Position numbers and translations under genes: made by a program. This document shows, piece after piece, positions 1-50,161 of a stretch of DNA of 50,161 nucleotides. Below the pieces are notes generated by a model. The model did no database searches and was not told where the DNA came from. It saw nothing but the letters and a program-made list of their open reading frames with translations. Position 1 is the stretch's first letter. Each line of letters starts with the position of its first letter. Source of the stretch: Pseudomonas laurentiana (GTDB taxonomy: Bacteria > Pseudomonadota > Gammaproteobacteria > Pseudomonadales > Pseudomonadaceae); contig NZ_BMQU01000025.1 of the NCBI RefSeq assembly GCF_014648275.1, positions 1-50,161 of the forward strand. The letters are read 5' to 3'.

Positions 1-189
1 AATTTCGGAATTAGCGCGCTCCGATTTTTTAACTAGCTGTTGCACTTGCTCCTTGAGGCCGCCCTTCTTTTTAGTTCGTACCGCGATGCGGTGAACCGAA
101 AGGATACTAAAACGGCGCCGATTGTCACTGGCTGATGTCGCACATGACTCTAGACTTAAATCAGGCTCCACGTCGTATGCCGTGGTCAT
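1..189 (-). CDS. Possible 5' part of an unknown gene, cut by the left edge
   Basis: A reading frame on the minus strand is open from an ATG at 189 to the window edge (63 codons, no stop). The predicted start is MTTAYDVEPD and the last ~27 residues are very polar and Lys/Gln-rich (RTKKKGGLKEQ then VQQLVKKSERA), as in a coiled or nucleic-acid-binding segment. I do not recognise it. There is no convincing Shine-Dalgarno before the ATG, and the frame reads into the leader of the divergent Mpo1-like gene, so a chance open frame is possible. The base composition looks more AT-rich than the genes that follow. Confidence 0.3.
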   Translation of the reverse strand, partial: MTTAYDVEPDLSLESCATSASDNRRRFSILSVHRIAVRTKKKGGLKEQVQQLVKKSERANSEI

Positions 190-214
190 ATCCGATAAAC
201 AAGGAAGCGTTATC

Positions 215-526
215 GTGAACAGCCCTCAACATTTCGGCAGCTTTTCCGAGTTCTATCCCTACTATCTGGGGGAGCATAGCAACCCCACCTGTCGGCGCCT
301 GCACTTTGTCGGCACCAGCCTGGTCATCGCACTGTCAGCCTACACCGTGGCCAGCGCCAACTGGGCACTGCTGCTGACATTACCCGTTGCAGGTTATGGA
401 TTCGCCTGGATAGGGCATTTCTTTTTTGAAAAAAACCGTCCAGCCACGTTCGACTACCCCCTCTATAGCCTGATTGGCGACTTTGCGATGTACCGTGACA
501 TGCTGCGTGGCAAGATCACCTTCTAG
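215..526 (+). CDS. Mpo1-like (DUF962/YGL010w) membrane protein
   Basis: Small integral membrane protein of 103 residues resembling the DUF962/Mpo1 family; yeast Mpo1 is a dioxygenase that acts on 2-hydroxy fatty acids. The family signature is visible: an N-terminal FSEFYPYYLGEHSNPTCRRLHF block with the conserved histidines, two hydrophobic segments (about residues 32-47 and 51-68), and a second histidine region WIGHFFFEKNRPATF near residue 70. I chose the GTG at 215 because AAGGAAG lies 8 bases upstream and the family normally starts just before this block. The frame stays open to an upstream codon at 122, but that extension has no family similarity. Bacterial function is inferred from the fold only. 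Confidence 0.8.
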   Translation: MNSPQHFGSFSEFYPYYLGEHSNPTCRRLHFVGTSLVIALSAYTVASANWALLLTLPVAGYGFAWIGHFFFEKNRPATFDYPLYSLIGDFAMYRDMLRGKITF

Positions 527-670
527 CCCCAGGTCCACCGCACACTCGATTGCCCTGTTGAAAAGCGTGCCAGCCCCCAGAGATGTAAACTGCGCTCCTG
601 CACGTCGAGGAAGCATCGAAGAGCGCCGGCTCGATACTCACCCCGCCTCACTCGAACAACAAGGATTTCC

Positions 671-1558
671 ATGAATCACCGCACTGCCCTGGGTGCCCTG
701 CATATTGGCGCATTGTTTTTCGGCCTGACGGGCGTGTTTGGCAAGCTTGCCAGCGCCACCCCGTCGATCATCGTCTTCGGTCGTGCGGTGTTCGCGGTAT
801 TGGCACTGGCTGCATTCACGGCCCTCAGCCAACAAGGCTGGATGCGCCTGCAGCGTCAGGACTGGCGCCGTCTGGCACTCGGCGGGATACTGCTGGCAGG
901 GCACTGGGTCAGCTTCTTCATCGCCGTAAAGGTGGCAGGCGTGGCCATCGCGACCTTGGGCTTTGCCAGTTTTCCGGCCTTTACCATCATGCTTGAAGGC
1001 CTGTTGTTTCGCGAACGCATCCGCGCCAATGAGATGCTTCTGGTACTGCTGGTCAGTGTTGGCCTGGTTCTGGTCACCCCTGACTTCAACCTCGCCAGCG
1101 AAGCCACCGGTGGCCTGCTATGGGCGCTGCTCTCCGGCTTGCTGTTCTCATTACTCTCATTGATCAACCGTGCAAGCTCAGGACGCATCCCGGCAGTCCA
1201 GGCTGCCCTGTGCCAAAACGCAGTCGTCGCCCTGTGCCTGCTGCCCTTGGCGGCACCGGGAGTCGGTGAGGTACCCGCACTGGACTGGCTTTGGATTGGT
1301 CTGCTCGGCGTGTTCTGCACAGGCGTTGCTCACAGCCTGTTCGTCGCCAGCCTCGCAGTGATCAAGGCGCGCACTGCCGCTGTAGTCTTCGCCATGGAGC
1401 CGGTCTATGGCATTGCCATGGCCTGGGTGATCTTCGCCGAAACGCCCACACCGCGCATGTTCATGGGCGGTGTGCTGATCATTCTAGCAATCGTCGTTTC
1501 CAGTCGCCTGAGCACAGGCAGCCAAGGCAAGAAGCTCAAGACTGCAGAAAGCGCCTGA
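671..1558 (+). CDS. EamA/DMT-family inner-membrane transporter
   Basis: A 295-residue protein of the drug/metabolite transporter superfamily with two EamA repeats and about ten hydrophobic segments. The first repeat begins at ALGALHIGALFFGLTGVFGKL and the second near residue 150 (GGLLWALLSGLLFSLLSL). Such proteins usually export amino acids or other small metabolites; the substrate cannot be read from sequence. The start is supported by an AAGGA ribosome site about 8 bases before the ATG. Its TGA stop abuts the stop of the convergent SelW-like gene with no gap (TGATCA), so there is no room for a terminator between them. Confidence 0.85.
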   Translation: MNHRTALGALHIGALFFGLTGVFGKLASATPSIIVFGRAVFAVLALAAFTALSQQGWMRLQRQDWRRLALGGILLAGHWVSFFIAVKVAGVAIATLGFASFPAFTIMLEGLLFRERIRANEMLLVLLVSVGLVLVTPDFNLASEATGGLLWALLSGLLFSLLSLINRASSGRIPAVQAALCQNAVVALCLLPLAAPGVGEVPALDWLWIGLLGVFCTGVAHSLFVASLAVIKARTAAVVFAMEPVYGIAMAWVIFAETPTPRMFMGGVLIILAIVVSSRLSTGSQGKKLKTAESA

Positions 1559-1843
1559 TCAAGGTCGGTCGTTGTGACCCAGGTCGCGCTGAGGATCGAT
1601 CTGGTCGCGCACGCGCTGCTTGAGCACTTTGGCTTCAGGAAAGCCGCCATCGGCCTTACGCTCCCAGATTTGCACACCGTCGCAGGTAATGCGAAAAGTG
1701 CCACCCGTGGCGGGCTCAAGCGCCACCCGCGACAGGTCATCACTGAAGGTACTGAGCAGCTCCTGAGCCAGCCAGGCAGCACGAAGCAGCCACTGACACT
1801 GAGTGCAGTAGGTGATGACGATTTCAGGCTTGTGCAAGGTCAT
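1559..1843 (-). CDS. SelT/SelW/SelH (Rdx) family selenoprotein-like protein
   Basis: A 94-residue thioredoxin-like protein of the Rdx family. The CxxC redox motif is at the N-terminal strand-helix junction (ITYCTQCQWLLRAAWLAQELL), followed by the family block SRVALEPATGGTFRITCDG and a C-terminal WERKADGGFPEAKVLKQRVRDQI. The position occupied by selenocysteine in some animal relatives is a plain cysteine. I chose the ATG at 1843 because CAGGAGGCAG lies upstream at the right distance; the frame is open further but without homology. It ends back to back with the EamA gene. Function is likely thiol redox but undefined in bacteria. Confidence 0.85.
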   Translation of the reverse strand: MTLHKPEIVITYCTQCQWLLRAAWLAQELLSTFSDDLSRVALEPATGGTFRITCDGVQIWERKADGGFPEAKVLKQRVRDQIDPQRDLGHNDRP

Positions 1844-1868
1844 GCGGGTACTGCCTCCTGACCGGTGA

Positions 1869-2303
1869 CTAGGACTTCTCCAGGTTCGCCAGAATGCGCG
1901 CATGTACACGCATGCAGATGCTCAACTCTTCTTCGTCGACACCCGTGAACAGCTCGGCGCGCAAGGCATTGGCGATGGTTTCGATCTGCTCGATCAAGGG
2001 TTTGGCGGGTGGGCAGAGCAGAATTTTCTTCGCACGACGATCCTCAAGGACCGCCTGACGGCGCACCAGGCCCTGAGCCTCCAGGCTGTCCAGCAAGCGG
2101 GCCAGCGTCGGCCCCTCAACGCCAACACTCTGCGCCAGCTCGCGCTGAGTAGGCGCCTCCTCGAAACGGGCCAAGTGCAACAGCACCAGCCAGCGCGCTT
2201 GCGAGAGGTTCAATCCAGCCAGGCGGCGATCCAGTTCGGCGCGCCAGCCACGGGACATCTGCGCCAGCTGCATCCCAAAGCGGTGGTGATCGGTTAACGG
2301 CAT
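1869..2303 (-). CDS. MarR/SlyA-type transcriptional regulator
   Basis: A 144-residue winged-helix regulator. The recognition region TQRELAQSVGVEGPTLARLLDSLEAQGLVRR and the wing VLEDRRAKKILL with its DRR turn (typically xDRR in MarR/SlyA proteins) are clear. The N- and C-terminal helices would form the dimer interface. It lies about 25 bases upstream of the SelW-like gene on the same strand, so the two may be co-transcribed. A SlyA-like palindrome lies 27 bases before its start codon (see 2330-2341), suggesting autoregulation. Ligand and target genes are unknown. Confidence 0.88.
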   Translation of the reverse strand: MPLTDHHRFGMQLAQMSRGWRAELDRRLAGLNLSQARWLVLLHLARFEEAPTQRELAQSVGVEGPTLARLLDSLEAQGLVRRQAVLEDRRAKKILLCPPAKPLIEQIETIANALRAELFTGVDEEELSICMRVHARILANLEKS

Positions 2304-2329
2304 AACACACTCATCATCAAAAACAATTA

Positions 2330-2341
2330 TTAGTCAGCTAA
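2330..2341 (-). promoter_or_regulatory. SlyA-like operator upstream of the MarR gene
   Basis: TTAGTCAGCTAA has TTAG/CTAA arms and matches the enterobacterial SlyA consensus TTAGCAAGCTAA at 10 of 12 positions. On the coding strand a TAATAAT-like -10 lies immediately next to it, so a bound regulator would cover the promoter. Autoregulation is inferred from position and motif. Confidence 0.45.
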
Positions 2342-2423
2342 CCATGCCCGCGCCCCTTAGGCAAGGCTCAAGCACCGGGCATTTTGTCCAACAATCGTTA
2401 TAAATGATGACATTACCGATTTT

Positions 2424-4556
2424 TTACATCTCAAATTCAGCGGCCAAAGCCGCCCGAACGCAGTACAACACCCCTTCGGGGACCCGTGCTCCAAACTGCC
2501 CGACAATCACCGAGACTGGCGGTAACTCCCCCTCGCCATCGAGGAAGGCGTCCTGCAGTTCAAGCAACAGGTCTTCCGGCAAATCCAGCGCCTGTTCCAG
2601 TGACAGCTCCTGACGGCCAATGGCTTCAGCCAGCAGGCTGTAGACATTTTTTTCACTGCATTGCAGTTGACCGGCGATCTGGATCGGCGTCATGCCGGCG
2701 CGGGCCAGGGTAACCAACTCGTGACGCAGATCGACCACGACCTTGGGCGTTTCAGCTTCGCCACCGAGCACCTCAAGGAAGGCCTGACCGTAGCGCTCCA
2801 GCTTGCGCGCCCCCACGCCGCTGACCCGCGCCATTTCACTCAGGCTGCTCGGTTGGCTGCGCAACATTTCGAGCAACGTCGAATCAGGGAAGATCACATA
2901 AGGCGGTACGCCATGCTCTTCGGCCAACTTGCGCCGCAGCGCACGCAGGGCCTCCCATTGCTCGCGCTCTTCGCCACGCACCAGTTGGCTCGCCGGGCTG
3001 CCGGAGCTGCCCGTGCCTTTACTGATCTGCGGCTTGAGGTCCCGACGCAGCTCCAGGTTGACCTCGCCACGCAACAGCGGGCGACAACTGTCGGAAAGGC
3101 GCAGGCCGCCATACCCTTCAAGGTCGATATCAGCCAGGCCACGGGCAACCAGTTGACGGAACAGCGAGCGCCACTCCCCTTCCTGGCGGGCCTTGCCGAC
3201 ACCAAACACCGACAACTGTTGATGGCCAAAACTACGTACTTTTTCGTTATCACGACCAAGCAATACGTCGATCAAATGGCCGACGCCATAGCGCTGCCCC
3301 GTGCGATAGATGGCCGAAAGGGCCTGGCGTGCCGGCTCGGTCGCATCCCAGGTCTGAACGCTGTCAACGCAGTTGTCGCAATGACCACATGGCTGCAAGA
3401 GTTCTTCGTCAAAGTAATTCAGCAGTATCTGACGCCGGCAGCGGGTTTCCTCGCACAAAGCCAGCATGGCGTCGAGCTTGTGCTGTTCGATGCGCTTGTG
3501 GCGCTCGTCGCCCTCGGAGTTCTGCAGCATCTGCTTGAGCATCACCATGTCCTGCAAGCCGTAGGCCATCCAGGCATCGGCAGGCAGCCCGTCACGGCCC
3601 GCACGTCCGGTTTCCTGGTAATAGGCTTCCAGGGATTTGGGCAGGTCGAGGTGAGCGACAAAGCGGACGTTGGGCTTGTCGATCCCCATGCCAAACGCAA
3701 TGGTCGCAACCATGATCAGGCCCTCCTCGTTGAGGAAGCGCCGCTGGTTGCTGGCACGGGTCTCGGCAGGAAGGCCGGCATGGTAGGGCAAGGCCGGAAA
3801 ACCCTGATCACAGAGGAAGGCGGCAACATCGTCGACTTTCTTCCGCGACAGGCAGTAGACAATCCCGGCATCGCCACGGCGCTCGCTCAGGAACGCCATC
3901 AACTGCTTGCGCGGCTGCTCCTTGGGCACAATGCGATAGAAAATGTTCGGTCGATCGAAGCTCGACAGAAAGCGCTCGGCATTCTGCAAATGCAGGCGGG
4001 TAACGATTTCCTCTCGGGTCCGCATATCGGCCGTCGCCGTCAGGGCGATACGCGGCACCGTTGGAAACAGTTCAGCCAACTGCCCCAGTTGCAGGTACTC
4101 CGGGCGGAAGTCATGACCCCATTGTGAAACGCAGTGCGCCTCGTCAATGGCGAACAAGGCGATCTCAAGGCCGCGCAGGAAGTCCAGCATGCGCGGTTGA
4201 ACCAGGCGCTCAGGCGCCAGGTAGAGCATCTTGATTTCACCGCGACGGATCTTTCCGGCCAGCTCGCGCTGCTGCTCGGCGCTCAGGGTCGAGTTCAGCG
4301 ATGCGGCCGCCACCCCCAGCTCGTCAAGGGTTGCAACCTGGTCTTCCATCAGGGCGATCAGGGGCGAAACAACCACTGCCAGGCCATTGCGCAGCAACCC
4401 CGGTACTTGATAGCAGAGCGACTTGCCGCCGCCGGTAGGCATCAGCACCAAGGCATCACCGCCCTTGGCTACACATTCGATGATCGCACCCTGGCGACCA
4501 CGGAAACTGTCGTAGCCGAAGATATCCTTGAGGACGCGCTGAGCCTGTTCGAGCAT
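2424..4556 (-). CDS. recQ: ATP-dependent DNA helicase RecQ
   Basis: A 710-residue 3'-5' superfamily 2 helicase for recombination and fork repair. Visible in order: Walker A TGGGKS at residues 41-46, the DEAH box at 138-141 followed by the RecQ aromatic-loop motif ([14 protein letters not shown]), the GIVYCLSR and [10 protein letters not shown] motifs of the second RecA domain, the zinc-binding cysteines (C378RRQ and then CGHCDNC) and an HRDC domain around residues 525-600. After HRDC there is about 100 residues more than in E. coli RecQ (about 609), including a helix-turn-helix-like block ([21 protein letters not shown]). The start has GGAG 8-9 bases upstream. It is divergent from the YecA-family gene. 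Confidence 0.97.
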
Positions 4557-4739
4557 AGAAACTCCAAAAATCGCAGAACCATCCTCGCCACAGGCTGGAT
4601 GAAAAACCGATCCGCCTCATCCGAAAATGCGTAAGCGGCTTTTACCCGGGGACCGCCACGCTGGGCACCCGACACAAAAGCCGAGCATTATACCCGAGCG
4701 CCCGCCCCCACAGGTGGCTCTACGATAGAGCGTCTTCCT

Positions 4740-4770
4740 TTGCATCGTTTGCTCCGCAAGGTGCTAGAAT
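4740..4770 (+). promoter_or_regulatory. Probable promoter of the YecA-family gene
   Basis: An extended -10 (TGCTAGAAT, hexamer at 4765-4770) is preceded by TTGCAT at 4740-4745. The 19-base spacer is long, but the extended TG can compensate. Transcription would begin near 4777, about 25 bases before the ATG at 4803. The call rests on motif match only. Confidence 0.45.
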
Positions 4771-4802
4771 TCATTATCGTTTATTCCCAAGGTAGCCCTG
4801 TA

Positions 4803-5390
4803 ATGTCCTTCGCTGAGCAATTGAACCGCCTGCAAGCCTTCCTCGACGCCGACGAATTGCATGAGGAAGCGCTGGACTACGTTGCCGCACACGGCTACCT
4901 GACTGCGCTGTCGATTTGCGCCGAAGCCGTGCCCGAGCGTGAATGGATCGACGCCCTGTTCTCCGAAGAGCCGCACTACAAGGACGACGCCCAGCGTACC
5001 GAGATCGAAACAACGCTGATCAAGCTCCGTGAACACATCGCTCGCCAACTGGCCAGCGACGAGGAGTTCGAGCTGCCCTGCGACCTGGACCTTGGCGACG
5101 AACCGGACGACTCCGAGCTGCGCGGCTGGTGCATCGGTTTCATGGAAGGCGTATTCCTGCGTGAGGAAGCCTGGTTCGAGACCGCAGAAGAAGAAGTCAG
5201 CGAAATGCTGTTGCCGATCATGGTGGGTTCCGGCCTGTTCGACGAGCAGCCTGAATTTGCCGACATCGCCAGCGATGCCAACCTGATGGACGACATGATC
5301 GTGCAGATCCCCGAGGCGCTGACTGCGCTTTATCTGCTCTGCCATGCGCCAGACGAAAAGCCAGCGCTGCTCAAGCCTCGCCACCACTGA
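4803..5390 (+). CDS. YecA-family (UPF0149) protein
   Basis: A 195-residue acidic, mostly helical protein of the UPF0149/YecA family (YgfB-like). The typical family pattern is visible: an N-terminal helical half with a long LHEEALDYVAAHGYLTAL segment, a middle DLGDEPDDSELRGWCIGFMEGVFLREEAWF block with the conserved W-C-x-GF-x-G motif, and an acidic C-terminal helix. The C-terminal SEC-C zinc motif found in some YecA proteins is absent. I chose the ATG at 4803 because the family starts there; upstream residues in the frame overlap the promoter. The role is not known, although YgfB-type relatives act in gene regulation in Pseudomonas. It is followed 10 bases later by the YbaN-like gene. Confidence 0.85.
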   Translation: MSFAEQLNRLQAFLDADELHEEALDYVAAHGYLTALSICAEAVPEREWIDALFSEEPHYKDDAQRTEIETTLIKLREHIARQLASDEEFELPCDLDLGDEPDDSELRGWCIGFMEGVFLREEAWFETAEEEVSEMLLPIMVGSGLFDEQPEFADIASDANLMDDMIVQIPEALTALYLLCHAPDEKPALLKPRHH

Positions 5391-5400
5391 GTTCTTGCAG

Positions 5401-5763
5401 ATGCGCTACCTGCTGCTGGCCATCGGCTGGCTCAGCGTTGCGTTGGGGGTGATCGGCATCTTCCTGCCGGTACTGCCGACCACCCCGTTTCTGCTGCTGG
5501 CTGCCGCCTGCTTTGCACGCAGCTCGCCACGCTTTCACGATTGGCTGATCAACCACCCCCAACTGGGCCCGTGGATCCGTGACTACCTCAACGGTGAAGG
5601 GATTCCCCTGAAAGGCAAGGTCTACGCCATCGGCCTGATGTGGACAAGCATCAGCCTGTCCTGCTACCTCGTACCGCTGCCTTGGGCCCGTGGCTTCATG
5701 CTGGCCAGTGCCGTGCTGGTCAGCGTCTACATCCTGCGCCAGAAAACCCTGTACAAACATTGA
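5401..5763 (+). CDS. YbaN-like (DUF454) inner-membrane protein
   Basis: A 120-residue membrane protein of the DUF454 family. The family signature is present: a first membrane segment RYLLLAIGWLSVALGVIGIFLPVLPTTPFLLLAA with the conserved LPxLPTTPFLLLAA motif, then CFARSSPRFHDWLINHPQLGP, and two C-terminal membrane segments. E. coli YbaN is the best known member; its function is unknown. I chose the ATG at 5401, 10 bases after the YecA-family stop. There is no strong ribosome site, so translational coupling with the upstream gene is plausible. It converges with the DTW-domain gene, with a weak GCCAG/CTGGC hairpin in the gap. Confidence 0.85.
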   Translation: MRYLLLAIGWLSVALGVIGIFLPVLPTTPFLLLAAACFARSSPRFHDWLINHPQLGPWIRDYLNGEGIPLKGKVYAIGLMWTSISLSCYLVPLPWARGFMLASAVLVSVYILRQKTLYKH

Positions 5764-5808
5764 CGCCAGCGGGTACTGGCAGGAACCGCTGTGCGCTCTG
5801 CCGAGCCG

Positions 5809-6408
5809 TCAACGCACATGGTTGCGTGTATAGGTCTCACTGCCCATCGCTGCAATCTGCCCCTCGATCAGGGCATCGAACGGCTTGAGCAACCCATCAA
5901 ACACCTCTGGCGCCTCCAGCACATTCAACGCCTGCACCACCGCTTCCAGCGTCGACAACGCGCCTGGCTCCGGCGCCTTGCGCAATCGGTAACGTGACGG
6001 TTGAACGGTCGCCAGGCTGACCCTGGGCAACTCAGCCAGCAATGGATTCAGGTGCAGCAACTTGCGAGCCTTGCGCCAGGTACCGTCAGGCACCACCAAT
6101 AACCAGGGGCGCGAGTCCTGGCCATTACTGTAGGGTTCAAGCACCTGAGCCTGTTCTGCGGGAAACAGCACCGCGACCCGGTAACCGGGGGTAGCGATCA
6201 GTTCAGGCAGATCATCAAACACCTCGCCCACCCGCAATTCGGCATTGCGCAGGCCCAATGCCGCCAGGCGTGCGGTGTTCAGCGCATGCCGGACTTCACT
6301 CGGGTGCTGCAAAAGCACGATGCGGGTGCGGCTTGCAAGGCTGGGAATCAAGGGGCAAAGGCAGTGGTTTTGCGGTCGCAAGCAGCGCTCGCAGTTGATT
6401 CTGGACAT
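5809..6408 (-). CDS. DTW-domain tRNA-uridine aminocarboxypropyltransferase
   Basis: A 199-residue DTW-domain protein. E. coli TapT (YfiP) of this family transfers the 3-amino-3-carboxypropyl group of S-adenosylmethionine to uridine 47 of tRNA. Seen here: an N-terminal cysteine cluster (NCERCLRPQNHCLCPLIP) likely to bind zinc, the segment TRIVLLQHPSEVRHALNTARLA, and the defining motif PDGTWRKARKLL followed by the conserved Pro/Arg-rich SRYRLRKAPEPGALSTLEA. The ATG at 6408 has AGGAG 7 bases upstream; the frame extends further but without family residues. It lies downstream of the aer-like gene, with a hairpin between. The exact tRNA target in this organism is inferred. Confidence 0.85.
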   Translation of the reverse strand: MSRINCERCLRPQNHCLCPLIPSLASRTRIVLLQHPSEVRHALNTARLAALGLRNAELRVGEVFDDLPELIATPGYRVAVLFPAEQAQVLEPYSNGQDSRPWLLVVPDGTWRKARKLLHLNPLLAELPRVSLATVQPSRYRLRKAPEPGALSTLEAVVQALNVLEAPEVFDGLLKPFDALIEGQIAAMGSETYTRNHVR

Positions 6409-6448
6409 CGGGTTCTCCTGAATGCACAAGTGTGCCATAACAGGCCCG

Positions 6449-6476
6449 AAAAGCTTACCCACATCCCTGTGGGTAA
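6449..6476 (-). terminator. Terminator-like hairpin after the aer-like gene
   Basis: The arms TTACCCACA (6468-6476 on this strand) and TGTGGGTAA (6455-6463) form a perfect 9-bp stem with a 4-base loop. A GCTTTTC run follows. The hairpin begins 7 bases after the aer stop codon. The T run is short, so termination may be partial. Confidence 0.6.
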
Positions 6477-6482
6477 AAGGAA

Positions 6483-8048
6483 CTAACGATTGAAGCGTTC
6501 TGCGAGGCTATACAAGTAATCTGCCATGTGTTCGAGATCCTGGCTGATCTCTGCCCCCTGCTTGGCTTGACCGGCACTGTGGTCGCAAAGCTGGGCAATA
6601 CGGGTGATCTGCTGGTTGATATCCTCAGCCACATGGCTTTGTTGCTCGGAAGCCGTGGCCATCTGTTGGCTCATGCCCGTAATACGGCTGACCGCCTGGC
6701 TGATACCCACCAATGCCGACTGTACCGCCTCAACCCGTTGCACGCTGTCACGGGAAATCTGTTCGCCCTTGGTTGCGGTGCTCACGGCCCGCTCCGCGCC
6801 AGAACGCAACGAGGCAATAATCTGGTGGATTTCCTCGGTGGACGCACGGGTACGCTGGGCCAGTGAACGCACTTCATCAGCCACGACCGCAAAACCCCGC
6901 CCCTGCTCCCCCGCCCTGGCCGCCTCAATTGCCGCATTCAGCGCCAGCAGGTTGGTCTGCTCGGCAATCGACGTAATCACATCCACGACACTGCCAATCG
7001 ACTGGGTCTGGTCGGCCAAGGCATGCACCGCCACACCTATGTCGTTGACCGCATCACTCATACTGCTCATCGCTTGCAAACTCTGCTGAGCCAGATCACT
7101 GCCCTGCTGAGCCAATTGATCTGCATCGGACGCAGCGTTGGCGGTGTTCTGAACGTTATGGGTCACCTCCTGAATCGTCGCGGCCATTTGTGCAATGGCC
7201 GTGGCGGACTGGTCAGTCTCATTACGTTGGCGATCGAGCATCTGCGCCTGGGAGCCGGACAAATCGGACGACTGGGCCGCCCGAGCCTTGACCCCGACAC
7301 CCGCGTCGACCAGCCGGGTGAGTGCGGTCTGCAGCCGCGCTTCCTCACTGATAATGGCCAGCTCCAACTGCCCCAACAACCCCGGATTGTCACTGTAGGT
7401 CAGCGCAACCAGCGGGCTGGTGAAAGCTTTGGGGTGCTCAGCCAGCGTGCGTTCAATCGCGCGGTTCTGTCGCGACTCAGTCAGGTACCAGGCACCGAGC
7501 AGGCTGACCGCCAGCACACTCAGCGCCGCGTATTGTGGCAACCATAGGTACCCTGCTGCCGACACCCCTCCCGCAACCAGCAAAGGCCAACCATGAGCGA
7601 GCTGGGTACCCAGCCGCGCAGCGAACGGGAGTGCCGAACGCCCTTGGCGCAAGCGCGCATAGAGTGCGGAGGCGCGGCGAATCTGCTCCCGAGTCGGCAC
7701 TGAACGTACCGACTCATAACCGCTGACGCGGCCATTTTCATAAATCGCTGTTACGTAGGCACTTACCCAGTAAAAATCGCCGTTCTTGGCCCTGTTCTTG
7801 ACGACCCCCATCCAGGGCTTGCCTTGCTTTATGGTCTCCCACATATGTGCAAACACTGCGGGCGGCATGTCTGGATGGCGTACCAGGTTGTGCGTCTGGC
7901 CAACCAGTTCCTCATTGGTAAAGCCACTGATCGAGATGAAGGCGTCGTTGCAGTAGGTAATGCGGCTATTCAGGTCGGTGGTAGAGATAAGCCGCTGTTC
8001 ATTGGGGAAGGTTCTTTCATGCTCAGTGACTGGCAAATTCATGCGCAT
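6483..8048 (-). CDS. aer: Aer-type energy/aerotaxis receptor (PAS plus methyl-accepting domain)
   Basis: A 521-residue chemoreceptor matching Aer in length and order. An N-terminal PAS domain (about residues 12-115: [53 protein letters not shown]) should bind FAD and sense redox state or oxygen. A hydrophobic anchor lies near residues 154-190, and a cytoplasmic signalling domain ends in the conserved tip ([19 protein letters not shown], about 368-386) that contacts CheA/CheW. There is no periplasmic sensor, so it senses from inside. The first ATG has AGGGA 9 bases upstream. P. putida has three Aer paralogues; which one this is rests on neighbourhood memory (upstream of gbuR). P. aeruginosa has the soluble PAS receptor bdlA at the corresponding place. 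Confidence 0.9.
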
Positions 8049-8185
8049 CTGGGCGTTCCCTGCTTGGAGGACAATGATGTAAAAATCATCAAGCAGAGAC
8101 AGGTTTAGCAGAGCCCTTGCCGGAGTGATGGCGAAAAGCCCCAGAAATTCACCGAATTTCGAAAAAAATTTATTGGAAACTCCAT

Positions 8186-9079
8186 TCAGGCTGGCATGAG
8201 CTGTGCCCTGAGTAAATCACGAAAAGTCTGGATCAATGGTTCACGGCTGCGTCCTCGGCGGATGATCATGGAGAACGGCGCCTGGTAGCCAAAGGTCGCC
8301 GGGGACAAAACCCGCAAATCGCCCTTGTCCACCCACGCCTGGGCATAGTGCTCGGGCAAGTAACCAATGTAGGCACCGGACAACACCAGTATCAGTTGCG
8401 CCTCCATGCTCTCCACCGTTGCCGCACTGTGCTTGAAACCATGGCGAGCCAGTTCCGCCTGGCTCCAATAACCGCGCCCAACCATGCGCTGCTGGGTAAT
8501 CACCTGCTCGGGGATACGCCGCTGCAGGTAGAGCGGATGGCGATTGCTGCAGTACAACCAATGTTGCTCACGGTACAGCGGCTGATACAGCAAGCCACTC
8601 ATGCGTGTGGAAAACGCGCCAATCGCCAGATCCAGGCGGTTGTCCTGCACGCCCAACTGCAGCTCGTAAGGGCTGGAAACCGACAAGTGCAGATGCACCG
8701 CCGGGTGTTCCTGACTGTATGCACCAATGGCCTCTGCCAACGGCAAGGCCCGGTCACCGACCGTAGAATCGATTACCCCCAGGTTCAGCGTCCCACGCAA
8801 CTCGCCCTTGAGTGCTGCAGCGTACTGCTCGAAGCCCTCCATTTCCGCCAGTAAACGCAACGTTTCCTGATGGAACAACTCGCCCTTGCTGGTCAGGCTG
8901 AAGCCGCCACGCCCTCGATGGCACAGCACAATACCGAGTGCGGACTCCAACTGGCTCATGTAAGTGCTGATGGCTGAGGTCGACAGATTCAACTCTTGCT
9001 GGGCATTGGCGAACCCTTGATGACGCACGACGCTGACGAAGATGCGCAACAGTTTCAGGTCGGGCAAGGCATTGGCCAT
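8186..9079 (-). CDS. gbuR: LysR-type regulator, probable GbuR
   Basis: A 297-residue LysR-type regulator with an N-terminal winged helix-turn-helix ([39 protein letters not shown]) and a C-terminal effector-binding domain. It is divergent from the guanidinobutyrase-like gene. In P. aeruginosa gbuR (PA1422) is divergent from gbuA (PA1421) and activates it in response to 4-guanidinobutyrate. The start is uncertain: the frame can begin at a TTG (9112), a GTG (9094) or the ATG at 9079; I chose the ATG, which places the helix-turn-helix at the usual distance. The name is by synteny and needs a binding or mutant test. Confidence 0.75.
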
Positions 9080-9203
9080 GTTCAGGTGATCCACAGTGAA
9101 AGCGGTCTGCAAAGTCTAACCAGCACACAGGCATTAGTTTAAGAAAATCTGAAGTAAGTATTTGGCTGTAGCGATTCTTTTCAACCACTACGTTTTGCAG
9201 ACT

Positions 9204-9228
9204 CCGCCACAACACAGCCTGTGTGCGG
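9204..9228. promoter_or_regulatory. Inverted repeat in the gbuR-gbuA intergenic region
   Basis: A dyad with outer arms CCGC/GCGG (9204-9207 and 9225-9228) and inner arms ACACA/TGTGT (9212-9216 and 9220-9224) lies in the 220-base divergent region, about 75 bases before the gbuA start. LysR proteins bind imperfect dyads in such places, so this is a candidate operator. A further pair, TCTGCAAA near 9104-9111 on the minus strand and TTTGCAGA near 9195-9202, is also present. No binding evidence can be drawn from sequence. Confidence 0.35.
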
Positions 9229-9301
9229 CATTTCAGTTGCGTTCCCGCGATAGCCCGACAGGTTTCAACAACTAGAACAATCGAATCGAAGAGGCCCGAC
9301 C

Positions 9302-10252
9302 GTGGACAAGATTCTTCATCAACCGCTGGGCGGCAACGAAATGCCGCGCTTCGGCGGTATCGCCACCATGCTCCGTCTCCCCCACCTGCAAAGCGCTGCC
9401 GGCCTTGATGCCGCTTTTATCGGTATTCCACTGGATATTGGCACCTCATTGCGCTCAGGCACTCGCTTCGGACCGCGAGAGATACGCGCCGAATCCGTAA
9501 TGATCCGCCCCTACAACATGGCAACCGGCGCCGCCCCGTTTGACTCACTGTCGGTGGCCGACATTGGCGATGTGGCAATCAACACCTTCAACCTGCTCGA
9601 CGCCGTGCGGATCATTGAAGAAGCCTACGACCAGATCCTGGAACACAATGTGATTCCGCTGACCATGGGTGGCGACCATACCGTTACGTTGCCAATCCTG
9701 CGTGCCATCCATAAAAAACACGGCAAGGTCGGGCTGGTGCATATCGATGCCCACGCCGACGTCAACGATCACATGTTCGGTGAAAAAATCGCCCACGGCA
9801 CCACCTTCCGCCGCGCGGTCGAAGAAGGCTTGCTGGACTGCGATCGCGTGGTTCAGATCGGTTTGCGCGCACAAGGCTATACCGCAGAAGACTTCAACTG
9901 GAGCCGCAAACAGGGCTTCCGGGTTGTTCAAGCCGAGGAGTGCTGGCACAAGTCGCTGGAGCCACTGATGGCCGAAGTTCGCGAGAAAGTCGGTGGTGGT
10001 CCGGTCTACCTGAGCTTCGATATCGACGGCATCGATCCTGCGTGGGCACCTGGCACCGGCACCCCGGAAATCGGTGGCCTGACCACCATACAGGCCATGG
10101 AAATCGTCCGTGGCTGCCAGGGCCTGGACCTGATCGGCTGCGACCTGGTGGAAGTTTCCCCGCCCTATGACACCACCGGCAACACCTCGTTGCTGGGCGC
10201 CAATCTGCTCTACGAAATGCTGTGCGTATTGCCAGGCGTGGCACGCCGATAG
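9302..10252 (+). CDS. gbuA: Guanidinobutyrase (agmatinase-family ureohydrolase)
   Basis: A 316-residue binuclear manganese ureohydrolase. The metal-ligand motifs are intact: GGDH (H126), DAHAD (D149, H151, D153) and SFDIDGIDP (D240, D242). General annotation would be agmatinase (speB). I prefer guanidinobutyrase, which cleaves 4-guanidinobutyrate to urea and 4-aminobutyrate, because the sequence closely resembles what I remember of P. aeruginosa GbuA and the context (divergent LysR gene, following sodium:solute symporter) is the gbu locus. The start is a GTG with GAAGAGG 7 bases upstream. The symporter gene follows after about 146 bases containing a hairpin, so the two are probably co-transcribed. 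Agmatine activity remains possible. Confidence 0.85.
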   Translation: MDKILHQPLGGNEMPRFGGIATMLRLPHLQSAAGLDAAFIGIPLDIGTSLRSGTRFGPREIRAESVMIRPYNMATGAAPFDSLSVADIGDVAINTFNLLDAVRIIEEAYDQILEHNVIPLTMGGDHTVTLPILRAIHKKHGKVGLVHIDAHADVNDHMFGEKIAHGTTFRRAVEEGLLDCDRVVQIGLRAQGYTAEDFNWSRKQGFRVVQAEECWHKSLEPLMAEVREKVGGGPVYLSFDIDGIDPAWAPGTGTPEIGGLTTIQAMEIVRGCQGLDLIGCDLVEVSPPYDTTGNTSLLGANLLYEMLCVLPGVARR

Positions 10253-10338
10253 GACTGCACCACCAGGACAACCGCCACGGCAGGAAGCCATGACGGCGTT
10301 ACCGGCGCCACCGGTCCGCCGTACTGAAGAATGAACCC

Positions 10339-10358
10339 CGGGCGGCCATGGTCGCCCG
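10339..10358 (+). repeat. Intercistronic hairpin between gbuA and the symporter gene
   Basis: CGGGCG and CGCCCG flank GCCATGGT, giving a stem that can extend through CC/GG. There is no T run, so it looks more like an mRNA processing or stabilising hairpin than a terminator. It would allow unequal expression of gbuA and the transporter. Confidence 0.35.
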
Positions 10359-10398
10359 AGAGGTCGCTCTGACCATAATAAAGACAATCGGAGAACCC

Positions 10399-11778
10399 AT
10401 GGCCCTGGATATTTTCGTTGTACTGATTTATGCCGCCAGCATGCTCACGCTCGGCTGGTATGGGATGCGCCGAGCCAAGACCCACGAAGATTATCTGGTC
10501 GCTGGTCGCAACCTCGGCCCGACCCTGTACATGGGCACCATGGCCACGACCGTACTGGGCGGTGCGTCAACCGTTGGTTCCGTACGCCTTGGCTATGTAC
10601 ATGGCATTTCCGGTTTCTGGCTTTGTGCCGCATTGGGCATGGGCATCATCGCCCTGAACCTGTTCCTGGCCAAACCGCTGTTGCGTCTGCGTATCTTCAC
10701 GGTGACCCAGGTACTTGAGCGCCGCTACAACCCCTTGGCCCGCCAAGCCAGTGCCGCGATCATGCTGGCTTATGCACTGATGATTGGGGTTACCTCTGTC
10801 CTTGCCATCGGCACCGTCCTGGAAGTCCTGCTTGAACTGCCGTTCTGGCTGGCCATTGTGCTCGGCGGGGGCGTGGTCGTGACCTATTCGACCATCGGTG
10901 GCATGTGGTCACTGACCCTGACAGACATCGTCCAGTTCGTGATCAAGACCGTAGGCCTGATGTTCATCCTGCTACCGGTGTGCCTGTACAAGGTCGGAGG
11001 CTGGGATGAGCTGGTAAACACGCTGCCCGCAACCCGTTTCAGCCTTACCACGATAGGCTGGGACACCATCATCACCTACTTCCTGATCTACTTCTTCGGC
11101 ATTCTGATCGGTCAGGATATCTGGCAACGGGTGTTCACCGCGCGCGACGAAAAGGTGGCTCAATATGCCGGTACTACCGCGGGGGTCTACTGCGTGATCT
11201 ATGGCCTGGCCTGCGCCCTGATTGGCATGGCGGCCCATGTGCTGATGCCTGACCTGAGCAATCCCAACAACGCCTTCGCCGCAGTGATCAAGGGCACCCT
11301 GCCCGATGGTATCCGCGGGCTGCTGATGGCCGCCGCCCTCGCCGCGATGATGTCCACCGCCAGTGCTGGTCTGCTGGCAGCCTCCACCACCCTCACCGAA
11401 GACCTCCTGCCGCGACTGCGCAGCGGCAAGCAGTCGAGCCTGGGCGTCAGCCGCCTGTTCACCTGCCTGACCGGTATCGTGGTGCTGGGCATTGCGCTGG
11501 TGGTCAACGACGTGATCAGCGCGCTGACCCTGGCCTATAACCTGCTGGTGGGCGGTATGCTGATTCCGCTGATCGGAGCGATCTACTGGAAGCGTGCAAC
11601 TACTGCCGGCGCCATTACCAGCATGGCACTGGGCTTTGGCACCGCACTGGTATTCATGATCAAGGATGGCCTGGAGGCCAATACCCCCATCTACTACAGT
11701 CTGGCGATCGGCTTGATCAGCTTCATTCTGGTCAGCCTGATGTCCCGCCAACCCGTGGAAGCGACAACATTGACGTAA
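10399..11778 (+). CDS. Sodium:solute symporter (SSS family)
   Basis: A 459-residue inner-membrane symporter with about 12-13 hydrophobic segments. The family features are clear: ALDIFVVLIYAASMLTLGWYGMRRAKTHEDYLVAGRNLG at the N-terminus, the TVLGGASTVGSVRLGYVHGISGFW sodium-site region, and the GLLMAAALAAMMSTASAGLLAASTTLTEDL motif in the second half. The ATG at 10399 is preceded by CGGAG. It lies directly downstream of gbuA, as PA1418 does in the P. aeruginosa gbu locus, so uptake of guanidinobutyrate or a related guanidino compound is the natural inference; the substrate is not proven. A strong bidirectional hairpin follows the stop codon. Confidence 0.88.
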   Translation: MALDIFVVLIYAASMLTLGWYGMRRAKTHEDYLVAGRNLGPTLYMGTMATTVLGGASTVGSVRLGYVHGISGFWLCAALGMGIIALNLFLAKPLLRLRIFTVTQVLERRYNPLARQASAAIMLAYALMIGVTSVLAIGTVLEVLLELPFWLAIVLGGGVVVTYSTIGGMWSLTLTDIVQFVIKTVGLMFILLPVCLYKVGGWDELVNTLPATRFSLTTIGWDTIITYFLIYFFGILIGQDIWQRVFTARDEKVAQYAGTTAGVYCVIYGLACALIGMAAHVLMPDLSNPNNAFAAVIKGTLPDGIRGLLMAAALAAMMSTASAGLLAASTTLTEDLLPRLRSGKQSSLGVSRLFTCLTGIVVLGIALVVNDVISALTLAYNLLVGGMLIPLIGAIYWKRATTAGAITSMALGFGTALVFMIKDGLEANTPIYYSLAIGLISFILVSLMSRQPVEATTLT

Positions 11779-11822
11779 CCTGAACAAACCGTCGCATGCG
11801 TCATGATGCGGCGGTTTTCAGG
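11779..11822. terminator. Bidirectional terminator between the symporter and sicX-like genes
   Basis: The arms AACCGTCGCAT and ATGCGGCGGTT pair (one G-T wobble) around an 8-base loop. The flanking CCTGAA/TTCAGG extends the stem with a small bulge. T runs follow on both strands (GGTTTTC on plus, GGTTTGTTC on minus). The position between two convergent genes fits shared termination. Confidence 0.8.
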
Positions 11823-11838
11823 TCGGCACTGCGCCCGC

Positions 11839-11964
11839 CTACTTGCGCGGCTGGCGTTTGCGTTGCTCCTCATCACTGGGGATCGGAACCGGTTGCAGCG
11901 GTGGCGGAATCAGGCCAAGCGCAACAGCCAGGTCATGTAGCCAGTTATACAGCGCATTTTTCAT
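11839..11964 (-). CDS. sicX: PA1414-like small protein / SicX-type RNA locus
   Basis: A 41-codon ORF: MKNALYNWLHDLAVALGL then IPPPLQPVPIPSDEEQ and a basic tail RKRQPRK. The ribosome site AAGGGGG lies 6 bases before the ATG. It resembles the PA1414 family of Pseudomonas. In P. aeruginosa that locus lies in the same neighbourhood (LysR PA1413 on one side, symporter PA1418 and gbuA on the other) and yields the low-oxygen-induced regulatory RNA SicX. Here an Anr/FNR-type box lies upstream at 12079-12092 and a strong terminator follows, giving a compact unit of about 200 bases. Whether the RNA, the peptide or both act is not shown by the sequence; the name is by similarity and position. Confidence 0.7.
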   Translation of the reverse strand: MKNALYNWLHDLAVALGLIPPPLQPVPIPSDEEQRKRQPRK

Positions 11965-12022
11965 GACATCCCCCTTACGGGTTATCTGGCGTGGCAAAGA
12001 AGTCCTGCGACGCTTCATAGAG

Positions 12023-12028
12023 ATCATA
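12023..12028 (-). promoter_or_regulatory. Candidate -10 element of the sicX-like gene
   Basis: TATGAT on the minus strand matches the -10 consensus in 5 of 6 positions. Its implied start (near 12016) would place the Anr box centre about 70 bases upstream, like FNR class I sites. No good -35 is present, as expected for an activated promoter. I found no good -10 at the alternative class II spacing. Confidence 0.35.
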
Positions 12029-12078
12029 GCCCGATGTCCCTCACTGCGCATCGCTGAATCTGACAAAGAAAACATGGC

Positions 12079-12092
12079 TTGACCTCGATCAA
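12079..12092 (-). promoter_or_regulatory. Anr/FNR box upstream of the sicX-like gene
   Basis: TTGATCGAGGTCAA on the minus strand fits the Anr/FNR consensus TTGAT-N4-(A/G)TCAA exactly. Its position upstream of the PA1414-like gene predicts induction when oxygen is low. It overlaps the stop codon of the upstream LysR gene. Confidence 0.75.
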
Positions 12093-12982
12093 GCGCTGAC
12101 CACACGGCGTTGCGCAGGTTCAAGTCGCGCGCCCTGCTGCAATTCCACCCAGGCACTGAGGTTCGCGCCCAGCATGCCCTTGCGCCACATCAACCAGGTG
12201 GTCGCCTCGTCGAACGGCGATTGCAAACGGTGAACCGCCACGCTCTCACGCCCCGGCAGACTTTCCAGCATGGAGTGTGACATCAGTGCGACACCGGCAC
12301 CGCCAATGACGCAAGCCAGCATGCTGGGGTAGGACTCAATTTCCATCACCCGCCCCATGCTCGCATGATCATGGGCATACCAGGCCTCGAGTCGCATCCG
12401 ATACGAGCAGCCCTGACGAAAGGTGAATACCGCACGCCCTGCCACGTCGCGGGCGCTGCGTACCGGGGGATGATCAGCCTCGGTGATCAACACCAGGGTT
12501 TCATCACACAGCGGCACACCATCCAGGCCCGCCAGGCTCAACGGACCATCGACCAGCGCGGCGTCCAGACGCCCGCTGAGCAAGCCCTCGAGCAGTTCAC
12601 CGCTGGGCGCCGCCTGCACCTGCAAATTAACTGCCGGATAGGCCCGGTGATAACGTGCCAACAAGGCAGGCAAATGAATGGCCGCCGTGCTGTACATGGT
12701 GCCGAGCACAAAATCCCCGGCCGGTTGACCACCCTGTACCGCCGCAAAGGCCTCATCGTGCAAGGCCAGCAGGCGCCCGGCGTAATCCAGCAGCACCTTT
12801 CCTGCCGGCGACAACTGCAAGCGCTGCCGTTCGCGACGAAACAGCTCTACGCCCAATTGTTCCTCAAGTTGACGCAGGCGCGTCGACAGGTTGGACGGCA
12901 CCCGATGCAACTGCTCGGCAGCCCGGGTAACCGATCCCGTCTCGGCAACCGCCTGAAAGATTCTCAGCTGACTGAGCTCCAT
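12089..12982 (-). CDS. LysR-family transcriptional regulator
   Basis: A 297-residue LysR-type regulator: helix-turn-helix LRIFQAVAETGSVTRAAEQLHRVPSNLSTRLRQLEEQLGVELFRRERQRLQLSPAG, then a typical two-lobed effector domain (DFVLGTMYSTAAIHLPALLARYHRAYPAVNLQV). I chose the ATG at 12982 (MELSQLRIF) because AGAGA lies at proper spacing; an ATG two codons earlier is too close to it. It is divergent from the MFS gene at 13087, which is the usual arrangement for a LysR regulator and its target exporter. It may instead correspond to PA1413, beside sicX. The ligand is unknown. Confidence 0.85.
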   Translation of the reverse strand: MELSQLRIFQAVAETGSVTRAAEQLHRVPSNLSTRLRQLEEQLGVELFRRERQRLQLSPAGKVLLDYAGRLLALHDEAFAAVQGGQPAGDFVLGTMYSTAAIHLPALLARYHRAYPAVNLQVQAAPSGELLEGLLSGRLDAALVDGPLSLAGLDGVPLCDETLVLITEADHPPVRSARDVAGRAVFTFRQGCSYRMRLEAWYAHDHASMGRVMEIESYPSMLACVIGGAGVALMSHSMLESLPGRESVAVHRLQSPFDEATTWLMWRKGMLGANLSAWVELQQGARLEPAQRRVVSA

Positions 12983-13086
12983 AGCCATTCTCTAAAAAAG
13001 AACAAGTTCCTCATAATTATTCAATTTCACTGAAAGTCAATGCGCACTAGCCTGACGGTCATCGAACCCTGTACTGGAGACCCGTC

Positions 13087-14271
13087 ATGTCCCCGACTCT
13101 GCGCCTGCTTGCCAGTTTCATTGCCTTGATGATGGCGATGGGCATTGGCCGTTTTGCCCTGACCCCGCAACTGCCACACCTGATCAGCGAAGGTCAGCTG
13201 GGCCTGAGTGCTGCCGGCCTGGTGGCCGCATCCAATTACCTGGGATACTTCGTGGGTGCATTGGACGGCATGTTTGCGCGCCGCCCCGGACAGGTCCGGC
13301 TGCGCTTGCTGGCCGGGCTGTGGCTGTGTGTACTGCTGACGCTGGCGTCGTTCTGGGCGAACGGCTTCTGGGCGCATATGCTGCTGCGCTTTGGCACCGG
13401 TGTGGCCAGTGCCTGGGTGCTGGTCATGATCACCAGCTTAAGCCAACAGCTGGCCGCGCAGAGCAATCGCCCGCAACTGGGCGCCTTGGTCTTCGCAGGC
13501 CCTGGCATGGGCATCTGCCTCACCGGCCTACTGGCACTGTATTCAAACCTGCAGGGACTCGGTTCAGCACCGCTGTGGTTGATCTACGCCGCCACCGCCC
13601 TGCTGATGCTACTCGCCATCCTGCCGCTGCTGCCGCAGCCAACAACCGCTGCAAACGCAGCGCTCAGCCCGGCCGGCAGCACACCGGGAATTGCCCGTCT
13701 GAGCGTCATCTATGCGCTGTACGGCACCGGCTACATCATCCCGGCGACCTTCATGTCACAAATGGCCAATACGCACTTCCACGGCCAGTGGCTGGCCGAT
13801 CTGTTCTGGCCCGGCTTCGGCCTGGCGGCGGCACTCGGTGTGGTGCTGGTCAGCCGGCGTCGGCCCGGACAAGGCAGCACGTCACGGTGGTTGATGGTAA
13901 CGCTATGGCTACAGGCCACCGGGGTGTTTGCCTGCCTGCTGGGGAACGGCCCCGGTCTGGCGCTGGGCGTAGTGCTCTGCGGTACGCCATTCCTGGCCTG
14001 TATGCAGTTGGTGATGCAGCGCTCTCGGGAACTGGCCCCACACGCAACCCAGCGCAACGCGGGTCTGCTGACCGCCTGTTTTGCCCTTGGCCAACTGAGC
14101 GGCCCTTTGCTGGCTGCCCTGAGCAATCAGTTTGCAGCCAGCCTTGAACCCGCATTGATCATCGCCGGCACCGGCCTGTTGCTGGCCGGCGTGCTGTTGC
14201 TCTACCCCATTACTGGCCGAGCAGGCTGCGCAAACGTCGACGCACCCACTGCTCTGCACTCACCATCGTGA
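13087..14271 (+). CDS. YbfB/YjiJ-family MFS transporter
   Basis: A 394-residue major-facilitator protein with about 12 membrane segments. The N-terminal LRLLASFIALMMAMGIGRFALTPQLPHLI is characteristic of the YbfB/YjiJ group, and the first half has the loop FARRPGQVRLRLLAG in place of the classic motif A. The second half begins near IARLSVIYALYGTGYIIPATFMSQMA. GGAGA lies 7 bases upstream of the ATG. The divergent LysR gene is its likely regulator. Its 3' end overlaps the convergent EamA gene by about 62 bases, both frames being used. The substrate is unknown. Confidence 0.85.
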   Translation: MSPTLRLLASFIALMMAMGIGRFALTPQLPHLISEGQLGLSAAGLVAASNYLGYFVGALDGMFARRPGQVRLRLLAGLWLCVLLTLASFWANGFWAHMLLRFGTGVASAWVLVMITSLSQQLAAQSNRPQLGALVFAGPGMGICLTGLLALYSNLQGLGSAPLWLIYAATALLMLLAILPLLPQPTTAANAALSPAGSTPGIARLSVIYALYGTGYIIPATFMSQMANTHFHGQWLADLFWPGFGLAAALGVVLVSRRRPGQGSTSRWLMVTLWLQATGVFACLLGNGPGLALGVVLCGTPFLACMQLVMQRSRELAPHATQRNAGLLTACFALGQLSGPLLAALSNQFAASLEPALIIAGTGLLLAGVLLLYPITGRAGCANVDAPTALHSPS

Positions 14272-15139
14272 CCCCGAGCAACACAAAGACGGCCCCCAGA
14301 ACGAAGTTCAGACTGAGCGGCTCGCCCAACAGCAGTACGCCAAATGTCACCCCGAACAACGGGGTGACAAAGGAAAACACTGCCAGGTTCGATGCCAGGT
14401 AACGGCGCAATAACCAGAACCAGGTCAAATAACTGAAGAACGACACCACCAAGCCCTGGAACAACAGGCTGCCTACCGATACCGGGGTAAACGTAACGTG
14501 GCCGACCTGGCCACTGACCGCGGCAATCAGCAACAACCCGACAAACCCCACCAGCAACTGGTAGAACAGCGTCAGCGTCGCCGGGGCCTCGGACAACCGC
14601 GAGCCCCGCACCACGACAGTGGTCGCACCCCACGCCATGCCCGCCAGCACACCAAAGGCGTCCCCCAGCAGCATGCGCCCGTCCAGATGTTCCAGCGAAA
14701 TGCCACCGGCAAATGCTACGGCAATACCGCCAAAGGCCAGCGCGATACCCAACCATTGCAATGGCCGCAGCCGTTCGCTGGGCAGCAGCCAATGCAAGCC
14801 CAGCGCGGTAAATATCGGTGCGGTATAGAGGAACACCGACATATGCGCCGCCGAGGTCAGTTGCAGGCCTTCGGCAATGAACAGGAACTCCAGGCCAAAT
14901 AGCCCGCCAGCCAGCAAGCCGCCGCGCCAGGTACTGCTGACATGCTCCCAGCCACCACGCCAACAGATCAGCAACCCGACCATCAGCGCCGCAATACCGG
15001 AGCGCCCGGCAGCCTGCATCACCGGCACGATGTCAGCGGCAGCCCATTTGATCATGACCTGTTGCATGCCCCAGATCAGGCACAACACCAACATGATTTG
15101 CAGGGCAAACGCGTCGGTTGCGCGGCGGGTGGTGCTCAT
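14210..15139 (-). CDS. EamA/DMT-family transporter
   Basis: A 309-residue drug/metabolite transporter with ten hydrophobic segments in two EamA repeats: the first starts at ALQIMLVLCLIWGMQQVMIKWAA and the second near GRMLLGDAFGVLAGMAWGATTVVVRGS. The latter includes the family PLFGVTFGVLLLGEPLSLNFVLGAVFVLLGV stretch at the end. I chose the ATG at 15139; the frame is open 15 codons further without obvious signal. The 3' end overlaps the convergent MFS gene by 62 bases. Substrate unknown; it is the second of three EamA proteins in this window and is not closely similar to the others by eye. Confidence 0.85.
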   Translation of the reverse strand: MSTTRRATDAFALQIMLVLCLIWGMQQVMIKWAAADIVPVMQAAGRSGIAALMVGLLICWRGGWEHVSSTWRGGLLAGGLFGLEFLFIAEGLQLTSAAHMSVFLYTAPIFTALGLHWLLPSERLRPLQWLGIALAFGGIAVAFAGGISLEHLDGRMLLGDAFGVLAGMAWGATTVVVRGSRLSEAPATLTLFYQLLVGFVGLLLIAAVSGQVGHVTFTPVSVGSLLFQGLVVSFFSYLTWFWLLRRYLASNLAVFSFVTPLFGVTFGVLLLGEPLSLNFVLGAVFVLLGVTMVSAEQWVRRRLRSLLGQ

Positions 15140-15346
15140 GGCAGGCACCCTGTCAGCAAAAACGGCATGGGAAACTCTCGGCAACAGTGAATTCAGCGCC
15201 GATTATCAACGGGCAGTGATGTGCATTGCCAGCGAACGCTCCACATTTGAACAGAGCAGGGACTGGCCGGGAGGGGATCACTGGCAAGCCCAGCACCTGC
15301 ACAACGTGCTTTCAGGCGCTGGCCTTGCCGGCGATAGAGGGCCGAC

Positions 15347-16672
15347 TTACTCGGCAGCAGGCGCTGGCTTGCGACGCTTCAGTGGTGCCAGGCCATCCTG
15401 GCTTACCAGCGGTGCGCTGGCTTTCGGCCGGTTGGCAGGCTTTTTCTTGGCGGCCACTTTTTTGTCACCTTTCTTATCGGTCTTTTTCTTCTTGACCCCT
15501 ACTGCCTTGCCCGATGCCTTGACCTTCTTCGGACCGCTGTAGGTGCCCTTGACCTCCTTGATGACCCGGCGCTCGAAGCTCTGTTTCAGGTAGCGTTCGA
15601 TGCTGGACATCAGGTTCCAGTCGCCATGGCAGATCAGCGAGATGGCCAGGCCTTCGTTACCGGCACGACCGGTACGGCCAATGCGGTGAACATACTCGTC
15701 ACCACTGCGCGGCATGTCGAAGTTGATTACCAGGTCCAGGCCATCAACGTCCAGGCCACGGGCCGCAACGTCAGTGGCAACCAGTACCTTGGCTCCACCC
15801 TGCTTGAGGCGTTCGATGGCCAGCTTGCGGTCTTTCTGATCCTTGTCGCCGTGCAGGACGAAGGCTTTGAAGTCCTTGGCGACCAGGTGTCCGTAGATAC
15901 GGTCGGCCATGACCCGGGTGTTGGTGAAAATAATGGCCTTCTGATAGGTCTCGTTGGCCAGCAACCACTGAACGATCTCTTCTTTATGCTGGTTGTGGTC
16001 GGCAGTAATGATCTGCTGGCGAGTACCTTCGCTGAGCTGGCTGACGTTGTTGAGCATCAGGTGCTCAGGGGTCTTCAGCACTTTGCCGATCATTTCACGC
16101 AGGCCTGCACCGCCGGTAGTGGCAGAGAACAGCAAGGTCTGTTCGCGGTTAGGGCACTCGTTGCACAACCGCTCGACGTCATCGGAAAAGCCCATGTCGA
16201 GCATGCGGTCGGCTTCATCAAGCACAACAACCTGCACATGCTCCAGCTTCAGGTTGCCGGCATTGAGCTGTTCAAGCATACGCCCTGGGGTGCCGACCAG
16301 AATATCAGGCACCTTGCGCAGCATGGCGGCCTGTTCCTTGAAGTCCTCACCGCCGGTGATCATGCCGGCCTTGATGAAGGTGAACTGAGCGAAACGCTCG
16401 ATTTCCTTGAGGGTTTGCTGGGCCAGCTCACGGGTTGGCAACAGTATCAGGGCGCGGATCTCGACACGCTTTTGTTTCAGGTCGACCAGGCGGTTAAGCA
16501 CAGGCAGCACAAAGGCTGCTGTCTTGCCGCTGCCGGTTTGTGCCGTCACCCGCAGGTCACGCCCTTGCAGCGCCAGGGGAATGGCCGCTGCCTGCACCGG
16601 CGTCGGCTCGACAAAGTTCAGCTCGGCCACAGCTTTAAGCAGGCGTTCGTGCAGGGCGAATTGGGAAAACAC
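15347..16672 (-). CDS. DEAD-box ATP-dependent RNA helicase
   Basis: A 441-residue DEAD-box helicase. Seen in order: the Q motif (FVEPTPVQAAAIPLAL), motif I AQTGSGKT (residues 44-51), PTRELAQQ, VGTPGRM, VVLDEADRMLDMGF (motif II), SATT in place of the common SAT, VATDVAARGLDVDG and YVHRIGRTGRAG (motif VI). The last 70 residues are a lysine-rich disordered tail (VKKKKTDKKGDKK) likely to bind RNA. Members of this group assist ribosome assembly or RNA decay. I do not assign a symbol because RhlE, SrmB and CsdA types are hard to separate by eye. The start is a GTG with GAGG upstream. It is divergent from the YbdG-type channel gene. Confidence 0.92.
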   Translation of the reverse strand: MFSQFALHERLLKAVAELNFVEPTPVQAAAIPLALQGRDLRVTAQTGSGKTAAFVLPVLNRLVDLKQKRVEIRALILLPTRELAQQTLKEIERFAQFTFIKAGMITGGEDFKEQAAMLRKVPDILVGTPGRMLEQLNAGNLKLEHVQVVVLDEADRMLDMGFSDDVERLCNECPNREQTLLFSATTGGAGLREMIGKVLKTPEHLMLNNVSQLSEGTRQQIITADHNQHKEEIVQWLLANETYQKAIIFTNTRVMADRIYGHLVAKDFKAFVLHGDKDQKDRKLAIERLKQGGAKVLVATDVAARGLDVDGLDLVINFDMPRSGDEYVHRIGRTGRAGNEGLAISLICHGDWNLMSSIERYLKQSFERRVIKEVKGTYSGPKKVKASGKAVGVKKKKTDKKGDKKVAAKKKPANRPKASAPLVSQDGLAPLKRRKPAPAAE

Positions 16673-16811
16673 GGGTGTACCTCGGGCAAGTGCAGAAATT
16701 CAGTTGCATAGGGTAACGTTTTCCACGGCCGGAGCCGAATTTCTTTTGGCACTGAACGAGAAATACGGGCTCTAATGACCCGTCTTTCATTTACAGAACC
16801 TTTCAAACGGT

Positions 16812-18113
16812 ATGGATATCTACGCTTGGTGGCAAAACGCCCTTGACCTCTGGGGCACGCTGGATCAACACCCGCTGCTGCATGCCAGCCTTGGCCTGGG
16901 CGTGTTGCTGACCCTTGCCCTGCTGCTCGGCCGGGTGGCGCGCTTTCTGATCCTCCACACGGTCAAGTTGCTGGGCCGCCAACCAGCCTTGCTCTGGCTC
17001 AACGACCTGCTGCGAAACAAGGTGTTCCAGCGCCTGGCACAAACCACCCCGTCACTGCTGGTGCAATTCGGCCTCAAGTTGGTACCGGAACTGAGCGCCA
17101 CCACCCAGCACTTCCTCGGTAACCTGGCGCTGGCCTTTACCATCCTGTTTGTAACCCTCGCCGTCAGTGCCCTGCTCGACGCCCTGCTGGCGATCTACGC
17201 CCGCACTGAACATGCTCGTACCCGCTCGATCAAAGGCTACGTGCAACTGGCCAAGATGGTGCTGTTCGTATTCGGCGCGATCATCATCGTCGCCACCCTG
17301 ATCGACCGTTCGCCGCTGTTGCTGTTGTCCGGCCTGGGGGCGATGTCGGCGGTGATCCTGTTGGTCTACAAGGACACCCTGCTATCGTTCGTCGCCAGCG
17401 TCCAGCTCACGAGTAACGACATGCTGCGGGTCGGTGACTGGATCGAAATGCCGCAAGTGGGCGCCGATGGCGACGTGGTCGATATCACGCTGCATACCGT
17501 CAAAGTGCAGAATTTCGACAAGACAATCGTCTCGATCCCCACCTGGCGCTTGATGTCTGAATCCTTCAAGAACTGGCGCGGCATGCAACAGGCCGGAGGC
17601 CGACGGATCAAGCGCAGCCTGTTCATCGACGCTGGCGGTGTGCGTTTCCTGCAGCCCCACGAAGAGCAACGCCTGGCCGATATCCGCCTGCTTTCAGACT
17701 ACATCGCACACAAGCGTCACGAGCTGCATAGCTGGAATGAGGCGCAAGGCCCGGTTGCCGAGCTGTCAGCCAACCGCAGGCGCCTGACCAACATCGGCAC
17801 CTTCCGTGCGTTTGCCCTGGCTTACCTGAAGAGCCACCCGGACATTCAGCCGAACATGACCTGTATGGTCCGGCAGATGCAGACCACCGCGCAGGGCGTG
17901 CCGCTGGAAATCTATTGCTTCACCCGTACCACGGCGTGGGCCGACTATGAGCGTATCCAGGGCGATATCTTCGACTACCTGCTGGCAGTGCTGCCGGAGT
18001 TTGGCCTGAGCCTGTACCAGCAACCGAGCGGCAATGACCTGCGGGCCGGGTTGTTACCCTCGTCCCTGGCTGGCGAGCAACGGGCGCTGAACACCGAGGC
18101 GACTAAGCCATAG
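16812..18113 (+). CDS. ybdG: YbdG-type mechanosensitive ion channel (MscS superfamily)
   Basis: A 433-residue inner-membrane MscS-superfamily protein closely resembling E. coli YbdG. The N-terminal third has several membrane helices; the pore helix region is LLLLSGLGAMSAVILLVYKDTLLSFVASVQL, followed by the beta domain DMLRVGDWIEMPQVGADGDVVDITLHTVKVQNFDKTIVSIPTW and the C-terminal KNWRGMQQAGGRRIKRSLFID and MVRQMQTTAQGVPLEIYCFT parts that match YbdG. E. coli YbdG gives miniconductance activity and osmotic adaptation. Its last 60 bases overlap the convergent EamA gene. The ribosome site is weak. Confidence 0.9.
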   Translation: MDIYAWWQNALDLWGTLDQHPLLHASLGLGVLLTLALLLGRVARFLILHTVKLLGRQPALLWLNDLLRNKVFQRLAQTTPSLLVQFGLKLVPELSATTQHFLGNLALAFTILFVTLAVSALLDALLAIYARTEHARTRSIKGYVQLAKMVLFVFGAIIIVATLIDRSPLLLLSGLGAMSAVILLVYKDTLLSFVASVQLTSNDMLRVGDWIEMPQVGADGDVVDITLHTVKVQNFDKTIVSIPTWRLMSESFKNWRGMQQAGGRRIKRSLFIDAGGVRFLQPHEEQRLADIRLLSDYIAHKRHELHSWNEAQGPVAELSANRRRLTNIGTFRAFALAYLKSHPDIQPNMTCMVRQMQTTAQGVPLEIYCFTRTTAWADYERIQGDIFDYLLAVLPEFGLSLYQQPSGNDLRAGLLPSSLAGEQRALNTEATKP

Positions 18114-18932
18114 CGAGGCGAGTATCACCGCACCGCCGAGGAACAAACGCCCCAGTGGCTCATGCTGGTTCCAGATCAGCAGGTTGAGCAAGAGCCCTAC
18201 GGGTACATGCAGGTTGTTCATCACTGCCAAGGTGCCGCCTGAAACCAGGCAGGCGCCCTTGTTCCACCAGTACAGGCCCAACGCGGTCGGGCATACCCCG
18301 AGAAACAGCAGCACCAGCCATTGCACCTCGGTACTCGGCAGGTGCTGCACGTTGCCAAACAGCAAGAAGGCTGGCAACACCACGATCAAGGCGCCCAGAT
18401 AGAAATAGCCAAAACGCCGGTAGTGCGGCAAATCGCTGGGATAACGCGCCACCAGATGCTTGTACAGCACCTGCCCGGCGGCATAGGTGAAGTTGGCCAC
18501 TTGCAGCAGCAGAAAGCCCATGAAGAAATCCGGATTGATCCGATCAAAACGAATCACTGCCGCCCCGCCCACCGCCACCACGGCAGCCAGCAGCGCCCAG
18601 GGGTTGAAACGCCGGTTCAGGGCGTCCTCGATCAGCGTCACATGCAGGGGCGTGAGGATGGTGAACAGCAAGACTTCCGGTACCGTCAACACCCGAAAGC
18701 TCAGGTACAGGCAAACGTAGGTGACGCCAAACTGCAGCGCGCCGATACCGAGCATTGCGCCCATGAAGCGCGGCTCGACCTGACGCCAGCGGGTCAGCGG
18801 CAAAAACACCAGCAACGCCAGCAACACACGCGCCAGTACAGCAAAATAGCTGTCGACATGCCCAGCGAGGTACTCGCCGATCAAGCTGAAGGAAAATGCC
18901 TGGATCAGCGCGACAATTAATAGATAGCCCAT
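18054..18932 (-). CDS. EamA/DMT-family (carboxylate/amino acid/amine) transporter
   Basis: A 292-residue ten-helix EamA protein. It starts MGYLLIVALIQAFSFSLIGEYLAGHVDSYFAVL, the pattern seen in the subgroup usually named carboxylate/amino acid/amine transporter, and ends with EPLGRLFLGGAVILASLWLSRLG. GGGG lies upstream of the ATG. Its 3' end overlaps the convergent channel gene by 60 bases. The substrate is not known and the subgroup name does not establish one. Confidence 0.82.
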   Translation of the reverse strand: MGYLLIVALIQAFSFSLIGEYLAGHVDSYFAVLARVLLALLVFLPLTRWRQVEPRFMGAMLGIGALQFGVTYVCLYLSFRVLTVPEVLLFTILTPLHVTLIEDALNRRFNPWALLAAVVAVGGAAVIRFDRINPDFFMGFLLLQVANFTYAAGQVLYKHLVARYPSDLPHYRRFGYFYLGALIVVLPAFLLFGNVQHLPSTEVQWLVLLFLGVCPTALGLYWWNKGACLVSGGTLAVMNNLHVPVGLLLNLLIWNQHEPLGRLFLGGAVILASLWLSRLGVQRPLLASQGRG

Positions 18933-19051
18933 GTTTACCCCATGCAGTGCAGCCCGCGACCTTAGCGGTTCGGCGCCGGGCGAGCAATACAGTCAAACGC
19001 AGGCAGTGCCTTGCCGCACGGGATCGTACCGGGCCAGAACCAGCCGCCCAC

Positions 19052-19085
19052 AAAAAACCCGATCAAGCACAGGGCATTGATCGGG
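19052..19085 (-). terminator. Rho-independent terminator of azoR
   Basis: CCCGATCAA and TTGATCGGG form a perfect 9-bp stem with a 10-base loop, followed on the minus strand by six T. It lies about 50 bases after the azoR stop codon and in the correct orientation. Confidence 0.85.
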
Positions 19086-19137
19086 CAGGTACACCCAAAG
19101 GAGCAACAGGTGTCAGGCGGGAAAGTCGATTGAAGCC

Positions 19138-19737
19138 TCAGGCCACCGCAGCCAGTTTTGCCTTGGCCTGGTTCAGGCCCTTGTCATGGAAGTCCCCCCC
19201 CATGTTCAAGCCCTCGGCATGGATGAAGGTCACATCGTGAATACCGATGAAGGCCATCACCTGACGCAGGTAGGGTTCCTGATGGTCGCTGGCAGCGCCG
19301 GCATGGATACCACCGCGCGCGGTCAGCACATAGGCACGCTTGCCTGTCAGCAGCCCCTGAGGACCGGTTTCGGTGTACTTGAAGGTAATCCCGGCACGCA
19401 GTACATGGTCCAGCCAGGCCTTCAGCGTGCTGGGGATGGTGAAGTTGTACATCGGCGCAGCCATCACCAGAACATCGGCGGCCAGCAGCTCATCGGTCAA
19501 TTCGTTTGAGCGCTGCAGTGCCTTCAGCTCTTCGGCATTACGCTGCTCTTCAGGCTTCATCCAGCCACCGAGCAAGGTTTCGTCCAGATGCGGCACCGGG
19601 TTGGCAGCCAGATCGCGTACCGTGATCGCGTCAGTCGGATGGGCTGACTGCCACTGCGCGATAAAGTCACGGGTCAATTGACGCGAGACCGAATCGTGTT
19701 GGCGGGCGCTGCTTTCGATGATCAGTACACGGGACAT
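19138..19737 (-). CDS. azoR: FMN-dependent NADH:quinone/azo reductase AzoR
   Basis: A 199-residue flavodoxin-fold oxidoreductase of the AzoR family, which reduces quinones and azo bonds with NADH. Visible: SRVLIIESSARQHDSVSRQL (FMN phosphate loop), ADVLVMAAPMYNFTIPSTLKAWLDHVLRAGITFKYT with the typical PMYNFxxPxxLKxWxD motif, and LTARGGIH. The start at 19737 is set by GGAGG 6 bases upstream. That ribosome site lies inside a perfect 9-bp hairpin (19741-19778), so translation may be controlled. The gene is divergent in direction from nothing nearby; the next gene upstream is a small periplasmic protein on the same strand, separated by a hairpin and repeats. Confidence 0.93.
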   Translation of the reverse strand: MSRVLIIESSARQHDSVSRQLTRDFIAQWQSAHPTDAITVRDLAANPVPHLDETLLGGWMKPEEQRNAEELKALQRSNELTDELLAADVLVMAAPMYNFTIPSTLKAWLDHVLRAGITFKYTETGPQGLLTGKRAYVLTARGGIHAGAASDHQEPYLRQVMAFIGIHDVTFIHAEGLNMGGDFHDKGLNQAKAKLAAVA

Positions 19738-19740
19738 GGT

Positions 19741-19778
19741 TGCCTCCATTCGGCAAGGTCGCTAAGTCGATGGAGGCA
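19741..19778 (-). promoter_or_regulatory. Hairpin that sequesters the azoR ribosome binding site
   Basis: In the azoR leader, TGCCTCCAT (19770-19778) pairs perfectly with ATGGAGGCA (19741-19749) across a 20-base loop. The second arm contains the whole GGAGG ribosome site and ends 3 bases before the start codon. A closed stem would block initiation. Whether it senses temperature, a ligand, or a protein is unknown. Confidence 0.65.
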
Positions 19779-19794
19779 AGATTAAGCAGCAGCT

Positions 19795-19838
19795 TATCGA
19801 TTAAAAAGCGCAAAAACTGGGTGCAATATATCGATTAA
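19795..19838. repeat. Paired TATCGATTAA repeats upstream of azoR
   Basis: TATCGATTAA occurs at 19795-19804 and again at 19829-19838. The copies are 34 bases apart, about three helical turns. Each has a palindromic ATCGAT core. This is the spacing and symmetry of a two-site operator, and it lies where the azoR promoter should be. No regulator can be named. Confidence 0.45.
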
Positions 19839-19853
19839 TTTGTTTTATTTGGT

Positions 19854-19883
19854 CGATGCTCTACCCTGAAAGGTAGAGCATCG
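19854..19883. terminator. Perfect 12-bp hairpin after the small periplasmic gene
   Basis: CGATGCTCTACC and GGTAGAGCATCG pair perfectly around CTGAAA. It lies 4 bases after the stop codon of the minus-strand gene at 19888. On that strand AT-rich sequence follows but not a T run; on plus a GGGTTTT run follows. It probably separates that gene from azoR. Confidence 0.6.
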
Positions 19884-19887
19884 GGTT

Positions 19888-20202
19888 TTACTGGGGTTTG
19901 CAGCTGAGGGCTATGCGCAACTTGATGATCTTGCGATTGAACTTGGCGTTGACGTCAACGCTTTGCTTGGCAGGCACCTGCACACGGCGTACACGAGGCG
20001 CTTCCGGGCCATTGCGGAAGGTCACCTTGCACTGGGCCGCCACGTCACCGTAGTTGTTCAGGGTGATCGCGCCCATGTCGTAGTCCGTATCGTAGGTGGT
20101 GTAGTCGAGCTTGACGCCCTCCACGTCCTTTTCCACATCGATGGGATAGGCCAGGGCTGTAAGCGGCAGCAGGGCCAGCAGTGCAACACAACATTTTTTC
20201 AT
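19888..20202 (-). CDS. Small secreted/periplasmic protein of unknown function
   Basis: A 104-residue protein with a clear signal peptide (MKKCCVALLALLPLTALA, cleavage near residue 18). The mature part has alternating beta-like segments (VEGVKLDYTTYDTDYDMGAI, CKVTFRNGPEAPRVRRVQV) and two cysteines (in AAQCKVTF and near the C-terminus, LSCKPQ) that could form a disulfide. I recognise it only as a conserved Pseudomonas hypothetical protein; any enzyme name attached to such short proteins should be distrusted. GGAG lies 8 bases before the ATG. It is divergent from the LysR gene at 20252, with about 50 bases between starts, so that regulator may control it. Confidence 0.75.
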   Translation of the reverse strand: MKKCCVALLALLPLTALAYPIDVEKDVEGVKLDYTTYDTDYDMGAITLNNYGDVAAQCKVTFRNGPEAPRVRRVQVPAKQSVDVNAKFNRKIIKLRIALSCKPQ

Positions 20203-20251
20203 TCGGCGCTCTCCATGACAGTGCGCCAGCTTAGGACAACAGGAGCCCTTG

Positions 20252-21175
20252 ATGAAAGCGCCGCGCGTTACCCTGGATCAGTGGCGAACCCTGCAAGCGG
20301 TCGTTGACCACGGCGGCTTCGCCCAGGCCGCCGATGCCCTGCACCGCTCACAATCTTCGGTCAGTTACACCGTGGCGCGCATGCAAGAACAGTTGGGCAT
20401 ACCGCTGCTACGCATCGACGGGCGCAAGGCAGTGTTGACCGAAGCCGGCGGCGTGCTGTTGCGACGCTCGCGGCAACTGGTCAAGCAGGCCAGCCAACTG
20501 GAAGACCTCGCCCACCATATGGAACAGGGCTGGGAGGCCGAAGTGCGGTTGGTGGTGGACGCTGCCTACCCCAACGCACGTCTGGTTCGGGCATTGAGCG
20601 CCTTCATGCCGCAAAGCCGCGGCTGTCGAGTACGGCTGCGGGAAGAGGTACTGTCCGGGGTCGAGGAAGTCCTGCACGAAGGTATCGCTGACCTTGCCAT
20701 CAGCGGCTTCAACATCCCCGGCTACCTGGGCACCGAATTGAGCTCCGTGGAGTTCATGGCCGTGGCCCATCCCGAACATGCCCTGCATCGCCTGCAACGT
20801 GAGCTGAGCTTCCAGGACCTGGAAAGTCAGCTACAAGTAGTGATTCGCGATTCAGGTCGTTCGCAACCTCGCGATGTCGGCTGGCTGGGCGCCGAACAAC
20901 GCTGGACCGTAGGCAGCCTGGCCACCGCATCAAGCTTCGTGTGCAGCGGCCTGGGCTTCGCCTGGCTACCTCGGCACCTGATCGAACGCGAACTGCGCGA
21001 AGGGCTGCTCAAGCCATTACCCCTGGACCAGGGTGGCAGTCGCCACCCTCTGTTCTACCTTTACTCGAACAAGGACAAACCGCTGGGCCCGGCCACACAA
21101 ATCCTCATCGAGCTGTTGCGCAACTTCGACACCGCGCCGCTGGACGTGCCCTTCGCCGCCCCCGCCCAAGCCTGA
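20252..21175 (+). CDS. LysR-family transcriptional regulator
   Basis: A 307-residue LysR-type regulator: helix-turn-helix LDQWRTLQAVVDHGGFAQAADALHRSQSSVSYTVARMQEQLGIPLLRI and a standard effector domain (VRLVVDAAYPNARLVRALSAFMPQSRG). The ATG at 20252 has AGGAG 6 bases upstream. It is divergent from the small periplasmic protein gene and is followed after 14 bases by the alpha/beta-hydrolase gene, so it may be co-transcribed with the hydrolase-cyclophilin-ABC run. Target and ligand unknown. Confidence 0.87.
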   Translation: MKAPRVTLDQWRTLQAVVDHGGFAQAADALHRSQSSVSYTVARMQEQLGIPLLRIDGRKAVLTEAGGVLLRRSRQLVKQASQLEDLAHHMEQGWEAEVRLVVDAAYPNARLVRALSAFMPQSRGCRVRLREEVLSGVEEVLHEGIADLAISGFNIPGYLGTELSSVEFMAVAHPEHALHRLQRELSFQDLESQLQVVIRDSGRSQPRDVGWLGAEQRWTVGSLATASSFVCSGLGFAWLPRHLIERELREGLLKPLPLDQGGSRHPLFYLYSNKDKPLGPATQILIELLRNFDTAPLDVPFAAPAQA

Positions 21176-21189
21176 CAGGAATCGCGCCC

Positions 21190-22005
21190 ATGGCCTACTT
21201 CGAACATGAAGGTTGCTCGCTGCACTACGAGATCTATGGCCAGGGCGAACCCTTGGTGTTGCTGCACGGCTTGGGCTCCAGCTGCGAAGACTGGGAATCT
21301 CAGGTGCCTGAACTGGCCCGTCACTACCGGGTTATCCTGATGGACATCCGCGGCCATGGGCGCTCGGACAAACCCCGTGAGCGCTACACCATCCCGGGCT
21401 TCAGTGCCGACCTGCTGGCACTGCTTGAACACCTGCAACCTGGCCCCGTGCACCTGGTCGGCCTGTCGATGGGCGGCATGATCGGCTTCCAGTTCGCCGT
21501 CGATCACCCTGAATGGCTACGCAGCCTGTGCATCGTCAACAGTGCCCCTGAGGTCAAAATACGCAACCGAACTGACTGGCTGTGGTGGTTCAAGCGTTGG
21601 AGCCTGGCCCGCCTGCTCAGCACCGAGGCTGTCGGGAAGGGCCTGGCAGCCAAGCTGTTTCCAAAACCGGAACACGCCGGCCTGCGGCGCACGATGACAC
21701 AGCGCTGGGCACGCAACGACAAGCGCGCCTACCTGAGCAGCTTCGACGCCATCGTCGGCTGGGGGGTGCAGGAACGCCTGGGACAGATCCGCTGTCCTAC
21801 GCTGGTGATCAGCGCCGATCAGGATTACACGCCAGTCGCGCTGAAAGAGCGCTACGTTGACCTGATCCCTCAGGCTCGACTGGCGGTTATCGCCGATTCA
21901 CGGCACGCTACACCACTGGATCAACCACAACTGTTCAACCAGACCCTGCTGCAGTTTCTCGCTGCCGCTTCAACTACCGCTCAAGGATCATTGAGTCCAT
22001 GCTGA
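21190..22005 (+). CDS. Alpha/beta-fold hydrolase
   Basis: A 271-residue alpha/beta hydrolase. It has the oxyanion block [42 protein letters not shown], the nucleophile elbow GLSMGGM, an Asp in [11 protein letters not shown], and the catalytic His in [11 protein letters not shown], so the catalytic triad appears complete. Such proteins include esterases, lactonases and 3-oxoadipate enol-lactonase-like enzymes; the substrate cannot be assigned. Its stop overlaps the start of the cyclophilin gene (ATGCTGA), showing translational coupling. Confidence 0.88.
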
Positions 22006-22559
22006 AAAAAATTCTTCTGGCCGCCTGCGCTACCGTGTTCGCTACCAGCCTGATGGCTGCCGACAAACAACCCCACGTGCTGCTGACCACCAGCTTCGGT
22101 GATATCGAAGTTGAACTGGACGCAGAAAAGGCACCGATCAGCACCCAGAACTTTCTGGGCTATGTCGACAGCGGCTTCTACAACAACACCATTTTCCACC
22201 GTGTGATCCCGGGGTTCATGGTTCAAGGTGGTGGCTTCACCAAGGACATGGGGCTGAAGGAGACCAAGGAGCCGATCAAGAACGAAGCGGACAACGGCCT
22301 GCGTAACACGCGTGGCACCCTGGCCATGGCCCGTACGGCGGCGGTGAACTCGGCCACCAGCCAGTTCTTCATCAACCACAAGGACAACAACTTCCTTGAC
22401 CATGGCGGTCGTGATTTCGGCTATGCGGTGTTCGGCAAGGTGGTCAAGGGTATGGATGTGGTCGACCAGATCGCCAATGTGAAAACCACCACAAAATCCG
22501 GCATGGGCGATGTCCCGGCAGATCCTGTGATGATCATCAAGGCTAAACGCCTCGACTGA
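21999..22559 (+). CDS. ppiA: Periplasmic peptidyl-prolyl cis-trans isomerase (cyclophilin, PpiA type)
   Basis: A 186-residue cyclophilin with a signal peptide ([20 protein letters not shown], cut before ADKQPHV). The active-site segments are intact: [14 protein letters not shown] with the catalytic Arg, [24 protein letters not shown], and [19 protein letters not shown]. It should assist folding of exported proteins in the periplasm. AAGGA lies 11 bases upstream of the ATG, inside the hydrolase gene, and the reading frames overlap by 7 bases. Confidence 0.93.
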
Positions 22560-22623
22560 ATCCGGGTTCACAAGGACGTGACCTGCGCTCAGCCGGGCCG
22601 AAACAACAGGAGTTGACCCTTTC

Positions 22624-24456
22624 ATGCTGTACCGCCGTTTCGAGCAGTTGATCGATATCTTCCGTGATGCGCCGACGGCGGCACCGCCTGGCAAAGTCCT
22701 GCCGTTCTACCTCTACTACCTGCGCCAGGTCTGGCCCAGTTTCGCCGTACTGTTGGTGGTAGGGCTGATCGGGGCGCTGATTGAAGTTGCGCTGTTCAGC
22801 TACCTGAGCCGGATCATCGATCTGGCTCAGGGTACGCCCAATGCAAACTTCTTCAGTGAACACGCCGGCGAGCTGATCTGGATGCTGGTGGTGGCCCTGA
22901 TTTTGCGGCCCATCTTCGTCGGCCTGCATGATCTGCTGGTGCACCAGACCATCAGCCCTGGCATGACCAGCATGATCCGCTGGCAAAACCATGCCTATGT
23001 GCTCAAGCAAAGCCTGAATTTCTTTCAGAACGATTTCGCCGGACGCATCGCTCAACGCATCATGCAGACCGGCAATTCGCTACGCGATTCCGCCGTGCAA
23101 GCCGTCGACGCGTTATGGCATGTGCTGATCTACGCCCTCAGTGCCCTGGTGCTGTTCGCCGAAGCCGATTGGCGCCTGATGCTGCCACTGATTACCTGGA
23201 TTGCCTGCTATGTCGGTGCGCTCTTCTACTTCGTGCCCCGGGTAAAGGCACGCGCCGTGATTTCCTCCGATGCCCGCTCCAAACTCATGGGCCGGATTGT
23301 CGACGGCTACACCAACATCGCAACCCTGAAACTGTTTGCCCACACCGACTTTGAACAACAATATGCTCGGGAGGCGATTCGCGAGCAGACCGAGAAAACC
23401 CAACTGGCCAGCCGCGTCATCACCAGCATGGACGTGGTCATCACCAGCCTGAACGGCCTGCTGATTGTCACCACCACGGCGCTTGCCCTGTGGCTATGGA
23501 CCCAGTCGCTGATCAGTGTCGGGGCCATTGCCCTGGCCACCGGCCTGGTGATCCGTATCGTCAACATGTCGGGCTGGATCATGTGGGTGGTCAACGGCAT
23601 CTTCGAGAACATCGGCATGGTGCAAGACGGCCTGCAGACCATCGCCCAGCCGGTGAGCGTTACCGACCAGCCCAACGCACCGACACTGAACGTGAGCCAT
23701 GGCGCAGTGCGTTTCGAGCATGTCGATTTCCACTATGGCAAGGGCAGCCGAATCATCGAAGACCTGAATCTGGACATCCGCCCAGGCGAGAAAATCGGCC
23801 TGATCGGCCCGTCCGGGGCAGGCAAGTCCACCTTGGTGAACCTGCTGCTGCGACTCTACGACCTGGAAGGCGGACGCATCCTGATCGATGGCCAAGACAT
23901 TGCCACGATCACCCAGGAAAGCCTGCGCGCACAGATCGGCATGATTACCCAGGACACCTCGTTGCTACACCGTTCGATCCGCGACAACCTGCTGTATGGC
24001 AAGCCAGATGCTACCGATGACGAGCTCTGGGAAGCGGTGTGCCGCGCCCGGGCCGATGAGTTCATCCCGCAACTGTCCGATGCCCAAGGGCGTACCGGTT
24101 TCGATGCCCATGTCGGTGAGCGCGGCGTCAAACTGTCCGGTGGCCAACGCCAGCGCATCGCCATTGCCCGCGTACTGCTGAAAAACGCGCCGATCCTGAT
24201 CATGGATGAAGCAACATCTGCGCTGGACTCGGAGGTCGAGTCAGCCATTCAGGACAGCCTGGAAACCCTGATGCAGGGCAAGACCGTCATCGCTATTGCC
24301 CATCGCCTGTCGACCATTGCGCGAATGGACCGCCTGGTAGTGCTGGAAAAAGGTCGCATCGCCGAACTGGGCAGCCATGCCGAACTGCTTGCGCACCAAG
24401 GCCTGTATGCGCGGTTATGGCAGCACCAGACCGGTGGCTTTGTCGGAATCGATTGA
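22624..24456 (+). CDS. ABC exporter (permease fused to ATPase)
   Basis: A 610-residue half-transporter of the MsbA/multidrug type: an N-terminal transmembrane domain of about six helices (residues ~35-325) followed by a nucleotide-binding domain. Walker A GPSGAGKST lies near residue 395, the signature LSGGQRQRIAIARVLL near 500, Walker B ILIMDEATSALDSE follows, then the IAHRLSTI switch histidine. It must act as a dimer; substrate (lipid, drug or other) is unknown. It is 64 bases downstream of ppiA on the same strand, with GGAG before the ATG region (ACAGGAGTTGACC). It ends 12 bases from the convergent FemAB-like gene. Confidence 0.92.
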   Translation: MLYRRFEQLIDIFRDAPTAAPPGKVLPFYLYYLRQVWPSFAVLLVVGLIGALIEVALFSYLSRIIDLAQGTPNANFFSEHAGELIWMLVVALILRPIFVGLHDLLVHQTISPGMTSMIRWQNHAYVLKQSLNFFQNDFAGRIAQRIMQTGNSLRDSAVQAVDALWHVLIYALSALVLFAEADWRLMLPLITWIACYVGALFYFVPRVKARAVISSDARSKLMGRIVDGYTNIATLKLFAHTDFEQQYAREAIREQTEKTQLASRVITSMDVVITSLNGLLIVTTTALALWLWTQSLISVGAIALATGLVIRIVNMSGWIMWVVNGIFENIGMVQDGLQTIAQPVSVTDQPNAPTLNVSHGAVRFEHVDFHYGKGSRIIEDLNLDIRPGEKIGLIGPSGAGKSTLVNLLLRLYDLEGGRILIDGQDIATITQESLRAQIGMITQDTSLLHRSIRDNLLYGKPDATDDELWEAVCRARADEFIPQLSDAQGRTGFDAHVGERGVKLSGGQRQRIAIARVLLKNAPILIMDEATSALDSEVESAIQDSLETLMQGKTVIAIAHRLSTIARMDRLVVLEKGRIAELGSHAELLAHQGLYARLWQHQTGGFVGID

Positions 24457-24468
24457 AGCCTGGATCGC

Positions 24469-25593
24469 TCACACCTGACGATATGGCAAGGCCGTTTTGG
24501 CCTCTTCGGCATAAGCACGCACGCCGGCCCGCTCCTGTTCAAGAAACGCGCTGACGGCTGCCCGTAACCCTGGGTGCCGCAAGTAATGCCAAGAGCGGGT
24601 CAGCACCGGTTCAAACCCGCGAATCAGCTTGTGCTCACCCTGCGCTCCGGCGTCAAACCGTTGCAGCCCTTGGGCAATAGCGAAGTCCATGCCCTGGTAG
24701 AAGCAGGTTTCAAAGTGCAGTCGATCAAACTCGGCCAGGCATCCCCAGTAGCGGCCGTAGAGGCTGTCACCCCCAACCAGGCTAAAGGCCATTGCCACAT
24801 CGCGCCCGGACTGGCGCGCCATGACCACGCGGATCGCCGACGGCATGCGCTCGGCCAACAGACTGAAGAAGTTACGGGTCAAATACGGCGAACGTCGGCG
24901 TACAAGGTAGGTATTGGCATAACAGGCATAGACAAAATCCCACTGTGCCTCACTCACCTGTTCACCGCCGAACCACTGGAATTCGATACCTTGCCCTGCA
25001 ACCTGCTCGCGCTCTTTGCGCATCTGCTTGCGCTTGCGCGAGCTGAGGCTATCAAGGAAGTCCTGGAAATCACGGTAGCCACGGTTATGCCAGTGAAACT
25101 GACACCCCAGACGCTCCAGCCAGCCAGGCTGCGTTCTCACGCTCCTGTCCAACGCCGCATCCGTGAAGTTCAAGTGCGCACCTGACAGTGCTTCACCGGA
25201 CAGGTAGTCGGGAATAGCCTGCAGCAATGTCAGGCCATCGGTCTCAGCGGCAGCCAACAGGCGCGGTCCGGCCACCGGGCTGAACGGTACCGCCGCCAAT
25301 AGTTTGGGGTAGTAATCAATACCGGCCCGCTGGCAGGCATCCGCCCAGCCCTGATCAAAGACGTACTCGCCAAAGGAGTGCCACTTGCGGTAGGCCGGCA
25401 ACGCCGCACGGCATTGGCCATCCCGCATCAACACCAGGTGCTCGCTGGACCAGCCCGAACCTGGCCCCACGCTGCCACTGTCTTCCAGCGCACTCAGGAA
25501 CGCATGCCTCAGGAAGGGCTGACCTTCAGGCACCAGCGCATCCCATGCATCCGGCGCGATGTCTCGCAGGCTGGCAATGATCTGGAGGGTCAT
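24469..25593 (-). CDS. FemAB-like GNAT-family protein (PF04339 type)
   Basis: A 374-residue protein of the family often annotated as GNAT N-acetyltransferase or peptidoglycan biosynthesis protein. Diagnostic parts are FLRHAFLSALEDSGSVGPGSGW at the N-terminus, SFGEYVFDQGWADACQRAGIDYYPKLLAAVPFSPVAGPRLL, the basic block SSRKRKQMRKEREQ, and the C-terminal ALQRFDAGAQGEHKLIRGFEPVLTRSWHY. The fold would be a double GNAT, like FemABX aminoacyltransferases. The substrate is unknown. No clear ribosome site is present before the ATG at 25593. Confidence 0.85.
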   Translation of the reverse strand: MTLQIIASLRDIAPDAWDALVPEGQPFLRHAFLSALEDSGSVGPGSGWSSEHLVLMRDGQCRAALPAYRKWHSFGEYVFDQGWADACQRAGIDYYPKLLAAVPFSPVAGPRLLAAAETDGLTLLQAIPDYLSGEALSGAHLNFTDAALDRSVRTQPGWLERLGCQFHWHNRGYRDFQDFLDSLSSRKRKQMRKEREQVAGQGIEFQWFGGEQVSEAQWDFVYACYANTYLVRRRSPYLTRNFFSLLAERMPSAIRVVMARQSGRDVAMAFSLVGGDSLYGRYWGCLAEFDRLHFETCFYQGMDFAIAQGLQRFDAGAQGEHKLIRGFEPVLTRSWHYLRHPGLRAAVSAFLEQERAGVRAYAEEAKTALPYRQV

Positions 25594-25835
25594 GACGAAC
25601 GACTCAGGGCAAATGAAACCCTAGTGTTCCAGAAAACAACACGACTGCCCACCAGGCCCTGAACCCATCACGTAACACGAGAGAAATCAAAGAGACATCA
25701 TTCTGTCATTAGCCCTCGCAATACTTGCGCCTGTTTTTCGGAACCCAAGACGCTGTCTAGCCAGGCGCTTTCCGAGGACATGCCAATACGGGGTGGGCAG
25801 CTGCCTCCCCATTTTTTTCAAATAGGGAGAACCTT

Positions 25836-27086
25836 ATGCGTCTTGTTTCTACACTAACCGGAGCGAGCCTTTGCACAGGCATGATGCTGGCTCTGAGTGC
25901 TCCGGCCAGTGCTGCAGTCGACGCCAAGCTGCTCGAAATGCTCAAGGCCAACGGCTCGATCAACCAAGCGCAGTACTCTGAGCTGCAAACCGATCTGGCC
26001 AAGGAAGCCAAGGACGAGGCCGACCAGAAAGCCAAGACGGATCGTTTGAGCTCGTTTGAACAAAAACTGGCATGGGCTGCCAAGACCCAGATCAAAGGTG
26101 ATGTGCGTGTGCGTTATGAGGACGTCAACGTCAACGGCCCGACTAACAACAAGAGCACCAACCAGGACCGCGAACGCATTCGTGCGCGCTTCGGTATCTA
26201 CAGCGAAATCAACCCGCAAGTAGACACTGGTATCCGTGTAGCGACTGGCAGCAGCAGTGACGCCCGCTCCACCAACCAGAGCATGGACAACTACTTCGAC
26301 AAGAAGCAGCTGTGGCTGGACCAGGCCTATATCGACTTCCACCCTGACGCGATCAAGGACCTGCACCTGATCGGCGGCAAGATGAACCAGCCTTGGGTGA
26401 GCATGGGTGACGTCATCTGGGACAACGACATCAACCCAGAAGGCTTCGCGGCCACCTACAAGCACTCGCTGGGCGGCGCCGAACTGTTCGGTAGCGCCGG
26501 TTACTTCAACCTCAAGGACAACGTCGACGGCGAAGGCGTACAGTTCCGTCACGACCTGCGCCTGTACAGCGGCCAGTTGGGTGCGCGCTTTGCACCGACC
26601 GACGGCATGAAAGTAACCTTGGGTGGCAGCATCTACACCTACGACAACGACAAGAACAGTGCCGCCCTGGCGGTCAACGGCAATACCACCAACGAGTTCA
26701 CCCTGTACGAGGGCTTTGGCCAGATCGACCTGACCAACCTGCCGATTCCACTCTCGGCGTATGGTCAGTATGTGGTCAACAGCGAAACCAAGAGCTCTGA
26801 AGACACTGCCTGGTTGACCGGTGTGAAAACCAAACTGGGTTCATGGAGCCTCGACTACAACTACCGCGATGTACAGCGTGATGCAGTGGTCGGTGCATTC
26901 ACTGACTCCGACTTCGCCAACGGTTTCACCGGTTCGCGTGGTCACAAGGTCAAGGTCGGCTACGAGATCGACAAGAACTTCTCCCTGGGCGCCGCCTACT
27001 ACATGGCAAAGTCTGACACGTCCAACGCGCCGACTCGCGATGCCAACGTAGACACCCTGCAAGTCGACCTGGAAGCCAAGTTCTAA
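25836..27086 (+). CDS. Outer-membrane porin (putative porin family)
   Basis: A 416-residue outer-membrane protein. It has a signal peptide (MRLVSTLTGASLCTGMMLALSAPASA, cut near residue 26), a short helical, charged N-terminal region (LLEMLKANGSINQAQYSELQ then a Lys/Glu/Ala-rich coiled segment) that may trimerise or hold the periplasmic side, and then a long beta-barrel of alternating polar/aromatic residues ending in ANVDTLQVDLEAKF with the C-terminal Phe required by the BAM machinery. It belongs to the putative-porin group (PF16930 type). GGGAGAA lies 7 bases upstream of the ATG. A perfect terminator follows. The solute is unknown. Confidence 0.88.
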   Translation: MRLVSTLTGASLCTGMMLALSAPASAAVDAKLLEMLKANGSINQAQYSELQTDLAKEAKDEADQKAKTDRLSSFEQKLAWAAKTQIKGDVRVRYEDVNVNGPTNNKSTNQDRERIRARFGIYSEINPQVDTGIRVATGSSSDARSTNQSMDNYFDKKQLWLDQAYIDFHPDAIKDLHLIGGKMNQPWVSMGDVIWDNDINPEGFAATYKHSLGGAELFGSAGYFNLKDNVDGEGVQFRHDLRLYSGQLGARFAPTDGMKVTLGGSIYTYDNDKNSAALAVNGNTTNEFTLYEGFGQIDLTNLPIPLSAYGQYVVNSETKSSEDTAWLTGVKTKLGSWSLDYNYRDVQRDAVVGAFTDSDFANGFTGSRGHKVKVGYEIDKNFSLGAAYYMAKSDTSNAPTRDANVDTLQVDLEAKF

Positions 27087-27108
27087 TCGCCTTGCACTGA
27101 GTTACACA

Positions 27109-27149
27109 GGCGGAAAATGCTGACCCCATCCAGCATTTTCCGCCTTTTT
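27109..27149 (+). terminator. Rho-independent terminator of the porin gene
   Basis: GGCGGAAAATGCTG and CAGCATTTTCCGCC form a perfect 14-bp stem with an 8-base loop, followed by TTTTT. It lies 22 bases after the porin stop codon. Confidence 0.92.
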
Positions 27150-27204
27150 CATTTCCGCACCGAAAACCTCAAACCGCTATGCCCGTCTGGTCACCTCACA
27201 TCAC

Positions 27205-27444
27205 TCAGCGCTTGTCCTGAGCCCTGCGCTGCGCTGCCAGATCTTTGGCCAGCGCATCGGCATCCGGCACGGGTGCCTCTGGCAGTGCACGCACGGCTGC
27301 CTGGGCAAGGCGCATCTGTTTGATGAAGCGCCTGCAATTACGGCAAAACAGCAGGTGCTGACGCGCCAGCAGACGTCCACCCAGCGTAAGCTCACCATCC
27401 AGGTAGTCGCTACTACGCGCCACCATTTCCTTGCAGGTCAACAT
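27205..27444 (-). CDS. Small zinc-type anti-sigma factor (zf-HC2)
   Basis: A 79-residue protein with the ZAS/zf-HC2 pattern: Cys4 in MLTCKEMVARSSDYLDGEL, then H30-LLF-C34-RN-C37, that is HxxxCxxC. This fold binds the sigma factor encoded just upstream. There is no membrane segment after it, so it is a soluble anti-sigma factor, unlike the usual membrane-spanning type. Its start overlaps the sigma stop by 7 bases (ATGTTGA), with the AGGAG ribosome site inside the sigma gene, so the two are translationally coupled. Confidence 0.87.
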   Translation of the reverse strand: MLTCKEMVARSSDYLDGELTLGGRLLARQHLLFCRNCRRFIKQMRLAQAAVRALPEAPVPDADALAKDLAAQRRAQDKR

Positions 27445-28049
27445 TGTCCTGTCTCCTCAAAATGCTCCAGGGTCGCGAAGACCTTGAGCCGTGCCCGATG
27501 CAACAGCACGCGCACATTGGAGAGGGAAATCTCGAGCAGATTACAGATTTCCTCCAACTCCAGGCCTTGGCGCTCCCGCAGGATCAGGACACTGCTCTGA
27601 AACTGCGGAAGGCTTAACAGTGTGTGCTCCAGGCACTGACGCAACTCGTCCTCGCTGAGCAGTGCTTCAGGGGTGTCTTCATGCCAGGCAAACGGCGCAA
27701 CGCGCCAATGCCCATCGGCCGCGAAGCGGTCATCGCCAATGCTGCCATGTGGCGACGGCAGGTCGTCGAGCAGCACTTCGCGTCGATTTTGCTTGTAGCG
27801 GTTTTTGGCCGCGTTGGCGGTGATGGTCAGTAACCAGGTCTTGAGGCTGGAACGGCGCTGAAATCCGGGCAGGCTGCGGACAACTGCCAGCCAGGCATCC
27901 TGCACGGCCTCGTCGGCCTGCCGGCTACCAACAATCGCGTAGGCTACCGCACGCATGGCGCTTTGATAGGTGTCGACCAGCTCCTTGAACGCCTGCTGCT
28001 CTCCGGCGAGCAAGCGTTCAAGAAACTCTGTCTCATGGGTACCGGTCAT
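27438..28049 (-). CDS. ECF-type RNA polymerase sigma factor
   Basis: A 203-residue group IV sigma factor. Region 2 is FKELVDTYQSAMRAVAYAIVGSRQADEAVQDAWLAVVRSLPGFQRRSSLKTWLLTITANAAKNRYKQ and region 4 is LPQFQSSVLILRERQGLELEEICNLLEISLSNVRVLLHRARLKVF. The linker of about 45 residues between them (LPSPHGSIGDDRF, HEDTPEALLS) is typical of the RpoE-like family partnered with zf-HC2 anti-sigma proteins. AGGGA lies 9 bases before the ATG. It corresponds by position to PA3285, beside the KAS III gene. The stimulus and regulon are unknown. Confidence 0.9.
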   Translation of the reverse strand: MTGTHETEFLERLLAGEQQAFKELVDTYQSAMRAVAYAIVGSRQADEAVQDAWLAVVRSLPGFQRRSSLKTWLLTITANAAKNRYKQNRREVLLDDLPSPHGSIGDDRFAADGHWRVAPFAWHEDTPEALLSEDELRQCLEHTLLSLPQFQSSVLILRERQGLELEEICNLLEISLSNVRVLLHRARLKVFATLEHFEETGQC

Positions 28050-28148
28050 GGTGATTTTCCCTGAAAGTCGAGTAGGGACTTCGATAGAGGGAATTTGTTA
28101 CAGCGACACAAGCACCTAAAGCACTGGAACGGCGTCCGGGTGCCGGAA

Positions 28149-28175
28149 AGGCTGCCTTGTCGACACAGGCAGCCT
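28149..28175 (-). terminator. Hairpin after the KAS III gene
   Basis: AGGCTGCCT (28149-28157) and AGGCAGCCT (28167-28175) are perfect arms around a TGTCGACA core that is itself self-complementary. On the minus strand only TTT follows. It starts 21 bases after the stop codon of the KAS III gene and probably separates it from the sigma gene. Confidence 0.5.
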
Positions 28176-28195
28176 CCAGATACGCCCTGAAGCGC

Positions 28196-29317
28196 TTAGC
28201 GTTTGCGCAGAATCACACTGCCGATAGAGTAGCCCGCGCCAAACGAACTGAGCACACCCAGTGCGCCCTTGGGCAAATCGTCCTGATGCGTATGCAAGGC
28301 AATCACCGAGCCTGCAGAGCTGGTATTGGCATAGCGGTCCAGAATCACCGGGGCCTCTTCGACAGTCGCGTCACGGCCCAGGAGCTTCTTGACGATCAGG
28401 TGGTTCATGCTCAGGTTGGCCTGGTGCAACCAGAAACGCTTGATGTCGCTGACATTGATATCGTTTTCGGCAAGGTGCTGGCCGATCAGTTCGGCGACCA
28501 TCGGGCACACCTCACGGAAGACCTTGCGCCCCTCTTGAACGAACAGTTTGTCCGGCGCACCGATGCCCTCTTCCGCTGCACGGTTGAGGAAACCAAAGTT
28601 GTTGCGAATGTTGTTGGAGAACTGGGTCAGCAGTTTGGTGCTGACGATATCGAACTGATGGGCCGAGGTAGCAAGGTCGGCACGCTCGACCAGCACAGCC
28701 GTAGCGGCATCGCCAAAGATAAAATGACTGTCACGGTCACGGAAATTCAAATGACCGGTACAGACCTCAGGGCTGATCACCAGCACGGCGCGGGCCTGAC
28801 CGACCTGCACGCTGTTGCAGGCGGTCTGGATACCGAAGGTGGCCGACGAACAGGCCACGTTCATGTCGAAACCAAAACCGTTGATGCCCAGGGCTTGCTG
28901 CACTTCAATGGCAATGGCCGGATAAGGCCGCTGCAGGTTGGAACAGGCAACGATGACTGCATCGACATCGGCCGCAGTACGACCTGCGCGGGCAAGCGCC
29001 TGTTCAGCGGCGGCAACGGCCATCTGGCAAAGAATCGACGGTTCGTCGTTGCTGCGCTCAGGCAAGCGCGGCGCCATGCGTTGCGGATCGAGGATGCCGT
29101 CCTTGTCCATGACGAAGCGGCTCTTGATGCCCGAGGCCTTTTCGATGAACGCAGCGCTGGACTCAGCCAAGGCCTGAACCTCGCCGCGCTCGATGGCTTG
29201 AGCATTATCGGCATTGAACTGGTTGACATAGGCATTGAACGCCTCCACCAGTTCGTCGTTGGAAATGCTGTTGGCCGGGGTGTACAGGCCGGTGCCGCTG
29301 ATCACGACGTTATGCAC
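28196..29317 (-). CDS. Beta-ketoacyl-ACP synthase III (PA3286-like)
   Basis: A 373-residue KAS III-fold condensing enzyme with the complete Cys-His-Asn triad: C156 in DMNVACSSATFG, H298 in FWLHQANLSMNHL, N331 in RYANTSSAGSVIALH. Length and sequence fit P. aeruginosa PA3286, which condenses octanoyl-CoA from beta-oxidation with malonyl-ACP and so feeds fatty acid synthesis. I chose the GTG at 29317 because AGAGGA lies 6 bases upstream and the length then equals PA3286; the open frame extends 49 codons further without homology. It carries a long insertion relative to FabH (SNNIRNNFGFLNRAAEEGIG region). Neighbours are the ECF sigma and HrpA, as in P. aeruginosa. Confidence 0.9.
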   Translation of the reverse strand: MHNVVISGTGLYTPANSISNDELVEAFNAYVNQFNADNAQAIERGEVQALAESSAAFIEKASGIKSRFVMDKDGILDPQRMAPRLPERSNDEPSILCQMAVAAAEQALARAGRTAADVDAVIVACSNLQRPYPAIAIEVQQALGINGFGFDMNVACSSATFGIQTACNSVQVGQARAVLVISPEVCTGHLNFRDRDSHFIFGDAATAVLVERADLATSAHQFDIVSTKLLTQFSNNIRNNFGFLNRAAEEGIGAPDKLFVQEGRKVFREVCPMVAELIGQHLAENDINVSDIKRFWLHQANLSMNHLIVKKLLGRDATVEEAPVILDRYANTSSAGSVIALHTHQDDLPKGALGVLSSFGAGYSIGSVILRKR

Positions 29318-29375
29318 GGTCGTTCCTCTGTTCGGGGCCGGTGCCGGCAAGGCAACGGCCTGTTGGTCGGTCTTA

Positions 29376-29393
29376 TTGGCACGAATGTACCAA
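29376..29393. promoter_or_regulatory. Operator-like palindrome upstream of the KAS III gene
   Basis: TTGGCACGAATGTACCAA has arms TTGG/CCAA and AC/GT with one mismatch pair. It lies 59 bases before the GTG start of the KAS III gene, within the 203-base gap after hrpA. The size and symmetry suit a dimeric repressor. No regulator can be named. Confidence 0.35.
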
Positions 29394-29520
29394 CTTAAGC
29401 GCGCAATGCCCTTGTCAGGCGCAAGCACTGCGCGGTCATGCAATCGGGTGGCCGCTGATGTCACCGGGGCAGGTCACATCAACGGCATACGTCGGCGAAG
29501 TGTGCCACATTTCCAGGCTG

Positions 29521-32500
29521 TTAGGCTTCCACCTGCCCCCACTGCTTGCTCAATCGCTTGTCGGAAATCGGCACCTTGGTTCCCAGTTGCTGGGCAAACA
29601 GTGAAACCCGGTACTCTTCGATCCACCAGCGGTACAGAATCAACTGCTCGTCACGCTTGCCCTCTTGGGCATGCTTGTCGGCGCGTGCCTTGAACTGTGC
29701 CCACAGGCTGCTGAGCTCACCACTCCAGACACGGTCTTTCTGCACCTGCCCAGGCAGTTTTTCCAGACGCAGCTCAATCGCCTTGAGGTAGCGCGGCAGC
29801 TCCTTGAGCCAGAGCGACGGGGTTTCCCGAACAAACCCCGGGTACACCAAGTTGGCCGTTTGCTGCTTGATGTCGTTCAACGCCACTGCCTGGGCCAGGT
29901 CAATCTTGCCCTTGAAGCGCTTCTGCAGGCCATGCCAGAGCTTGAGGATCTCCAGTGTCAGGCGCGCCAGGCGCTCTGCATGCTCGGCCCAGTGACCACG
30001 TTTGCGCTCGGCCAGTGAGGCCAATGCCGCGCCATCACGTGGCAGGCTGGCTTCGCCTTCCAGGATACAGCTGTCGAGACTGGCCAGCAGAATGTCTTCC
30101 ACCAGTGCTTCGATCCGTCCCAGTTCGCGGTACAGCAGCCCGAGCTCGGTCAACCCCGGCAATTTGCCGCGCAGGTACTTGGCTGGCTCGGCCAACTGTT
30201 GCAGCAACAGGCGCTGCAAACCGCGACGGTGCTGGTATTCCGCCTCGGCGGCCGTCGAGAAACGCCCCTCCTTGACCGTCCCGCCCTCTTCCACCAGCGC
30301 CGGATACACCGTCAACGAAAGGCCGGCAATCTTTTGCTGGGCACTTTGCGCAACCTTGGCAAAGCCCTTGGCCTCCACCGGCTGCTGACTCTGTGCCGTC
30401 TGTGGTACGGCCAGCGCCGCCTGGCTTGCGGCGACGAAACGCGAGGTCAGCTCCGCCAGATCGCGGCCTTCGCCCAGGAACTTACCTTGGGCATCGACCA
30501 CCTCCAGGTTCATTTTCAAGTGGCTGTCCACTTGCTCGGCAGCTTCACGCCAGGCCTCATCGCTGACCCGCGCACCGGTCATGCGCAACAACTCTGCCCC
30601 CAGCGCCTGAGGCAACGAGCCGACACCGAAACTCATGCGCTGCAAGGCGGCCTTGACGAAGTCCGGTACGGGCACGAAGTTCTTGCGGGTTGCCTTGGGC
30701 AGGTTGCGCACCAGCACAATGCACTTGGCTTCCAGTAACCCGGGGACCAGCCACTCCAGGCGTTCGCCCGGCAGGTTCGGCAGCAGCGGCGCCGGTAAGC
30801 GCAGGGTGACGCCATCGCGCGGGTGGTTCGGCTCGAAGTGGTAACTCAATGCCAGGCTCAGGTCTCCCAGGCGCAGGGTATCGGGGTACTGCGCGGCGGT
30901 CACTTCACTCGCTTCACGGGCCAGCACATCCTCTTCGCGCATGATCAACAACTGCGGGTCTTTCTGGCTGTTGACCCGGTACCAGCTGTCGAACGTTGCC
31001 GTCTGATGAATTTCAGCAGGCAGACGCGCTTCATAGAAGGCGTAAAGGGTTTCTTCATCGGCAAGGATGTCACGTCGACGCGCCTTGGCTTCCAGCTCGT
31101 CGAGCTGTTCAAGCAAGCGCGTATTGGCCGTCAGGCACTTGGCCCGCGACTGAATTTCACCGCCCACCAGCGCTTCACGGATGAACAGTTCGCGGGACAT
31201 CAGCGGATCGATCGGACCGAAATGCACAGGACGTCGCCCTACGATAATCAACCCGTACAGGGTGATCTGTTCATAGGCTACAACCTGACCACGTTTCTTT
31301 TCCCAGTGCGGCTCGAAGTGGTTCTTCTTGACCAGATGCCCGGCCAGCGGTTCGATCCAGTCCGGTTCGATCTTGGCAACCATCCGCGCATAGAGCTTGG
31401 TGGTTTCCACCAGTTCGGCAGTCATCAGCCATTGCGGGCGCTTCTTGCCCAGGCCAGAGGACGGGTGCACCCAGAAGCGCCGCTGGCGAGCACCAAGGTA
31501 GTCGCCGTCCTCGGTTTTCTGCCCGATCTGGCTGAGCAGGCCGGAAAGCACTGCCTTGTGCAGTTTCGGGTAGTCGGCAGGCTCCTTGTTGATGCTCAAC
31601 TGCAGGTCACGGCAAATCAACCCCAACTGCCGGTGCGCATCACGCCACTCTCGCAAGCGCAGGTAATTGAGGAAATTTTTCCGGCACCAGTTGCGCAATG
31701 GGCTGGCGGTCAGCGCTTGACGCTGTTCCTCGAAACCACGCCAGAGATTGACCAGTGCCGCAAAGTCGGAATCGACATCCTTCCACTGGGCGTGAGCCTG
31801 ATCGGCAGCCTGCTGACGCTCCGGCGGACGCTCGCGCGGGTCCTGCACCGACAGTGCACTGGCAACAATCAGCACTTCCTGCAGGCTACCCTGCTTCGCA
31901 CCTTCGAGCAGCATGCGGCCCAGCCGTGGGTCGACCGGAAGTCGCGCCAGTTGCCGCCCCAGCGGCGTCAGCTGGTTCTCGCGGTTCACCGCAGAGAGCT
32001 CTTGCAACAGGTTGAAGCCGTCGCTGATGGCCTTGCCATCGGGCGGTTCAATGAACGGGAATGCGTCAATCGCGCCCAAACGCAAATGCAGCATCTGCAA
32101 GATCACTGCGGCAAGGTTGGTGCGCAGGATCTCGGGATCGGTAAATGCGGGCCGGGCGTTGAAATCCTCTTCGCTGTAAAGACGCACACAAATGCCTGGC
32201 TCGACCCGACCGCAGCGACCTTTACGCTGGTTGGCGCTGGCCTGCGACACGGCCTCGATCGGCAGCCGCTGAACCTTGGCCCGGTAACTGTAACGGCTGA
32301 TCCGCGCCGTACCGCTGTCGATCACATAGCGAATGCCCGGCACCGTCAGTGAGGTTTCTGCCACGTTGGTTGCCAGCACCACCCGTCGCCCTGGGTGGGA
32401 CTGGAAAATACGTTGCTGTTCGGCCGGCGAAAGCCTGGCGTACAACGGCAGGATTTCGGTGTGCTTGAGCTGGGCCTTGCGCAGCATTTCGGCCGCGTCG

Positions 32501-33432
32501 CGGATTTCCCGCTCACCGGGCAGGAACACCAGCACGTCACCAGGGTGCTTGCCTTCGCTGCGCTCATGGGCGGCAATTTCATCGAGGGTGGCGAGAATCG
32601 CCTGATCCACGGTCAGGTCATCTTCAACCCGATTGCCTTCTTCATCCTGTTCGCTGGTCAGCGGTCGATACCAGGTTTCCACCGGGTAGGTACGCCCCGA
32701 AACCTCGATGATCGGTGCATCGTTGAAGTGCTTGGAGAAGCGCTCCAGGTCGATGGTCGCCGAGGTGATGATCAGCTTCAGGTCAGGACGCCGAGGCAGC
32801 AGGGTCTTGAGGTAACCGAGCAGGAAGTCGATGTTCAGGCTGCGTTCGTGCGCTTCGTCGACAATGATCGTGTCGTAGCGCTCAAGAAAACGGTCGTGCT
32901 GGGTTTCGGCCAGCAGGATACCGTCAGTCATCAGCTTGACCAGGGTGTTGGCATCGCTCTGGTCTTCAAAACGCACCTGGTAGCCCACCAGTGCACCCAG
33001 TGGCGTACCCAGTTCTTCGGCAACCCGCGTCGCAACACTGCGGGCAGCGATCCGGCGTGGCTGGGTATGGGCGATCAGGCCATGCTGGCCGCGACCCAGC
33101 TCCAGGCAGATCTTCGGCAATTGGGTGGTCTTGCCCGACCCCGTCTCGCCCGCAATGATCAGCACCTGATGCTCGGCCAGGACCTTCTTGATCTCATCGC
33201 GCTTGGCGGCAATCGGCAGGCTGTCGTCATAACGAATGAACGGTACGCTTTGTTTGCGCGCCGTCACTCGGGCACAGGATGCCTGCACCCTCTCGACCCA
33301 TTGGGCGAGTTTGGCTTCGTCAGGGTGCTTGCGCAGTTCGTGCAATTGCCGGCGCAGTCGATGACGCTCGGCGATCATGGCGTGATCAAGGTTTTTCAAC
33401 AGTTGATCGATGGCGGAATTCTGGTCTGTCAT
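29521..33432 (-). CDS. hrpA: ATP-dependent RNA helicase HrpA
   Basis: A 1303-residue DEAH-box helicase matching E. coli HrpA (about 1300). Walker A GETGSGKTT lies at residues 95-103, the DEAH box (IIVDEAHERSLNIDFLLGYL) at about 195, then SATI, the motif VLVFLPGEREIRD, TNVAETSLTVPGIRYVIDSG and QRKGRCGRVEPG. The long C-terminal part contains the helicase-associated, OB-fold (DUF3418) and YxxL-rich regions found only in HrpA-type enzymes. In E. coli HrpA rescues stalled ribosomes. The ribosome site is poor (AAGA). The gene is divergent from puuA across a long leader region. Confidence 0.96.
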   Translation of the reverse strand: MTDQNSAIDQLLKNLDHAMIAERHRLRRQLHELRKHPDEAKLAQWVERVQASCARVTARKQSVPFIRYDDSLPIAAKRDEIKKVLAEHQVLIIAGETGSGKTTQLPKICLELGRGQHGLIAHTQPRRIAARSVATRVAEELGTPLGALVGYQVRFEDQSDANTLVKLMTDGILLAETQHDRFLERYDTIIVDEAHERSLNIDFLLGYLKTLLPRRPDLKLIITSATIDLERFSKHFNDAPIIEVSGRTYPVETWYRPLTSEQDEEGNRVEDDLTVDQAILATLDEIAAHERSEGKHPGDVLVFLPGEREIRDAAEMLRKAQLKHTEILPLYARLSPAEQQRIFQSHPGRRVVLATNVAETSLTVPGIRYVIDSGTARISRYSYRAKVQRLPIEAVSQASANQRKGRCGRVEPGICVRLYSEEDFNARPAFTDPEILRTNLAAVILQMLHLRLGAIDAFPFIEPPDGKAISDGFNLLQELSAVNRENQLTPLGRQLARLPVDPRLGRMLLEGAKQGSLQEVLIVASALSVQDPRERPPERQQAADQAHAQWKDVDSDFAALVNLWRGFEEQRQALTASPLRNWCRKNFLNYLRLREWRDAHRQLGLICRDLQLSINKEPADYPKLHKAVLSGLLSQIGQKTEDGDYLGARQRRFWVHPSSGLGKKRPQWLMTAELVETTKLYARMVAKIEPDWIEPLAGHLVKKNHFEPHWEKKRGQVVAYEQITLYGLIIVGRRPVHFGPIDPLMSRELFIREALVGGEIQSRAKCLTANTRLLEQLDELEAKARRRDILADEETLYAFYEARLPAEIHQTATFDSWYRVNSQKDPQLLIMREEDVLAREASEVTAAQYPDTLRLGDLSLALSYHFEPNHPRDGVTLRLPAPLLPNLPGERLEWLVPGLLEAKCIVLVRNLPKATRKNFVPVPDFVKAALQRMSFGVGSLPQALGAELLRMTGARVSDEAWREAAEQVDSHLKMNLEVVDAQGKFLGEGRDLAELTSRFVAASQAALAVPQTAQSQQPVEAKGFAKVAQSAQQKIAGLSLTVYPALVEEGGTVKEGRFSTAAEAEYQHRRGLQRLLLQQLAEPAKYLRGKLPGLTELGLLYRELGRIEALVEDILLASLDSCILEGEASLPRDGAALASLAERKRGHWAEHAERLARLTLEILKLWHGLQKRFKGKIDLAQAVALNDIKQQTANLVYPGFVRETPSLWLKELPRYLKAIELRLEKLPGQVQKDRVWSGELSSLWAQFKARADKHAQEGKRDEQLILYRWWIEEYRVSLFAQQLGTKVPISDKRLSKQWGQVEA

Positions 33433-33470
33433 GGAGTCTTTTTAGTCATGCAGGTGAGCCTGCTGTCGCA

Positions 33471-33492
33471 TGATCGGCATATGATCGGCATA
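33471..33492. repeat. Exact 11-bp tandem repeat upstream of hrpA
   Basis: TGATCGGCATA is duplicated head to tail with no spacer, about 40 bases upstream of the hrpA start codon. It lies in the hrpA promoter region. It may be a recent slippage event or a paired binding site. Confidence 0.6.
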
Positions 33493-33630
33493 GGTAAGGG
33501 TTGCGATTGTCGCAGATTTGCCCCCGCTCGGCACGGATACAGGGTCTCACTGCTTTGTTTAGCCAATGCATATCTGAAGGTATAAAAACGCTGATTTAAT
33601 GAACCTTACTGGCCATGGGAGTATCGGAGC

Positions 33631-33792
33631 ATGACTTCACCTGTGCGCCTGTCCTGCCCTGCATCACGTCCTTCGTTCCCGAAGGTCAGGGCCCGTTCCG
33701 GTGAAAACCCGCTGGTTCACATCATTCTCGCCTTCTGGGCCTTGTGGCACTGCCGCCATGCTCGCCCACCAGACACCCTCGCGCTGATCTGA
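33631..33792 (+). CDS. Possible small ORF / leader peptide upstream of puuA
   Basis: A 53-codon frame starts at an ATG with CGGAGC directly upstream and ends at a TGA 55 bases before the puuA start. Its product begins MTSPVRLSCPASRPSF, contains the hydrophobic stretch PLVHIILAFWALWHC and ends RHARPPDTLALI; it is rich in Arg and Pro. Third positions are moderately GC-biased, which is compatible with coding. I do not recognise the sequence. Because it precedes a polyamine-metabolism gene, a regulatory leader peptide is conceivable; a chance frame is also possible. Confidence 0.4.
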   Translation: MTSPVRLSCPASRPSFPKVRARSGENPLVHIILAFWALWHCRHARPPDTLALI

Positions 33793-33847
33793 CTCCCTAC
33801 ATCGTCAATCACCGGCTGACCTGCACTGCAGGCGGCACTGTGCGCCT

Positions 33848-35233
33848 ATGGGCGCAAGCGAGACCTTCATGCACTTTGCTCACCCCGAGCAGGCCCGGGT
33901 ATTCCTGGCTGCCAACCCCGATATCGAAATGATCGAGCTGTTCATCCTCGACGCCAACGGCGTACCGCGCGGCAAGCTGCTGCACCGCGAGGAACTGCTG
34001 GCGGTTTATGACAGCGGCCGCCCGCTGCCCAGCACCATTCTGGGCTTGACCCTCAACGGCGAAGACGTTGAAAACTCAGGGCTGGTCTGGGACGTCGGCG
34101 ATATCGACTGCCGCGCCTATCCGCTTGAAGGCAGCCTGGTGCGCCTGCCATGGCGACAGATCCCCACCGCTGCGGTACAGGTCAGCATGCACCCGACTGA
34201 AGGCCAACCGGCTGCCATCGCCGACCCTCGGCATGTCCTGATCACGGTGATCGACGCCCTCAAGGCCGAGGGTTACCACCCGGTCATGGCCTGTGAACTG
34301 GAGTTTTACCTGCTCGACCAGCAGCGCGATGCAGCAGGCCGCCCGCAACCCGCACGCGACGCCGACGGCGGTCGACCGCGAGGCACCCAGGTCTATGGTC
34401 TGCGTGAACTGGAACAGATCGAACCCTTCCTGGCAGACCTGTACGCAGCGTGCAAAGCCCAGGGTATTCCTGCACGTACGGCGATTTCCGAGTACGCCCC
34501 CGGGCAGGTGGAAATCACCCTGGAACACGGCGATGCCCTCGAAGCCATGGATCAAGCCGTTCGCTACAAGCGCCTGGTCAAAGGCGTGGCGCACAAACAC
34601 GGCATGCAAGCCTGCTTCATGGCCAAACCGTTCGATCACCTGGCCGGTACCGGCATGCACATGCACGTCAGCCTCGCCGACCACGTGGGCAACAACCTCT
34701 ATGCCAGTGAAGACAAGGCAGGCACCCCCCTGTTACGCCAGTCGGTCGCCGGCATGCTCGATGTGTTGCTCGATTCGCTGCTGCTGTTTTGCCCGAATGC
34801 CAACTCTTACCGGCGCTTCCAGGCCAATAGCTATGCACCGCTGGCACCGACCTGGGGCGTGGACAATCGCACGGTGAGCTTGCGCGTACCGGGCGGCCCT
34901 GCCCACACCCGGCATATCGAGCACCGCATTTGTGGCGCCGATGCCAACCCCTATCTGGCCGCTGCTGCCATTCTCGCCGGCCTGCATCACGGCATTCGCC
35001 AGCAACTCGACCCAGGTGCACCGGTTGAAGGTAACGGCTATGCACAAGCCAAGACACTGCTGCCAACCGACTGGTTGACTTCACTCAATGCCCTGCAAGG
35101 TTCGTCCTGGGCCCATGAAGCATTCGGCGCGGCGTTCCTCGGTGTCTACATGGCGGTCAAACGCGCGGAATACCGACAGTTCATGGCCGAAGTCGGCGAC
35201 CAGGACTGGCGCTGGTACCTGACCCAAGCCTGA
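33848..35233 (+). CDS. puuA: Gamma-glutamylpolyamine synthetase (glutamine synthetase family, PuuA/PauA type)
   Basis: A 461-residue glutamine-synthetase-fold ligase. It shows the N-terminal beta-grasp part (IEMIELFILDANGVPRGKLLHREELLAVY), metal/glutamate-site motifs MACELEFYLLD and ISEYAPGQVEITLEHGDALEAMDQ, the ATP/metal block FMAKPFDHLAGTGMHMHVSL, and the C-terminal NSYRRFQANSYAPLAPTWGVDNRTVSLRV. In bacteria with PuuB-type oxidases this group glutamylates putrescine, cadaverine or other amines; it is not the assimilatory GlnA. An ATG at 33869 (MHFAHPEQ) with GAG upstream is an alternative start. The FAD oxidoreductase follows 29 bases downstream, forming a two-gene operon. The exact amine is not readable. 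Confidence 0.87.
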   Translation: MGASETFMHFAHPEQARVFLAANPDIEMIELFILDANGVPRGKLLHREELLAVYDSGRPLPSTILGLTLNGEDVENSGLVWDVGDIDCRAYPLEGSLVRLPWRQIPTAAVQVSMHPTEGQPAAIADPRHVLITVIDALKAEGYHPVMACELEFYLLDQQRDAAGRPQPARDADGGRPRGTQVYGLRELEQIEPFLADLYAACKAQGIPARTAISEYAPGQVEITLEHGDALEAMDQAVRYKRLVKGVAHKHGMQACFMAKPFDHLAGTGMHMHVSLADHVGNNLYASEDKAGTPLLRQSVAGMLDVLLDSLLLFCPNANSYRRFQANSYAPLAPTWGVDNRTVSLRVPGGPAHTRHIEHRICGADANPYLAAAAILAGLHHGIRQQLDPGAPVEGNGYAQAKTLLPTDWLTSLNALQGSSWAHEAFGAAFLGVYMAVKRAEYRQFMAEVGDQDWRWYLTQA

Positions 35234-35262
35234 CCGCTCACTTTTTTCGCAAGGATTACCCC

Positions 35263-36570
35263 ATGAACGCAGCACTTAACCACGGCCCGGCCCCGCGCAG
35301 CGCCTCCTATTACAGCGCCAGCCTCAATGACTTCACCGAGTACCCACGCCTGAACGGCAACGTGAGTGTCGATGTAGTGGTCATTGGTGGCGGCTTCACC
35401 GGTGTCGCCAGCGCCGTTGAACTGGCCGAGCGCGGCCTGAAAGTTGCCATTGTCGAAACCCATCGGATCGGCTGGGGAGCCAGCGGCCGCAACGGTGGCC
35501 AGGTCACCGGCAGCCTGTCGGGCGACGAAGCCATGCGCAAGCAGATGCGTACGCGCCTCGGCGATGAGGTCGACGACTTTATCTGGCACCTGCGCTGGCG
35601 CGGTCACCAGATCATCGAACAGCGGGTGGAGCGCTACGGCATTGACTGTGACCTCAAGCGTGGCCACCTGCATGCGGCGATGAAGCCATCGCATCTGGAC
35701 GAACTTCAGGCGTCCTATGATGAAGCGCTAACCCGCGGCATGGGTGATCAGGTCGAGTTGCTGGACCGCCAGGGTGTACGCGAACACCTGGACAGCCCCT
35801 TGTACATCGGCGCGCTGAAAAACCGCCGCAACCTGCATGTGCACCCACTCAACCTGTGCCTGGGTGAAGCCCGCGCCGCCCAGCAACTGGGCGCACTGAT
35901 CTTTGAGAACTCCGAGGTGCTGGAAATCGTCCACGGCCCTCGCCCGGCGGTGGTCACCGCCCATGGGCGGATCGACGCACGTCAGGTGCTGCTGGCAGGC
36001 GATGTGTACCACAAACTGGAAAAACTCCAGCTCAAAGGCAAGATCTTTCCAGCCATGGGCGGCATCGTCACAACCGCCCCGCTGGGCGAGCTGGCACGCC
36101 AGATCAATCCGCAAGACCTGGCGGTCTACGACTGCCGCTTCGTACTCGACTATTACCGCATGACCGCCGATGGTCGCCTGCTGTTCGGCGGCGGCGCCAA
36201 CTACTCCGGGCGTGACTCACGGGATATCGCCGGAGAACTGCGCCCGTGTATCGAGCGCACCTTTCCGGCCCTCAAGGGCATTCCGATCGAGTTCCAATGG
36301 AGCTGCGCCATGGGCATCGTGGTCAACCGCATCCCGCAACTGGGCAAGCTGTCGGAACATGTCTGGTACTGCCAGGGGTATTCCGGCCACGGCATCGCCA
36401 CCAGCCATATCATGGGCGAAATCATGGCTGAGGCCATGACCGGAACACTGGAAAAATTCGATACGTTTGCCGGTTGCAAGCACATCAAGGTGCCAATGGG
36501 CGATGTGCTGGGCAATCCGTTGTTGGCGGCTGGGATGTGGTACTACCAGATGCTTGAAAAACTGCGCTAA
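35263..36570 (+). CDS. puuB: Gamma-glutamylputrescine oxidase-like FAD oxidoreductase (PuuB/PauB type)
   Basis: A 435-residue DAO-fold flavoprotein. The FAD-binding Rossmann motif is VVIGGGFTGVASAVELAERGLKVAIVETHRIGWGASGRNGGQ, followed by the substrate domain and a second FAD block QGYSGHGIATSHIMGEIMAEAMTG near the C-terminus. It would oxidise gamma-glutamylated amines made by the upstream synthetase, giving the aldehyde, ammonia and hydrogen peroxide. AAGGA lies 9 bases before the ATG (CGCAAGGATTACCCC). Two hairpins follow the stop before the convergent fadD1. Confidence 0.88.
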   Translation: MNAALNHGPAPRSASYYSASLNDFTEYPRLNGNVSVDVVVIGGGFTGVASAVELAERGLKVAIVETHRIGWGASGRNGGQVTGSLSGDEAMRKQMRTRLGDEVDDFIWHLRWRGHQIIEQRVERYGIDCDLKRGHLHAAMKPSHLDELQASYDEALTRGMGDQVELLDRQGVREHLDSPLYIGALKNRRNLHVHPLNLCLGEARAAQQLGALIFENSEVLEIVHGPRPAVVTAHGRIDARQVLLAGDVYHKLEKLQLKGKIFPAMGGIVTTAPLGELARQINPQDLAVYDCRFVLDYYRMTADGRLLFGGGANYSGRDSRDIAGELRPCIERTFPALKGIPIEFQWSCAMGIVVNRIPQLGKLSEHVWYCQGYSGHGIATSHIMGEIMAEAMTGTLEKFDTFAGCKHIKVPMGDVLGNPLLAAGMWYYQMLEKLR

Positions 36571-36609
36571 ACCCGTTGCGGGTCAAGGCCGGCTCCGTCA
36601 GGAGCCGGC
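36571..36609. terminator. Double hairpin between convergent puuB and fadD1
   Basis: A small hairpin ACCCG-TTG-CGGGT (36571-36583) is followed by GCCGGCTCC-GTCA-GGAGCCGGC (36588-36609), a perfect 9-bp stem. T runs are lacking on both strands. The position between two convergent genes suggests shared termination or mRNA 3'-end protection. Confidence 0.55.
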
Positions 36610-36618
36610 GCGTGTGCC

Positions 36619-38316
36619 TCAGGCAATCTTCTTCAGGCCCAGTTTCTTCAGTTCTTCATCGCGCAGTTCGCGGCGCAGGATCTTGCCAACGTTGGTGGTC
36701 GGCAGTGCATCACGAAACTCGATGAAGCGCGGCACCTTGTAACCCGTGACATTGGCGCGCATGTGCTCCATGACCTGCTCCTTGGTCAGCGTGACACCAG
36801 GACGGGCAACGATGAACAGCTTGATCACTTCACCGGACTTTTCATCCGGTACGCCGATTGCCGCACACTGCAGCACACCCGGCAGTGCAGCCAGTACATC
36901 CTCAAGCTCATTCGGATAGACGTTGAAGCCGGACACCAGAATCATGTCTTTCTTGCGGTCGACGATGCGCATGTAACCGTCCGCCTGAATCACGGCGATG
37001 TCGCCAGTCTTGAGCCAGCCATCGGCATCGAGGATCTCGGCCGTCGCGTCCTCACGCTGCCAGTAGCCCTTCATGACTTGCGGGCCCTTGATGCACAGCT
37101 CGCCCACTTCGCCCAGCGCCAGCTCACGTCCGTCATCATCGATCACTTTGCAGAGTGTCGAAGGCACCGGAATGCCGATGGTACCGATCTGGTTGCGCTC
37201 AGCCGGGTTGACGGCAGCTACCGGGCTGGTTTCGGTCATGCCATAACCTTCACAGATGGCACAGCCTGTGACGTCTCTCCAGCGTTCGGCAACCGACATC
37301 TGCAACGCCATGCCTCCTGACAGGGTGATCTTCAGCGCCGAGAAATCCAGCTTGCGGAAGTCGGCGTTGTTGCACAGGGCCACGAACAGGGTGTTCAAAC
37401 CGACAAAGCCGCTGAACTTCCACTTCGACAGCTCCTTGACCATGGCCGGCAAGTCACGCGGGTTGCTGATCAGGATGTTGTGGCTGCCAATCAGCATCAT
37501 CGCCATGCAATGGAAGGTGAAGGCATAGATGTGATAAAGCGGCAGCGGCGTAATCAGGATCTCGCAGCCTTCATTGAGGTTGGAGCCCATCAGCGCCCGG
37601 CACTGCAGCATGTTGGCCACCAGGTTGCGGTGGGTGAGCATGGCGCCCTTGGCCACCCCGGTGGTGCCGCCGGTGTACTGCAGTACCGCAACATCGGAGC
37701 TGGCCGGATTGGCTTCCTTGATCGGCTGACCACGGCCCTTGCTCAAGACATCATTGAACTTGACCGCCTTGGGCAGGTGATATGCCGGCACCATCTTTTT
37801 CACATACTTGATGACGCTGTTGATCAGCAAGCGCTTGAGCGGTGGCAACAGATCGGCAACTTCGGTGACAATTACGTGTTTGACCTGAGTCTTGGGCACT
37901 ACCTTTTCCGCCAGGTGCGCCATGTTGGCCAAACAGACCAGCGCCTTGGCGCCGGAATCATTGAACTGATGTTCCATTTCCCGCGCGGTGTACAACGGGT
38001 TGGTATTGACCACGATCAGGCCGGCCCGCATGGCACCGAACACTGCAACGGGGTACTGCAATACGTTGGGCAACTGCACCGCGATACGATCGCCGGGCTG
38101 CAAATCAGTGTGCTGCTGCAACCAGGCGGCAAAAGCCCCGGAGAGTTCGTACAACTCACCGTAGGTCAAGGTTTTGCCCAAGTTGCTAAAGGCCGGTTTA
38201 TCAGCGAAACGTTGGCAGGACTGCTTCAATACCGCCTGGATATTCGGGTACTCATCCGGATTGATCTGCGCGGCAATCCCGGTTGGGTACTTATCCTTCC
38301 AAAAGTTCTCGATCAT
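36619..38316 (-). CDS. fadD1: Long-chain fatty acid-CoA ligase FadD1
   Basis: A 565-residue acyl-CoA synthetase of the ANL superfamily. The AMP-binding motif YTGGTTGVAKGAM lies at about residues 211-223, the core motif GYGMTETSPVAAVNP in the middle, and the C-terminal GWLKTGDIAVIQADGYMRIVDRKKDMILVSGFNVYPNELEDVL with the FACS hinge and the terminal Lys region (NVGKILRRELRDEEL). It activates exogenous long-chain fatty acids at the inner face of the membrane for beta-oxidation. I chose the ATG at 38316 (MIENFWKDKYP), with GGAGGAG upstream. It lies downstream of the paralogue fadD2 on the same strand with 288 bases rich in repeats between. Confidence 0.95.
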   Translation of the reverse strand: MIENFWKDKYPTGIAAQINPDEYPNIQAVLKQSCQRFADKPAFSNLGKTLTYGELYELSGAFAAWLQQHTDLQPGDRIAVQLPNVLQYPVAVFGAMRAGLIVVNTNPLYTAREMEHQFNDSGAKALVCLANMAHLAEKVVPKTQVKHVIVTEVADLLPPLKRLLINSVIKYVKKMVPAYHLPKAVKFNDVLSKGRGQPIKEANPASSDVAVLQYTGGTTGVAKGAMLTHRNLVANMLQCRALMGSNLNEGCEILITPLPLYHIYAFTFHCMAMMLIGSHNILISNPRDLPAMVKELSKWKFSGFVGLNTLFVALCNNADFRKLDFSALKITLSGGMALQMSVAERWRDVTGCAICEGYGMTETSPVAAVNPAERNQIGTIGIPVPSTLCKVIDDDGRELALGEVGELCIKGPQVMKGYWQREDATAEILDADGWLKTGDIAVIQADGYMRIVDRKKDMILVSGFNVYPNELEDVLAALPGVLQCAAIGVPDEKSGEVIKLFIVARPGVTLTKEQVMEHMRANVTGYKVPRFIEFRDALPTTNVGKILRRELRDEELKKLGLKKIA

Positions 38317-38383
38317 GGAAGCCCACTCCTCCAGCACCAGCGAATTCTTCACCGCAGTCGATGCGATTATTATTGATATTAAG

Positions 38384-38405
38384 TTCGGGTTTATTGCAAA
38401 CCGAA
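38384..38405. promoter_or_regulatory. Operator-like dyad upstream of fadD1
   Basis: Arms TTCGGGTTT (38384-38392) and CAAACCGAA (38397-38405) flank ATTG; they pair except for one extra G. The centre is about 80 bases before the fadD1 start. It is the size of a TetR/GntR-family operator. The orientation GTTT...AAAC differs from the PsrA consensus, so the regulator is uncertain. Confidence 0.45.
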
Positions 38406-38470
38406 TGCTCTGAAGCGCGCCGAGAGTAGCAGCTTTGCCAAGGCCCGCCTAGGGCTAAAGCAGCCCAAAC

Positions 38471-38510
38471 AGTCACAAAAGTGACTTATATACTTTCAAT
38501 AGTCACTTTT
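38471..38510. repeat. Cluster of three AGTCAC elements between fadD2 and fadD1
   Basis: AGTCAC occurs at 38471-38476, inverted (GTGACT) at 38481-38486, and again at 38501-38506. The last two form a perfect 10-bp dyad, AAAAGTGACT-N14-AGTCACTTTT; the first two form AGTCAC-AAAA-GTGACT. The region is AT-rich. It may be a multi-site operator for fadD1 or alternative hairpins of a transcript end. Confidence 0.5.
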
Positions 38511-38547
38511 AGAGTAATTAGTCTACGACTGCGGTTTTGTTCCTGTC

Positions 38548-38596
38548 ACATCGTCGGCACGCATCGCTTGCAAGAGGCTTGCATTGCCGACGATGT
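38548..38596. repeat. Perfect 12-bp inverted repeat just after fadD2
   Basis: ACATCGTCGGCA (38548-38559) and TGCCGACGATGT (38585-38596) are exact complements. Inside, TGCAAG-AGG-CTTGCA forms a second hairpin. It begins 9 bases after the fadD2 stop codon. There is no T run, so it is either a 3'-end stabilising structure or an atypical terminator. Confidence 0.65.
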
Positions 38597-38604
38597 TCAT
38601 CACG

Positions 38605-40293
38605 TCACGCGATGTCACGCAGTTCGCGGCGCAGGATCTTGCCCACCGCCGTCATCGGTAACGACTCGCGCAACACGATGTGCTTGGGCACCTTGTAACC
38701 CGTGAAGTTGGCCTTGCAGTAGGCCTTGAGCTCTTCCAGGCTGATGCCCTGTTCGCGCGGCACCACGAACAGCTTTACGGCCTCGCCGGAACGCTCGTCC
38801 GGTACGCCAATGGCTGCGCAGTTGGCCACCTTCGGATGCGCCATGACCACATCTTCGATTTCGTTTGGGTACACATTGAAGCCAGAGACAATGATCATGT
38901 CTTTCTTGCGATCGACGATCCGGGTGAAGCCATCCGGGTCGATCACTGCGATATCCCCCGTCTTCAGCCATCCCTCGGCATCCAGCGTTTCAGCCGTAGC
39001 CTCTGGATGCTGCCAATAGCCTTTCATGACCTGCGGCCCCTTGATACACAGCTCGCCACGCTCGCCCAACGGCATCTCATGACCATCGTCATCGATCACC
39101 TTGAAGGCCGTTCCCGGCACCGGAATACCCACAGTCCCCAGGCGTGCCTGCTGACCGTAAGGGTTGGTACTGGCCACCGGTGAGGTTTCGGTCAAGCCGT
39201 AACCTTCGACGATGCGGCAGCCCGTCAGGCTCTCCCAGCGCTCCGCCGTGGCCTTGACCAAGGCCGTACCGCCCGAGTTGGTGACCTTCAATGCAGAGAA
39301 ATCGAGCGTCTTGAACGCCGGGTGCTCCATCAGTGCAACGAACAGCGTGTTAAGCCCCAGCAAACCAGAGAAGCGCCACTTCTTCAGTTCGTTGATAAAA
39401 CCGCCAATATCACGCGGATTGGTGATCAACACGTTATGGTTGCCAGTCACCATCATGCACATGCAATTCGCGGTGAATGCATAGATGTGATAAAGCGGCA
39501 ACGGCGCGATCATCACCTCCTGGCCATCCTTGATCATCTTCTGGCCATCCGGGCCAAGCTGGGAAAAACACGCCAGCACCTGCAGCATGTTCGCCACCAG
39601 GTTGCCATGGGTCAGCATCGCGCCCTTGGCCAGGCCCGTGGTACCACCGGTGTATTGCAGCACGGCAACATCGTCCAGGCCCAATGACACAGGCTTCAAG
39701 GCATGACCCTGGCCCTGCCTCATGGCGCGTTTGAACGGCACAGCTTGCGGCAATTGGTACGGCGGGACCATTTTCTTGACCGTGGAGACAATCGTGTTGA
39801 CCAGCCACCCCTTGGCCGTCGGCAACAGGTCGCCCATCTTCGCTTCGATCAGAAACTCGATCTCTGTATCGGGCAGCACCTCCTGAACCAATTTACCGAA
39901 CATGTTCAGGTAGACCAGGGCACGGGCACCTGAGTCCTTGAACTGATGGCGCATTTCGCGGGCGGTGTACAGCGGGTTGGTATTGACCACGATCAGCCCT
40001 GCACGCAGGGCACCAAATACCGCAATGGGGTACTGCAGCACGTTGGGCATCTGTACCGCGATGCGATCACCGGGGACCAGGTCGGTATGCTGTTGCAAGT
40101 AGGCAGCAAAGGCTGCCGAGTGGCGATCAAGCTCGGCGTAGGTCAACGTCACCCCGAGGTTGCTGAATGCCGGGCGGTCAGCAAATCGCTTGCATGAGCG
40201 CTCGAACACCTCAATGACCGATTTGTAGGCACTCATGTCGATGTGCGAGGGAACCCCCGCAGGGCGTTTGTCATTCCAGAAATCAGCTTGCAT
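38605..40293 (-). CDS. fadD2: Long-chain fatty acid-CoA ligase FadD2
   Basis: A 562-residue acyl-CoA synthetase, clearly paralogous to FadD1 along its whole length (for example ADRPAFSNLGVTLTYAELDRHSAAFAAYLQQHTDL against the same stretch in FadD1). Motifs: YTGGTTGLAKGAM near residue 212, GYGLTETSPVASTNP, GWLKTGDIAVIDPDGFTRIVDRKKDMIIVSGFNVYPNEIEDVV, and a C-terminal KILRREL. The start at 40293 has GAGGA upstream. In P. aeruginosa the paralogues fadD1 and fadD2 occur in the same tandem order and differ in chain-length preference and conditions of expression. Confidence 0.95.
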   Translation of the reverse strand: MQADFWNDKRPAGVPSHIDMSAYKSVIEVFERSCKRFADRPAFSNLGVTLTYAELDRHSAAFAAYLQQHTDLVPGDRIAVQMPNVLQYPIAVFGALRAGLIVVNTNPLYTAREMRHQFKDSGARALVYLNMFGKLVQEVLPDTEIEFLIEAKMGDLLPTAKGWLVNTIVSTVKKMVPPYQLPQAVPFKRAMRQGQGHALKPVSLGLDDVAVLQYTGGTTGLAKGAMLTHGNLVANMLQVLACFSQLGPDGQKMIKDGQEVMIAPLPLYHIYAFTANCMCMMVTGNHNVLITNPRDIGGFINELKKWRFSGLLGLNTLFVALMEHPAFKTLDFSALKVTNSGGTALVKATAERWESLTGCRIVEGYGLTETSPVASTNPYGQQARLGTVGIPVPGTAFKVIDDDGHEMPLGERGELCIKGPQVMKGYWQHPEATAETLDAEGWLKTGDIAVIDPDGFTRIVDRKKDMIIVSGFNVYPNEIEDVVMAHPKVANCAAIGVPDERSGEAVKLFVVPREQGISLEELKAYCKANFTGYKVPKHIVLRESLPMTAVGKILRRELRDIA

Positions 40294-40515
40294 TTATTCT
40301 TGTCCTCATACCTGAGCCGTTCCGGACCGTCTCGTCTCCAGACAACGGTGCTTTGCCGACGTTAGCAGGTATGCCCCTGACGGCAAACACGCCACAGGCG
40401 GCATATCTGACAAGCTCTGTAACTAAGGATGTGAATCCTGCGGCCCGTGGCCAATCGCCCCTCCGGTTGGGATATACACTGAGCAGATCACGCGATAAGC
40501 GTAAAAGGAACCGCC

Positions 40516-41460
40516 ATGCCCCATGACGCCTTCTGGCTACCGGCCAGCGATCACTGCAGCCTCTATGTTTACCAGTGGCTGCCGAAAGGCCCAGCCAAGG
40601 CAGTGGTGATGCTGGCCCATGGCATGGCTGAGCATGCTGGCCGCTACCAGCGCCTGGGCGAGGCGCTGAGCGCCGCCGGCTTCGCCCTCTACGCCCATGA
40701 CCAACGCGGGCACGGACGAACGGCTGAGCTGGGTACGCGGGGGCTGTTCTCGCAACACGACGGTTGGAGCAAGGTGGTCAATGACCTCGGGCTGCTCAAT
40801 CAGCACATTGGCCAACAGTACCCCGGCACACCGGTGTTTCTGCTCGGTCACAGCATGGGCAGCTACATCGCCCAAGCCTATCTGCTGCACCACAGTGCAA
40901 GCCTGCAGGGGGCGATTCTCAGTGGTTCCAACTTCCATCCACCAGCGCTGTACCGTGCAGCCTGCCTGATCGCGCGCTTTGAGTCCTGGCGCCAAGGCCC
41001 GGTTGGCCGTAGCGCGCTGATCGAATGGCTGTCATTCGGCACCTTCAACAACGCCTTTAAGCCCAATCGTACCGCCTTCGACTGGCTTAGCCGCGACCCT
41101 GTAGAGGTCGACAAGTACCTCGCCGACCCGTTGTGCGGCTTTCGCTGCAGCAATCGTCTGTGGATCGACCTGCTCATGGGGTTGGAGCAGATCAGCCAGT
41201 TGAACAACCTCGCCCAGATCGATCCGAACCTGCCAATTCTGATCATGGGTGGCGAATGTGATCCGGTCAGTGCCGGCAAGCGTCTCAAAGATCTGGCAGG
41301 TGCTTTGCGTCTGGCCGGCAACCAGCACGTGCAGCTGCAACTGTATCCGCAAGCCCGGCATGAGCTGTTCAACGAAACCAACCGCGATGAGGTTACAGCT
41401 ACAGTTATTGACTGGCTCGAGCGGGCCCTGGCCCTTGGCCGCCCCCCTCGCTGTGAATAA
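40516..41460 (+). CDS. Alpha/beta hydrolase, monoacylglycerol lipase/lysophospholipase-like
   Basis: A 314-residue serine hydrolase (Hydrolase_4 type). The motifs are PAKAVVMLAHGMAEHAGRYQRLGEALSAAGFALYAHDQRGHGRT, the nucleophile elbow GHSMGSYIAQAYLL, an Asp in MGGECDPVSAG, and the catalytic His in QARHELFNETNRDEV. It would release fatty acids from glycerides or lysolipids in the cytoplasm, which suits its place between fadD2 and phaJ1. AAAAGGA lies 8 bases before the ATG. It is divergent from fadD2. Substrate is inferred from family and context. Confidence 0.88.
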   Translation: MPHDAFWLPASDHCSLYVYQWLPKGPAKAVVMLAHGMAEHAGRYQRLGEALSAAGFALYAHDQRGHGRTAELGTRGLFSQHDGWSKVVNDLGLLNQHIGQQYPGTPVFLLGHSMGSYIAQAYLLHHSASLQGAILSGSNFHPPALYRAACLIARFESWRQGPVGRSALIEWLSFGTFNNAFKPNRTAFDWLSRDPVEVDKYLADPLCGFRCSNRLWIDLLMGLEQISQLNNLAQIDPNLPILIMGGECDPVSAGKRLKDLAGALRLAGNQHVQLQLYPQARHELFNETNRDEVTATVIDWLERALALGRPPRCE

Positions 41461-41495
41461 CCGCTACCTTGTCGAACCTGAAGGAATCACCCTTA

Positions 41496-41966
41496 ATGAC
41501 CCAGGTCACCAACACGCCTTACGAAGCCCTCGAAGTCGGCCAGACCGCCAGCTTCAGCAAGACCGTCGAAGAACGTGATATCCAGCTGTTCGCCGCCATG
41601 TCCGGCGATCACAACCCGGTGCATCTGGATGCAGCGTTCGCCGCCAAGAGCATGTTCAAGGAACGTATTGCCCACGGCATGTTCAGTGGCGCACTGATCA
41701 GCGCTGCTGTCGCCTGCGAGTTGCCCGGCCCGGGTACGATTTACCTGGGTCAACAGATGACCTTCCAGAAACCGGTGAAGTTTGGCGATACCTTGACCGT
41801 TCGCCTGGAAATTCTCGAGAAGTTGCCGAAGTTCAAGGTGCGCATCGCCACCCGCGTATTCAACCAGAACGAAGAACTGGTGGTGGACGGTGTGGCGGAA
41901 ATCCTCGCACCACGCAAACAGCAGACCGTGGACCTGGTGAGCCCGCCACCAATCACCATCGGTTAA
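41496..41966 (+). CDS. phaJ1: (R)-specific enoyl-CoA hydratase PhaJ1 (MaoC family)
   Basis: A 156-residue hot-dog-fold hydratase with the complete hydratase-2 motif LFAAMSGDHNPVHLDAAFA, catalytic D38 and H43. Length and sequence match what I know of P. aeruginosa PhaJ1 (PA3302), which turns beta-oxidation enoyl-CoA into (R)-3-hydroxyacyl-CoA for polyhydroxyalkanoate synthesis and prefers short chains. The ATG at 41496 has GAAGGA upstream; a TTG at 41469 gives an unsupported longer frame. It starts 35 bases after the hydrolase gene, so the two are likely co-transcribed. Confidence 0.92.
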   Translation: MTQVTNTPYEALEVGQTASFSKTVEERDIQLFAAMSGDHNPVHLDAAFAAKSMFKERIAHGMFSGALISAAVACELPGPGTIYLGQQMTFQKPVKFGDTLTVRLEILEKLPKFKVRIATRVFNQNEELVVDGVAEILAPRKQQTVDLVSPPPITIG

Positions 41967-42021
41967 GCGTTGTACACTCGTCAGGGCGGTGCGCGGTAAT
42001 GCGCCGTTCTGGCGGGCGGGG

Positions 42022-42513
42022 TTAATCCGGCATCTGTTCGGTCACCAGCGCCACCAGGCGTTCGACACTTTCTCCCCACCCCCGATGAAACCCCATGTCG
42101 TCATGGGCCTGACAATCTGCAGCCGTCCAGTGCCACGCACGGGCCGTGTACAGCGTCCTGCCGTGGAGGTCATCAAAGGTCACCACCGCCGTCATGAACG
42201 CCTTGGCCGATGGCACCCAAGCAGGGCCAAAGGCATCGGTAAAGACAATCCGCTCGGGCGCAACGATCTCCAGGAACACCCCTTGGCTGGGATACTCCAT
42301 GCCATCCGGGGTACACATGACCGTGCGAAACAGACCACCGGGCCACAGCTGCATCTCACACAGCGGTGTGGTCATGCCATGCGGCCCCCACCACTGACTC
42401 AACAATGCAGGCTCCGTCCAGGCACGGAACACCTTGGTACGCGGCGCATCGATCAGGCGTGTCAGCGACAGCTCGTGCTGCACCCTGCCCGGATCAGGTG
42501 TGAGGGGGCTCAT
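42022..42513 (-). CDS. SRPBCC/AHSA1-like protein
   Basis: A 163-residue START/Bet v1-fold protein of the AHSA1-like (SRPBCC) group. Typical parts are LSLTRLIDAPRTKVFRAWTEPALLSQWWGPHGMT, GGLFRTVMCTPDGMEYPSQGVFLEIVAPERIVFTDAF and TAVVTFDDLHGRTLYTARAWHWTAADCQAHDDMGFHRGWGESVERL. Such proteins bind hydrophobic ligands in a central cavity; the role is unknown. GAGGAG lies upstream of the chosen ATG at 42513; the frame extends eight codons further. The GyrI-like gene precedes it on the same strand with 99 bases between. Confidence 0.9.
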   Translation of the reverse strand: MSPLTPDPGRVQHELSLTRLIDAPRTKVFRAWTEPALLSQWWGPHGMTTPLCEMQLWPGGLFRTVMCTPDGMEYPSQGVFLEIVAPERIVFTDAFGPAWVPSAKAFMTAVVTFDDLHGRTLYTARAWHWTAADCQAHDDMGFHRGWGESVERLVALVTEQMPD

Positions 42514-42612
42514 CGTGTTGTTCTCCTCAGCAATCAAGGTTGAAACTCACGTGCTGAACAGACGGCCATGCGGGCCACCCATTCAGCGAAAATGCCCCCC
42601 AGAACGCGTCGA

Positions 42613-43101
42613 TTACCGGGTTTTCAGTGGTAGCCAGATTTCAACCACACTGTTATTGCTGTCCGGATCGAAATCCTTGCCGTAACGCTCGAACCCCGGT
42701 GCATCGGCAGCCTCCTCGCCCGAACCTGGCAACCACTCCTTCCAGATCCGCTCGAACGTCCGGCCGATACCGGATATCGCCCCCCGGTGCTCAAATACCG
42801 CATAGTGCTGTGGTGCCAAGGTGTGCCAGCAAAAAGGCTGCGTCAGCGCCCCGGTACTCGTCACTTCGACCCCGGCGATGTACTCGAAACCACCCTCACT
42901 ATCAGGATTGCAGCATAGGCCATAGGTGTCGTGCCCGACCTGCCCGGGCACCTTGCCGATATGGCTGGCAAAGCGTTGCCACAGTGCCGGAATGTTCTGC
43001 AAGGTCTGCTGGGTGTACCGCTCACCAAACCCGGCAATGGTGAACGCACGACCATTTTCATAGCGCGCCGGTGCGAACCCGGCATCCTTCAGGGTCGACA
43101 T
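42613..43101 (-). CDS. GyrI-like / AraC effector-binding domain protein
   Basis: A 162-residue protein of the GyrI-like small-molecule-binding fold. It shows the family pattern ARYENGRAFTIAGFGERYTQQTLQNIPALWQRF, YGLCCNPDSEGGFEYIAGVEV and a C-terminal FERIWKEWLPGSGEEAADAPGFERYGKDFDPDSNNSVVEIWLPLK. There is no DNA-binding domain, so it is a stand-alone effector domain, as in the Cass2 or SbmC-type proteins; multidrug or toxin binding is a family-based guess. The ATG at 43101 has GAGGGA upstream; a further 22 open codons lack a signal. Confidence 0.87.
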   Translation of the reverse strand: MSTLKDAGFAPARYENGRAFTIAGFGERYTQQTLQNIPALWQRFASHIGKVPGQVGHDTYGLCCNPDSEGGFEYIAGVEVTSTGALTQPFCWHTLAPQHYAVFEHRGAISGIGRTFERIWKEWLPGSGEEAADAPGFERYGKDFDPDSNNSVVEIWLPLKTR

Positions 43102-43232
43102 ACAGGTCCCTCGATACAGGATGAGCATTGCAGGCGATGGCCGCTGCCCTCTGTTGCAGCGGGCCATGCCTCTTGGCTAGCGTAGCCCGATTGTCCGTTC
43201 CGGGAAACCAGCCCCAGTACCTGTTGGCTGGC

Positions 43233-43886
43233 TCACAGGCCAGTTGTCGGCATCGCCAGGATAAACTCGCGGTAACCGGAAACGATCACATACACGGCGA
43301 AGTAGCAGAAGATCCCTGCCGAGGCCAGGTAAGACCAGGTCAGCAAACGGTCGCCAAGCAAGCGCCCACCGTGGCTGGCGACCAGGCACAACGACAAGCT
43401 CCAAAGCACCCCGGCAGCGAAGAACCCGGCAAGGAAAACACCGGCTTGCAGCAAGCTGCCACCGCCAGAGCGCGAGATGAGCACACCCCCTACCGCAGCG
43501 AACCAGAGAATCGCGCTGGGTGAGGACATGGCCAGGAATACACCGCGCATGAACTCACGCCACGGTGACTCCACGATCACCTCATCACTGGTATTCAAGT
43601 GCGCGTCACCGCGCAGGGCAGTGATCAGCATCCGAACGGCAAACCACACCAGCAACAGCGAACCACCCACCCACAACACCCAACGTACCGCCGTGTACTG
43701 CAACAGTACCGTCATGCCCGCCAGCGCGGCCACGGCGTACAACAGATCGCCGATACAGGTTCCCAGCCCCAGGCAGAACCCCTGAAAAAATCCACGGCGC
43801 ATGGCCAGGGTGATCATGGCGATGTTGGCCACACCGATGTCCAGACACAACGACAAACTCAAAAGAAATCCATTGGAAAAAGGCAT
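43233..43886 (-). CDS. LysE-family amino acid exporter
   Basis: A 217-residue membrane protein of the LysE/RhtB family with about six hydrophobic segments: FLLSLSLCLDIGVANIAMITLAMRRGFFQGFCLGLGTCIGDLLYAVAALAG at the N-terminus, then WVLWVGGSLLLVWFAVRML, and GVFLAMSSPSAILWFAAVGGVLI near the middle, the family's NP-like motif being SSPSAILW here. It lies 105 bases downstream of the threonine-dehydratase-like gene on the same strand, so export of a hydroxy amino acid is plausible but unproven. AGGGACGG lies 8 bases before the ATG. Confidence 0.88.
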   Translation of the reverse strand: MPFSNGFLLSLSLCLDIGVANIAMITLAMRRGFFQGFCLGLGTCIGDLLYAVAALAGMTVLLQYTAVRWVLWVGGSLLLVWFAVRMLITALRGDAHLNTSDEVIVESPWREFMRGVFLAMSSPSAILWFAAVGGVLISRSGGGSLLQAGVFLAGFFAAGVLWSLSLCLVASHGGRLLGDRLLTWSYLASAGIFCYFAVYVIVSGYREFILAMPTTGL

Positions 43887-43991
43887 GAACCGTCCCTGAT
43901 AGGCTTCGCAAACAAACGCTCATTAAACCCTTTTGTATGGATTGCGTGTTGGGAGAAATTACCTGCCCAGGGACGTCGCGGGAACACCCAC

Positions 43992-44945
43992 TTAACCTGC
44001 CAGCACCTGCGCATAGCGTTCACGGTCGACATTCGCACCACTGAGAATCACTGCCACCTTGCGTCCTTGCTGCCGCTCCCGCTCCTGCACCAACGCCGCA
44101 AGGCCTGCGGCCCCGGCGCCTTCGGCCGTATTGTGCGTGTCCTCATGGAAAACCCGCATCGCCGCGGCAATTTCCTCGTCGCTGACCCGCACAATGCGTG
44201 CAGCACCCGCACGCACAATTTCAAACGCTTCGGGCTGCGGCATACGACAAGCCATGCCATCGGCGAACGTATCCGCGCGCTCAGTGGTAACGATACGGCC
44301 TTGCTCGAAGCTCTGGGCAAAGGCATCGGCACGCGTTGACACCACACCGACAATCTCGGTTCGCAAGCCCAGCAGATCGCGGGTACGAATCAACGCACAA
44401 ATCCCCGACCCCATGCCGATGGGGACATAGACACAATCCAGTTCACCCACGCCCTCAAACAGCTCCAGCGCATAGGTGGCGACACCGCGAATCAGCTCTG
44501 GATGAAACGCCGGCACCAACTCATGACCTTGTACCTTTGCCAGCCTGGCCGCCTCACTACGGGCCTGATCGAAGTCCTGGCCGAACTCGATCAACTGGGC
44601 ACCCAAGGCACGCATCGCAGCGTTCTTTTCCCGCGAGTTACCCTCCGGTACGACGATAGTGATCGGCAGTCCGGCCTGACGTGCAGCCAGCGCCAGGCTT
44701 TGCCCATGATTACCACGGGTGGCCGTGACCAACCCCCGAACATGAGGAGAAGCCGCCAACAGTGACTGGACGTAAAGCAGGCCACCCCGAACCTTGAATG
44801 CCCCTGTCGGCGCATGGTTCTCATGCTTGACCCACACCTCACAGCCCAAGCGCTCGGCCAGACGAGGCCAGGCATACTGAGGCGTGGCAGGAATGCTGGC
44901 GCGAACCAAACGAGCGGCATCGCGCAGGGCCGGTAAATCAAACAT
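43992..44945 (-). CDS. Threonine/serine dehydratase-like PLP enzyme
   Basis: A 317-residue fold-type II PLP enzyme. The PLP lysine is K51 in HAPTGAFKVRGG; the phosphate-binding glycine loop is YVPIGMGSGICALI and the substrate loop TATRGNHGQSLALAAR. It has no C-terminal regulatory ACT domain, so it is a catabolic, TdcB-like enzyme rather than biosynthetic IlvA. The substrate could be threonine, serine or a hydroxy-aspartate; similar enzymes are also found in ectoine degradation. GAGAAGG lies 8 bases upstream. It is divergent from a MocR regulator that may control it. Confidence 0.88.
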   Translation of the reverse strand: MFDLPALRDAARLVRASIPATPQYAWPRLAERLGCEVWVKHENHAPTGAFKVRGGLLYVQSLLAASPHVRGLVTATRGNHGQSLALAARQAGLPITIVVPEGNSREKNAAMRALGAQLIEFGQDFDQARSEAARLAKVQGHELVPAFHPELIRGVATYALELFEGVGELDCVYVPIGMGSGICALIRTRDLLGLRTEIVGVVSTRADAFAQSFEQGRIVTTERADTFADGMACRMPQPEAFEIVRAGAARIVRVSDEEIAAAMRVFHEDTHNTAEGAGAAGLAALVQERERQQGRKVAVILSGANVDRERYAQVLAG

Positions 44946-44995
44946 GACAGTCACCTTCTCGGGTTCAGGGTTTGACCCGATCTTAGGCATCACGC

Positions 44996-45025
44996 ATTGT
45001 ATGGGTAAAACCTTATATTGCATGG
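44996..45025. promoter_or_regulatory. Direct repeats in the dehydratase-MocR intergenic region
   Basis: ATTGTATGG (44996-45004) and ATTGCATGG (45017-45025) agree in 8 of 9 positions, with start-to-start spacing of 21 bases (two helical turns). MocR-type regulators such as GabR and PdxR bind paired direct repeats in divergent promoter regions, so this is the best candidate operator here. Confidence 0.45.
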
Positions 45026-45035
45026 CCAACAATAA

Positions 45036-46409
45036 ATGTGGACACCGCTTCTGCCCCATTCCGCTCAACCGCGCTACCTCGCCTTGGTCGACGCCATTGC
45101 CGAAGCTATCGAACGCGGAGAACTCAAAGTCGGAGAGCGCCTGCCACCACAACGGCGGCTGGCCTGGGCGTTGGGCCTCAACCCCAGCACGACCCAACAG
45201 GCGTATCGCGAAGCAGCCGCCCGCCATCTGGTCAGTGGCGAGGTTGGCCGCGGCACGTACGTATTGGCTGGCAGCAAGGAGGCCACGCTGTTTTGCCTGA
45301 AGCAGGGCAAACCGGCACGCATCGACCTGTCGACCAACGTGCCGGCCATCGATATACACAACCGCGACGTCGATACTGCACTGCAGGCTCTGATCAACAA
45401 CAATCAGGCCCGCCGTCTGGAACACTACCTGACCGCCGATGAACTTCAGTTGGGGCGCGCACTGGGCGCTACCTGGCTAAGAAACCGCGGTTTAAACCTC
45501 TCGCCGCAACAGGTGCTGCTCTGCGCTGGGGCCCAACAAGGCTTGTTCAGCCTGCTGCTGTCGCTGTGCCAGGCCGGCGACCCCGTGTTGGTCGAAGCCC
45601 TTACGGCCCCCGGTATCAAGGCGGCTTGTCGCCAGTTGCGCCTTCCTTTGCACGGTGTTGCGCTGGACCTGCACGGTATCCGCCCGGACGATCTGGAACG
45701 CATGGCGCGTGCCACCGGTGCCCGCGTGCTGGTGTTGACACCGACCCTGCACAACCCCACCGGCAGTTGTCCATCCGCAGAGCGGCAACGTGAGATCGCA
45801 GCCGTGGTCAGGCAACATGGGCTGTTGGTGATTGAAGACGATGTCTACGGTGCGCTCACAGATAACCCGCCGCTTTTCCCCTTGCTGGGCCAACAGGGTG
45901 TATTGGTGACCAGCCTGTCAAAGACCGTCGGCGCCGGGCTGCGCCTGGGCTGGATTGCGGCCGATGCCGCACTGCTGCAACGGATAGACCCCCATACCCA
46001 AGCAACCCACTGGTCTGTATCGCCACTCACTGTGCAGATTGCCAACCGCTGGATAACCGACGGTACCGCCGAACGGCGTCTAGCCTGGCAGCGCAAGGAA
46101 ATCACACAGCGTTGGCGCCTGGCCCGCAAGATCCTCGGCACAGCACTGCAAGAGGGCTGCCCCCCTTCACCCCATCTATGGCTCACCGGGCAACGCCCTG
46201 GTGCAGTGCTCGCGGCAGCCTGTCGTGCCGAAGCCGTGGACGTTGTGCCAGCAGAAGTCTTTGCGGTCAAACAGGGGGATCTACCGGCTATTCGTGTCAG
46301 CCTTTCGGCAGCGGCTGACCGGGCAGAACTCAAACAGGCACTGGAACGTATTGCACAGGTGCTGGCGCACCCCGCGCAAGCCGCCAGTCAATTAGCCCAC
46401 GCCCAGTAA
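45036..46409 (+). CDS. MocR-type regulator (GntR winged helix fused to aminotransferase fold)
   Basis: A 457-residue fusion: a GntR winged helix at residues 14-75 (ALVDAIAEAIERGELKVGERLPPQRRLAWALGLNPSTTQQAYREAAARHLVSGEVGRGTYV) and a class I aminotransferase-like domain whose PLP lysine is K296 in SLSKTVGAGLRLGWI. MocR proteins use PLP as an effector sensor and rarely act as enzymes. It is divergent from the dehydratase-like gene, its probable target. The ATG at 45036 has no visible ribosome binding site (CAACAATAA precedes it), so initiation may be from a very short or absent leader. Confidence 0.92.
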   Translation: MWTPLLPHSAQPRYLALVDAIAEAIERGELKVGERLPPQRRLAWALGLNPSTTQQAYREAAARHLVSGEVGRGTYVLAGSKEATLFCLKQGKPARIDLSTNVPAIDIHNRDVDTALQALINNNQARRLEHYLTADELQLGRALGATWLRNRGLNLSPQQVLLCAGAQQGLFSLLLSLCQAGDPVLVEALTAPGIKAACRQLRLPLHGVALDLHGIRPDDLERMARATGARVLVLTPTLHNPTGSCPSAERQREIAAVVRQHGLLVIEDDVYGALTDNPPLFPLLGQQGVLVTSLSKTVGAGLRLGWIAADAALLQRIDPHTQATHWSVSPLTVQIANRWITDGTAERRLAWQRKEITQRWRLARKILGTALQEGCPPSPHLWLTGQRPGAVLAAACRAEAVDVVPAEVFAVKQGDLPAIRVSLSAAADRAELKQALERIAQVLAHPAQAASQLAHAQ

Positions 46410-46520
46410 TAACCCCACAAAAGAATGGTGTACTGACTGAGCACGCGCTTAATTAAAAAAGCGGATCAAACATCCTGGCCCAACAGTACCCGCACGGTTA
46501 TTTATACCCCTGATAAAACA

Positions 46521-46544
46521 AAACCCCCGCTGCTGCGGGGGTTT
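46521..46544 (-). terminator. Rho-independent terminator of the DUF2790 gene
   Basis: AAACCCCCGC-TGCT-GCGGGGGTTT is a perfect 10-bp stem with a 4-base loop. On the minus strand it is followed by TGTTTTATC, extending the T-rich arm. It lies 22 bases after the DUF2790 stop codon. Confidence 0.9.
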
Positions 46545-46565
46545 GAAAACATCTAAACCCGTATA

Positions 46566-46823
46566 TTAACCGTTGCTGCAACCATCGCCCATGGCGCGGT
46601 ATTCGATGGTGTGACGCTGGCCTTGATGGTCTTCATAGGTCATGGTTGCTGGAACCACTTCACACACATTAGGCAGGGTCGACAGGCTGATAACCTTAGC
46701 AATATCGAGGTTTTGCGAGTAGTCATACTGCGCGGCAACAGGTTGTGCGGCTGCGGTTTCAACCTCATCGGCCAGAGCAATTGTAGAAAAACCGATCAGG
46801 GCGAATGCAAGTAATTTTTTCAT
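46566..46823 (-). CDS. DUF2790-family secreted small protein
   Basis: An 85-residue exported protein with a signal peptide (MKKLLAFALIGFSTIALADE, cut near residue 19), then a short acidic linker and the DUF2790 body (YDYSQNLDIAKVISLSTLPNVCEVVPATMTYEDHQGQRHTIEYRAMGDGC) with two cysteines that may pair. Pseudomonas genomes carry several of these; some are reported to be metal (copper) responsive, but the function is unknown. I chose the ATG at 46823, which gives a standard signal peptide. A perfect dyad lies 70-90 bases upstream (46894-46912). Confidence 0.87.
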   Translation of the reverse strand: MKKLLAFALIGFSTIALADEVETAAAQPVAAQYDYSQNLDIAKVISLSTLPNVCEVVPATMTYEDHQGQRHTIEYRAMGDGCSNG

Positions 46824-46893
46824 GTTAGTTGGCCTGCAAAGCAATCAAACGAACAGATTCACTTCATGCGCCGGACTGGCGGGGAGAAGTTGC

Positions 46894-46912
46894 TACATCA
46901 CGCGTTGATGTA
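46894..46912. promoter_or_regulatory. Perfect dyad upstream of the DUF2790 gene
   Basis: TACATCA-CGCGT-TGATGTA has perfect 7-base arms around CGCGT and lies 71-89 bases upstream of the DUF2790 start. The position suits an activator site for a two-component regulator. A metal-responsive regulator is a guess from what is reported for other DUF2790 genes. Confidence 0.4.
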
Positions 46913-47105
46913 ACACGAAGTACCGATCCCGATTAACTATTCTGTTTGGGATATGCTTAGTTTACAGCGCAACTTCAGTCGTTAAATCACGAAGCCGTAC
47001 AATCACTATTACCGTTTCCGTAACAATAATGGCCCTTTGCAAGGCTCGACGGACCGCCCACGCTGGTGTAAAACCGCGAGATAGAGCCTTGCGTGGAAGC
47101 CCATC

Positions 47106-47522
47106 GTGCCTCAGATCCACTACTGCCTGCTGCCACCCCTCGAGCAGCCACTGCTAAATAAATTCTATAAAAGCCAGGGTTCATCAATGCGTGCAGCGCC
47201 CGGAGGACAGCACTGGGTAGCGCGCGCACCTCAGATCATCGCCGCGCTTAACCTCACGGAAGTCCCCGGTGGCAGTTGGTTAACCGGATTACTGGTAGAT
47301 GAGCAATCGCGTGCACAGGGCATTGCACGATGCCTTATAGCAACGGCAATCCGCCACGAGGAAGGCTGCGTCTGGCTGTTCTGTCATCCTGACCTGCAGG
47401 CGTTCTACAGCCGACTGGGGTTTGCGTCAGCCAGCACACTGCCTGCCACGCTGGCTGATCGCCTGGCGCGCTATCAACGCAGCAAACCCTTGCTGGCGAT
47501 GGTTAGGCCTCAATCGTCCTGA
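47106..47522 (+). CDS. GNAT-family N-acetyltransferase
   Basis: A 138-residue acetyltransferase. The acetyl-CoA-binding motif A is [25 protein letters not shown] (R-A-Q-G-I-A) and motif B ends [18 protein letters not shown]. The N-terminus [27 protein letters not shown] resembles arginine/amino acid-type GNATs. The start is the GTG at 47106 with TGGAAG upstream. Its last 13 bases overlap the convergent deformylase gene. Substrate unknown. Confidence 0.85.
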
Positions 47523-48046
47523 TCGACCAGGCCTGGAAACAACACCTCGGTGTAACCGAACTTGGCGAAGTCGTGAATACGTGAGGGATACAGCCGACCA
47601 ATCAGGTGGTCACACTCGTGCTGTACCACGCGGGCATGGAAACCCTCAGCCACTCGCTGGATCGGTATGCCCTGAGGGTCAACCCCTTCATAACTGATGC
47701 GCGTGTAACGCGGTACCACGCCCCGCAGCCCCGGCACCGACAGACAGCCTTCCCAGCCATCCTCGACTTCTGTACCCAACGGCGTAATCACCGGGTTGAG
47801 CAGAATGGTCTGCGGCACGGCTTCGGCATCCGGGTAGCGCTCGCTGCGCTCGAAGCCAAAGATGACCAACTGCAGGTCAACACCGATCTGTGGAGCGGCC
47901 AGACCGACACCGCCAACATGGTGCATGGTCTCGAACATGTCAGCGATCAACTGCTCCAGCTCAACACTGCCATACAGGTGGGATGGCACGGGTGGCGCAA
48001 TACGCAACAGGCGCTCATCGCCCATTTTCAGGATTTCACGAATCAT
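47510..48046 (-). CDS. def: Peptide deformylase
   Basis: A 178-residue metallo-deformylase that removes the formyl group from new proteins. All three signature motifs are intact: [18 protein letters not shown] (the metal Cys) and QHECDHLIG (the two His ligands and catalytic Glu). This is probably a second deformylase paralogue, since the usual def sits with fmt elsewhere in the chromosome; that is inference from context. Its start overlaps the end of the BrkB-family gene by 11 bases (ATGATTCGTGA), so it is translationally coupled to it. Confidence 0.95.
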
Positions 48047-49016
48047 GGGACGTTCGACTCAACGGTTCGGGATCGGATTCGGGCTGGAGCGAATGATCGC
48101 GCCCAAGTCCGGAAACATGCTTCTTATCATGGCTGTGATCGTCATTGCTAAACGCCTTTCTGCCAAGTGCACTTCGCTCCTCGCACATATGGTCGATCAC
48201 CGCGTTCATCTCCGCCCCCAACAGCAACACCGCCGCCGAGATATAGAAGTACAGCAACAACACAATGATCGCACCGATACTGCCGTACATGGCGTTGTAG
48301 TCGGCAAAGGTCTTGACGTAGTAGCCAAAGCCCAAGGAGGCAACAATCCACACCACCACCGCCAGCACCGATCCTGGAGTGATAAGGCGGAACGTCTGCT
48401 TCACATCCGGCATGACGAAATAGATCAACGCCACCGCCACCATCAACAAAATGACAATGGCCGGCCAGCGCAGCACCATCCAGAGCGTGACGATGAAGTC
48501 CTCCATCCCCACCTGCGACGCAACCCAGGCCATCACCTGCGGCCCCAGCACCATGAAGGCTGCCGCAGCCAGCAACATACCGGCAATGCCCACGGTATAG
48601 ATGATCGACAACGGAAAACGCTTCCAGATCGGCCGTTGCTCAACCACATCATAGGCCGCGTTCATCGCACTCATCATCAACCGCACACCGGCCGATGCCG
48701 TCCACAGCGCAACAACAATACCAATGGAGAGCAAGCCCCCCTTGGACTGCTGCAACTGGTCTATCACCGGGTTGACCTGCTCCAGCGCCTGCGGCGGCAG
48801 CACCAGCTCAGACTGCAGGCGCAACCAGGAGAAAAAGTCCGGCAGATGCAGGAAACCGATCAATGCAATCAGGAACAGCAGAAACGGGAACAGCGAAAAC
48901 AGCATCTGGTAAGCCAGTGCCGACGCATAGGTGGACATCTCGTCATTGAGAAACTCACGGACCGTTCGCACCAGTACCTGGTGAAGCGGCAAGCCGCGCA
49001 AGTCGGGAAATATCAT
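48036..49016 (-). CDS. YihY/BrkB-family inner-membrane protein
   Basis: A 326-residue membrane protein of the YihY/BrkB family with about six hydrophobic segments. The family start [35 protein letters not shown] and the later [42 protein letters not shown] are clear. Despite the BrkB name it is not a nuclease or proven virulence factor; the function is unknown. The C-terminal 50 residues are hydrophilic, with a His/Asp/Lys-rich segment ([10 protein letters not shown]). I chose the ATG at 49016 with AGGAGA upstream; the open frame extends 21 codons. It is coupled to def downstream. Confidence 0.9.
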
Positions 49017-49288
49017 GGTGTCTCCTGTCACTGCTCGACAGTCATCGGCAGGATCCTTGTGCGCGGTAACAGTGATCAACTCACGTTAGTCTAAATGAGC
49101 AACGGGCAGGCAGCACAACGCAACTGCAAAGAGATCAATCGCCCCATTGACCCACACTGCGCCCTCAACGTTCCATTTTTTCTTGCCGTGCGCTCTCTGT
49201 GGGACGCAGGCTTGCCTGTCATGGCGTCGATACGGGTGTCATTGAGTACGCGGCGCCTGCATCGTTGGCAAGCCCACAAGGACCTGCC

Positions 49289-50071
49289 TCAAGCAGCCCG
49301 GTCTATGGGCCGGGCGACACGCGGAAGATGTGGAAGCTGCGCCTCGAAAAAGACCAGCAAATGATCAAGCTCGCGGCGTTTGGCAAACAACGGCGCGGTA
49401 CTTAAAGAGTCTTTATTCATATAGTTGTCATACCAACCAAACTCCAAGCCGACCAACGCCTGCTTCTTATCGAACACCACCAACGTAAACCTAGACCACT
49501 CATAGGTCCTGTGATGAAACTCTGTCTGCAAGTCGCGATAGGCTTTCGAGCTCATTGAGGCGCGCAACAGCATCATTTTCGCGGGTGCGATCACGGCATA
49601 GATCAGAAAGCCAGCGTCGCGGTAGAGGCTTGCCATACAGGCAAAGAGAATCGCCGAAACAATCGCGAGACACGTCAAGAACCTCAGCGTCCACTCTGGA
49701 AAGTTTTTCCACTCACAGAATTCAGCGCCAGATGCTGTAAAGCGGTAGGCGAAATTCATGCGCTGATGGGTCATGCATACTGCGGGCGTCGATATAAAAA
49801 AGAAAAACAAAACATAAATCAATACTTTCGAAAAGCCCGGCTCGAACACTGACGTGTGATACTGGTAAAGTGCAAGCCCCAAAACTATCGCCAACATCAA
49901 GACCAGCAGGGCATTTGCTATGGTCGTATTATAGTTTCGCGCCTTGATCCTCCATCCCAGCAGCTCTGGTTCGCTTGCATACTTCCACGCCAGTTGTGGC
50001 GGGAGTTTTCGTGGCGTGGCCAAGTGATTCAACAAGGACTTCACGCCAGACGAACCTTCTAAAACCTTCAT
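49289..50071 (-). CDS. Unknown membrane protein with a paralogue upstream
   Basis: A 260-residue protein I do not recognise, with four predicted membrane segments: about residues 50-68 (IANALLVLMLAIVLGLALY), 80-98 (FSKVLIYVLFFFFISTPA), 128-147 (TLRFLTCLAIVSAILFACMA) and 151-168 (DAGFLIYAVIAPAKMMLL). The C-terminal cytoplasmic part (EWSRFTLVVFDKKQALVGLEFGWY, then REL-DHLLVFFEAQLPHLPR) resembles the general layout of YcxB-like proteins, which is only a weak suggestion. Base composition is visibly more AT-rich than in neighbours. GAGAGGATGG precedes the ATG. The C-terminus of a similar protein is encoded just upstream (50099-50161), so this is a tandem family. Confidence 0.7.
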   Translation of the reverse strand: MKVLEGSSGVKSLLNHLATPRKLPPQLAWKYASEPELLGWRIKARNYNTTIANALLVLMLAIVLGLALYQYHTSVFEPGFSKVLIYVLFFFFISTPAVCMTHQRMNFAYRFTASGAEFCEWKNFPEWTLRFLTCLAIVSAILFACMASLYRDAGFLIYAVIAPAKMMLLRASMSSKAYRDLQTEFHHRTYEWSRFTLVVFDKKQALVGLEFGWYDNYMNKDSLSTAPLFAKRRELDHLLVFFEAQLPHLPRVARPIDRAA

Positions 50072-50098
50072 TTCGCCATCCTCTCTGGCATCGAAATC

Positions 50099-50161
50099 CT
50101 ATGCCCTTTCAACTGACTGGAGGCTACGTGGTAGTTCTGGAAGCTGCTTTTCAAAAAATGC
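50099..50161 (-). CDS. 3' end of a paralogue of the preceding membrane protein gene
   Basis: The last 20 codons of a gene cut by the right edge, ending AFFEKQLPELPRSLQSVERA and a TAG stop. The downstream gene ends in the same way (VFFEAQLPHLPRVARPIDRAA): the FFExQLPxLPR core, an acidic/basic RxxxxxRA pattern and the distance from the stop agree. The gap to the next start codon is 27 bases, so the two would be one operon. Only this end can be seen. Confidence 0.7.
   Translation of the reverse strand, partial: AFFEKQLPELPRSLQSVERA

Follow-up and report, generated by a model that had tools for sequence, protein, structure and literature searches.

The small gene between a LysR regulator and a sodium:solute symporter in the 50,161-nucleotide stretch of Pseudomonas laurentiana DNA analyzed here (the window) is best read as an Anr-controlled, one-gene unit for a 41-residue PA1414 family protein, from which no SicX RNA is made; we give this proposal as a whole a probability of about 0.72. 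The locus would be a single-gene transcription unit for a conserved protein. When oxygen is scarce, Anr would bind a box ~70 bases upstream of the start and, acting as a class I activator, would recruit RNA polymerase to a TATGAT element. The transcript, predicted at ~230 nt, would end at the terminator common to the symporter gene, and a hairpin at the ribosome site may tune translation. The peptide, in which a hydrophobic helix is followed by a proline-rich hinge and a basic tail, would most likely lie on the inner membrane surface and adjust some respiratory or transport function.

The features of the locus are collected in Table 1. The gene order in the window is LysR, small ORF, symporter, gbuA-like gene, and a second LysR, with no intervening genes. 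Both the 41-codon gene with its strong ribosome site and the bidirectional terminator 3′ of it, as described in an earlier note on this DNA, were confirmed. The terminator is a 12-bp inverted repeat (fold energy of −19.7 kcal/mol on the plus strand and −11.5 on the minus strand) with T-rich tails on both strands; a terminator scan reports it on the minus strand and not on the plus strand. A search of the window against Rfam at gathering scores was empty, as was one at E values up to 1 for the 551 bases around the unit, both here and in P. aeruginosa; a Pfam search gave no match.

Table 1. Features of the small-gene locus, with positions in the window
Feature	Position	Strand	Basis or remark
gbuA-like guanidinobutyrase	9302..10252	+	92% identity to copies in G126 and P. 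aeruginosa L221
Sodium:solute symporter, PA1418-like, convergent neighbor	10348..11778	+	76% identity to P. aeruginosa counterpart
Bidirectional intrinsic terminator, common to small gene and symporter gene	11786..11817	both	Fold and T-rich tails
41-codon ORF, PA1414 family small protein (MKNALYNWLHDLAVALGLIPPPLQPVPIPSDEEQRKRQPRK)	11839..11964 (stop included)	-	NF041729 profile and frame-specific selection
Ribosome site AAGGGGG	11970..11976	-	Direct reading; ATG five bases further on
Small hairpin CCC-GUAA-GGG(GG), covering the ribosome site	11970..11981	-	Leader comparison
Inferred -10 element TATGAT	12023..12028	-	Inferred start near 12016
Anr/FNR-type box TTGATCGAGGTCAA	12079..12092	-	9/10; center 69.5 upstream of inferred start
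LysR regulator, PA1413 orthologue	12089..12988	-	73-74% identity to P. aeruginosa neighbor

Family, neighborhood, and predicted peptide

The peptide scored 77.8 bits against the NCBIfam model NF041729, "PA1414 family protein" (cut-off, 28), with residues 1 to 40 aligned to profile positions 1 to 41 of 43. The match is near full length with no excluding difference, and the model names a family while giving no function. The phrase "PA1414 family protein" occurred in no paper of the open-access literature searched; in that literature on PA1414, SicX, and PA14_46160, no title or abstract opening dealt with the protein or with homologues in other species. The earlier note had placed the gene in the position of PA1414, with LysR on one side and the symporter and gbuA on the other, and both synteny and the curated profile bear this out: judged by these two comparisons, the small gene is a syntenic orthologue of P. 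aeruginosa PA1414. In P. aeruginosa record NZ_CP131792.1 (L221), the orthologue is a 44-amino-acid "PA1414 family protein" with LysR upstream; six genes follow downstream, the fourth being the symporter, and then comes the gbuA counterpart, annotated speB. Three genes thus separate PA1414 from the symporter and two separate the symporter from gbuA in P. aeruginosa, whereas none do so in the window. The gbuA product of genome G126 differs at 4 of 319 residues, by our count, from PDB entry 3nio, Guanidinobutyrase, which we take to be a P. aeruginosa protein, and genus g9, to which G126 belongs, was taken as the genus of P. aeruginosa.

Among the best 80 of 384 relatives, all named Pseudomonas loci, LysR adjoins the small gene in 69 and the symporter starts no more than 1.5 kb away in 53; the closest named record in this set, Pseudomonas defluvii WCHP16, has an identical peptide. 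Of 398 Pseudomonadaceae genomes searched with the profile, 299 carry the family (295 above the cut-off), which is present in 11 of 19 genera. Eight of 194 genomes from the order matched, comprising seven Pseudomonadaceae (six above the cut-off) and one from another family, which was weak and below the cut-off. Finding the gene outside P. aeruginosa is therefore not unusual; the family-wide spread does agree with the older role proposed in the earlier note, in that the origin of the gene long predates P. aeruginosa. Within this named family of small proteins, the window gene is an ordinary representative whose variant form lacks the SicX RNA.

For comparison, 181 loci were reduced to 152 distinct leader-plus-ORF sequences and grouped by peptide motif, not taxonomy: 107 WLHD (the window's type, including L004 of the g9 genome G135), 25 AW-type (24 from g9 plus L149 of genus g12), 11 AWMWQ (genus g12), and 9 others (L122 of genus g1 and 8 of other genera). 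L149 was excluded from alignments A3 and A4 (14 rows from 15 distinct sequences) and included in AW-type counts.

A structure model of the peptide has a helix at residues 2 to 15 and a short one at 31 to 36, at low confidence (mean pLDDT, 71.7; pTM, 0.33; pLDDT of 82 for residues 11 to 20). The first part is hydrophobic, the helix is weakly amphipathic (moment, 0.26 to 0.31), and the tail has a net charge of +2. Our best guess is that the peptide may act at low oxygen as a microprotein peripheral to the inner membrane.

Promoter and Anr box

The box had been described as exact but has one mismatch to TTGATNNNNATCAA, and it lies 128 bases upstream of the ORF. Three Anr-type sites with at most one mismatch occur in the window compared with 0.92 expected by chance, so the box alone proves little. 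Its conserved position in relatives counts in its favor: the best box has at least 8 matches in 52 of 107 window's-type relatives, compared to 12 of 107 for a control stretch and 2.9% of shuffles. All but one of these 107 leaders have a −10 match. The distance from the box center to the inferred start is 71.5 in 44 of the 52 relatives with at least 8 matches, and the mean −10 score of the window's type peaks at this same distance (4.39 versus an average of 1.62). The window's own spacing is 2 off this common value, and all these positions rest on the inferred start. Class I FNR-type sites have box centers near −61.5 or −71.5. The earlier note's estimate that the box lies about 60 bases upstream of the best −10 holds for TATGAT; the distance, which that note called unusually far for class II activation, is not odd for class I. 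Just 3′ of the box, 74 of 107 window's-type leaders carry a TTCAGTAA-like element (TTC[AG]G[TA]AA[CT]). In 72 of these it precedes the −10 by 52 bases, and over all 74 the −10 is 60 to 83 bases from the ATG. This element is absent from the window. In P. aeruginosa, a TAAAGT hexamer, in our reading, gives a box-to-start distance of 42.5, close to that of a class II site, and g9 as a whole has an ambiguous −10 distance profile, with top scores at 93.5, 39.5, and 41.5.

The gene may be real and yet not under Anr, the box being a by-product of the LysR stop codon plus chance. We consider this improbable, although it is the best of the alternatives. About one such site per 50-kb window is expected by chance, 55 of 107 window's-type relatives have no box of at least 8 matches, and the TTGA half-site contains the LysR stop (the TGA falls within the first half of the box at 12089 to 12092 in the window and at 9018 to 9021 in P. 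aeruginosa L221). Against this stand the common spacing between box and −10 among relatives and the retention of the box at −155 to −158 in g9 species. These species include three (L143, L144, and L147) in which the upstream gene is a DMT transporter, with a match that ends at −178 to −196. In addition, SicX induction is Anr dependent in P. aeruginosa (PMC10247376). Only one of the nine leaders of other types has a box of at least 8 matches; taken with the 52 of 107, this suggests that Anr control may be patchy, and the single case in nine means that such control may not be ancestral. The genome itself encodes Anr (L241), with the CX2CX5C cluster motif present. A second FNR-type regulator (L242; G000:C16:58969-59193) has the same Cys-cluster motif, CAQCAVRAFC.

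Leader, SicX RNA, and reading frame

All 107 window's-type leaders have a CCC N3-7 GGG arrangement directly 5′ of the ATG. The three C-G pairs of the resulting hairpin are retained in 48 to 49 of the 49 rows of alignment A2, which holds 49 of the 107 WLHD leaders; as the sequence hardly varies, the hairpin has no covariation support. It is possible that the mRNA has a dual function and also regulates other mRNAs in trans in this species group, a reading that draws on the short leader, a predicted 5′ hairpin, and the conserved ribosome-site hairpin, as well as on the P. aeruginosa relative, a working sRNA with ubiUVT as its target (PMC10247376). We regard it as doubtful, however, as no consensus structure was found in the 49 aligned leaders other than the ribosome-site hairpin and there is no target known. 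Dual-function RNAs of the SgrS/SgrT type combine an sRNA with a small protein, as the P. aeruginosa locus may, whereas in the window's unit no sRNA part was found. PhrS, an Anr-controlled sRNA with a short ORF, is similar as a low-oxygen, Anr-linked short RNA, but it belongs to another locus and is likened here by description, not sequence.

The leader plus ORF of G126 was matched by DNA in 24 of 25 g9 genomes. The g9 leader folds as two hairpins, in which 6 of 24 pairs changed on both sides (14 leaders) and 99.1% of cells pair compared to 37 to 50% in slid versions; none of 500 shuffles reached the observed values. All 24 g9 leaders in the AW-type set carry the hairpin 1 loop, GCGGAGAGUGGGACGCC, without a mismatch, and the 12-base core of the SicX loop is present in 24 of 25 g9 genomes. 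A covariance model of the SicX leader (R1) scored 84 to 104 bits in 13 g9 loci, 6 of which are rows of the model, and at most 23 bits elsewhere, in a locus search that covered 61 sources and not all loci. Among 148 family genomes, 16 matched the model, all of them g9 and 8 of them not used to build it. Of the 25 AW-type leaders, three (the two of the P. aeruginosa clade and one other) have 5 T in the 10 bases where the T-rich tail of a terminator would be expected, and the remaining 22 have 2 to 4. Leaders of genus g12 (for example, L017 to L027) have a GGGTGGCC...GGCCACCC hairpin plus a different upstream hairpin; they match the SicX model weakly, at 16 to 23 bits, and are perhaps related. 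One genome grouped in the aeruginosa-type genus, G135, carries a window-type gene (L004, L151) with an 85% identical peptide and a 10/10 Anr box, and the model had no match in these two loci.

The same model had no match in the window (E up to 5) or in the window's own genome (E up to 10). Such a null genome search needs positives, which the 13 g9 loci and the 16 of 148 genomes supply. None of the 107 window's-type leaders has the loop core GAGAGTGGGA. The SicX-equivalent region of the window would be promoter rather than RNA, because it lies upstream of the start, if the inferred start is right. UbiU and UbiV were read as a neighboring pair of U32-family matches, one strong (about 212 to 224 bits) and one weak. 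This arrangement was seen in 5 of 18 genomes searched; ubiUV was not found in the window's genome, which has only two U32-family proteins, neither in the UbiU-UbiV arrangement. With no match to the RNA model and no ubiUV found, the SicX module that the earlier note saw in this genome could not be upheld. That the unit is nevertheless a true base-pairing SicX sRNA with an incidental ORF is highly unlikely: the same genomic position, the Anr-type box, and the short unit suit it, but the negative model searches, the missing loop core, the lack of a ubiUV match in the genome, and synonymous change (pS, 0.60) alongside a conserved peptide all argue against it. On these comparisons, the window's unit is not a SicX RNA.

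The reading frame itself is well supported. For the window's type (105 distinct ORFs), pN/pS is 0.136 in frame but reaches 2.26 and 2.68 in the alternative frames, and the third codon position is about six times more variable than the first two. The corresponding values are 0.321 in frame versus 1.33 and 1.91 out of frame for the aeruginosa-type set (25 ORFs, one from g12) and 0.192 versus 1.23 and 1.38 for the third group (11 ORFs). Median dN/dS is 0.045, 0.236, and 0.139 for the window's type, the aeruginosa-type set, and the third group, respectively. The synonymous sites are thus much changed while the peptide is conserved. The in-frame constraint in the aeruginosa-type set indicates that the peptide is selected in the relatives of P. 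aeruginosa too. The earlier note had suggested a conserved frame from the motifs NWLHDL and LQPVPI, and both are kept in near relatives; the comparison of synonymous with nonsynonymous change that it proposed found constraint in this frame only. By codon comparison, the small ORF is a protein-coding gene under strong purifying selection. A chance ORF without function, a thought prompted by its 41 codons and by the 74 ORFs of at least 30 amino acids that overlap the 6.5-kb stretch, is contradicted by the curated family, the wide spread, and the codon-level selection and can be dismissed.

Implications for sicX in P. aeruginosa

The SicX paper (PMC10247376) reports that no P. aeruginosa gene is expressed more highly than SicX in human chronic infection and that SicX lacks homologues in other species. 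The latter statement follows from a homologue search filter that demanded >90% identity and >90% coverage (PMC10247376). The same text gives PA1414 as 234 bp, with transcripts confined to the 5′ end and an internal terminator, and reports that SicX function survives a start-codon or frameshift change, is lost on synonymous changes in the transcribed part, and is restored by the 5′ part alone (PMC10247376). In the P. aeruginosa record, a length of 234 bp up to the stop is obtained from just one in-frame ATG, GTG, or TTG codon, a GTG that precedes the ATG of the 44-codon ORF by 99 bases. A strong leader hairpin (GGGCGACC...GGTCGCCC stem) spans −57 to −32 relative to this ATG. From these two positions we infer that the published start-codon change sits in the leader; the site of the published frameshift is not given in the available text (PMC10247376). 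The truncated allele, which works, shows that this growth phenotype does not depend on the protein (PMC10247376), and as the published start of PA1414 would lie in the leader, the conserved protein was probably never tested. That SicX works as an RNA is not doubted. Our sequence comparison suggests that SicX forms the leader of a small-protein gene that predates it.

The P. aeruginosa and window loci are alike in their corresponding neighbors, homologous protein, and Anr-type box overlapping the LysR stop. They differ in the two SicX-forming leader hairpins, the box near −42, and the ubiUVT target of P. aeruginosa, none of which was found in the window or its genome. The SicX RNA would be a later development of the aeruginosa-group genus, formed within the leader of the same PA1414 family gene. 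We lean toward a two-layer history of sicX, in which an old oxygen-controlled protein gene came first, its leader became an sRNA in the P. aeruginosa genus, and pairing with ubiUVT came later, perhaps limited to the P. aeruginosa clade. In P. aeruginosa, read-through of the leader hairpin may still allow the conserved protein to be produced, and it may have its own role there.

By the U32 reading, the UbiU-UbiV pair is present in 19 of 25 g9 genomes; the U32 proteins of the remaining six (G158, G008, G100, G135, G076, and G145) are limited to the two others. The SicX leader is retained in five of these six (all but G135), which argues that the loop is kept for something besides ubiUVT. CCCACU, a six-base complement of the SicX loop, occurs in 1 of 19 ubiU leaders, that of G126, where a longer extension (GCGG with CCGC) was seen by eye only. 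A simple run score gave 18.0 for G126 and 20.0 to 23.5 for G068, G150, G107, and G170, with other stretches. With these four genomes ahead of G126, the pairing test gives no confirmation of the use of ubiUVT and no date for it. Whole-length duplex energy between SicX and the ubiU leader was dropped as a measure, being no better than shuffled (z of −1.5 to 2.0 over 19 pairs). An older common target, sought as exact complements of the 12-base loop in the 25 g9 genomes with sicX sites excluded, was not indicated; extra sites were single ones in four g9 genomes, compared to 14 control sites. The ubiU leader of the P. aeruginosa clade, that of G126 (L222), has its own Anr-type box, TTGATCCCGGTCAA, at −107; none of at least 9 matches was found within 300 bases in the 18 other g9 ubiU leaders.

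The interest of the window's gene lies in what its comparison says about sicX itself. The question shifts from the origin of a species-specific RNA to the way in which an old small-protein gene's leader turned into a regulator, and the comparison points to a conserved protein that is testable in harmless Pseudomonas species.
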